Shown: piece after piece, positions 1-34,365 of the stretch
How positions within the stretch are numbered: the first letter of the stretch is position 1
Layout of the letters: each line of letters opens with the position of its first letter
Source: Oscillospiraceae bacterium
Lineage (GTDB): Bacteria; Bacillota; Clostridia; Saccharofermentanales; Saccharofermentanaceae
Assembly (NCBI GenBank): GCA_902794115.1
Contig: CADBGD010000007.1
Location: forward strand, 1-34,365
DNA: 34,365 nucleotides
Direction of reading: 5' to 3'
Notes under the pieces: model-generated
Seen by the model: the letters and a program-made list of their open reading frames with translations, nothing else
What the model was told of the DNA's origin: nothing
Databases searched by the model: none
Position numbers and translations under genes: made by a program

Positions 1-50
1 ATTTATACAAGAGATTTATTTGAAAATGAATAATTGAGGAAGAAGATAAG

Positions 51-371
51 ATGGAAGAGATTCTGATTTCAAGTGCCATCGATCGGGTGCTTTCCAGGAA
101 TGGATTCCGAAGTAATCTTATCGGAACGCAGCTGATCCATTTCTGCCTTATGTGCCTCTATCGGGATCCGGAGCTGATCAAGAGCGTTTCGAAACGACTT
201 TATCCCATGATTGAGACTCCCTATAAGATGTCTTCTCAGCAGATCGAGCGGAATATCCGCTATAGCATTGCCAAATCGGATTTCAATCTGGGCGGGATCC
301 TAGTGATGCTGCGCGTTCTCCGGGATGAGGTAGTGGATGAAGTGATGCGAAGCTACGGACGGGGAGAATAA
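51..371 (+). CDS. Stand-alone Spo0A C-terminal (DNA-binding) domain protein
   Basis: The 106-residue product matches the pattern of the Spo0A effector domain almost from end to end. It has a helical segment with IGTQLIHFCLM, then YRDPELIKSVSKRLYP, then IERNIRYSI, which correspond to the KGY-helix, the 'LYPxIAxxY' stretch and the recognition-helix 'RVERAIRHAI' of Spo0A (from family knowledge). There is no receiver domain with a phosphorylatable aspartate. The protein is probably a small DNA-binding protein of 0A-box type, whose activity would not be controlled by direct phosphorylation. The start is supported by AGGAAG eight bases upstream of the ATG. The gene upstream is outside the window, so operon membership is unknown. 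It may regulate sporulation-like or stationary-phase genes; that is inference. Confidence 0.75.
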   Translation: MEEILISSAIDRVLSRNGFRSNLIGTQLIHFCLMCLYRDPELIKSVSKRLYPMIETPYKMSSQQIERNIRYSIAKSDFNLGGILVMLRVLRDEVVDEVMRSYGRGE

Positions 372-462
372 AGAGTAAGTCCTTCTACATTCCGTCAAAA
401 CAATTATCGCGATGTGAAAATGGTCCATTATGATTATTGTACTGGTCATTTTGTTGTTCTTG

Positions 463-480
463 ATAATACGTATAATACGT
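463..480 (+). promoter_or_regulatory. Tandem 9-bp repeat operator overlapping a -10 box, upstream of the hicAB-like gene
   Basis: The 9-mer ATAATACGT occurs twice in perfect tandem (463-471 and 472-480). The same stretch contains the inverted repeat ACGTAT-A-ATACGT (468-480) and a perfect TATAAT at 471-476. No good -35 hexamer sits at the usual distance. HicB antitoxins autoregulate through a C-terminal DNA-binding domain, so this is the expected place for its operator. The ATG of the regulated gene lies 24 bases downstream. Confidence 0.55.
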
Positions 481-503
481 GTTAAAGTAATAGGTGAAAA
501 AAG

Positions 504-1016
504 ATGAAAGTGTCAGAACTGAAAAAGTACCTGAAGATTCACGGATGCCGGATGATGCGGCAGGGGAGTAATCATGAGATCTGGCGGATCTGTAGAAGGA
601 GAAGAGAAATGGGAAGAGGAAGTTTCTATACTTATCCGGCTGTCTTTACCAAAGAGAAAGATGGGATGTATTCTGTCCGTTTTCCGGATGTGGCTGGCTG
701 TGTTACCTGTGGGAACAGCATAACTGATGCGATACTCATGGCGAGCGACGTACTGGCTCTCATGATCTATACAAACTATGAAGAGAAGGATATAGACGCC
801 CCCTCCGATACTCCACTGGAAAAAATACCGGTTCGGAAAAATGAGTTTGTTTCCTACGTTGTCTGTGATACTAAGACATACCGTCGGAGATTTGGAAAAA
901 AAGCCGTCAAAAAAACGCTGACGATACCTGAATGGCTCAATGAAGCGGCAACAGAGAAGAACATCAATTTTTCAAAGGTGCTGCAGGATGCGCTACAGAA
1001 GCAGATTGCGGAATAA
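504..1016 (+). CDS. HicA N-terminal fragment fused in frame to HicB antitoxin
   Basis: Residues 1-29 look like the start of a HicA mRNA-interferase: MKVSELKKYLK, then RQGSNHEIW carrying the catalytic-type His24. The second half of HicA (the strand with the basic 'PxPxH' region and the last helix) is missing. From residue 36 on the protein is a full HicB: a partially degraded RNase H-like fold (YPAVFTKEKDGMYSVRFPDVAGC...) and a C-terminal ribbon-helix-helix segment (KTLTIPEWLNEAA...SKVLQDALQ). An internal ribosome binding site (AGAAGGA, 594-600) precedes the ATG at 609 by eight bases, so HicB may also be made alone (135 residues). The simplest reading is an internal deletion of hicA that left the antitoxin and its operator. 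The alternative is a functional fused regulator. Confidence 0.75.
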   Translation: MKVSELKKYLKIHGCRMMRQGSNHEIWRICRRRREMGRGSFYTYPAVFTKEKDGMYSVRFPDVAGCVTCGNSITDAILMASDVLALMIYTNYEEKDIDAPSDTPLEKIPVRKNEFVSYVVCDTKTYRRRFGKKAVKKTLTIPEWLNEAATEKNINFSKVLQDALQKQIAE

Positions 1017-1038
1017 ATACCAGAAGAGATAAAGGCAT

Positions 1039-1072
1039 AAAAAAGGGTTGTCTCACATTCGTGAAACAACCC
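1039..1072 (-). terminator. Rho-independent terminator of hup
   Basis: A 12-bp stem (1045-1056 with 1061-1072, one G-U pair in the minus-strand RNA) has a 4-nt loop and is followed on the minus strand by six U residues (1039-1044). It lies 25 bases beyond the hup stop codon. Confidence 0.85.
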
Positions 1073-1096
1073 TCATTTGTTTTCGATTTACAAAAA

Positions 1097-1381
1097 TTAC
1101 TTCTTGTTAACCTTATCCTTCAGACCCTTACCAGCCTTGAAAACCGGAGCCTTAGAAGCCGGGATATCGATAACTTCCTTTGTGCTCGGGTTACGACCCT
1201 TACGAGCTGCACGCTTCTTTGTCTCAAATGTACCGAAACCAACGAGAACAACCTTCTCCGGCTTCTTAGCAGCGAGAGCATCGCCGATAGCATCGAGTGT
1301 AGCATTGATAGCTGCCTCGGACTGCTTCTTGGTCAGGTTAGTTGCCTTTGCAACTGCATCAATAAGTTCTGATTTATTCAT
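1097..1381 (-). CDS. hup: HU family DNA-binding protein
   Basis: A 94-residue histone-like protein of normal HU length. It starts [12 protein letters not shown] and has the helical dimerisation part (residues 1-45), the signature [18 protein letters not shown] with the DNA-bending arm, the arm-tip proline in 'DIPAS', and the typical ending [16 protein letters not shown] dimers coat and bend the nucleoid DNA. Start choice is secure: AAGGAGG at 1391-1397 precedes the ATG. It is monocistronic, with its own consensus promoter (TTGACA, 17 bp, CATAAT) and its own terminator, as expected for an abundant protein. Confidence 0.95.
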
Positions 1382-1418
1382 AATTCACTGCCTCCTTCAG
1401 GGCTTTATTTCAAGGGTT

Positions 1419-1447
1419 ATTATGAACGTCAAATCGCCTATTGTCAA
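1419..1447 (-). promoter_or_regulatory. Promoter of hup
   Basis: On the minus strand TTGACA (1442-1447) is followed after 17 bp by CATAAT (1419-1424). An A-tract-rich stretch (1449-1475) sits just upstream and could act as an UP element. The distance to the ribosome binding site is about 20 bases. Confidence 0.75.
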
Positions 1448-1524
1448 GGGTTTTTTCGTTTTTTTCGCCGAAAACGCACGAAAGCATATTATTTAATTTT
1501 GTCAAGATGCTTTTGCATTTTGGA

Positions 1525-2862
1525 TCATACTTCCATGTCGGTAAAGGCATCCAGTCCGGTGGGGGCAGAAGCCCGGTTATCACCATGCATAACAAAAAGC
1601 ATGGTGGTAAAACTTAGGAAAGCAAATATCGCGGCGTAAGGGAAAAGCACCTTGTAGCTTATGTGTTTGAGAAGTGTACCGGCAAGGACCGGAGTGACGA
1701 CCTGCGCACTCATGGAGGCGGTGTAGTAATATCCGGTAAAACGGCCGGTATCGGCACCGCTGCACATCTCCACCACCATCGGCAGGGAATTGACGTTGAT
1801 CAGGGCCCAGGATGCGCCGATGATGAAGAAGTTGGCATACATGGTGGAAAAGAGTGCGCTGCTGCCGGCCGTCGTAATGAAGAAGGCGGCGATAAAGCAT
1901 GCACCGAAGCAGAAGACACCGATCAGGATCGTCTTTTTCCGGCCGATCTTCGAAGCAATGATGCCGGCGGGAATAAAGAAGATGATGGCGCCGATATTCG
2001 TGACCAGAAAACAGGTGGAGGCAAAGCCCAGTTGTTTGTCCATGACGGTGGAAACGTAGGACGTAAACCAGGTGGTCAGGGCATTATAGGCAAAGTACCA
2101 TAATGCCACAGAAGAAAGAAGGAAGATCATGGAGCGAAGGACGGGCTTCGGGAGTTTAGAAGTATGGTCTTTTCCTTCCACTGTCAAATTCCATTCCGGG
2201 TGCTTCTTTTCCAGATCCTCATTTTCTTTGGCCCACTGCGGCTCTTTGACGGTCAGGAGCATCAGACCGATGGAGACGAAGATCAGGGCGGAGATAAAGA
2301 GAAAAAGAGGCTGGTAGTTTACATGGGAGGCCGTGCTTGTCTTGGATTCCGGATACATGACGGCAGAGAAGATCAGGAATAAGATCCCGCCCAATGCACC
2401 CATCAGGTTGATGATGGCATTTCCCCGGGAACGTAAAGGCTTGGGTGTAACGTCCGGCATCAGCGCCACAGACGGAGAGCGGAATACGGACATGGCAATG
2501 AGAAGAAGTCCCAGGGTAATGATAAAAGACACCATTTTGATCCGGGACGGAGAATCGGCATAGCCGTTATCCAGAATCGGGAGAATATTGGTCAGAATGA
2601 TAGCCAGGCCGGAACCGAACAGAATATAGGGCATTCTTTTTCCGATCCGAGTACGGGTGCGGTCCGACCTCTTTCCGAAGAAAGGCAGAAGAAACAGGGC
2701 CAGAATATTGTCCGCGGCCATAATGATGCCGGTGATCGTCTCGTTCATCTCAAAGGTCTCGCCAAGGATGAGCGGCATGATGTTATCGTACATTTGCCAG
2801 AAGGCGGTAATGGCCAGAAAAGCAAGTCCTGTAAGAAACGTCCGTTTGTAGTTCAGTTTCAT
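1525..2862 (-). CDS. MFS transporter (SLC45/GPH-like)
   Basis: A 445-residue integral membrane protein with about 12 hydrophobic segments. The motif between TM2 and TM3 is GKRSDRTRTRIGKRMPYI, with the long basic loop typical of MFS sugar transporters of the SLC45/GPH type. The N terminus reads FWQMYDNIMPLIL. A central hydrophilic loop (about residues 210-235) separates the two six-helix halves. The second half repeats the motif as ASKIGRKKTI. The substrate cannot be read from the sequence; sugars or glycosides are likely from the family. It is transcribed alone, and the 40 bases upstream show no strong ribosome binding site. A weak hairpin (ATGC-AAAA-GCAT) follows the stop. Confidence 0.8.
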   Translation of the reverse strand: MKLNYKRTFLTGLAFLAITAFWQMYDNIMPLILGETFEMNETITGIIMAADNILALFLLPFFGKRSDRTRTRIGKRMPYILFGSGLAIILTNILPILDNGYADSPSRIKMVSFIITLGLLLIAMSVFRSPSVALMPDVTPKPLRSRGNAIINLMGALGGILFLIFSAVMYPESKTSTASHVNYQPLFLFISALIFVSIGLMLLTVKEPQWAKENEDLEKKHPEWNLTVEGKDHTSKLPKPVLRSMIFLLSSVALWYFAYNALTTWFTSYVSTVMDKQLGFASTCFLVTNIGAIIFFIPAGIIASKIGRKKTILIGVFCFGACFIAAFFITTAGSSALFSTMYANFFIIGASWALINVNSLPMVVEMCSGADTGRFTGYYYTASMSAQVVTPVLAGTLLKHISYKVLFPYAAIFAFLSFTTMLFVMHGDNRASAPTGLDAFTDMEV

Positions 2863-2955
2863 AATTTTGCACCCATAGAAGATCCGATGGACCTGTCACT
2901 TTATGTTTTACTACTTATTTAACTATACCATGACCCAAACATCAAAAAAAGAAAA

Positions 2956-2984
2956 TTGCATTCTTTCTCAACAAATGGTAATGT
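2956..2984 (+). promoter_or_regulatory. Possible promoter of the DUF1858 gene
   Basis: TTGCAT (2956-2961) and TAATGT (2979-2984) are separated by 17 bp. The match is partial, but the position fits a leader of roughly 40 bases before the GGAGG site of the gene. Confidence 0.35.
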
Positions 2985-3031
2985 ACATATGGATTAAGAA
3001 GCAACATGATAATTTATGGAGGAATACATCT

Positions 3032-3235
3032 ATGGCTATCACAAAAGATATGATCATTGCTGACGTTTTGAACAAGCATCAGGATACAGTACCGATTTTC
3101 ATGAACAGCGGCCTGCACTGCCTCGGCTGCGCAATGGCTCACGGCGAGACCATCGAAGAGGCTTGCGCTGTACATGGTCTGGATTGCGATGCTCTGGTTA
3201 CCGCGCTGAACGATTACCTGACAGCAAACGGCTGA
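3032..3235 (+). CDS. DUF1858 / hybrid-cluster-protein-associated redox disulfide domain protein
   Basis: A 67-residue cytoplasmic protein that is a single DUF1858 domain: KDMIIADVLNKHQDTVPIFMNSGLHCLGCAMAHGETIEEAC. The CxxC pair at GLHCLGCA is the proposed redox-active or metal-binding disulfide. Proteins of this family are common in anaerobes and often lie beside the hybrid cluster protein or other redox genes; none is adjacent here. The start at 3032 is chosen because GGAGG lies about 10 bases upstream; an in-frame extension to 2903 would run through the promoter region and adds low-complexity sequence. It is monocistronic with a strong terminator. Confidence 0.85.
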   Translation: MAITKDMIIADVLNKHQDTVPIFMNSGLHCLGCAMAHGETIEEACAVHGLDCDALVTALNDYLTANG

Positions 3236-3258
3236 CCGGCATTATACTTGTTTAAAAT

Positions 3259-3289
3259 AAAGGACGGGCTTTCGGGCTCGTCCTTTTTT
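3259..3289 (+). terminator. Bidirectional terminator between DUF1858 gene and histidine kinase gene
   Basis: A 12-bp stem (3259-3270 with 3275-3286, two G-U pairs) is capped by a TTCG tetraloop and followed by a T run to 3289. On the minus strand the same hairpin is followed by TTTATTTTA, so it can also end the two-component operon that stops at 3346. Confidence 0.85.
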
Positions 3290-3345
3290 ATTTTCTTCGG
3301 GAAACGCACTGTCTGAAAAAGCAGCTTCAGGAAATGAATTTCCGT

Positions 3346-5526
3346 TTATTCTTCGTCTTCCGGCTCTTCATCGAAAGAGAAGGAGGAGGCTTTAAAGACG
3401 ATATGGAATTCCGAGCCTTTTCCTTCTTCGCTTTCTGCCCAGATCTTGCCGCCATGCTTATCCATGACGCTCTTTACGATGGAAAGGCCTAAGCCGGAAC
3501 CGGTCTTATTGATGCCGGAATTCTCGGCACGGTAGAAACGGTCGAAAACATAAGGCACTTCATTTGCGGGGATGCCGACACCATTATCCTTGACAAGAAC
3601 TTCCACGGCATTTCCTCCAAGCATGGCCGGATCATCGTAACGGTGGCAGGTGATGTCGATCCGTCCGTCATCTTTAGTATACTTCATGGCATTGACGATG
3701 ATGTTCTCGAAAACGCGCAGAAGCTTTTTCGGATCTCCGTCAATGATCAGATCATCGTCTTCCGGAGCGGTGAAAGTAATGACTTTATCCGTTCCTTCGC
3801 ACTCTGCATGGTAAAGCTGGAACAGATCTCCCACCATTTCTTTGACGCTGATCGGCATCAGTTCAATAGTATCGTTTTCTGACTCCATACGGGTCAGCTG
3901 CACCAAGTCGGAAATGAGCTGTTCCATCTGGACACTTCTTGTATGCATGTTGGACAGATACTGGACTTCCTGCTCCCGGGAAAGGGGCTCTTTGGCATTC
4001 AGCATCAGCTCGATATAGCCGCGGATCGCCGTGATCGGTGTGCGCAGGTCATGGGAGACATTGGACATGACTTTCTTTCGGGCTTCTTCGTTTTCCAGAA
4101 GTTTCTCGTGGTTTTTGAGAAGATCCTGATTCACGCGGGTGATGTACTTGGTCTTTTCTTCCACGGCATCTGCCAGACTCTTGTTGTTGGCGGCGAGTTT
4201 GTCGTAGGTGCGCACATAGTCGACCACGAAATAGATGGTGTAGCCCACGGCCAGAAACAGTGTCAGCCAGGCGTGGAAGGAGATGTAAAGGTAATACTGC
4301 TGGCGGACAAAGGTGGCAAGATGCATCAGAAGCACCAGCGGTGCGGAAAGCATGTAAAGCGGGCGGCCATGTTCGAAGTCCCGGGCCATGTAGAAGACTC
4401 GGAAAATGTTGAATGCACCGGTGACTAATAAAAGGACCAGATTTACTGCCACAGAAGAGGACAGATAAAGAAGGTTCGGGAAACACCAGTAGGTAAGCAG
4501 ATAGAAAGCAGTCAGCATGGAAAACAGACTGAGCTCGATATACCGGATGGTGTCAAAGAATTTGCTCGTGCGTCTCGGATAAAGGGAATAGTAGAACAGA
4601 TAAGAGAAATAATTGGCCAGAATGATCAGAGTGGTCTGGATCAGCATGTTCCAGTCTCCGCTTAAAAGTGACAGCGTTGGCGCAAAGATGTCATAGAGGA
4701 TCTCCGCCAAAAACATCAGAAGGAAGAAGTAGAGCTTGGAACGGCTGGCAAAGGTACGGGAAATGTAGTATCCGCCAAAGAGGAAGAATACCCAGAATGC
4801 GCAAAGTACCGTAAGGAACATTCTTCCGGAGTACTCGATCACACCGATGGCGGTGGAGGAGGCGGCACAGGGGCTGCAGAGGATACCTCCGTAGGGTGAA
4901 GAAAAATTGGCACAGAGAATGACGATCTCGATGCGGCCGTCTTCTGTCGGTTCCACCTGAAGATTGGTACTTACCTGCGTGGACTGGTAGATCCCTTTGT
5001 TATCGGAAACGACACCGTAGTGACGGGCGGCTTTGCCGTTGATCCAGATGGTGGCAGCCTGACCGATGGAAGGAAAGTTCAGGTTCATATAATCGATATC
5101 CGGGTCCAAAAGAAGTTCGATCCGGTATGTGCCGACACCGTAGCTTCCCATTTCTTGAGTTGGCTTTCCGAAAGAATAGAGCTCGGCATTATTTCCAAGA
5201 TCTTTCCATCCGTCTGTGCTGATACGTACATTTTTATAATATGGATATTTTTCCCGGGCATCTTCCTGACGGCTCTGATGGATCATGTCCGGAGTCAGAA
5301 GAAGGTGAGGGTAGAATTCCCAGCCGTCTTCCAGTATGATCGGACGGCCGTCGGCCCACTCGGTCAGATTGACCGAACCGGAAAGGGTATATGAAAAGTC
5401 GCTGCCCCGTCTGCGGTTGATCGTTAAGAACAACACAGACAGGACAACGACTAAAATAATCAGTACGATGACAGTGAATCCGGTAGAAAAGCGCTTCTTA
5501 TCTGTATCCTGTAAATGAGATGCCAT
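3346..5526 (-). CDS. Sensor histidine kinase, 7TMR-DISM type
   Basis: A 726-residue membrane kinase. It has one TM helix at about residues 16-36, an extracytoplasmic jelly-roll-like domain (about 45-225) with GVGTYRIELLL and ATIWINGK, which are the hallmarks of the 7TMR-DISM extracellular domain, then seven hydrophobic helices (about 232-445), a coiled coil (about 450-485), a HisKA domain with SHDLRTPITAIRGY (phosphoacceptor His492) and a HATPase domain with N box FENIIVNAMKYT (Asn612), G1 VKDNGVGIP and G2 GSGLGLSIV. All catalytic motifs are intact. The last residues are very acidic. It lies 31 bases downstream of its partner response regulator. The DISM domains are thought to bind carbohydrate-like or small soluble ligands; the ligand here is unknown. 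Confidence 0.92.
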   Translation of the reverse strand: MASHLQDTDKKRFSTGFTVIVLIILVVVLSVLFLTINRRRGSDFSYTLSGSVNLTEWADGRPIILEDGWEFYPHLLLTPDMIHQSRQEDAREKYPYYKNVRISTDGWKDLGNNAELYSFGKPTQEMGSYGVGTYRIELLLDPDIDYMNLNFPSIGQAATIWINGKAARHYGVVSDNKGIYQSTQVSTNLQVEPTEDGRIEIVILCANFSSPYGGILCSPCAASSTAIGVIEYSGRMFLTVLCAFWVFFLFGGYYISRTFASRSKLYFFLLMFLAEILYDIFAPTLSLLSGDWNMLIQTTLIILANYFSYLFYYSLYPRRTSKFFDTIRYIELSLFSMLTAFYLLTYWCFPNLLYLSSSVAVNLVLLLVTGAFNIFRVFYMARDFEHGRPLYMLSAPLVLLMHLATFVRQQYYLYISFHAWLTLFLAVGYTIYFVVDYVRTYDKLAANNKSLADAVEEKTKYITRVNQDLLKNHEKLLENEEARKKVMSNVSHDLRTPITAIRGYIELMLNAKEPLSREQEVQYLSNMHTRSVQMEQLISDLVQLTRMESENDTIELMPISVKEMVGDLFQLYHAECEGTDKVITFTAPEDDDLIIDGDPKKLLRVFENIIVNAMKYTKDDGRIDITCHRYDDPAMLGGNAVEVLVKDNGVGIPANEVPYVFDRFYRAENSGINKTGSGLGLSIVKSVMDKHGGKIWAESEEGKGSEFHIVFKASSFSFDEEPEDEE

Positions 5527-5557
5527 GAAGACCCACTTCTTTCCGGTACGTCAGAAA

Positions 5558-6265
5558 TTACTCCGCACGCATAGTATTGCGGATCGGCGGATAGCTGAAG
5601 GAGTAACCGCTGCCCCATTCAGTCTTAACGAACTGAACAGAAGGATCGGCTTTTTCCATTTTCTTTCTCAGATAGCTGATGTTAACCATGACCAGATGGT
5701 TATCGCACAGACCGTCGTCACCCCATACATGAGAGTAGATGCGGGCGAAAGGAACGATCACGTTCGGAGTCTCGGCCAGAAGACGGAGAATATCGAACTC
5801 ACGGTTGGTCAGGTGAACCGGAACATCGTTGAGGGTAACCTCACGTGTCTTTACATTCATAGTCAGCGGCGGGAATTCCATAAGGAAGCCGTCACGGGTC
5901 ATATTACGGCGAATGTGTGCAGAGATACGTGCGGAAAGCTCCGGAAGATTATACGGCTTCGTCATATAGTCGTCGCCACCGGCTTTAAATCCTGTGATCT
6001 TATCTTCCAGCTGGTCCTTTGCCGACAGGAAAATGATCGGTGCATTGGAATACACGTGGATCTTGGCCGGCAGATCATATGCGGTTCCGTCAGGAAGCAT
6101 GATGTCCAGAACGATACAGTCATAAGAGTTTGTCTCAACCTTCTGAAGTGTCGAGGCGATACTTGTTGCGACACTGACGTCATATCCTTCATTCGTCAGG
6201 AAAGAACGGTTGATCTCGAGAATATCGGTATCGTCGTCAACCAGTAAAATGCGATGCTTTGCCAT
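5558..6265 (-). CDS. OmpR/PhoB family response regulator
   Basis: A 235-residue two-domain regulator. The receiver domain (1-115) has the acidic pocket DDD at 10-12, phosphoacceptor Asp54 (VLDIMLPDG), Ser81 and Lys103 (MTKPY). The winged-helix domain (about 130-228) contains LTNREFDILRLLAE, a recognition helix region around NHLVMVNISYLRKKM, and the wing GSGYSFSYP. The winged-helix domain is typical of OmpR/PhoB DNA-binding proteins. It is the first gene of a two-gene operon with the histidine kinase at 3346-5526. The start has AAAGGATGG about 9 bases upstream. A leader hairpin (6287-6311) sits directly before that site. Confidence 0.93.
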   Translation of the reverse strand: MAKHRILLVDDDTDILEINRSFLTNEGYDVSVATSIASTLQKVETNSYDCIVLDIMLPDGTAYDLPAKIHVYSNAPIIFLSAKDQLEDKITGFKAGGDDYMTKPYNLPELSARISAHIRRNMTRDGFLMEFPPLTMNVKTREVTLNDVPVHLTNREFDILRLLAETPNVIVPFARIYSHVWGDDGLCDNHLVMVNISYLRKKMEKADPSVQFVKTEWGSGYSFSYPPIRNTMRAE

Positions 6266-6286
6266 ACATTCACCATCCTTTAATTT

Positions 6287-6358
6287 GTTTGCCGATGACT
6301 CCCCGGCAAACCCCCAAAATTTACAACAACAAAAAAACTTGTCTTCCTAGCTATTATA
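6287..6358 (-). promoter_or_regulatory. Promoter -10 and leader hairpin of the two-component operon
   Basis: On the minus strand a perfect TATAAT lies at 6353-6358; the -35 is poor. The leader then contains a perfect 8-bp hairpin, GTTTGCCG (6287-6294) with CGGCAAAC (6304-6311), with a 9-nt loop, ending a few bases before the ribosome binding site of the response regulator. It could stabilise the mRNA or control translation. No U run follows it, so it is not an obvious terminator. Confidence 0.5.
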
Positions 6359-6511
6359 CAATTCTCAAAGAAAAAAAGAAAGCAGGAAATTTGACATTTA
6401 TATACGGAATTACGAAACTCTCCGAAACAAGCGGCAGGACAGGGGAAAGGGGGATAGAAGGGAGAAAGGGGGAAAGGTGGATTTTCCGAAGTATCTGTGG
6501 TAGGATAAAAA

Positions 6512-6525
6512 CAAACATACGTTTG
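6512..6525 (+). promoter_or_regulatory. LexA (SOS) box upstream of dinB
   Basis: The 14-mer CAAACATACGTTTG fits the Gram-positive SOS box pattern CGAACRNRYGTTYG apart from one base (A for G at position 2). It is an inverted repeat with one central mismatch. It lies between the probable promoter and the ribosome binding site of the polymerase IV gene, where LexA would block transcription. Confidence 0.65.
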
Positions 6526-6540
6526 AAAGGAGAGGCGAAA

Positions 6541-7782
6541 TTGGCACACCGGGATATTCTGCATGTGGACCAGAATTGTTTCTTTGCATCTGTAGAGATG
6601 CGAAGCCATCCGGAATGGCGCAATGTGCCCATGGCCGTGGGTGGCGACAGTAAGCTTCGGCACGGAATCATTCTGGCGAAGAATCCTCTGGCACAGGCCA
6701 AGGGCGTGAAGACCGCAGAAGCGATCTGGCAGGCCAAGGAAAAATGTCCCGATCTTCTGGTGGTGCCGGCGCATTTCGAGCAGTATGTGTATTATTCGGA
6801 GCGGATCCGGGAATTATTTCTGCAGTATACGGATAAGGTGGAGCCCTTTGGGCTGGATGAATGCTGGCTGGACGTGACCGGGTGCATTTCCTGCACGCCG
6901 CATGAGCTGGCGGACGAGATCCGTACAAGGGTCAGGGAGGAACTGGGTCTGACCTGTTCGGTGGGCGTGAGCTTTAATAAGACTTTTGCCAAACTGGGGT
7001 CGGACTATAAAAAGCCGGATGCCACGACCGAGATCACGGAAGAGAATTTCAAGGAGATCGTGTGGCCGCTTCCGGTCAGCGACCTTCTGTTTGTGGGAAA
7101 GTCGACGACGGCGGCGTTTCATAAGATGAACGTGAAGACCATAGGAGACCTGGCGGCGCTGGATGCGGATTTTGTCCTATCCTCGATGGGAAAGAACGGC
7201 TTTGCTTTGTGGCAGAGTGCCAACGGTCTGGAAAATGCCGAGGTGCATGATTCCACTTATAACCGGCCGCTGAAGTCTATCGGGAACAGCACGACGACAC
7301 CTCGGGATATGACTTGCCGGCAGGATGTGTGGAAGGTCATCAGTACACTTTCTTCCCAGGTGGCCGGAAGGCTGAGAAAGCATCACTTCCGGGCCGGGAC
7401 GGTGACGATATGGGTGCGGGATACGGATCTCCATTCCTATGAGAAGCAGCGGGCGCTGCCTTCGGAGACCAACGATGAAAAGGCGATCGCCCAGCTGGCG
7501 ATGGAGCTTTTTGACGAGAGTTATGACTGGCATGCTCCGCTTCGGAGCTTTGGTGTGCGTACCACGCATCTGGTGGATGAGAATGACTATCAGCAGATGA
7601 CGATATTCGAAAATTATGAGAAGATACAAAGAGATGACAGGATCAATGCGACTCTGGATGTGCTGCGTTCCCGCTTCGGAAGCGATATCGTGATGCGCGG
7701 GACGCAGATGGAGGGAAAAGACGATCTGGTGGATCCCGACCGGGAAGACCATCCCCACGGTGGATTTTTGGAGGACCTGTGA
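6541..7782 (+). CDS. dinB: DNA polymerase IV (Y family)
   Basis: A 413-residue translesion polymerase of normal family length when read from the TTG at 6541. That start is preceded by AGGAGAGG and yields the conserved beginning DILHVDQNCFFASVE with metal ligand Asp10. The catalytic acidic pair is Asp106-Glu107 in FGLDECWLDVTG. SVGVSFNKTFAKLGSDYKKP is the conserved palm/fingers segment, and helix-hairpin-helix-like elements follow (TIGDLAALD). QQMTIF at about 351-356 resembles the beta-clamp binding motif. An in-frame extension upstream to 6259 would cross the promoter and the LexA box and is rejected. The stop overlaps the start of the next gene by four bases, so the two are translationally coupled. 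SOS control is inferred from the LexA-like box. Confidence 0.92.
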   Translation: MAHRDILHVDQNCFFASVEMRSHPEWRNVPMAVGGDSKLRHGIILAKNPLAQAKGVKTAEAIWQAKEKCPDLLVVPAHFEQYVYYSERIRELFLQYTDKVEPFGLDECWLDVTGCISCTPHELADEIRTRVREELGLTCSVGVSFNKTFAKLGSDYKKPDATTEITEENFKEIVWPLPVSDLLFVGKSTTAAFHKMNVKTIGDLAALDADFVLSSMGKNGFALWQSANGLENAEVHDSTYNRPLKSIGNSTTTPRDMTCRQDVWKVISTLSSQVAGRLRKHHFRAGTVTIWVRDTDLHSYEKQRALPSETNDEKAIAQLAMELFDESYDWHAPLRSFGVRTTHLVDENDYQQMTIFENYEKIQRDDRINATLDVLRSRFGSDIVMRGTQMEGKDDLVDPDREDHPHGGFLEDL

Positions 7783-8702
7783 ACTATAGAAGTGCCAATT
7801 CCTACTATAGAGAAGTGTTCGGAGACAAAGTCTACCGGATCGCGCTGGATGCGGGATGCACCTGCCCGAACCGGGACGGGACAAAGGGCACAAGAGGGTG
7901 CATTTTCTGCAGCGGTCTGGGTTCAGGTGAATTTGCCGCAGACCGGAACCTGAGCATATCGGAGCAGCTTTCCCAGGCAAAAGAAAAAGTCAGGAAAAAG
8001 ACGGATTCACACTTATACATTGCCTATTTCCAGAACTTTTCCAATACTTACGGAGATGAGGACGTGCTTTCGAAAAAGTACGAAGAAGCCCTTTCAGATC
8101 CGGAGGTGGTGGGTCTTGCGATCGCGACCCGTCCGGATGTGATCTCGGAAAAGATGTACAAGATCCTTTCAGATCTTTCGGAAAAGACACATGTGTGGAT
8201 CGAACTGGGTCTTCAGACGATCCATGAAGATACGGCGAAATGGATGAGAAGGGGATATGCTCTTTCGGTTTTCGAGGAGACGATCCGAAGATTAAAGATG
8301 ATCCCGAAACTTCAGGTGATCGTCCATGTGATCATGGACTTTCCCTGCGAGACGAAAAAACAGATGCTGGAGACGATCGATTACTGTGCCCGTCTTCCTA
8401 TCCACGGAATCAAGATCGCAAACTTAAATATCCTTCGTGGTACAGACCTGGGAACAGCATACGAGAAAGAGCCTTTTCCTCTTATGGAAAGGGATGAATA
8501 TATTGCCTTTATCGGAGAGATACTGCCACGCCTTTCTCCAGAAATGGTAGTGTACAGATTGACCGGGGACGGGGCAAAGAGAGATCTTCTGGCTCCTTTA
8601 TGGGTTTCTGACAAACGTCGGACAAGAAATGAGCTCGAAGGATATCTTCGAGCTCATCAGATCCGACAGGGGAGTGCTTTTTCCGGAGAAAACTCTTACT
8701 GA
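7779..8702 (+). CDS. TIGR01212/YhcC-type radical SAM protein
   Basis: A 307-residue radical SAM enzyme. The N terminus has SANSYYREVFG and the iron-sulfur binding pattern with Cys29, Cys41 and Cys44 (CPNRDG...GGCIFC-type, here RGCIFC). GLAIATRPDV, WIELGLQTIHEDT and HGIKIANLNILRGT are typical of the YhcC family. Its reaction is not established in the family. It starts with GTG at 7779, four bases into the end of dinB, with GGAGG just upstream, so it is the second gene of the probable SOS operon. Its 3' end overlaps by seven bases the 3' end of the convergent ABC permease gene. A 12-bp inverted repeat lies inside the last codons. Confidence 0.88.
   Translation: MNYRSANSYYREVFGDKVYRIALDAGCTCPNRDGTKGTRGCIFCSGLGSGEFAADRNLSISEQLSQAKEKVRKKTDSHLYIAYFQNFSNTYGDEDVLSKKYEEALSDPEVVGLAIATRPDVISEKMYKILSDLSEKTHVWIELGLQTIHEDTAKWMRRGYALSVFEETIRRLKMIPKLQVIVHVIMDFPCETKKQMLETIDYCARLPIHGIKIANLNILRGTDLGTAYEKEPFPLMERDEYIAFIGEILPRLSPEMVVYRLTGDGAKRDLLAPLWVSDKRRTRNELEGYLRAHQIRQGSAFSGENSY
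8629..8657. repeat. Perfect 12-bp inverted repeat at a convergent gene junction
   Basis: ATGAGCTCGAAG (8629-8640) and CTTCGAGCTCAT (8646-8657) form a perfect stem with a 5-nt loop. It lies inside the 3' end of the radical SAM gene, about 40 bases before the stop codons of two convergent genes. There is no U run on either side, so it is not a standard intrinsic terminator, but it may act as a 3' barrier or pause. Confidence 0.7.
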
Positions 8703-10276
8703 ATATCTTTTCGGACGAATCCGTCATACGCGATGAAAAGAAGTACAAAACTGAAGATCGCAAGATAGGTGACCGAGAATGACAGGGGAATGGAGTGCGG
8801 CATCTGGAAAGAGATGGTACCGCCTACGTCGCTGTTGAAACCGTTGAAACGCAGATAAGGGAAGATCTTATCTGTCAGGTACATGTTCGCCATAGGAAGA
8901 AAATCGATCCACCGTGAAGAGGAGAAGGCTTCAATGATCACCTGGGTGACGGTATTGCTCAATACAAGACCGGTGGATATGCCGACTGCGACACCGGTAT
9001 TTTTCGTGTTGCAGGAAATGGCATAGGCGACCAGCACATATACCAGAAGGGGAATGTTGCTTGCCAGGAAAAGAAGAAGGGCAAACAGCACATACGGAAT
9101 CGTGCGGACCTGACCGCCGGAAACAAAATAGTAGGGGGCCAGTGTGGAAAAACCGGATTTCAGCCCCATGCTGAGTGACGCACCCAAAGTGATCACGAGA
9201 CTTCCGGAGAATATCCAGGTGATGATCGCAAGAAGTTTGGCAAGAAAGATCTTCCATCTTTTTACCGGCGCGATGATCAGGGATTTAATGGAGCCGGTGG
9301 CCATTTCAGATGAAATACTGCTTCCGGCCAGAATGATGACCAGTAAAACAAGGAAGAATTGCGCTGTATTCATACCGAAAGAGATCGCAGATGCGCTGAT
9401 CGTTGTTGCACGTGAGGGATAGGTATGATCTGCGAATTGTTTTTCCAGGATCTTCACCGAGTTTTCCAGCTGTGCGCGACGTGCGGCGGTGAGAGGAATG
9501 TAGGAATCGGCACTGTCTCCCAGATCCACATTCATAGACAGCAACTGTTTATACCGGAGATAATCTGAGATCAGTTCCAGGAGATTACTCGATTCACTGC
9601 TGTCAAATGTACCTTGCGGATCGATTTCGGACAATATCCGGACGGCTTCTGTTTCAGTGAAACGTCCGTTGGCGATTCCGTCCATCTCGAGATATTTGAT
9701 GAAACTTTCGTAATCATGAGAGAAAAGAGCAGTACGTACATAATCCAGACGGTCACATTCTCTCGAATAATTCTGAAACCAGACGTTATCCCGCTGGTCG
9801 AAGGGGACTGAATTCAGATAGCACACATCGCGGAAAGTAATGATATATCCGATATAGGCAGAAGTAGAGAGAAAAGTGGACTCGATCGGATAGGCATCGA
9901 AATTATAGTTGATCAGGATCGAGTTGGCACAGGAGATCGTGCTGTATTTCGAAAGATCAGACTCATCGATGTTCAGATATGTGGCAAACAACTCAAATAC
10001 TTCGTTTTGAATGGTAAAACGGATCGTAGAGTGATCAACATATTGATTGGGGTCGCCAAGTTCCTCTCTGGCCGAATCCCGCATCTTGGTGATATCCGGT
10101 TTGGTTACGGCAGAAATGGCCGTTTCTTCGTAAAAGCGTTCGATATCCGCTACCCGGAGGAAAAAACGGGGACCAAGAAATGTTGTCAGGGCCATGCACA
10201 GCAAAAGGATCCAGACGGATATTCTTCTGGAGACTTTCGTCATTTCATTGATATAGAGTGCCAGTATTTTATTCAA
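8696..10276 (-). CDS. ABC-2 type transporter permease with large extracytoplasmic domain
   Basis: A 526-residue permease. TM1 lies at about residues 20-40 (WILLLCMALTTFLGP). A hydrophilic region of roughly 240 residues (45-290) probably faces outside. Five further helices follow from about residue 295 (FFLVLLVIILAGSSISSEMATGSIKSLIIAPVKRW; the GSIK.L...P..R stretch is the cytoplasmic coupling motif of ABC-2 permeases). The architecture matches BcrB/YhgE-like and gliding/export ABC-2 permeases. Its start overlaps the stop of the ATPase gene by eight bases, so both are produced together. Substrate unknown; peptide-antibiotic or lipid export is typical of the family. Confidence 0.82.
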   Translation of the reverse strand: MNKILALYINEMTKVSRRISVWILLLCMALTTFLGPRFFLRVADIERFYEETAISAVTKPDITKMRDSAREELGDPNQYVDHSTIRFTIQNEVFELFATYLNIDESDLSKYSTISCANSILINYNFDAYPIESTFLSTSAYIGYIITFRDVCYLNSVPFDQRDNVWFQNYSRECDRLDYVRTALFSHDYESFIKYLEMDGIANGRFTETEAVRILSEIDPQGTFDSSESSNLLELISDYLRYKQLLSMNVDLGDSADSYIPLTAARRAQLENSVKILEKQFADHTYPSRATTISASAISFGMNTAQFFLVLLVIILAGSSISSEMATGSIKSLIIAPVKRWKIFLAKLLAIITWIFSGSLVITLGASLSMGLKSGFSTLAPYYFVSGGQVRTIPYVLFALLLFLASNIPLLVYVLVAYAISCNTKNTGVAVGISTGLVLSNTVTQVIIEAFSSSRWIDFLPMANMYLTDKIFPYLRFNGFNSDVGGTISFQMPHSIPLSFSVTYLAIFSFVLLFIAYDGFVRKDIQ

Positions 10277-11210
10277 TGTCGATCCCTCCTCCGGTTATCT
10301 CCAGGAATGCCTCTTCCAGAGAAGATTCGATTTTCTGAACACCTAGAATATCCGAGCCTTTCTCAACCAGAAGACGGACACAGGCATTGATTTCGGACTC
10401 GTCGACTTCCACGTCCAATGTGTCGGAAGAAAGATTGCTGACGGGGTATTTGCTGTTTTCGGAAAGGATATCCTGCGCTCTTTTCGGATCGGATGTCTTG
10501 ATCCGGTAGGAGTTGGATTTCTTTGCCTGCTTCATCAGTTCTTCGGTCGTGCAGATCTGAAGTAGCTTTCCGTGATTGATGATGCCGATCCGGTCGCACA
10601 TCAGCTGCATTTCTCCGAGAAGGTGGGAGCTGACCATGACAGCTACACCGTCTTCATGGGCGCACCGCTTCAGGATGTCGCGAAGAAGATGAATGCCTGC
10701 CGGGTCAAGACCGTTGGTAGGCTCGTCCAGGATCAGGACTTTCGGGCGGTGGAGAAGGGCCTGGGCCAGGCCGATACGCTGCTTCATGCCAAGCGAATAT
10801 TTTTTCACGGCTTCGTCTGCGCGCTCGGTCAATCCGACCAGTTCCAGCACTTCGTCGATCCGTTCTTTGGTCACGCCATCATGAAGACGGGCATACATCT
10901 TCAGATTCAGTCTGGCAGACAGATTATTGTACATTTCCGGATTCTCCACGATTCCGCCTATAGAGGCCATTGCCTTCTCGTAGTCGGTATGACGGTTATA
11001 TCCGTTAATAATGATCGTGCCCTCATCCGGACGGACAAAGCCCATGATCATCTTAATGATCGTGGTCTTGCCGGCGCCGTTCGGACCTAAAAATCCGAAT
11101 ACTTCTCCCGGATAAAGATCAAAGGAAACGTGATCCACGGCTACTTTTGAACCGAAGGTTTTTGTCGTACCGGTGATAGATAAAGCCGGTTCGGATTTCG
11201 AATCTGACAT
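10269..11210 (-). CDS. ABC transporter ATP-binding protein (BcrA/CcmA-like)
   Basis: A 313-residue ATPase. It has Walker A GPNGAGKT (42-49), the Q-loop region GGIVENPEMYNNLSARLNL, the signature SLGMKQR, Walker B LILDEPTNGLDP and the H-loop VSSHLL. After about residue 215 there is a C-terminal accessory domain of the type seen in bacitracin-type ABC ATPases. The ATG at 11210 is chosen because AAGGAG lies eight bases upstream; a longer frame to 11258 would overlap the upstream gene. It is the energy subunit for the permease encoded right after it. Confidence 0.92.
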   Translation of the reverse strand: MSDSKSEPALSITGTTKTFGSKVAVDHVSFDLYPGEVFGFLGPNGAGKTTIIKMIMGFVRPDEGTIIINGYNRHTDYEKAMASIGGIVENPEMYNNLSARLNLKMYARLHDGVTKERIDEVLELVGLTERADEAVKKYSLGMKQRIGLAQALLHRPKVLILDEPTNGLDPAGIHLLRDILKRCAHEDGVAVMVSSHLLGEMQLMCDRIGIINHGKLLQICTTEELMKQAKKSNSYRIKTSDPKRAQDILSENSKYPVSNLSSDTLDVEVDESEINACVRLLVEKGSDILGVQKIESSLEEAFLEITGGGIDIE

Positions 11211-11226
11211 ACCACGATCTCCTTTC

Positions 11227-11796
11227 TTACACAAATTCATTGAGACTTGAATTGACATTTACGATCTTCCAGCTTCCGTCGATGTAAAGGAGCTGGATAA
11301 TATCCTGCGTAGGATAATCCTCAGCGGAAATAGTATTGTCTTTGTCTCTGAATTCGAATGTGGTCATGGAATACACTCTTACCGTGGCCGTATCCATATA
11401 GCACTCTTCGATCTGTATTTCTTCGACAGTACGTGTGCAGGTGATCGGACAGTGTTCATCATTCAGTGCATTTTCGTAAAAAGTGAGATTCTTTCTCACC
11501 AGCTCTTTACGGATCGCTTCATTATTTTCAATATACTGGAAGACCGGGCTGGCGCTTTCGTAAAGGACATTCATTATTTCATCGCTATTCCCGTTCATGA
11601 TCGAAATGAACTCGTCGGGCTTGGGGAAAACATACATGGCAGAGGATTGGTTTATATAATTTGACGCCAGATCATGCAGGGAGGCTTTTTTCTTAGACTG
11701 CTCAGAAGAATAGATGGCAAGATATATTGCGACGGCAATTACCAGAATACCCAGTAAAACAATGCCGCGATTGACATTGCGCAACCATTTTTTCAT
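11227..11796 (-). CDS. Membrane-anchored extracytoplasmic protein of the ABC operon
   Basis: A 189-residue protein I do not recognise. Residues 12-29 (GIVLLGILVIAVAIYLAIY) form an N-terminal anchor, and the rest is a soluble domain outside the cell. The order of helices (residues 38-110) followed by strands ending in IIQLLYIDGSWKIVNV suggests an NTF2-like or cone-shaped fold, in which a final 'dGsWKI' strand is typical; this is inference. Two cysteines in HCPITCTR could form a disulfide. It is the first gene of the operon with the ABC ATPase (16-base gap) and permease, so it may be a substrate-binding or immunity-type accessory protein. Confidence 0.6.
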   Translation of the reverse strand: MKKWLRNVNRGIVLLGILVIAVAIYLAIYSSEQSKKKASLHDLASNYINQSSAMYVFPKPDEFISIMNGNSDEIMNVLYESASPVFQYIENNEAIRKELVRKNLTFYENALNDEHCPITCTRTVEEIQIEECYMDTATVRVYSMTTFEFRDKDNTISAEDYPTQDIIQLLYIDGSWKIVNVNSSLNEFV

Positions 11797-11867
11797 GCCT
11801 ACTACCCCAATTCTTCGAATGTTAAATCTATTTTAGCAGAACACGGGAACACATAGGGTGACAATCT

Positions 11868-11880
11868 TGTAACAGTTACA
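11868..11880. promoter_or_regulatory. 13-bp palindrome upstream of the ABC operon
   Basis: TGTAAC-A-GTTACA is a perfect inverted repeat with a 1-bp centre, located 72 bp upstream of the start of the ABC operon. It shares the TGTAAC core with the repeats at 12021-12049 and is a candidate operator. A TAAAAT-like -10 lies between it and the gene. Confidence 0.4.
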
Positions 11881-12020
11881 TATTACAGATTTGTAAACAT
11901 TTTTTGCCCAGGATTTGACTTGGAGAGAAGAATGCGGGAAAAAGTGGGAAGGGGAAAGAAAAACTGAAATGTCAGAAAATGCCCGAATTTCAGCGTCTTG
12001 AAACTTCTTCGAAAAGAACG

Positions 12021-12049
12021 TGTAACATAAGCGTAACGTTTTGTGTAAT
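12021..12049. promoter_or_regulatory. Spaced TGTAAC-type direct repeats
   Basis: TGTAAC (12021), CGTAAC (12032) and TGTAAT (12044) are spaced 11 and 12 bp apart, one helical turn each, which is the spacing of tandem sites used by OmpR/PhoB-type regulators. They lie 47 bp upstream of the -35 of the large RNA and also in the divergent region of the ABC operon. Confidence 0.35.
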
Positions 12050-12095
12050 ATGCACAAAGGTGTGTTCGTGTTCGCGAATTTCGTTTGTAAAAATG

Positions 12096-12123
12096 TTGAC
12101 AAACTTCTTGACCGTGCTATACT
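12096..12123 (+). promoter_or_regulatory. Promoter of the large non-coding RNA
   Basis: TTGACA (12096-12101) and TATACT (12118-12123) are 16 bp apart. The predicted start point is A12130, which is exactly the first base of the helix that closes the RNA. This is one of the best promoters in the window. Confidence 0.8.
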
Positions 12124-12129
12124 GAAACT

Positions 12130-12784
12130 AGCTCCAGGGAATGCGGGTTCACACCAAGTCCTACACGGAGAGCCGCCACAAGTGGAAACACGAGGCGAGG
12201 CTGAAAAAAACAGAAAGACCAGAAAGTGGTCCGGAAACGAAAATGGAAAGCGCCGGAGATCCGATCCCGTGAGGTTGGATAGAGCGAAGGAAGTTGGAGC
12301 CGTCAGAGCCATAGTTGAAGCAAGTGGAGAGCGGACAGCGATTGACGGTACGCGATGGCGGACACAAATCGCAGGTCAGGTTTAAGACCTTGATCCACAT
12401 ACATCCGGACAGGCTGATAATCGCGGTCGGATGGGGATCACGAGAAATGACAGGAGACGGGCTGGAACTGAGTAGGTTTCATAAACTGATCCAGATAAGG
12501 AGTTCGGGCATAGGGCCGGGACCGGAGACATCGGATCAGAAAGGTTACGGAAAAGACGCCTCGGAGACGACATCATTTCGGGAACGGGCTGGTTGGAAAG
12601 GCAGACTGCTACGTCAGGTGCTGAGTAATTCCACGGTGAGGGTCGATGGACAGGATTGGAGAAGGTCCGTAGATAATAAAGGGCGACCGGGGAATTGGAT
12701 GGAAAGTTGGTTCGCTGGAGCTATTATTTGTCCTCATACATTTATAAAAACGGAGACCTATGACACCTCGGGTCTCCTTTTTTT
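12130..12784 (+). ncRNA. Large structured non-coding RNA, about 650 nt, class not assigned
   Basis: A consensus promoter and a strong terminator frame a purine-rich, non-coding transcript. The first eight bases, AGCTCCAG (12130-12137), pair perfectly with CTGGAGCT (12715-12722), closing a domain of about 593 nt. Nested or hairpin helices visible inside include 12171-12177 with 12194-12202 (2-nt bulge), 12217-12221/12227-12231, 12300-12305/12343-12348, 12352-12356/12368-12372, 12373-12377/12386-12390, 12391-12396/12435-12440 around 12402-12407/12428-12433, 12486-12492/12533-12539, and 12627-12632/12691-12696 around 12641-12645/12684-12688 and 12646-12651/12665-12670. Size, end-closing helix and many short helices resemble the large ornate RNA classes such as ROOL, OLE or GOLLD; ROOL (about 580 nt, Firmicutes) is my best guess. 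RNase P RNA, tmRNA and SRP RNA signatures are absent, and no OLE-associated membrane protein gene is next to it. Confidence 0.85.
12752..12784 (+). terminator. Bidirectional terminator after the large RNA and hpt
   Basis: GGAGACC (12752-12758) pairs with GGTCTCC (12771-12777) and is followed by seven T residues on the plus strand. On the minus strand the hairpin is followed by GTTTTTA, so it can also stop the hpt operon, which ends at 12802. Confidence 0.9.
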
Positions 12785-12801
12785 GTGCGAAAACAATCCG
12801 G

Positions 12802-13332
12802 TCAGTGATGTTCGATCTCGGCAATAAAGGGGAGGTTCCGTCCGATTTCGCCATTATCCATGCCGTAGCCGATCAGCCAGCTCCGGTCCACCTCAAAGCC
12901 GTAATACTTTACCGGAAGATCGATCAGTTGCCGGTCCGGATTATAAAGAAGCGTGCACACTTCTAATGACGCCGGTTTTCTCGTTTCCAAAGTCTGGAGA
13001 AGATAAGCGGTCGTAAGACCTGTGCGGATGATGTCTTCGACAACGATCACGTGCTTTCCTGTGATGTCGATATCCACGTCTTTGGTAATCCGCACGATCC
13101 CGGTGGCACGGGTGGTGTCCGGGATGCTGCTGATGCCGATCATGTCTACCATTACGGGCATTTTTGTGGCACGGGCAAGATCGGTCAGAAAGAAAAGAGA
13201 ACCTTTCAGTACACCCAGAAGGAGAAGATCCTGTCCCTCGTAATCATGTGCGAGGGTCTCGCCCAGTTCTTTTACACGGTTCTGCAGCTGCTCCTCGGTG
13301 AAAAGTATCTTTTTGTAGGATATCTCTTTCAT
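12802..13332 (-). CDS. hpt: Hypoxanthine phosphoribosyltransferase with an altered active-site loop
   Basis: A 176-residue type I phosphoribosyltransferase of normal length that makes IMP/GMP from hypoxanthine/guanine and PRPP. Family marks are LLLLGVLKGSLFFLTDLAR (PPi loop), DMIGISS, VVEDII.TGLT (PRPP loop) and VKYYGFEVDRSWLIGYGMD (base-binding). The PRPP loop reads EDIIRTGLT: Arg103 stands where most HPRTs have the catalytic-base aspartate (EDIIDTG/EDIIDSG). The codon CGC was checked on the minus strand, at 13024-13026. The end also departs from the usual GYGLDYxExYRNLPYI (here GYGMDNGEIGRNLPFI). GGAGGT precedes the start. Third gene of an operon, 12 bases after the kinase-like fusion. Function as HPRT is likely but not certain given the Arg. 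Confidence 0.85.
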   Translation of the reverse strand: MKEISYKKILFTEEQLQNRVKELGETLAHDYEGQDLLLLGVLKGSLFFLTDLARATKMPVMVDMIGISSIPDTTRATGIVRITKDVDIDITGKHVIVVEDIIRTGLTTAYLLQTLETRKPASLEVCTLLYNPDRQLIDLPVKYYGFEVDRSWLIGYGMDNGEIGRNLPFIAEIEHH

Positions 13333-13344
13333 CTATGACCTCCG

Positions 13345-14304
13345 TCATTTATCCGCATTTTCCTCGTCGGCGGGAAATGCACTGCCGCGGAGCCGTTCGG
13401 CCAGCTCGAGGAAATCTTTCTTATACACGATCTTAATGTGAATGCCCGGATACAGCTCACGGACTTTCTTTAGTTTCCGGTTCTTTTTGTTGACGTACTT
13501 CTGGTTCATAGTCGTCAGTTCAAGATAGGTATCAAAGCGGGTCAGATAGAAATCCGGACTGAAGGCCAGCGTAACATTTCCTTCGCTGTCCCATTCCACC
13601 GGGAAAGTCTTCGGCTCATACCGCCACTCGATCTGGTACATATCCAGGATCCGGGCGAATTCCGCTTCCGAAGGATTTTTGAAAACCGGAAGGGATTTCT
13701 GATGGTCCCGGGAGCCTTCCTTTTTCGTTTCGGAGGTGATCCGGGAACGAAGAGAATGCTCTTTTACGGTGGAAAGGATCGCAGCGACACATTCGTCCAC
13801 AGAGAGAAGTCCGGTATTCAGAACCAGGTGATAAAGTTCCTCGCTTGAAGAATCTGCGCCGAAAACATGGGACACGAAACGCTTGTGTTTGCGGTCACGG
13901 GAAGCTAAAAGCTCTCTGGCTGCTTCTTCGGCCAGGTGGAACTGTTTGCAGATCCTATTAAGACGCAGTGCATCCGGGGCAATGATCCGGACATGAATGG
14001 CATTGCTGTTATCGGAAAGAAGGATCTGAGATCCAAATCCCAGTAAAATGGCCGAGTCTTTTTCTGCCAGCTGAAGAAGAGAGTCAGAAAGAACGTCCTT
14101 AAAACTCTTTCCATCCTTATATTCCGAAAGATAGAACTTGGCGCTTTCGGCCAGATGGGAACGCTGCTCGGCACTGATCTCGGGGAAGAAACGGTCCATC
14201 AGCAGATCACGCGTCAGAAGCTCCCAGCCCAGTTTACTGCTTAGGGCGGAGGCGACTTCTTCTCCGAGACTTCCCATCTGTCGGGAGATCGTAATGATCG
14301 GCAT
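13345..14304 (-). CDS. Cytidylate-kinase-like domain fused to a PD-(D/E)XK nuclease-like domain
   Basis: A 319-residue protein. Residues 1 to about 180 resemble the cytidylate kinase-like family (start IITISRQMGSLGEEVASALS with a degenerate P-loop, then GWELLTRDLL, AILLGFGSQILL, HVRIIAPDALRLNRI). Residues about 200-305 form a second domain: WRYEPKTFPVEWDSEGNVTLAFSPDFYL, then DTYLELTTM. P250-D251 and E262-x-T264 fit the PD...ExK core of the restriction-endonuclease fold, except that the usual lysine is threonine, so cleavage activity is doubtful. The fold assignment of this domain is inference. AAAGGGGG precedes the start. It lies between a membrane-protein gene and hpt, 12 bases from hpt, which suggests a role linked to nucleotide metabolism or sensing. 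Confidence 0.65.
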   Translation of the reverse strand: MPIITISRQMGSLGEEVASALSSKLGWELLTRDLLMDRFFPEISAEQRSHLAESAKFYLSEYKDGKSFKDVLSDSLLQLAEKDSAILLGFGSQILLSDNSNAIHVRIIAPDALRLNRICKQFHLAEEAARELLASRDRKHKRFVSHVFGADSSSEELYHLVLNTGLLSVDECVAAILSTVKEHSLRSRITSETKKEGSRDHQKSLPVFKNPSEAEFARILDMYQIEWRYEPKTFPVEWDSEGNVTLAFSPDFYLTRFDTYLELTTMNQKYVNKKNRKLKKVRELYPGIHIKIVYKKDFLELAERLRGSAFPADEENADK

Positions 14305-14320
14305 GATCGGTTTCCCCCTT

Positions 14321-14704
14321 TCAGTTCTTCTTTCTCTGCGTCAGTTTTCCGAACTGATTGACCTCATACTTGGCGGCGAAGGCCGGGTTGATCGCGGCAA
14401 TTTCCTGATACGTGGCTTTGCCGTCGTTGACGTAGTTATAGGCAACGATCGGGTCGGTATGGATCTTTTTCTGAAAGTCTTTCTGGGCGATCTTGGCCCC
14501 GATCTTACTTCCCACGAAGAAATAAAGGAAGATGGCCAGGGCAAAAAGACCCAGACCCAAAAGAACGAAGAGGGGACCAAATTTCAATGCCAGAAGAAGA
14601 ACGACGATGCCGCCCAGTCCGCAACCGTAGGCCAGAAGATCCATCAGGATCGCAAAAAGAGTGGCCTTGTTGGAGTACCGAAAAGAAGTGAAGATAAAGA
14701 ACAT
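14321..14704 (-). CDS. Small membrane protein, first gene of the hpt operon
   Basis: A 127-residue protein of unknown function. It has hydrophobic segments at about 15-42 and 45-67, with a glycine-rich turn, then a basic soluble tail (GSKIGAKIAQKDFQKKIHTD...). GGAGGT lies about seven bases upstream of the start. The stop overlaps the ribosome binding site of the next gene, 16 bases before its start, so it is cotranscribed with the kinase-like fusion and hpt. A TATAGT/TAAAAT -10-like stretch lies at about 14731-14740 on the minus strand. Confidence 0.6.
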   Translation of the reverse strand: MFFIFTSFRYSNKATLFAILMDLLAYGCGLGGIVVLLLALKFGPLFVLLGLGLFALAIFLYFFVGSKIGAKIAQKDFQKKIHTDPIVAYNYVNDGKATYQEIAAINPAFAAKYEVNQFGKLTQRKKN

Positions 14705-14754
14705 GTTTCATACCTCCGGCGGCATATTTACTATATTTTACCATAGTGGCGTGC

Positions 14755-14818
14755 TTGTGCGAAAAAGACATTGAATTATATTTCTTTCTGTGCGAAAATC
14801 AAAATGTGTTTTTGTGCG
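14755..14818. repeat. Three TGTGCG(AAAA) direct repeats in a divergent promoter region
   Basis: TTGTGCGAAAAA (14755), CTGTGCGAAAAT (14788) and TTGTGCGTATA (14812) recur 33 and 24 bp apart between the divergent hpt and zinc-ribbon operons. The same TGTGCGAAAA also occurs at 12784. The last copy runs into TATATAAA, a possible -10 of the plus-strand gene. Confidence 0.4.
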
Positions 14819-14847
14819 TATATAAAGAAGGATAAAGGAGATATAGT

Positions 14848-15285
14848 ATGGGTACTTTTTATTATGGTGTGGAATCTTTCAAGAAAGTGTACGGTCCGAA
14901 AGGAGAACCGAAGGAGTGCCCTTTCTGCCACAAGGTATATCAGGAAACGTATGTAAAGTTTAATAAGTGGGGCCATCTCGATTTTATTCCGCTGATCCCG
15001 CTCGGATCGGATCTTTACCACTTCTGTCCGGTGTGCTTTACCGGTGATAAACTGGTCAAGGGCGAAAAGAAAGCGGCGAAGAAACTGGTAAAAGATAAGA
15101 CTGCTCCGACCACCAATCTGGTGCCGAGAGGAGTTCATCACAAGGCGGAAAAGACATGGGATCTGTTCCTGGATGATAAGAATTCCGGCGAGACATTTAC
15201 GATCCAGTCTGCCATGAAGAAGAGCGACTATAAGAAACTGAAGAAAGACCGTTTTTACAAGAAGATTCAGGAAGTAGAACAGTAA
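14848..15285 (+). CDS. Zinc-ribbon family protein
   Basis: A 145-residue protein with two CxxC pairs (CPFCHKVYQETYVKFNKWGHLDFIPLIPLGSDLYHFCPVC) flanking a hydrophobic FIPLIPLG stretch, the layout of the zinc-ribbon family that resembles LITAF-like domains. The rest (residues 65-145) is lysine-rich. Zinc binding is likely; the function is unknown. AAAGGAG lies seven bases upstream of the start. The stop overlaps the start of the next gene by one base (TAATG), so it is cotranscribed with the beta-lactamase-like lipoprotein. Confidence 0.7.
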   Translation: MGTFYYGVESFKKVYGPKGEPKECPFCHKVYQETYVKFNKWGHLDFIPLIPLGSDLYHFCPVCFTGDKLVKGEKKAAKKLVKDKTAPTTNLVPRGVHHKAEKTWDLFLDDKNSGETFTIQSAMKKSDYKKLKKDRFYKKIQEVEQ

Positions 15286-16553
15286 TGAAAGAGAATAGAG
15301 TTGAGCAAATACATCGACTCCTGGCAGGGCTGCTGGCATGTTCAGTAGCCTTTGCTTGCGCTTGCGGCAAGAGCGAGGAGACCGAGAAGAGTAAAAAGGA
15401 CAGAGAAGAGACGCAGACAGAAACGACGGAGACAACGGCACAGCCGACTTCGACTCCGACACCGACGCCGACTCCCACCCCTTCCCCGAGTCCTACGCCC
15501 ACGCCGACTCCCACACCGGAGCCCGGAAGTTTTGATGCGGCTTCGGCCCAAAGCTATATGGACGGCATCTCTTTTGATGGTGTCGTACTGGTGGCGGAAA
15601 ACGATCAGATCAGCTGGACCTATGAAGGTGGCCTGGCAGATCGTGAGAATAACATTTCCAACACGATGGATACGGTGTTTGAATTCGGTTCGATCACCAA
15701 GCAGTTCACGGCGGTATGCGTGATGCAGCTGGTGGAACAGGGTAAGCTCTCCGTGGACGATACGCTGGATAAGTATATTCCGGACTATCCCTATGCGGAT
15801 AAGATCACGATCCACCAGCTTCTGAACATGACATCCGGTGTGCCGGACTATCTGTACTGCGGTGTCCTCGGATTCTCCTGGAGTGATTTTGAAGATCTGG
15901 ATTTTGCCACGATCATGAATCTGGAATCCCTCCTTGGTGAAGTGGCGACCACACCTTTGAAAAAAGAAGAACTGGTCGAAAAGATCTCGAAGTATCCTCT
16001 GAATTTTGAGCCCGGAACGCAGTATGAGTATTCCAATACAAACTACTATTTCCTGGGTATCATCATCGAGCAGCTCAGCGGTATGCCCTACGATGAATAT
16101 GTACGTAAAAACATCCTGGAGCCGTTAAATCTGACAGAGCTTTTCCCGGATAACGATCATCTGACATCCAACGGACGCACGGATCTGAAACTGGTCCATT
16201 TCGATTTCCCGCATCAGGATGTGACATTAAGTTATTCCGTGGGAGTGATGACCGGTACCGCAGAAGGTCTTCTGGAATGGGAAAAATGCGTCCTGGACAG
16301 AAAGCTTCTTTCTGAAGAAAGCTGGGAGAAGATCTTTGACGGCGGACAGTTCGGTTACGGTTACGGCTGGACCATCGTCGGAGACGGTGTGATCGAACAT
16401 TCCGGTATGACACTTGGTTATAACACGAATGTCCGCATTAATCTGAAGGACAGAAAAGTGATCATCGTGCTTTCCAATATCCAGCCGTTAAGCGGCAGTA
16501 ATACCCGCCCGCTGTCCTCTGAGATCGGAGATACGCTCTGGGGCATGTTTTAA
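15285..16553 (+). CDS. Serine hydrolase (class C beta-lactamase / penicillin-binding type) lipoprotein
   Basis: A 422-residue surface protein. The N terminus is a signal peptide with a lipobox-like AFACAC before a charged segment, then a Pro-Thr-rich linker (residues 54-78) and the hydrolase domain from about residue 83. The catalytic set is SITK (Ser136, Lys139), YSN (Tyr249-Ser250-Asn251) and HSG (His372), the three motifs of the class C beta-lactamase/DD-peptidase superfamily. Members include esterases and peptidases, so antibiotic resistance should not be assumed. Its start overlaps the preceding zinc-ribbon stop by one base; the next gene follows after 25 bases. The linker probably spaces the enzyme across the cell wall. 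Confidence 0.87.
   Translation: MKENRVEQIHRLLAGLLACSVAFACACGKSEETEKSKKDREETQTETTETTAQPTSTPTPTPTPTPSPSPTPTPTPTPEPGSFDAASAQSYMDGISFDGVVLVAENDQISWTYEGGLADRENNISNTMDTVFEFGSITKQFTAVCVMQLVEQGKLSVDDTLDKYIPDYPYADKITIHQLLNMTSGVPDYLYCGVLGFSWSDFEDLDFATIMNLESLLGEVATTPLKKEELVEKISKYPLNFEPGTQYEYSNTNYYFLGIIIEQLSGMPYDEYVRKNILEPLNLTELFPDNDHLTSNGRTDLKLVHFDFPHQDVTLSYSVGVMTGTAEGLLEWEKCVLDRKLLSEESWEKIFDGGQFGYGYGWTIVGDGVIEHSGMTLGYNTNVRINLKDRKVIIVLSNIQPLSGSNTRPLSSEIGDTLWGMF
15444..15518 (+). repeat. Pro-Thr repeat-encoding low-complexity tract
   Basis: An imperfect run of CCN-ACN/TCN codons encodes the 25-residue PT-rich linker of the serine hydrolase. It is cytosine-rich and lies 3' of an acidic-basic segment. Such tracts commonly vary in length between strains. 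Confidence 0.8.
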
Positions 16554-16578
16554 TTCATCGGAAATCGAGGAAAGATAC

Positions 16579-17067
16579 GTGAAGAAAGATACGAAAACCA
16601 ATGCCATGCGCATTCTGGATAAAGAGAAGATCTCCTACACTCCGTTTTATTACGAGTGCGATGAATTTGTGGATGGTGTGCACATTGCCGATATGCTGGG
16701 TCAGCCCTATGAAAGTTCTTTTAAGACGCTGGTCATGCAGGGCAAATCGAAGAACTACTTCGTGTTCGTCCTACCTATTGCGGAAGAAGTGGATATGAAA
16801 AAAGCGGCGCGGACTGTCGGAGAGAAATCTCTGGAGATGGTGCACGTAAAGGATATCCAGCAGGTCACCGGATATATCCGTGGCGGCGTCACTTCCATCG
16901 GCATGAAGAAAAAGTATCCTACCGTGATCGATGAAAGTGCGACTCTTTTTGACACGATCATTGTCAGCGGAGGCATGCTGGGGACGCAGATCCACCTGGC
17001 TCCGGAGGATCTCCGGAAAGCCGTAGATGGTGAATTTGCGGATATCACTCTCACTCACGCGGAGTAA
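16579..17067 (+). CDS. ybaK: YbaK/EbsC family aminoacyl-tRNA deacylase
   Basis: A 162-residue cytoplasmic protein of typical length for the YbaK family. It has the sequence landmarks TNAMRILDKEKISY near the N terminus, FKTLVMQGKSKNYFVFVLP with the conserved lysine region, VTGYIRGGVTSIGMKKKYP and the final hydrophobic VSGG.LGTQIHLAPEDL. The family hydrolyses misacylated Cys-tRNA(Pro) and related products. The start is GTG at 16579 with GAGGAAAG upstream. It is last in the operon of zinc-ribbon protein and serine hydrolase, an unusual partnership probably fixed by transcription alone. Confidence 0.9.
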   Translation: MKKDTKTNAMRILDKEKISYTPFYYECDEFVDGVHIADMLGQPYESSFKTLVMQGKSKNYFVFVLPIAEEVDMKKAARTVGEKSLEMVHVKDIQQVTGYIRGGVTSIGMKKKYPTVIDESATLFDTIIVSGGMLGTQIHLAPEDLRKAVDGEFADITLTHAE

Positions 17068-17083
17068 ATTTAGAGAAAACACA

Positions 17084-18826
17084 TCAGGCTTCGGCCGTGT
17101 GATAGAGGCGGGCATAAGTCCCGCCTTTTTTCAGCAGTTCTTCATGCGTGCCTTCTTCCTCGATGCCTTTTTCCGACATGACCAGAATGCGTCTGGCGTT
17201 CTGCACGGTGGAAAGACGATGGGCAATGACCAGTGTGGTCCGGTCTTTTGCCAGAGACTCCAATGCTTCCTGGATTACTCTTTCACTCTCGTTATCCAAA
17301 GCAGAAGTGGCTTCGTCAAAGATCAGGATCGGGGGATTTTTTAAGAAGACACGGGCAATGGAAAGCCGCTGCTTCTGTCCGCCGGAAAGCTTGACACCGC
17401 GCTGTCCGATGTCGGTGTCATATCCGTCGGGAAGTTCCATAATGAATTCGTGGGCGTTGGCTTTTTTGGCCGCGGCAACAACTTCTTCTAAAGATGCATC
17501 CGGCCGGCCGTAACGGATGTTTTCCAGAACGGTTCCGGAGAAGAGATAGACATCCTGCTGTACGATTCCGATCTGCCGGCGAAGTGAACGCTGGGTGACG
17601 CTTCGGATATCCTGCCCGTCGATCTTGATCGAACCTTCGGACGGTTCATAAAAGCGGGGGATCAGGCTGCAGATCGTGGTCTTTCCTACGCCGGAATGAC
17701 CGACCAGCGCTACATATTCGCCTGCATCGATATGCAGATTCAGATGGGAAAGCACATTGGCTTCCTTGGTCGGATTTTCGCCATAGGAAAACGTGACATC
17801 GGAAAAATCAATGTCGCCACGGACATTTTCCATAGTACCGGCATCCGGTGCATCCTCGATGTCCGGCTCGATGCAGATCATCTCATAAAAGCGCTCGAAA
17901 CCGGACATACCGTTCTGGAACTGTTCGGTGAAGTTTACGAGTTTTCTGATCGGCTCGGTGAAGTTATTAATGTAAAGAAGAAAGGCGATCAGGTCCTGAA
18001 GAGTCAGCTGGTCCTGTCCGATCATGTGGGCGCCGACTGCCACCACGCAGACAGTGATCAGTCCGGTAATGCACCAAAGGACGGCATGGTAGATCGCCAT
18101 ATAGCGGTAGTTGTCCCTTTTACTTTGAAGGAACAGATCATTTCCTTCGGAAAACTTGTGGATCTCCATATCTTCACCGGTAAAGGACTTGACGACCCGG
18201 ATGCCGGAAAGACTGTCCTCCATCCGGGTGTTGATCTCGGCAATGCGCTCCCGGTTCTTTTTGAAAGTGCGGCGCATTTTCCGGTTGAGTATGGATGCAA
18301 AAACGATCATGAAGGGGACGGGGATCACGGCTACCAGAGCGAGCTTCACATTGATCACACACAAGATCACCAGAGAGCCCACAAGCTTGATCGCCGAGAT
18401 CATCAGGTCTTCCGGACCATGGTGATAAAGTTCGGTGATCTCGAAAAGATCATTGGTCACGCGGGACATGAGTGAGCCGACTTTCTGGTTGTCATAAAAG
18501 CGGAAAGAAAGCTTCTGGTAATGGGTGAAAAGTTCATTTCGAAGATCCCGTTCCATACGTGCGCCGACCATGTGTCCCACATATGCGATAAAGTAGTTAC
18601 AGCAGAATTCTACGGCCAGAAGTCCCAGCATCAGGAGAAACAGGAGAAATATCGTTTTCTCGGCTCCGGTAAATCCACTGGCGAGAACCGTTCCGGTGAT
18701 ATAGCGGATGATCAGGGGGATGGCAAGAGAAGTGGAAGCACCCAGAAGCGCCAGCGCCATATCCGCCAGAAATCCTTTCATGTAAGGTCGGTAATAAGAG
18801 AGAAACTTACGCCATTTTGCACTCAT
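17084..18826 (-). CDS. ABC transporter, fused permease/ATPase (MsbA/BmrA-like exporter)
   Basis: A 580-residue half-transporter. The six TM helices (about residues 12-310) are followed by an ATPase with Walker A GHSGVGKTT (Lys382), Q-loop IGIVQQDVYLFSGTVLENIRYG, signature LSGGQKQR, Walker B ILIFDEATSALD and H-loop VIAHRLST. It would work as a homodimer exporting lipids, peptides or drugs. The ATG at 18826 is chosen because GGAAAGGAT lies just upstream; a longer frame to 18880 has no such site. It is monocistronic with an extended -10 promoter at 18893-18901. Its last codons carry a terminator for the convergent ybaK gene. Confidence 0.92.
   Translation of the reverse strand: MSAKWRKFLSYYRPYMKGFLADMALALLGASTSLAIPLIIRYITGTVLASGFTGAEKTIFLLFLLMLGLLAVEFCCNYFIAYVGHMVGARMERDLRNELFTHYQKLSFRFYDNQKVGSLMSRVTNDLFEITELYHHGPEDLMISAIKLVGSLVILCVINVKLALVAVIPVPFMIVFASILNRKMRRTFKKNRERIAEINTRMEDSLSGIRVVKSFTGEDMEIHKFSEGNDLFLQSKRDNYRYMAIYHAVLWCITGLITVCVVAVGAHMIGQDQLTLQDLIAFLLYINNFTEPIRKLVNFTEQFQNGMSGFERFYEMICIEPDIEDAPDAGTMENVRGDIDFSDVTFSYGENPTKEANVLSHLNLHIDAGEYVALVGHSGVGKTTICSLIPRFYEPSEGSIKIDGQDIRSVTQRSLRRQIGIVQQDVYLFSGTVLENIRYGRPDASLEEVVAAAKKANAHEFIMELPDGYDTDIGQRGVKLSGGQKQRLSIARVFLKNPPILIFDEATSALDNESERVIQEALESLAKDRTTLVIAHRLSTVQNARRILVMSEKGIEEEGTHEELLKKGGTYARLYHTAEA
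17106..17131 (+). terminator. Terminator of the ybaK operon, inside the antisense ABC gene
   Basis: AGGCGGG (17106-17112) and CCCGCCT (17120-17126) form a 7-bp stem followed by six T residues. It serves the plus-strand ybaK operon but sits within the 3' coding end of the minus-strand ABC exporter. Confidence 0.8.
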
Positions 18827-18892
18827 GATGATGATCCTTTCCCCAAGAAAAAAGGCTTTCCCGATGTCGTTCTTCTGCAAATGATATGAGGT

Positions 18893-18901
18893 ATTCTAGC
18901 A
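18893..18901 (-). promoter_or_regulatory. Extended -10 promoter of the ABC exporter
   Basis: On the minus strand TGC-TAGAAT (TG at -1 spacing) reads as an extended -10. No good -35 is present. The transcript would begin at about 18886, giving a leader of about 60 bases. Confidence 0.45.
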
Positions 18902-18910
18902 GATTTGAGA

Positions 18911-18940
18911 TTGACTTTCTATACGCTCTGACGCAATAAT
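18911..18940 (+). promoter_or_regulatory. Promoter of galM
   Basis: TTGACT (18911-18916) is followed after 18 bp by AATAAT (18935-18940). It overlaps the divergent promoter region of the ABC exporter and predicts a leader of about 32 bases. Confidence 0.45.
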
Positions 18941-18978
18941 ATTAGCAGTATAAATCTGATGTTTGGAAGGTGAAGTGT

Positions 18979-20088
18979 ATGGCATCGCAGATAAAGACGT
19001 TTGATACAACCAAAGACGGAAAAAACGTAGAAGAATTCGTGATCACAAGACCCAATGGAGAGAACTTTTCGATCCTGACCTACGGAGCACTGATCCATAC
19101 GCTGAACGTTTTCGATAAAGACGGAAACCTAGGTGATGTTATGCTCGGTTTTGACACCATCGAGGCATACATGGCATCCGGATCCGGTCACGGCTCTGTT
19201 ATCGGCCGTACCGCAAACCGTATCAAGGACGGTGCATTTACCATCGATGGAGTAGATTACCAGATGCCGAAGAATGAAGGAGAAAATAATCTCCACGGCG
19301 GTCCCGGCAACTTCCAGAACAGCTTCTGGACCGGAAAGATCATCTCCAAAGAGGAAGCGTCGGATTTTATCGGTGATCTGAAGATCAAGAATAACTGGAC
19401 TGTGGAAACAGAAGGTGTGCTTCTTTCGTTCATTCTGGCCGACGGCGTATGCGGTGTTCCCGGAAATATGCAGATGCAGACTCTTTATACCTGGGCAACA
19501 GATGGAACCTTGATCATCTGCTACCGGGCGGTATCGGACAAGAAGACCATCTTTGCGCCGACTAACCATTCCTATTTTAATATTGACGGCCAGGCAGCGG
19601 GACGCATCGGAAAGCAGCTTCTGTGGATCGATGCAGAGAAGGTCACCGAAAAGGATATGGCGAATGTGCCGAACGGAAAATATATTGATGTAGAGGGTAC
19701 GGAATTTGATTTCCGCACACCTTGCGCGACGGAAAAAGTACTGGTCAAGACATCGGAGAATCCGCAGCTGAACTGCAGCAAGGGCGCCGATTCCAACTAC
19801 GTGCTGAAGACTTCCCAGGATGCGGTTTCTCTGGTAGCTTCCGTGGAATCTCTTGAATCCGGAAGAAAAATGGAAGTGCTGACCAACTTCCCGGGCATGC
19901 AGCTCTACTGTGCCTGCAATCTTGACGAAGACGGCAAGGGCGGCGTGCATTATTCTCCGTACGAAGCTATCTGCCTGGAGACACAGATGTTCCCGGATGC
20001 GATCCATCACCCGGAATTTGCCTCGGCGGTGATCGATAAGGGTGAAGTCAAGGGATTTTTGACCGGATACCGTTTTTCGGTAAAGTGA
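18979..20088 (+). CDS. galM: Galactose mutarotase (aldose 1-epimerase)
   Basis: A 369-residue cytosolic enzyme that interconverts alpha and beta anomers of galactose and other aldoses. Conserved marks are ILTYGALIHTLNV, GSVIGRTANRI, NLHGG (His106), PTNHSYFN (catalytic His197) and ICLETQMFPDAIHHPEF (catalytic Glu334). GGAAGG lies eight bases before the ATG at 18979; a GTG nine bases earlier is less well placed. The following azlC gene begins 13 bases after the stop, so they are probably cotranscribed although the functions are unrelated. Other Leloir-pathway genes are not in the window. Confidence 0.93.
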   Translation: MASQIKTFDTTKDGKNVEEFVITRPNGENFSILTYGALIHTLNVFDKDGNLGDVMLGFDTIEAYMASGSGHGSVIGRTANRIKDGAFTIDGVDYQMPKNEGENNLHGGPGNFQNSFWTGKIISKEEASDFIGDLKIKNNWTVETEGVLLSFILADGVCGVPGNMQMQTLYTWATDGTLIICYRAVSDKKTIFAPTNHSYFNIDGQAAGRIGKQLLWIDAEKVTEKDMANVPNGKYIDVEGTEFDFRTPCATEKVLVKTSENPQLNCSKGADSNYVLKTSQDAVSLVASVESLESGRKMEVLTNFPGMQLYCACNLDEDGKGGVHYSPYEAICLETQMFPDAIHHPEFASAVIDKGEVKGFLTGYRFSVK

Positions 20089-20101
20089 GGCACGAGACTC
20101 T

Positions 20102-20845
20102 GTGACATCTAGAAAACTGTTTATTCGGGGATTCCTGGACGGAATCCCTATCTGCCTGGGATACCTTTCGGTATCCTTTGCATTTGGTATTTTTGCTGTC
20201 GGATCCGGACTTTCCATCTGGCAGTCGATCCTGGTTTCTGTGGCAAATGTTACGTCAGCCGGTCAGTTGGCGGGAGTTCCGATCATGGTCGGAAGACTGC
20301 CGCTGATCGAAATGGTGCTGACGCAGTTTGTCATTAATCTCCGGTATTCCCTAATGTCGGTGTCTCTTTCCCAGAAACTGAGTCCGCGGGTTAAGATCCT
20401 TCAGCGTATGGTGGTGGCCTTTGGCGTGACCGATGAGATCTTTGCACTGGCCATTAGCCAGAAAGAAGAGCTGGAAACGCCCTATCTCGTGGGCCTTATT
20501 ACATCGCCGTTCTGGGGATGGACGATTGGAACCGCGCTTGGCGCTTTGGCCGGTGACATCCTTCCGTCATTGATCGTATCGGCATTGGGACTGGCGCTTT
20601 ATGCCATGTTTGTGGCCATAATTATTCCTCCGGCAAAGAAGAACCGGGCGGTGGCATTTTGCTGCCTTCTGGCCATGGCTTTATCTGCGGCATTCCGTTA
20701 TGTTCCGGTCATGAATAAAGTCTCTTCCGGTATGGCGATCATCATCTGCGCCGTGGCATCCGGACTTCTGTTTGCGGCAGTTGCGCCGATCCCGGAGGAA
20801 GAAGAGAAGAAAGATACTTCCATGGATAAGGCGGTGAAGACCTGA
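20102..20845 (+). CDS. azlC: AzlC family branched-chain amino acid exporter, large subunit
   Basis: A 247-residue membrane protein with about seven hydrophobic segments. FIRGFLDGIPICLGYLSVSFAFGI at the N terminus, followed by the VTSAGQLAG region, and a hydrophilic end (EEEEKKDTSMDKAVKT), match AzlC. Together with AzlD it exports branched-chain amino acids and analogues. The start is GTG at 20102 with a weak ribosome binding site. Its stop overlaps the azlD start by one base (TGATG), the usual coupling of this pair. Confidence 0.9.
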   Translation: MTSRKLFIRGFLDGIPICLGYLSVSFAFGIFAVGSGLSIWQSILVSVANVTSAGQLAGVPIMVGRLPLIEMVLTQFVINLRYSLMSVSLSQKLSPRVKILQRMVVAFGVTDEIFALAISQKEELETPYLVGLITSPFWGWTIGTALGALAGDILPSLIVSALGLALYAMFVAIIIPPAKKNRAVAFCCLLAMALSAAFRYVPVMNKVSSGMAIIICAVASGLLFAAVAPIPEEEEKKDTSMDKAVKT

Positions 20846-21162
20846 TGCAGACGGATGTGTTTTTTCTTTACCTTCTCGTCATGGCCGGAGTGACATATCT
20901 GATCCGTATGCTTCCGCTTGTTTTGTGCCGGGAGAAGATCCAGAGCCGCTTCCTGAGATCTTTTTTATATTATGTTCCTTATGCGGTTCTTTCCGCCATG
21001 ACCATTCCGGCTATCTTTTATTCCACCGGATATCTTGTCTCGGCAATTGCCGGACTTGCTGTTGCCGTAGCGCTTTCCTTGTGGGAAAAGAAACTTCTGA
21101 CGGTGGCCTGCGGGGCATGTGCGACCGTTCTTATTGTGGAATCGATAATCAAGTTTATATAA
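20845..21162 (+). CDS. azlD: AzlD family branched-chain amino acid transporter, small subunit
   Basis: A 105-residue protein with four hydrophobic segments. TYLIRMLPLVLCREKIQSRFLRSFLYYVPYAVLSAMTIPAIF is the conserved core of AzlD. It is a partner of the preceding AzlC and is translated by coupling (1-base overlap). The next gene starts 16 bases downstream. Confidence 0.9.
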   Translation: MQTDVFFLYLLVMAGVTYLIRMLPLVLCREKIQSRFLRSFLYYVPYAVLSAMTIPAIFYSTGYLVSAIAGLAVAVALSLWEKKLLTVACGACATVLIVESIIKFI

Positions 21163-21178
21163 TTGCGAGGTGTCTTTT

Positions 21179-21592
21179 ATGAGTGAAGTAAGAGATCTGG
21201 AATGGGCCAGAAAAACATTTGCCAATGACCGTTTTGCCACTGAGGCGGCCGGGGTAGTGATCGAAGAGGCAGGAGATAAAGTCTGCCGATGCTCTATGAA
21301 AATCACTCCGGTGCATTTAAATGCAGCCGGCGGGGTAATGGGCGGCGCGATCTTTACGCTGGCTGACCTGACTTTTGCTGTTGCGGCAAACTTCGGCGGA
21401 CGTATGACCGTTTCTATCTCAAGTAACATTTCCTTTATTGGTGTTTGCAAAGGAAAAGAACTGAGAAGTGAGGCCAGATGCATTAAGAGCGGAAGAAGCA
21501 CAAGCTTTTATGAGATCCTTATTTGCGACGATCTGGGCAACCAGGTGGCGGTCGTGACGATCACCGGATTTGTGAAGGATCAGAGCTTCTGA
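21179..21592 (+). CDS. PaaI family (hotdog) acyl-CoA thioesterase
   Basis: A 137-residue protein with the PaaI signature HLNAAGGVMGGAIFTLADLTFAVAAN at residues about 43-70, in which the Asn/Asp and Gly residues build the hotdog active site. It hydrolyses acyl- or aryl-CoA thioesters; the substrate is unknown. The start at 21179 has GCGAGGTG eight bases upstream. It is the last gene of the galM-azlCD group. Its stop codon lies in the stem of an AT-rich hairpin that probably ends the transcript. Confidence 0.88.
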   Translation: MSEVRDLEWARKTFANDRFATEAAGVVIEEAGDKVCRCSMKITPVHLNAAGGVMGGAIFTLADLTFAVAANFGGRMTVSISSNISFIGVCKGKELRSEARCIKSGRSTSFYEILICDDLGNQVAVVTITGFVKDQSF

Positions 21593-21616
21593 AAAAAATT
21601 TCATGTTTTTTCAGAA
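21587..21616 (+). terminator. AT-rich hairpin at the end of the thioesterase gene
   Basis: TTCTGAAAAAA (21587-21597) pairs perfectly with TTTTTTCAGAA (21606-21616), with an 8-nt loop. The stop codon lies in the left arm. The stem is weak (mainly A-U) and lacks a following U run beyond the arm, so termination may be partial. Confidence 0.5.
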
Positions 21617-21622
21617 TTGTTG

Positions 21623-21652
21623 TTGACAACGATAGAATGTTTTGTGTATACT
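21623..21652 (+). promoter_or_regulatory. Promoter of the tRNA cluster
   Basis: TTGACA (21623-21628) and TATACT (21647-21652) are 18 bp apart. The first tRNA begins 41 bases after the -10. Confidence 0.8.
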
Positions 21653-21692
21653 TCTTCTTGCGCTTCGAGAGAAGCACTGGCAAACGATAGAT

Positions 21693-21768
21693 GGAAGATT
21701 AGCTCAGCTGGGAGAGCATCTGCCTTACAAGCAGAGGGTCACAGGTTCGAGCCCTGTATCTTCCACCA
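21693..21768 (+). tRNA. tRNA-Val (anticodon TAC)
   Basis: Acceptor GGAAGAT pairs with ATCTTCC. The anticodon loop is CTTACAA between complementary TCTGC and GCAGA, and the T loop is GTTCGAG. The CCA end is encoded (21766-21768). Confidence 0.96.
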
Positions 21769-21772
21769 TCAT

Positions 21773-21849
21773 GGCGCAGTAGTTCAGTTGGTTAGAATGC
21801 CAGCCTGTCACGCTGGAGGTCGAGGGTTCGAGCCCCTTCTGCGTCGCCA
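21773..21849 (+). tRNA. tRNA-Asp (anticodon GTC)
   Basis: Acceptor GGCGCAG pairs with CTGCGTC (one G-U). The anticodon stem is CCAGC/GCTGG with loop CTGTCAC, and the T arm is GAGGGTTCGAGCCCC. CCA is encoded (21847-21849). Confidence 0.96.
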
Positions 21850-21850
21850 G

Positions 21851-21878
21851 GATAATCGGTCCGGAAGGACCGATTATC
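21851..21878 (+). repeat. Perfect 12-bp hairpin between tRNA-Asp and tRNA-Phe
   Basis: GATAATCGGTCC (21851-21862) and GGACCGATTATC (21867-21878) form a perfect stem with a GGAA loop, two bases after the Asp CCA. Only ATTTG follows, a short U-rich run, so it may act as a partial terminator or a processing site. Confidence 0.8.
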
Positions 21879-21882
21879 ATTT

Positions 21883-21958
21883 GCCCAGATAGCTCAGTCG
21901 GTAGAGCAGGGGACTGAAAATCCCCGTGTCGTTGGTTCGATTCCGACTCTGGGCACCA
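21883..21958 (+). tRNA. tRNA-Phe (anticodon GAA)
   Basis: Acceptor GCCCAGA pairs with TCTGGGC. The anticodon stem GGGGA/TCCCC holds loop CTGAAAA, and the T loop is GTTCGAT. CCA is encoded (21956-21958). Confidence 0.96.
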
Positions 21959-21959
21959 T

Positions 21960-21999
21960 ACAGGGACTGTTTCATTCGAGACAGTCCCTGTTTGTTTTT
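21960..21999 (+). terminator. Terminator of the tRNA cluster
   Basis: A 14-bp stem (21960-21973 with 21978-21991, one G-U) has an ATTC loop and is followed by a run of T interrupted by one G to 21999. Confidence 0.88.
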
Positions 22000-22072
22000 G
22001 AGCAAAAGTGAGATAGAAGATGTATTTTGCGATATTTGACGGAATATCTCATCTCTCTTTTCTATTTCTTTC

Positions 22073-22101
22073 TTTCATGTATTATGAAACTATGATATAT
22101 T
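22073..22101 (+). promoter_or_regulatory. Promoter and inverted repeat upstream of the calcium ATPase
   Basis: An extended -10 (TGA-TATATT, 22093-22101) is preceded at 17 bp by TTTCAT (22073-22078). TTTCAT-GTATT-ATGAAA (22073-22089) is an inverted repeat over the -35 region and could bind a regulator. Confidence 0.4.
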
Positions 22102-22147
22102 TTGTAGACGTGACGACCTTTTATTATAGAGAGGAAGGGATTATATA

Positions 22148-24889
22148 ATGAATCATCCATTTGCGATGAAGACAGAAAGTGTTATTGATGCACTAAGTAC
22201 GGACGTAAAAGCGGGTCTGACCAAGGCCGAAGCGGATAAGCGTCTTGCACAGTATGGACCCAACTCATTGGGTGAAGAGAAGAAGGTTCCGCTTTGGAAG
22301 CGTTTCCTTGGGCAGTTTGCGGATGCTATGGTACTGATCCTGATCGGTGCGGCTGTTCTTTCCGCAGTTATGGCCATTAAAGAGGGCGGTTTCAGCGGAT
22401 GGATCGATGTCATTGTAATCCTTGCCATCGTTATCATTAACGCGGTCCTGGGCGTGTATCAGGAAGGTAAAGCGGATGAGGCAATTGCCGCTTTAAAGAA
22501 AATGAGTTCCCCGCAGGCGAAAGTCGTGCGTGACAATATCCAGCAGATGGTCGATTCCGATAAGCTTGTTCCGGGTGATGTCGTTGTACTGGATGCCGGT
22601 GACCTGGTTGCCGCAGATATCAGACTTACCGAGGCCAGCTCCATGAAGGTGGAAGAAGCGTCCCTTACCGGCGAATCGGTTCCAGTAGATAAAGATGCAA
22701 CTGTTGAGCTGGATGAGGACTGCGGTATCGGTGACCGTAAAAATATGCTTTACATGGGTACGGCAGTTACTTACGGACGTGGCCGTGGTGTGGTTGTGGA
22801 AACCGGTGCCAACACCGAGCTTGGTAAAATCGCCAGCCGTCTTTCTTCCATTGATGATGAAGAGACTCCTCTCCAGAAGAACCTGACAAAACTTGGTAAG
22901 ATCCTGGGTATCGTCTGCATCGTTATCTGCCTGATCGTATTTGTGGTAGATGTGTTTGTACAGAAAGAGCCTTGGGATGAAGCTCTGATGACTGCGGTCA
23001 GCCTGGCTGTAGCGGCGATTCCTGAGGGCCTTGCGGCTGTTGTAACGATCGTTCTGGCTCTGGGTATGACCAAGATGGCCGGAAAGCATGCGATCGTACG
23101 CCGCCTTCTGGCTGTAGAAACACTGGGTTGTGTAGACGTTATCTGTACTGATAAGACCGGTACCCTGACCCAGAATGAAATGACCGTCAGAAAGGTGTTT
23201 GACGGCCGCGAGTCTTACGATGTTACCGGTATCGGTTATGCACCGGAAGGTCAGATCCAGACTGCCGACGGAACGAAGGTGGAGCCGGATGCCCGTATTA
23301 CGAGACTCCTTCAGTCCTGCGTACTTTGTAGTGATGCTGTTACTCCGAAGGGTGAGGATGGAAGATATTCCTGCATCGGTGACCCGACAGAAGCTGCCCT
23401 GATCGCACTGGGCGCCAAGTCCGGACTTCCGAAGGATGAGACGAATAAGTCTTTCCCGCGTATTGCCGAGCTTCCTTTTGACTCGGACCGTAAGATGATG
23501 ACTACTTACCACCCGAACATTGTGGAAGGCTCCATTGTTTCTTTCACAAAGGGTGCGCCGGACATCGTTCTGAGCCGCTGTATCGAGTATTTCGACGGCG
23601 AGAAGAATGTGCCGATGACAGAAGAACTGCAAAATAAGATCGCGGAAGTGAACCACGGCTACGCAACACAGGCGATCCGTGTGCTGGCTTTTGCTTACAG
23701 GATCCATGAAGGCAAGACCGAGATCGAAGCTGATTTTGAGCATGAAAAGGATCTTTGCTTCCTGGGCCTGATCGGTATGATCGACCCGGCAAGACCGGAA
23801 GTGCGTGATGCCATGGCACTGTGCCGTGAGGCCGGTATCCGTGCCGTTATGATCACCGGTGACTATAAGGATACTGCTGTGGCCATTGCCAATGACCTCG
23901 GCATGATGGGTGAAGGCATCGGAAGTCTCTCCGGTGCGGAACTGGATAAGGTTTCCGACAAGGAATTCGAGACTGTCTGCGAGACCACAAATGTCTATGC
24001 CCGTGTATCTCCGGACCATAAGGTACGTATTGTAAATGCACTTCGTAAGAATGACCATATCGCATCCATGACCGGTGACGGTGTAAACGACGCGATGGCT
24101 CTGAAATCTGCAGATATCGGTGTGGCAATGGGTATTACCGGTACTGATGTTGCCAAGAACTCTTCCGACATGATCCTGACAGATGATAACTTTGCGACGA
24201 TCGTTTCAGCAGTCGAAGAAGGACGTATCATTTACAGCAATATCCGTAAGTTCGTCGGCTTCCTGCTTTCCTGTAATGTAGGTGAGATCCTGGTTATCTT
24301 CCTGATCTCTTTGATCCCGGCTTCCCTGATCACCGGAATCGGAACTCCCCTTACCGCGATCCAGCTTCTGTGGCTGAACCTGGTAACGGACAGCTTCCCG
24401 GCTCTGGCTCTTGGTAGAGAAAAGGGTGAACCGGACATCATGAAGCAGCCGCCGAGAAAGAAGTCGGAATCCATTATCAACGGCTCCATGAAGGTCAATA
24501 TCCTGGTACAGAGCCTGGCGATCTTTGTGGCTGTCTTTACTTCTTTCGTACTGGGCCTGACCGTATTCTTCAAGGATGCCGAGGTGCCGATCGAGGGTGC
24601 ACGTACCATGGCTTTTGCCACATTGATCCTGGCCGAGCTTTTCCGTGCATATGGCGCCCGTTCCGAACGTACCAGCGTATTTAAGCTGGGATTGTTCACC
24701 AATAAGTTCATGAACATTTCGGTTGCCGGCTCCATCGGACTTCTTCTGGCAGTTATCTACATTCCGGGTGTAAACGGTATCTTCGATAACATTGCTCTCG
24801 GATTCCTGCCGTGGATCCCGATCCTGCTTCTGGCCCTGATCCCGTTCGTGGCTAGTGAAGTACATAAGCTTGTAAAGAATAAAAAATAA
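22148..24889 (+). CDS. SERCA-like calcium-translocating P-type ATPase
   Basis: A 913-residue P2-type ATPase. It has the N-terminal cation-transporter segment (LTKAEADKRLAQYGPNSL), A-domain TGES (Glu176), M4 IPEGLAAV (Glu293), phosphorylation motif CSDK/TGTLT here ICTDKTGTLT (Asp335), the hinge TGDGVNDAMALK, M5 SCNVGEI (Asn710, Glu713) and M6 LWLNLVTDSFPAL (Asn744, Asp748). The residues at Glu293, Asn710, Glu713, Asn744 and Asp748 correspond to those that form both calcium sites in SERCA, so two-ion transport is plausible; the M8 ligand was not checked. It would pump calcium out of the cell. GGAAGGG lies near the ATG. Monocistronic; secG follows with its own promoter. Confidence 0.93.
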   Translation: MNHPFAMKTESVIDALSTDVKAGLTKAEADKRLAQYGPNSLGEEKKVPLWKRFLGQFADAMVLILIGAAVLSAVMAIKEGGFSGWIDVIVILAIVIINAVLGVYQEGKADEAIAALKKMSSPQAKVVRDNIQQMVDSDKLVPGDVVVLDAGDLVAADIRLTEASSMKVEEASLTGESVPVDKDATVELDEDCGIGDRKNMLYMGTAVTYGRGRGVVVETGANTELGKIASRLSSIDDEETPLQKNLTKLGKILGIVCIVICLIVFVVDVFVQKEPWDEALMTAVSLAVAAIPEGLAAVVTIVLALGMTKMAGKHAIVRRLLAVETLGCVDVICTDKTGTLTQNEMTVRKVFDGRESYDVTGIGYAPEGQIQTADGTKVEPDARITRLLQSCVLCSDAVTPKGEDGRYSCIGDPTEAALIALGAKSGLPKDETNKSFPRIAELPFDSDRKMMTTYHPNIVEGSIVSFTKGAPDIVLSRCIEYFDGEKNVPMTEELQNKIAEVNHGYATQAIRVLAFAYRIHEGKTEIEADFEHEKDLCFLGLIGMIDPARPEVRDAMALCREAGIRAVMITGDYKDTAVAIANDLGMMGEGIGSLSGAELDKVSDKEFETVCETTNVYARVSPDHKVRIVNALRKNDHIASMTGDGVNDAMALKSADIGVAMGITGTDVAKNSSDMILTDDNFATIVSAVEEGRIIYSNIRKFVGFLLSCNVGEILVIFLISLIPASLITGIGTPLTAIQLLWLNLVTDSFPALALGREKGEPDIMKQPPRKKSESIINGSMKVNILVQSLAIFVAVFTSFVLGLTVFFKDAEVPIEGARTMAFATLILAELFRAYGARSERTSVFKLGLFTNKFMNISVAGSIGLLLAVIYIPGVNGIFDNIALGFLPWIPILLLALIPFVASEVHKLVKNKK

Positions 24890-24892
24890 TAG

Positions 24893-24921
24893 TTGCCTAA
24901 GAAAATATCTTGTGTTAATAT
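24893..24921 (+). promoter_or_regulatory. Promoter of secG
   Basis: TTGCCT (24893-24898) and TAATAT (24916-24921) are 17 bp apart, with TGT before the -10 (extended -10). Confidence 0.7.
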
Positions 24922-24964
24922 TTAACGGTTACTAGAATTGAGAACAGTCTCGGAGGCTGATATA

Positions 24965-25219
24965 ATGAACACATTGGCAGTTGTACTTACATGTATTGAT
25001 ATCGTCGTCTGCATCGTGATGATCATTCTGGTTATGTCCCAGGAGGGTAATGACCAGGGTATGGGTGTTGTTGGCGGAAGCGGAAATAGCAACAACTTCT
25101 ACGAGAAGTCGAAGGGCAGAACGATGGATGAGAAGCTCAAGAAGATCACGCTGTTTACAGCAGTCCTCTTTGCGGTCCTGACCGTGACATTGTTCCTGGT
25201 GCTGGCCAGAGGCTTCTGA
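24965..25219 (+). CDS. secG: Preprotein translocase subunit SecG
   Basis: An 84-residue protein with two TM helices, at about 2-22 and 57-80, joined by a Gly/Ser/Asn-rich loop (GMGVVGGSGNSNNFYEKSKGRTMDEKLKKIT), the SecG signature. SecG assists the SecYE channel. GGAGG lies eight bases before the ATG at 24965, so the longer upstream frame is rejected. It is followed by a terminator and then rnr, the usual Firmicutes order. Confidence 0.92.
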   Translation: MNTLAVVLTCIDIVVCIVMIILVMSQEGNDQGMGVVGGSGNSNNFYEKSKGRTMDEKLKKITLFTAVLFAVLTVTLFLVLARGF

Positions 25220-25242
25220 TCTGAAGACGAAACAAACAAGAG

Positions 25243-25280
25243 AAAACTGCCGACCGGAAAATCCGGACGGCAGTTTTTTT
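25243..25280 (+). terminator. Terminator after secG
   Basis: A stem of 25243-25258 with 25262-25277 (one A-A mismatch, 3-nt loop) is followed by T to 25280. A second 6-bp hairpin, GAGAGA/TCTCTC (25284-25299), precedes rnr. Part of the transcription may read through into rnr, since no separate promoter for it is evident. Confidence 0.85.
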
Positions 25281-25314
25281 ATTGAGAGACAGATCTCTCG
25301 GAAAGTGAGACAGT

Positions 25315-27192
25315 ATGGGCAGACGTATAAAACGACACATCAAGATCCGTCCTTCCAGCAGAAAAGAAGTAGTAAAGGCGATGCTTCCTAAGGAGCGGGA
25401 AATGACGGTGGCCGATCTTGCGCCCCGCGGGCCGCTTGCACTGGAAAACCAGTGTGTAGGTATACTTCGGGAAACACAGGAGGGAGGAGTGGTGATCCCG
25501 GATCCTGGATATCCTTTTCCTTTCGGACAGATTGTGATCGCCAAAAACCAGTTAAATGGCGCCCCGTTTGGCATGAAGGTGGTTTGTGAGATCAAGAATC
25601 CTTCTGCCAGCCGTGCCCGTTACGAGGGCCGGATCATCGAAGTGCTGGGCGATCCCGGAAATAACGATGTGGAAATGCTTTCGATCCTGCGTCAGTTCGG
25701 GCTGAGTCCTGTATTCCCTGCGGCCGTTGACGAAGAAGTTTCCGGACTTCCTCTGTCTCCGACCGAAGAACAGATCGAGGAGTGCCTCCTTCACGGAAGA
25801 AAAGATCTTCGGTCCCTTCAGACGGTCACCATCGACGGAGAAGAGGCAAAGGATCTGGATGATGCCATTTCCATACAGAAACTCGACAAAGGCGGCTACC
25901 GTCTCTGGGTACATATCGCGGATGTTTCGGAATATGTGAAAGAAGGTACGGCTCTGGACCGGGAAGCGTATTCCCGGGGCACTTCGGTATATCTGGTGGA
26001 CCGGGTCATTCCTATGCTGCCACCGAAGCTTTCCAATGGCCTTTGCAGCTTAAATCCCCATGTGCCGCGTCTGACTATGACCTGTGAGATGAAGATCGAC
26101 GGCGCAGGTGAGATCGTGGATAGCGAGATCTATGAGAGCATTATTGAAAGCGATGCCCGTACTTCCTATAACGAGATCAACGGGATCCTTTTCGAAGAAA
26201 AAGATATCGAAGATTACCGCTCCTTATATCCTATGTTCCGCCTGATGCTGGAATTAAAGCGGGTACTGAAAACGAAGAGAAAGAACCGGGGAACCATCGA
26301 CTTTGTTTTCCCGGAGACGCATGTGGATCTGGATGATGAGGGAAAGCCGGTTTCGGTCCATGCCTATCCGATCAACGAGATCCACGGGGTGATCGAAGAG
26401 TTCATGATCGCGGCTAACGAAGCGGTGGCAGAGCGTTTCGCGAAGATGGAATATCCCTTCGTGTACCGTGTCCATGAAGAGCCGGATGAACTGAAGATCG
26501 GGGAGTTCCTCCATGTGGCCCGGCTTTTTGGTGAGAATAGGCGCCTTCAGGGAAAGGCGACTCCGAAGTTCTTAAGTGATCTTCTGGATGACATTGAAGG
26601 AAAAGAATATGCGCCGGCGCTGAACCAGCTGCTTCTTCGAAGCATGGCGAAGGCGAAGTATTCGGAAAAAGAACTGGGCCATTTCGGCTTGGCTTCCACG
26701 TACTACTGCCATTTCACATCGCCGATCCGCCGCTATCCGGACCTGTATATTCACCGCATCATCAAGAGCTATCTGCATCAGCAGCACAAGCGGGAGCATT
26801 TCAAGGGGCTCGTCAGTGATGTGGCCTACCATAGTTCCGAGATGGAGAAGAACAGCGTCGATGCGGAACGGGCATCTGTGGACCTGAAATGCGCTGAATA
26901 CATGCAGTCTCATGTGGGTGAGCATTTCCCCGGCGTGGTTTCCGGTGCCTGCCCGGCAGGAATCTTCGTGAAACTGGAAAACACGATCGAAGGAATGGTG
27001 CCTTTTTCGTCTCTGGATGAGTACTTCGAGTACGATGACCGGATGCTTCGGGCGAAGGGATCCAGGGGGACGGTATATTCGATCGGACAGAAAGTGCAGG
27101 TCATGGTCTCGGCCGTAGATCCGCTGGTGCATCACATTGACTTCACCATTGTCAAAGACGGGGAGGAAAGCTCTTCCGGACGAAAGAAGTAA
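25315..27192 (+). CDS. rnr: Ribonuclease R
   Basis: A 625-residue RNase II/RNB family 3'-5' exoribonuclease that degrades structured RNA. The RNB core carries TIDGEEAKDLDDAIS with metal ligands Asp174, Asp180, Asp182 and Asp183, and RGTSVYLVDRVIPMLPPKLSN. A C-terminal S1 domain (GVVSGACPAGIFVKLENTIEGMVPFSSL) ends at about residue 615. The protein is shorter than typical RNase R (about 700-800) because the N-terminal helix-turn-helix region is missing and the cold-shock part is brief. No smpB follows, unlike many Firmicutes. Confidence 0.92.
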   Translation: MGRRIKRHIKIRPSSRKEVVKAMLPKEREMTVADLAPRGPLALENQCVGILRETQEGGVVIPDPGYPFPFGQIVIAKNQLNGAPFGMKVVCEIKNPSASRARYEGRIIEVLGDPGNNDVEMLSILRQFGLSPVFPAAVDEEVSGLPLSPTEEQIEECLLHGRKDLRSLQTVTIDGEEAKDLDDAISIQKLDKGGYRLWVHIADVSEYVKEGTALDREAYSRGTSVYLVDRVIPMLPPKLSNGLCSLNPHVPRLTMTCEMKIDGAGEIVDSEIYESIIESDARTSYNEINGILFEEKDIEDYRSLYPMFRLMLELKRVLKTKRKNRGTIDFVFPETHVDLDDEGKPVSVHAYPINEIHGVIEEFMIAANEAVAERFAKMEYPFVYRVHEEPDELKIGEFLHVARLFGENRRLQGKATPKFLSDLLDDIEGKEYAPALNQLLLRSMAKAKYSEKELGHFGLASTYYCHFTSPIRRYPDLYIHRIIKSYLHQQHKREHFKGLVSDVAYHSSEMEKNSVDAERASVDLKCAEYMQSHVGEHFPGVVSGACPAGIFVKLENTIEGMVPFSSLDEYFEYDDRMLRAKGSRGTVYSIGQKVQVMVSAVDPLVHHIDFTIVKDGEESSSGRKK

Positions 27193-27211
27193 GGTTGGAA
27201 ATCAGAAAAAT

Positions 27212-27247
27212 AAGGGGTGCTTCCTTAGTAATGGAAGCACCCCTTTT
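27212..27247. terminator. Bidirectional terminator between rnr and the HPr-like gene
   Basis: A 13-bp perfect stem (27212-27224 with 27233-27245) has an 8-nt loop. The plus side ends in TTTT; on the minus side it is followed by ATTTTTC, so it can stop both convergent genes. Confidence 0.88.
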
Positions 27248-27268
27248 AGGTTACATCATTTACTTGCT

Positions 27269-27502
27269 TTACTCTTCCACACGGAAAGGAGTGAGGGCAT
27301 CGACCAGATCGTCGCAGGTATTGCTGTGGATCTCCAGGTTGATCGCGCTCTGCAGTTCGAGACTGAAGATACCCATGATGGACTTGGCATCCACCACATA
27401 GCGTCCGGAGGAAAGGTCTACGTCGTAAGGAAAGGAATTGACGATCTGAACAAATTCCTTGACATCGGAAATAGATTGGAATCGAATCGGAAAACGGACC
27501 AT
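27269..27502 (-). CDS. HPr-like protein lacking the phosphocarrier histidine (Crh-like)
   Basis: A 77-residue protein with the HPr fold pattern. The second half has DAKSIMGIFSLELQ, matching the HPr 'NxKSIMGVMSL' helix with Ser41 at the place of HPrK-phosphorylated Ser46, then INLEIHS and DDLVDALTPF. The first half lacks the GLHARPA segment: residues 9-17 read QSISDVKEF, so the catalytic His15 is absent. That is the condition in Bacillus Crh, a catabolite-repression cofactor. The start at 27502 has AGGAGG seven bases upstream. It is monocistronic with a TTGACA promoter. A regulatory rather than sugar-transfer role is inferred. Confidence 0.75.
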   Translation of the reverse strand: MVRFPIRFQSISDVKEFVQIVNSFPYDVDLSSGRYVVDAKSIMGIFSLELQSAINLEIHSNTCDDLVDALTPFRVEE

Positions 27503-27542
27503 ACGGTATCCTCCTGCACCTGTTTCTAACATTTATGAAAAT

Positions 27543-27570
27543 AGTTTATCACAGGTACAAACGATGTCAA
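27543..27570 (-). promoter_or_regulatory. Promoter of the HPr-like gene
   Basis: On the minus strand TTGACA (27565-27570) is followed after 16 bp by TAAACT (27543-27548), with TGA just before the -10. Confidence 0.65.
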
Positions 27571-27581
27571 CGTGAAAATCA

Positions 27582-27609
27582 TTGAAAGAATACGGGGAAT
27601 GGGTATAAT
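27582..27609 (+). promoter_or_regulatory. Promoter of mtaB
   Basis: TTGAAA (27582-27587) and TATAAT (27604-27609) are 16 bp apart. Divergent from the HPr-like promoter, with the -35 elements 11 bp apart. Confidence 0.75.
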
Positions 27610-27638
27610 AAGTTCATCAATTTGACGAAAGGATACCT

Positions 27639-28943
27639 ATGGCTTACCAAGTTTTTTTTCATACTCTCGGATGCAAGGTCAATGCCTATGAGACCGCGGC
27701 GATCAGTAAACTCCTTGCCGAAGAAGGCTTTACGGAGACGAAAGATCCGAAGGAAGCGGATGTGTATGTGATCAATACCTGCGCGGTCACGGCGGAAGCG
27801 GACAGAAAGTCCCGCCAGATGATCCACCGTGCGCGGAGAACGGCACCGAAAGCAGTTGTTGTAGCCATGGGCTGTCATACGGAAATGAACCGGGATGAGG
27901 AGGGCGCCGATATTCTGGTGGGCACCGAGGACCGTCCGAAACTGGTGCCGCTTCTTCTGGAAAAACTCAAGCTTCGTGAAAAAACGGAGGAGACGGAGGA
28001 CCTGGATGCCGGGACCCGTTTTTTCGAGTACGGCAGTGTTCTTCTTTCTGAAAATACCCGTGCTGTTGTAAAGATCGAAGACGGGTGCAACAATTTCTGC
28101 ACCTACTGTATCATTCCGTATTCCAGAGGAAGAGTGAGAAGCAGAAGCCGGGAAGCGATCCTTCAGGAGATCTCGGATCTTACTAAAAAGGGCTATTCGG
28201 AATTTGTGATCACGGGTATCCATCTCTGCTCGTATGAAAAGGAACAGGGGGCAGATGAGACGGCGCTGGGACATCTTCTTTCGGCGATTTCCGGGATCGG
28301 CGGAGTCAAGCGGATCCGGCTGGGGTCTTTGGAGCCGTCCTGCATGACGCCTGAACTGATCACGATTCTCAAAGAGAATAAAAAGCTGTGTCCTCATTTT
28401 CATCTGTCGCTTCAGAGCGGATCGGATACGGTCCTGAAAAGAATGAACCGGAAGTACGATACGGCCTTGTTCCGGAAAGTGGTGGCGGATCTTCGGGAAG
28501 CTTTCCCCAATGCCAGCATGACGACGGACATGATCTGTGGTTTTCCGGGAGAGACGGAAGAAGAGCATAAGGAATCCTGTGCTTTTGCCGAAGAAATCGG
28601 ATTTACCCATATCCATGTTTTTCCTTTCTCGCCGAGAGAAGGTACGAAAGCCTACAGTATGCAAGGACAGGTGGACGGCGGTACGAAGAGCCGAAGAACA
28701 GCGCAGCTGCGTGAGATCTCGGACCGGATGGAAGAAGGCAGAACAAAGGATTTCCTGGGAAAGAACGTGGAAGTGCTGGTGGAAGAAACCGGAGATGACG
28801 GATCTTTCGAAGGGTATTGCCGGGAATATGTAAGAGTCCGGGGAAAAAGAGAGGGGACCGCATCCGGCCAGATCCTTTTGGGAACGGTTACAGGAAGCGA
28901 CGGTTTCGTGCTTTTAGGTGAGAATTTTCATTCCGAATCTTAG
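27639..28943 (+). CDS. mtaB: tRNA t6A37 methylthiotransferase MtaB
   Basis: A 434-residue radical SAM enzyme. The N-terminal UPF0004 domain has three cluster cysteines: Cys12 in LGCKVNAYE, Cys48 in NTCAVT and Cys79 in MGCHTEMN. The SAM domain binds its cluster by Cys150, Cys154 and Cys157 (CNNFCTYC), and a TRAM domain ends the protein. 'GCKVNAYET' separates MtaB from MiaB. It converts t6A to ms2t6A at position 37 of tRNAs reading ANN codons. AAAGGAT precedes the start. Monocistronic with a consensus promoter; no terminator is evident. Confidence 0.92.
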   Translation: MAYQVFFHTLGCKVNAYETAAISKLLAEEGFTETKDPKEADVYVINTCAVTAEADRKSRQMIHRARRTAPKAVVVAMGCHTEMNRDEEGADILVGTEDRPKLVPLLLEKLKLREKTEETEDLDAGTRFFEYGSVLLSENTRAVVKIEDGCNNFCTYCIIPYSRGRVRSRSREAILQEISDLTKKGYSEFVITGIHLCSYEKEQGADETALGHLLSAISGIGGVKRIRLGSLEPSCMTPELITILKENKKLCPHFHLSLQSGSDTVLKRMNRKYDTALFRKVVADLREAFPNASMTTDMICGFPGETEEEHKESCAFAEEIGFTHIHVFPFSPREGTKAYSMQGQVDGGTKSRRTAQLREISDRMEEGRTKDFLGKNVEVLVEETGDDGSFEGYCREYVRVRGKREGTASGQILLGTVTGSDGFVLLGENFHSES

Positions 28944-29002
28944 AAAAAACTGATAATATTTACAAATATGTCAATTTTCTTATGAAATGTTGATTTTTTA
29001 TG

Positions 29003-29011
29003 TGCTACAAT
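29003..29011 (+). promoter_or_regulatory. Extended -10 promoter of the ireB operon
   Basis: TG-C-TACAAT (29003-29011) is an extended -10; no good -35 is present. It lies 40 bases before the chosen ireB start and excludes the longer frame that begins at 29000. Confidence 0.5.
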
Positions 29012-29050
29012 AGTCACATGATACGCATGATCGAAGGAGGTATGTCGAAT

Positions 29051-29311
29051 ATGCAGGATTCAGGAACAGCCCGTTTCTCGTTTAATACGGAGCGGTCCGA
29101 AGATGCAAAGGTATTGATGATGCAGGTTCTGGACGCTTTGCAGGAGAAGGGCTATAACCCGATCAACCAGCTGGTTGGATACTTTATGTCCGGTGATCCG
29201 ACTTACATCACAAACTATAAGGGAGCCAGAGGTATCATCCGCCGTATGGAGAGAGATGAGCTTCTTGAGGTGATCGTCAGAGATTACTGTGAGCGTCTGG
29301 CTGATGAGTAA
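29051..29311 (+). CDS. ireB: IreB family regulatory phosphoprotein (UPF0297)
   Basis: An 86-residue protein of normal UPF0297 length: [46 protein letters not shown], which is the family core, then [26 protein letters not shown]. IreB of enterococci is a target of the PASTA kinase/phosphatase pair. GAAGGAGG lies 10 bases before the ATG at 29051; a nearer ATG at 29042 is too close to that site. It heads a conserved Firmicutes cluster with ruvX and DUF1292. Confidence 0.93.
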
Positions 29312-29332
29312 AGAAATGGAGAATGGCCGCTT

Positions 29333-29755
29333 ATGAGTCGTGTAATGGCCATTGATTTCGGCATGCGCCGCATAGGCGTGGCTTTGTCGGATCCGCTTCG
29401 TATGGTGGCTTCCGGTTATGAGACTGTAAACTGGAACGGCGTCGATCATGAATATGCGCTGGAGCGGATTTCCCAGATCGTAAAAGAAAAAGAAGTTACG
29501 GAGATCGTTATGGGCAAGCCCAGCCGTACGGACGGGACCCAGAGTGAGACAGAAGAAAAAGCGATTCGTTTTTCTTCCATGATCGAGGAGAAGACAGGGA
29601 TCAAGCCTGTTTTCCGGGATGAAAGATTTACTACTGTCATTGCTTCCCAGTTTTTGAGACAGACCGGCGTTTCCGGAAAGAATAAGAAGAAAGTCGTGGA
29701 CCAGGTAGCGGCGGAAATCATTTTACAGGAATACCTGGACATGCATCGCACATAA
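29333..29755 (+). CDS. ruvX: Holliday junction resolvase-like protein RuvX/YqgF
   Basis: A 140-residue protein with an RNase H-like fold. Catalytic acid Asp8 lies in VMAIDFGMRRIGVALSDP, followed by EIVMGKPSRTDGTQSE, PVFRDERFTT and KVVDQVAAEIILQEYL with the last acid. The family is implicated in resolving recombination junctions and in processing pre-16S rRNA. It lies 21 bases after ireB, in the standard order. Confidence 0.94.
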   Translation: MSRVMAIDFGMRRIGVALSDPLRMVASGYETVNWNGVDHEYALERISQIVKEKEVTEIVMGKPSRTDGTQSETEEKAIRFSSMIEEKTGIKPVFRDERFTTVIASQFLRQTGVSGKNKKKVVDQVAAEIILQEYLDMHRT

Positions 29756-29765
29756 GTGCCTTTCA

Positions 29766-29774
29766 TGATATAAT
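29766..29774 (+). promoter_or_regulatory. Extended -10 promoter before the DUF1292 genes
   Basis: TG-A-TATAAT (29766-29774) is a perfect extended -10 in the 70-base gap between ruvX and the DUF1292 gene; the -35 is poor. It may add internal transcription of the downstream genes. Confidence 0.5.
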
Positions 29775-29825
29775 AAATCAACACATTGAAAACAGAAGAT
29801 GGTAAGCCGTTTGGAGGAGAATACT

Positions 29826-30191
29826 ATGTTAATGGAAGATTGCGGTCGCGAATGCGAGAATAAAGATTGCGAAAACTGTGAGTTTGAAGCAGAAGGCTTC
29901 AGCGATGAAGAGACCATCATCACCATGGTGGATGCAGAGAGCGGAGAAGAATATCAGTTTGCACTGGTAGATGATTTCGAATATAAAGATCAGTCCTACT
30001 GCGTACTGGTAACCACAGATGAGGAAGAGCCGGAGATGGTGATCACCAAGGTGGTCAAGACCGATGACGGTGAAGAAGGGCTGATGAGTCTGGATGAAGC
30101 AGAGGCAGACGAGGTATATGCCGAGTACGACCGCCTTTGCGAGGAGGCAGAGCTCGACGATGAAGAAGACTTCTCAGACGAAGAAGAATAA
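29826..30191 (+). CDS. DUF1292 family acidic protein (YrzB-like)
   Basis: A 121-residue, strongly acidic protein. The N terminus is Cys-rich (DCGRECENKDCENCEFE), which could bind a metal. The DUF1292 core is IITMVDAESGEEYQFALVDDFEYKDQSYCVLV and the tail is nearly all Asp/Glu. GGAGGAG lies seven bases before the ATG at 29826. The B. subtilis equivalent is YrzB, next to ruvX and ireB. Function unknown. The next gene starts inside its 3' end. Confidence 0.85.
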   Translation: MLMEDCGRECENKDCENCEFEAEGFSDEETIITMVDAESGEEYQFALVDDFEYKDQSYCVLVTTDEEEPEMVITKVVKTDDGEEGLMSLDEAEADEVYAEYDRLCEEAELDDEEDFSDEEE

Positions 30192-30570
30192 GTCGAAATC
30201 CATAGGCAATTCGCTGTTTACGCATCATTCTCCGAAGGAGGGTGATGCGCTTGCTGTTATACGCGATGCTTCTAACGGAAAAGAATACTATCTTTCCATG
30301 ATCGATTCTTTCATGATCGAGAAGATCGAGTATGTGGTGATGTATAACTATGAACCGGACGACGGCAATCATGCCGATCCGGAACTGGTCATCATGCGTA
30401 CGGAATACGCCAGAAACGGTGACCAGTATTTCTATTCCATCAAGGATGAGAGTGAACTGGAGGCTGCATTTACCGTATTTATGCGGCGGTATGCGGCGAA
30501 TGTAAAAGAGAGACGGCAGAAAATGCGTCCCGGATATCGTGCGCCGAATCCGAACGAGGGTAAGGTATGA
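30160..30570 (+). CDS. Second DUF1292-like protein
   Basis: A 136-residue protein related in pattern to the previous gene: GDALAVIRDASNGKEYYLSMIDSFMIEKIEYVVMYNYEPDD, then ELVIMRTEYARNGDQYFYSIKDESELEAAF. Its N terminus is Lys/Ser/Thr-rich. The start at 30160 is chosen because GAGGAGG lies about 12 bases upstream; it overlaps the preceding gene by 32 bases. The longer frame to 30094 would read through the acidic tail region in another frame. It ends with an ATGA overlap into the protease gene. Tandem duplication of a DUF1292 gene is the likely origin. Confidence 0.75.
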   Translation: MKKTSQTKKNKSKSIGNSLFTHHSPKEGDALAVIRDASNGKEYYLSMIDSFMIEKIEYVVMYNYEPDDGNHADPELVIMRTEYARNGDQYFYSIKDESELEAAFTVFMRRYAANVKERRQKMRPGYRAPNPNEGKV

Positions 30571-31424
30571 GTTACCGTAGTAAATGGCTGTACTTTTTTC
30601 TGGTGGGACCGATCCTTTTCATGATCCTGTATTCAGTGATCATCTCTATTGCGGTCGCGGCCGGATACAGTTTGTACGCGGATAACTACAATTCCCATAT
30701 GGGAGTGGTGACCATGATCGAAGGTGCCGTCGGCATCGGTGTCATGACGGTGGTGCTCCTGATCAAGCGGTACATGATCTGGCCCCGTCCGAGATGGGCT
30801 GTGGGAAAGCCGTATGACTGGGCATTTGCCCTGCTTGGCAGCATGGCCATGCTGGGTGTTTCCATTGCATATATGAATCTGGTAGATATGATCAAGCTGG
30901 ATGCCGTTCAAAAGGCACTGGAGCAGTACACCGAGATGATCGAAGTTGCTTCGGTTTCAAAAACGGATCTGTATCTGCAGTTCTTTGCGCTGGTGATCCT
31001 GATCCCGATCCTGGAAGAGATGATCTTCCGTGGCGTGATACTGGCCGGCATGATGGAGCTTAACCGTCCTTATCTTGCTGTTTTCGGAAGCGCCGTCTTC
31101 TTTGGCGCGATGCATGTTCAGCCGATCCAGGTCGGATATGCGATATTAAGCGGCGTAATACTGGGTCTGATCTACTACTACACGCAGAACCTTTGTATGA
31201 CGATCCTTTCCCATATGGTCTTTAATTTCTTTGGAAACGGCATGTTCCTGATCTTCGACATTCCGGATCGGGTTGGCACTACGCTTTCCTGGGTGCAGAT
31301 GGGTCTGATCCCCTGCTTTTTCGTAGCGGCTTACTTTATGGCGAAGAAACGGAGAGAGCGTTTTCCGGGCAAGGAGGCAGAAACCGGAGATTTCAATAAA
31401 GATCTTCCCGGGAGACATACATGA
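30567..31424 (+). CDS. CPBP family intramembrane glutamic endopeptidase
   Basis: A 285-residue protein with about eight hydrophobic segments. The CPBP (Abi/CAAX-like) motifs are complete: EEMIFRG (Glu150, Glu151, Arg155), FGAMHV (His183) and LSHMVFN (His216, Asn220). Family members cleave or process membrane peptides, some in bacteriocin self-immunity. Its start overlaps the previous stop (ATGA), and its stop overlaps the next start (ATGA), so it is part of a tightly coupled group. Confidence 0.9.
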   Translation: MSYRSKWLYFFLVGPILFMILYSVIISIAVAAGYSLYADNYNSHMGVVTMIEGAVGIGVMTVVLLIKRYMIWPRPRWAVGKPYDWAFALLGSMAMLGVSIAYMNLVDMIKLDAVQKALEQYTEMIEVASVSKTDLYLQFFALVILIPILEEMIFRGVILAGMMELNRPYLAVFGSAVFFGAMHVQPIQVGYAILSGVILGLIYYYTQNLCMTILSHMVFNFFGNGMFLIFDIPDRVGTTLSWVQMGLIPCFFVAAYFMAKKRRERFPGKEAETGDFNKDLPGRHT

Positions 31425-34365
31425 TTTCTTGGCTTCGCAGAATTTTTAAAAGAGAAAGGCGTGTGCATAAAAGACCGATGGTGACGGCCATTACGGTCTT
31501 TGTTGTATTTCTTATCGCCGCCTCGGTCCTTTTTTTGAATCTTGGACTTTTGCGCATGTCCTCGGAATATCCTCAGGTGGCGGTGCAGATGACAGAAACC
31601 GGCATGGTCTCATCAGGACTGGGTGTCAATCTTTCCTATGTGCCGTCTACGAATCTGGTGTGGGATCCGTCCTTTGAAAACCAGTATCGGGAAGAAGTGT
31701 TCAGTGTGGCAGAAGCGAGCGGAAATGCCGTCTATCTTCACGGCGCCACAGCCGATTCTTTCGGCGGGAACGAGAAAGCTTACCGTGGTGCCAAGCTGCA
31801 GGTCATGTCCTTTGACGCGGATGGATTAATGCGGCAGGTCGTTGATGCCCGGATCGTTGAATTCCAGACACGGCAAATGGGCATCTGGAAAAATGTGGAT
31901 AATGATCTGGGTTTTGATTCGAACAGCGGTATTCTCCGTTCGGACGGAAATCAGGCACTGATGATCATGGACAGTGGAGAGATCCTTACAGATGTGACCT
32001 CTTCCGGCTCGGAACGGCTGGCTCCGCCGGAGGGAAGCCGCTTTTCTGACGCGGTGATCGGATCTTCCTGCTCGTATGCGGTAACAGAAGACGGAATCTT
32101 CTTTTTCTCTCCAAACGGGAAATCCTGGAATGCGGTTGAGGCTCCTAAACTTGAGGAAGCCTCTATTGAAGCTGTGACGGTAATCGGCAAGAACGCTATC
32201 GCCTGCGGAAGTAATTCTACGATCCGCGTATGCGATATGAACAGGGTCATGATCCCCTCGGTCCTTCCGGATTGTGATTTCCATACCGCCGTATCGGACG
32301 GGCGACATGCTTTGCTCGCCGGTACTTCGGGAATGGTGTACTATACTTCGAACGGAACTTTTTTCCGGGCTCTGGACAAATCGGAACTGCCTTATGAGAC
32401 TTCAGACGAGTGGATCCTGTCCTTTTATCAGGATGGCAGATTTGTTCTGGTCGGAAATATGGGTCAGGTTGCCATCGGTACCTTTGACGAAGAAACGGAC
32501 CGTTTTTCTTTTTCGCGTTACCTGACTTCGATCCCGGATCTGAGAACACCCAAGCAGCTGACCGTATCTGTGGATGGAGATATCTGGATCCTTACGGATA
32601 ACGGATTTGTATATGCTTTTTCAGAAGCAGAAAATAAGTGGAAACAGGTTTTTACTGATCGGGATAACCAGATCGAATCTATGGCGCTGGCCACCTCGGA
32701 AGGTGTCCTGATCCTCCGTAATGGAAGATTGTATACGACTTCCATGTATACTAAAGTGACTTTGGATCAGGATATCGGAGAGGTGGAGATCCAGAACGGA
32801 GATATGTGTCTTCTCAGTGTTCCGGTTCCCTCTGTCTCCAATCAGGAGGAGGGGATCTGGGAAGTATTCGGAGAGAATACCTCTGTACAGATCGTGTCCG
32901 ATGCGCCGAAGAGTGCCGGTGAAAAATCACTTGAACTGATCTCGGCGGATGCGGATCCGGAGCATGCGCACTTTGTGTCTCAGCTCATTTCCCGTGACAA
33001 TATCCAGCCGATGCAGGAAAAAGTGTTCTATCATGTGCGGTTGTGGCTGAAGCAGAGCCATATGGAAAAAGGGCAGGTCCTGGTATGGCTGACAGGTCTT
33101 TCCGATCCTATCGGAACCACATTTACCGGGGTCAACGGAAACTGGAAAGAATACAGTTTTACGTTTGCCTGGCCGGCACATAAAAACGAGGAAGAACCGA
33201 TCCGGCTGAATATCGGTTTTTACGGCAAGGGTGAAGTGTTTGCAGATTCGGTAGTGCTGGAAAGAGAAGCCTATTCCGATCCGACTGTGGAGCCGAAACT
33301 TGTGAAAATGCTGGAAGATACATCTGCGGAGTTCCTGCGGCTGGAAAATCTGGGCATGGGCAGACTGGGATATGAGATCTCCTCTTCCTTTCCTATGATC
33401 GGAAATGAAATGGTGTGCCTGAATGAGGACGGGAAGAAAGTCAGTACCGGTGTCGTCTCTCTGGAATCGACACTTCAGCTTGTGAAAAAGTGCAGCGCCA
33501 AACCCTGGTTTGTGATCGATTCCGCATTTAGTGTAGAGGAATTGAATGCCTTCCTGGGATATATCGGTGGCGGTATTACGGATGAATACGGTAAGATCCG
33601 TGTGGATAACGGAACTGCAGTACCGTGGGGAAAACAGTTTGAACGCGTGATCTTTGAAATTACGGATGAAAACGGGCTTTTCGAGACCGATATGCAGAGA
33701 CGGGCTTATGTGGATTACATGATCCAGCTCATTCAGAATTCCAAGTATTATTCGGATCTGAAGGATAAGGTGTTCTTTGTGGATGGCATGCCGTACGAAG
33801 GCGGTACGATCACCTCGGCAGCGGACTGCCATTCGTCCTCGATCACGATCAGTAATTCCGGTTCCGAGAATATGGAGATTCCGGGAAGAGCGGAGATCCG
33901 CGATCTGATTGAAGCGGCATACCGGGATTATGGAGATGCGGCGCCGAGAAATCCTTCTTATACACAGGAGAATAACGGCGAATGGATCAATGATCTCTCC
34001 TTGGAGGTCGTCCGCCATCGTGTATCGGAAAATGAGATCGTGGAAGATACCCAGTCTCTTTCTGCCGCTGAAATGATCGACTTTATCTTATGGGATCTGG
34101 GAGGACAGACCTGCTTTGTCACTGTGGATATTCCGGTGAACCGTCTGGATGGCGACGCGGATGACGAAGTGTTTTTCTCCGGGGATGATCAGAATCTGGC
34201 AAACAGGAAGATCCGTTCGAAGAATAACGAGACACTTCTTAGACTGATCGGCGTGCTTTCTTCGGTTTCCAGAGGAGACCGTATTGAAACGAGCTGGGTC
34301 AAGCCTTTATCGAAAACGAATGATAAGGATTATACGATCGATCTTTGCTCCTATGCGTATTACCG
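31421..34365 (+). CDS. Large membrane-anchored protein: beta-propeller-like plus glycosidase-like region (3' end missing)
   Basis: An open frame of 981 codons runs off the window. After a basic N terminus there is one TM helix (about residues 21-45). Residues about 85-465 contain repeated strand sets such as YAVTEDGIFFFSPNGKSW, LLAGTSGMVYYTSNG, FVLVGNMGQVAIG and WILTDNGFVYAF, a beta-propeller pattern. Residues about 470-620 look like a jelly-roll sugar-binding domain (HVRLWLKQSH...NWKEYSFTF). From about 640 a TIM-barrel-like part follows, with KPWFVIDSAFSVEELNAFL (from Lys694) and FEITDEN (Glu750 at the place of the GH-A acid/base). Asp replaces the usual Asn before that Glu. The start overlaps the CPBP stop by four bases. 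The enzyme class is inference. Confidence 0.65.
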   Translation, partial: MISWLRRIFKRERRVHKRPMVTAITVFVVFLIAASVLFLNLGLLRMSSEYPQVAVQMTETGMVSSGLGVNLSYVPSTNLVWDPSFENQYREEVFSVAEASGNAVYLHGATADSFGGNEKAYRGAKLQVMSFDADGLMRQVVDARIVEFQTRQMGIWKNVDNDLGFDSNSGILRSDGNQALMIMDSGEILTDVTSSGSERLAPPEGSRFSDAVIGSSCSYAVTEDGIFFFSPNGKSWNAVEAPKLEEASIEAVTVIGKNAIACGSNSTIRVCDMNRVMIPSVLPDCDFHTAVSDGRHALLAGTSGMVYYTSNGTFFRALDKSELPYETSDEWILSFYQDGRFVLVGNMGQVAIGTFDEETDRFSFSRYLTSIPDLRTPKQLTVSVDGDIWILTDNGFVYAFSEAENKWKQVFTDRDNQIESMALATSEGVLILRNGRLYTTSMYTKVTLDQDIGEVEIQNGDMCLLSVPVPSVSNQEEGIWEVFGENTSVQIVSDAPKSAGEKSLELISADADPEHAHFVSQLISRDNIQPMQEKVFYHVRLWLKQSHMEKGQVLVWLTGLSDPIGTTFTGVNGNWKEYSFTFAWPAHKNEEEPIRLNIGFYGKGEVFADSVVLEREAYSDPTVEPKLVKMLEDTSAEFLRLENLGMGRLGYEISSSFPMIGNEMVCLNEDGKKVSTGVVSLESTLQLVKKCSAKPWFVIDSAFSVEELNAFLGYIGGGITDEYGKIRVDNGTAVPWGKQFERVIFEITDENGLFETDMQRRAYVDYMIQLIQNSKYYSDLKDKVFFVDGMPYEGGTITSAADCHSSSITISNSGSENMEIPGRAEIRDLIEAAYRDYGDAAPRNPSYTQENNGEWINDLSLEVVRHRVSENEIVEDTQSLSAAEMIDFILWDLGGQTCFVTVDIPVNRLDGDADDEVFFSGDDQNLANRKIRSKNNETLLRLIGVLSSVSRGDRIETSWVKPLSKTNDKDYTIDLCSYAYY

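Follow-up and report, generated by a model that had tools for sequence, protein, structure and literature searches.

A conserved structured RNA gene of a putative new family next to hpt in the order Saccharofermentanales

The window, the whole 34,365-nucleotide stretch of DNA from an Oscillospiraceae bacterium (family Saccharofermentanaceae, order Saccharofermentanales) that was analysed here, contains on its plus strand, at positions 12130-12722, what appears to be a stand-alone gene for a structured non-coding RNA, with a terminator that extends to position 12784. Divergent from the RNA lie a gene for a 189-amino-acid protein and an ABC operon (8696-11796). On the other side the RNA is flanked by hpt, which lies on the minus strand and converges with it; the initial annotation had described a divergent hpt operon, and this direction was wrong relative to the RNA. 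According to Pfam, the neighbours in the window comprise Pribosyltran, Cytidylate_kin2, ABC and ABC-2 proteins, and three scanned proteins had no Pfam match. The 189-amino-acid protein (11227-11796, minus strand), one without a Pfam match, has an N-terminal hydrophobic stretch and stands ahead of the ABC/ABC-2 operon. It is kept in place, at an identity of only 26-33% between species whose ABC protein is more than 75% identical. While tilS is the usual neighbour of hpt in Bacillota, a cytidylate-kinase-like gene (PF13189; 13345-14304, minus strand) precedes hpt in the window. The nearest tRNA genes are located 9 kb from the RNA. The features of the locus are the following:

12040-12058, strand not assigned: inverted repeat TTTGTGTAATATGCACAAA resembling an operator, located about 90 nt before the start of the RNA
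12096-12101, plus strand: -35 hexamer TTGACA, conserved in homologs
12118-12123, plus strand: -10 hexamer TATACT with a TG extension at 12115-12116, conserved in homologs; start expected at about 12130
12130-12722, plus strand: predicted structured RNA body, from homologs and covariation
12130-12142, plus strand: 5' strand of helix P1 (AGCUCCAG.GAAU), pairing with 12710-12722
12172-12174, plus strand: GCC of the conserved 5' block (..AGCCGCC), pairing with 12682-12684 (helix 5); GC is changed to AU in three sequences
12176-12327, plus strand: domain A, with the closing helix 12176-12181/12322-12327; in the short forms a short hairpin takes its place
12331-12336, plus strand: 5' strand of helix P6 (GCGGAC), long-range pairing with 12665-12670, 100% paired in the genus
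12338-12372, plus strand: hairpin P4, GCGAUUGACGGUACGCGAUGGCGGACACAAAUCGC, the most conserved element, with order-wide covariation
12374-12657, plus strand: domain B, size-variable, with multiple helices (helices 15-24), mostly absent in the short forms
12665-12684, plus strand: conserved 3' block, which holds the P6 3' strand (12665-12670) and GGC (12682-12684)
12709-12722, plus strand: 3' strand of P1, GGUUCGCUGGAGCU; in short forms it doubles as the terminator hairpin GGUUC-GCUG-GAGCC followed by Us; weak as such in the window
12752-12784, plus strand: intrinsic terminator (GGAGACC...GGTCTCC, T7), hairpin z = -3.3
12802-13332, minus strand: hpt (phosphoribosyltransferase, PF00156), convergent conserved neighbour outside the RNA

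In agreement with the initial annotation, which had assigned to the RNA a promoter and a strong terminator of its own, both elements are found. The promoter, TTGACA-16 nt-TATACT with the extended TG, matches 11 of 12 consensus positions, and a comparable promoter lies at a constant distance from the RNA start in the homologs read. Nearly every form combines such a sigma-A-type promoter with the common ends GCUCCAGGGAAU...GGUUCGCUGGAGC, the two closing strands of a long-range helix. The terminator at 12752-12784 is omitted by a mechanical terminator scan, probably owing to the loop rule of that scan.

No reading frame is conserved across the homologs of the RNA region, including the stretch 12130-12750 for which a conserved protein frame would have spoken against an RNA. 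The plus-strand ORF at 12315-12827 is interrupted by 3-10 stops in each homolog. In many homologs the minus-strand ORF at 11833-12312 is free of stops where it overlaps the RNA, yet 78 of 82 alignment gaps have lengths that are not divisible by three, and third positions are not favoured by substitutions (0.19/0.17/0.22 at the three codon positions); its openness simply results from a stop-poor strand. A role as a leader was also rejected, since hpt is convergent on the opposite strand in most copies and no gene for control in cis is left; in 50 units hpt is the next downstream gene, on the opposite strand, 12-260 nt past the RNA.

When 59 related genomes were searched at the DNA level, a homolog was found in 23 of the 23 genomes of the genus, with 72-98% identity over the matched parts, and conserved blocks of the RNA in two further genera. 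Three of the loci (L020-L022) lack roughly 185 nt of the interior. With a covariance model built on the 62-nt core (R1), divergent copies were detected in further genera and families of the order. Another model, derived from the 5' half of the short forms (R2), matched 127 of 188 Saccharofermentanales genomes at E-values up to 0.1, of which not all weak matches were confirmed. Divergent forms of 255-625 nt hence occur throughout the order, and most of the named relatives are genomes from rumen or gut. As the models, of 62 and 107 positions, are short and will miss distant members, this distribution is bounded from below. Outside the order, a case counted as confirmed when the two terminal motifs were present with correct succession and spacing; single cases were confirmed in this way in G199, G285 and G341, which belong to the same class, and in G841, which belongs to another. 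The distribution beyond the order, as judged from these motifs, is thus sparse but real. Most weak model matches outside the order were spurious: L138, L140-L144 and L160/L177 have no terminal motif, and several lie in reading frames. No match to the RNA was found by DNA search in 50,697 phage records or in the plasmid records. One phage-like IMG/VR contig (L231, 4642-4739) carries the middle of the RNA in its last roughly 100-130 bases, with neither promoter nor 5' end; as this partial copy sits at the very end of the contig, it was not accepted as a viral copy and was taken as a probable assembly chimera.

Tandem copies occur in four genomes (G040, G179, G043 and G057), with own promoters and ends in the copies read, so that the same unit borders are marked independently. 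The tandem loci noted outside the genus, in several genomes of the order, are L178, L179, L184 and L185/L186, with separate promoters where both were readable.

The ends of the RNA were compared over 81 distinct units of 255-625 nt, which were identified by their terminal motifs; the forms begin with a sequence like [N][N][C/U]UCCA[G/A]GGAAUAC and finish with one like GGUUCG[C/U]UGGAG. Standard pairs occupy 631 of the 648 cells of P1. Because the collection pattern fixes part of the ends, the evidence for this helix lies in its varying pairs and not in the total: compensated changes are present at pair 1 (A-U, G-C, C-G), pair 2 (G-C, A-U), pair 3 (C-G, U-A) and pair 8 (G-C, A-U). The eight-base terminal helix that had been proposed between 12130-12137 and 12715-12722 is therefore present and covaries at four pairs.

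For the interior of the molecule, 17 sequences of the genus yielded a consensus structure of 123 pairs, in which 96.8% of the paired cells are standard and 32 pairs are doubly changed, compared with 18.2 in shuffled alignments. None of 500 shuffles reached any of the five measures of covariation, and when the structure was slid by 1-3 columns, pairing fell to 25-49%. This covariation argues decisively for a structured RNA. Among 14 short forms from across the order, P3 and P4 pair in 90% of the cells and show ten doubly changed pairs, which was reached in 0-1 of 500 shuffles; P3, a hairpin near the 5' third that corresponds to domain A in the genus, contributes double changes at three pairs. 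The core of the RNA consists of P3 (or domain A), the near-invariant P4 and the long-range P6, while domain B varies in size, being large in genus members and in forms of 550-625 nt and short elsewhere. P6 reads GCGGAC/GUCCGU in the window and GCGAAC/GUUCGC, GCGAAU/AUUCGC, GCGAAA/UUUCGC or ACGAGC/GCUCGU in other copies; for this comparison across genera clear cases alone are cited, as a loose search pattern missed or misplaced some sequences.

The helices thus covary in related genomes, within the genus, order-wide at P3 and P4, and at P1, as the initial annotation had expected. A further helix of that annotation, 12486-12492/12533-12539, stood in part: depending on the position, 9 to 17 of the 17 sequences pair, and the helix is left out of the consensus fold. 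A pairing between 12302-12307 and 12344-12349 (CCGUCA/UGACGG) was dropped, since it is broken in several genus members of the alignment. Folding energy is weak evidence for this RNA (z = -1.1; 3 of 20 shuffles fold equally well). As the RNA folded alone is hardly more stable than shuffled sequence, the case rests on comparison and covariation. On these grounds the large structured RNA proposed at 12130-12784 is confirmed, and it appears to be a conserved unit rather than chance sequence.

The 3' end of the RNA may have two roles. In one short form (L106) the hairpin GGUUC-GCUG-GAGCC stands directly before a U run, with 8 pairs and z = -3.9. In short forms the hairpin of the P1 3' strand could hence be the terminator, in which case terminator and closing helix would be mutually exclusive; the hairpin would terminate transcription first, and the 5' end may then capture its 3' strand to give P1. 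The window form has a weak version of this hairpin, with a separate terminator downstream of it.

To place the RNA among known families, all 4,227 families of Rfam 15 were used to scan positions 11950-12850 at E-values up to 10 and 14 divergent relatives at E-values up to 5. For the window region there was no credible match, with two chance matches that fall on the terminator only; the matches of the 14 relatives were due to chance, and the outlying loci gave none at the gathering cut-off. The RNA would therefore be a member of a previously undescribed family, and no description of it was found in the open-licence literature. The general kind, a large stand-alone structured RNA, is already known; the family itself is new. 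The suggestion that a large separate structured RNA of possibly new family lies here is supported by the homologs, the covariation and the result of the Rfam scan.

The known housekeeping RNAs of the genome offer no alternative identity. RNase P RNA (RF00010) has no match in the window region and its copy lies elsewhere in the genome (contig C73, 276 bits); the same holds for tmRNA (RF00023; contig C79, 165 bits), and ARAGORN finds no tmRNA in the window. 6S RNA (RF00013) is likewise stand-alone and of housekeeping type, but it is a long hairpin with one bubble, whereas the RNA described here is multi-branched with a conserved core, and no RF00013 match is found in the window region. A 6S-like candidate is located on another contig (C53, 12659-12843) and scores 36 bits, which falls short of the Rfam cut-off (46 bits); Rfam may represent the 6S RNA of this lineage poorly. 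With RNase P RNA, tmRNA and the 6S-like candidate all located elsewhere in the genome, the RNA does not replace a missing one of these.

The initial annotation had compared the architecture with ROOL, OLE and GOLLD. The likeness is a general one; the short forms of 255-275 nt are nearer to raiA/ModT in size and layout. ROOL, which was named for its rumen origin, and GOLLD are large ornate RNAs as well, the latter with variable domains. Neither ROOL (RF03087) nor GOLLD (RF01998) has an Rfam match to the RNA, and in contrast to ROOL, DNA searches gave no match to phages or plasmids, and in contrast to GOLLD no phage match. OLE (RF01071) shares with the RNA its occurrence in Bacillota, an ornate secondary structure and a length of about 600 nt, like the window form (in part after PMC12286853), but there is no OLE match at E-values up to 10 and no obvious OapA-type gene among the scanned neighbours, three of which lack a Pfam match. 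The exclusion of ROOL, OLE and GOLLD is made through the Rfam models alone. With raiA/ModT (RF03072) the RNA has in common that it is stand-alone, has a sigma-A-type promoter, P1-joined ends and a conserved core with variable peripheral stems, and is chromosomal and mainly found in Bacillota; raiA measures about 210 nt and the short forms about 255-275 nt. Unlike raiA/ModT, which lies near comFC or raiA, the RNA lies near hpt, its conserved motifs differ, and in the genus of the window it is more than twice the size of raiA. It thus resembles raiA/ModT and OLE in build, while the sequences are unrelated. The abundance of raiA/ModT rivals that of rRNA in exponential growth, and it acts in trans, with initial evidence for association with protein (PMC11706538).

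Compared across these genomes, the RNA appears as a conserved, non-coding unit with its own promoter, a covarying fold and conservation at the level of the order, whose whole units are in several genomes duplicated in tandem with their own promoters, and which falls outside the known families. Its transcription, abundance, action in trans and protein partner are what we infer. Transcription would start at the extended -10, sigma-A-type promoter and stop at the intrinsic terminator. The 5' and 3' ends would pair as P1 and close the molecule, and P6, the second long-range helix, would present the near-invariant hairpin P4 beside the peripheral domains A and B. These domains grow or shrink between genera and would be decoration around a working core. 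The core of P1, P4 and P6 is the proposed working part, acting in trans with at least one protein. The best joint reading, which we consider somewhat favoured, is a stable and abundant trans-acting RNA of housekeeping type, probably associated with protein, in which this core does the work; abundance, action in trans and a protein partner are expected by analogy with raiA/ModT and OLE. Against this reading stands that no conserved gene for a dedicated protein lies beside the RNA: hpt is the sole recurrent neighbour found, and it is missing next to 21 units with sufficient flank.

Several other explanations were weighed against this reading. That the locus is conserved spacer DNA or a gene remnant with no RNA function would agree with the unremarkable folding energy, but is hardly conceivable in view of the covariation, the compensated changes in P1 in separate lineages, the conserved promoter, the tandem units and the missing coding signature. 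It is also very improbable that the RNA is a strongly diverged raiA/ModT in the same role. In its favour, the two have the layout in common, and raiA was detected in 48 of 255 Clostridia (47 of them above the cut-off of the RF03072 model) and in none of the same-order genomes shown. Against it, the RF03072 model matches nothing in the order, the window's own genome included, and ten raiA loci read alongside (one of them, L220, out of register) share no conserved motif with the RNA; moreover, at a background of 19%, chance alone would leave 9 same-order genomes without raiA in about 15% of cases. Near-invariant cores in a variable periphery are also seen in large ribozymes, and the P4/P6 core could be the catalytic site of one. 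We regard a ribozyme as quite unlikely: no flanking substrate or exon junction is conserved, no known ribozyme family matches, and, as the RNA begins at its promoter and finishes at its terminator, nothing is evidently cut.

Self-assembly into an ordered RNA-only oligomer, as described for OLE (2 copies), ROOL (8) and GOLLD (14), appears unlikely as well. A large, ornate, stand-alone RNA with many helices has loops that could dock between copies, and three such RNAs do multimerise; in the same study raiA, the nearest in size to the short forms, was monomeric (PMC12286853). Moreover, most of the peripheral helices are missing from the short forms (255-275 nt), and matches to OLE, ROOL or GOLLD in Rfam, or to phages and plasmids, are absent. 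We judge it similarly doubtful that the RNA serves hpt or purine salvage, for instance as a sponge or sensor RNA, and is kept adjacent for this reason. In 50 units from several genera, hpt is the adjacent gene and converges on the RNA. Outside the order it is convergent in G199, while in G285 and G341 it is found upstream of the RNA at a distance of up to about 1.5 kb, on the opposite strand; gene order is seldom kept over such a distance. The convergent orientation, however, provides no leader, hpt is absent downstream of 21 units for which at least 700 bases of flank are available, and the synteny may be inherited. The recurrence of this neighbourhood in more than one order is the strongest hint to function.

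A further-reaching version of the favoured trans-acting housekeeping RNA would be a new class of large RNA with an activity of its own, as a ribozyme, an RNA-only assembly or a core ribonucleoprotein, that spans beyond one class of Bacillota and is retained beside hpt through purine nucleotide economy or stringent control. We consider this rather unlikely; if both the own activity and the link to hpt were true, it would be a bacterial housekeeping RNA new to science. RNA classes of comparable size and conservation are few, and OLE, ROOL, GOLLD and raiA have yielded unexpected biology. The RNA is universal in the sampled genus, spreads through an order that is common in rumen and gut, and reaches four genomes beyond it. 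Its natural short forms of about 255-275 nt suit structural work, and an alignment, a covarying structure and searchable models now exist.

Upstream of the RNA, the inverted repeat TTTGTGYANNRTGCACAAA is perfectly matched at 12040-12058, where 0.02 occurrences would be expected by chance in the window. Most genus members and members of some other genera carry it in a similar place. With up to two mismatches allowed, so that some occurrences are possibly due to chance, it is present in 37 of 60 upstream regions. Its position suggests a putative operator for a DNA-binding protein.
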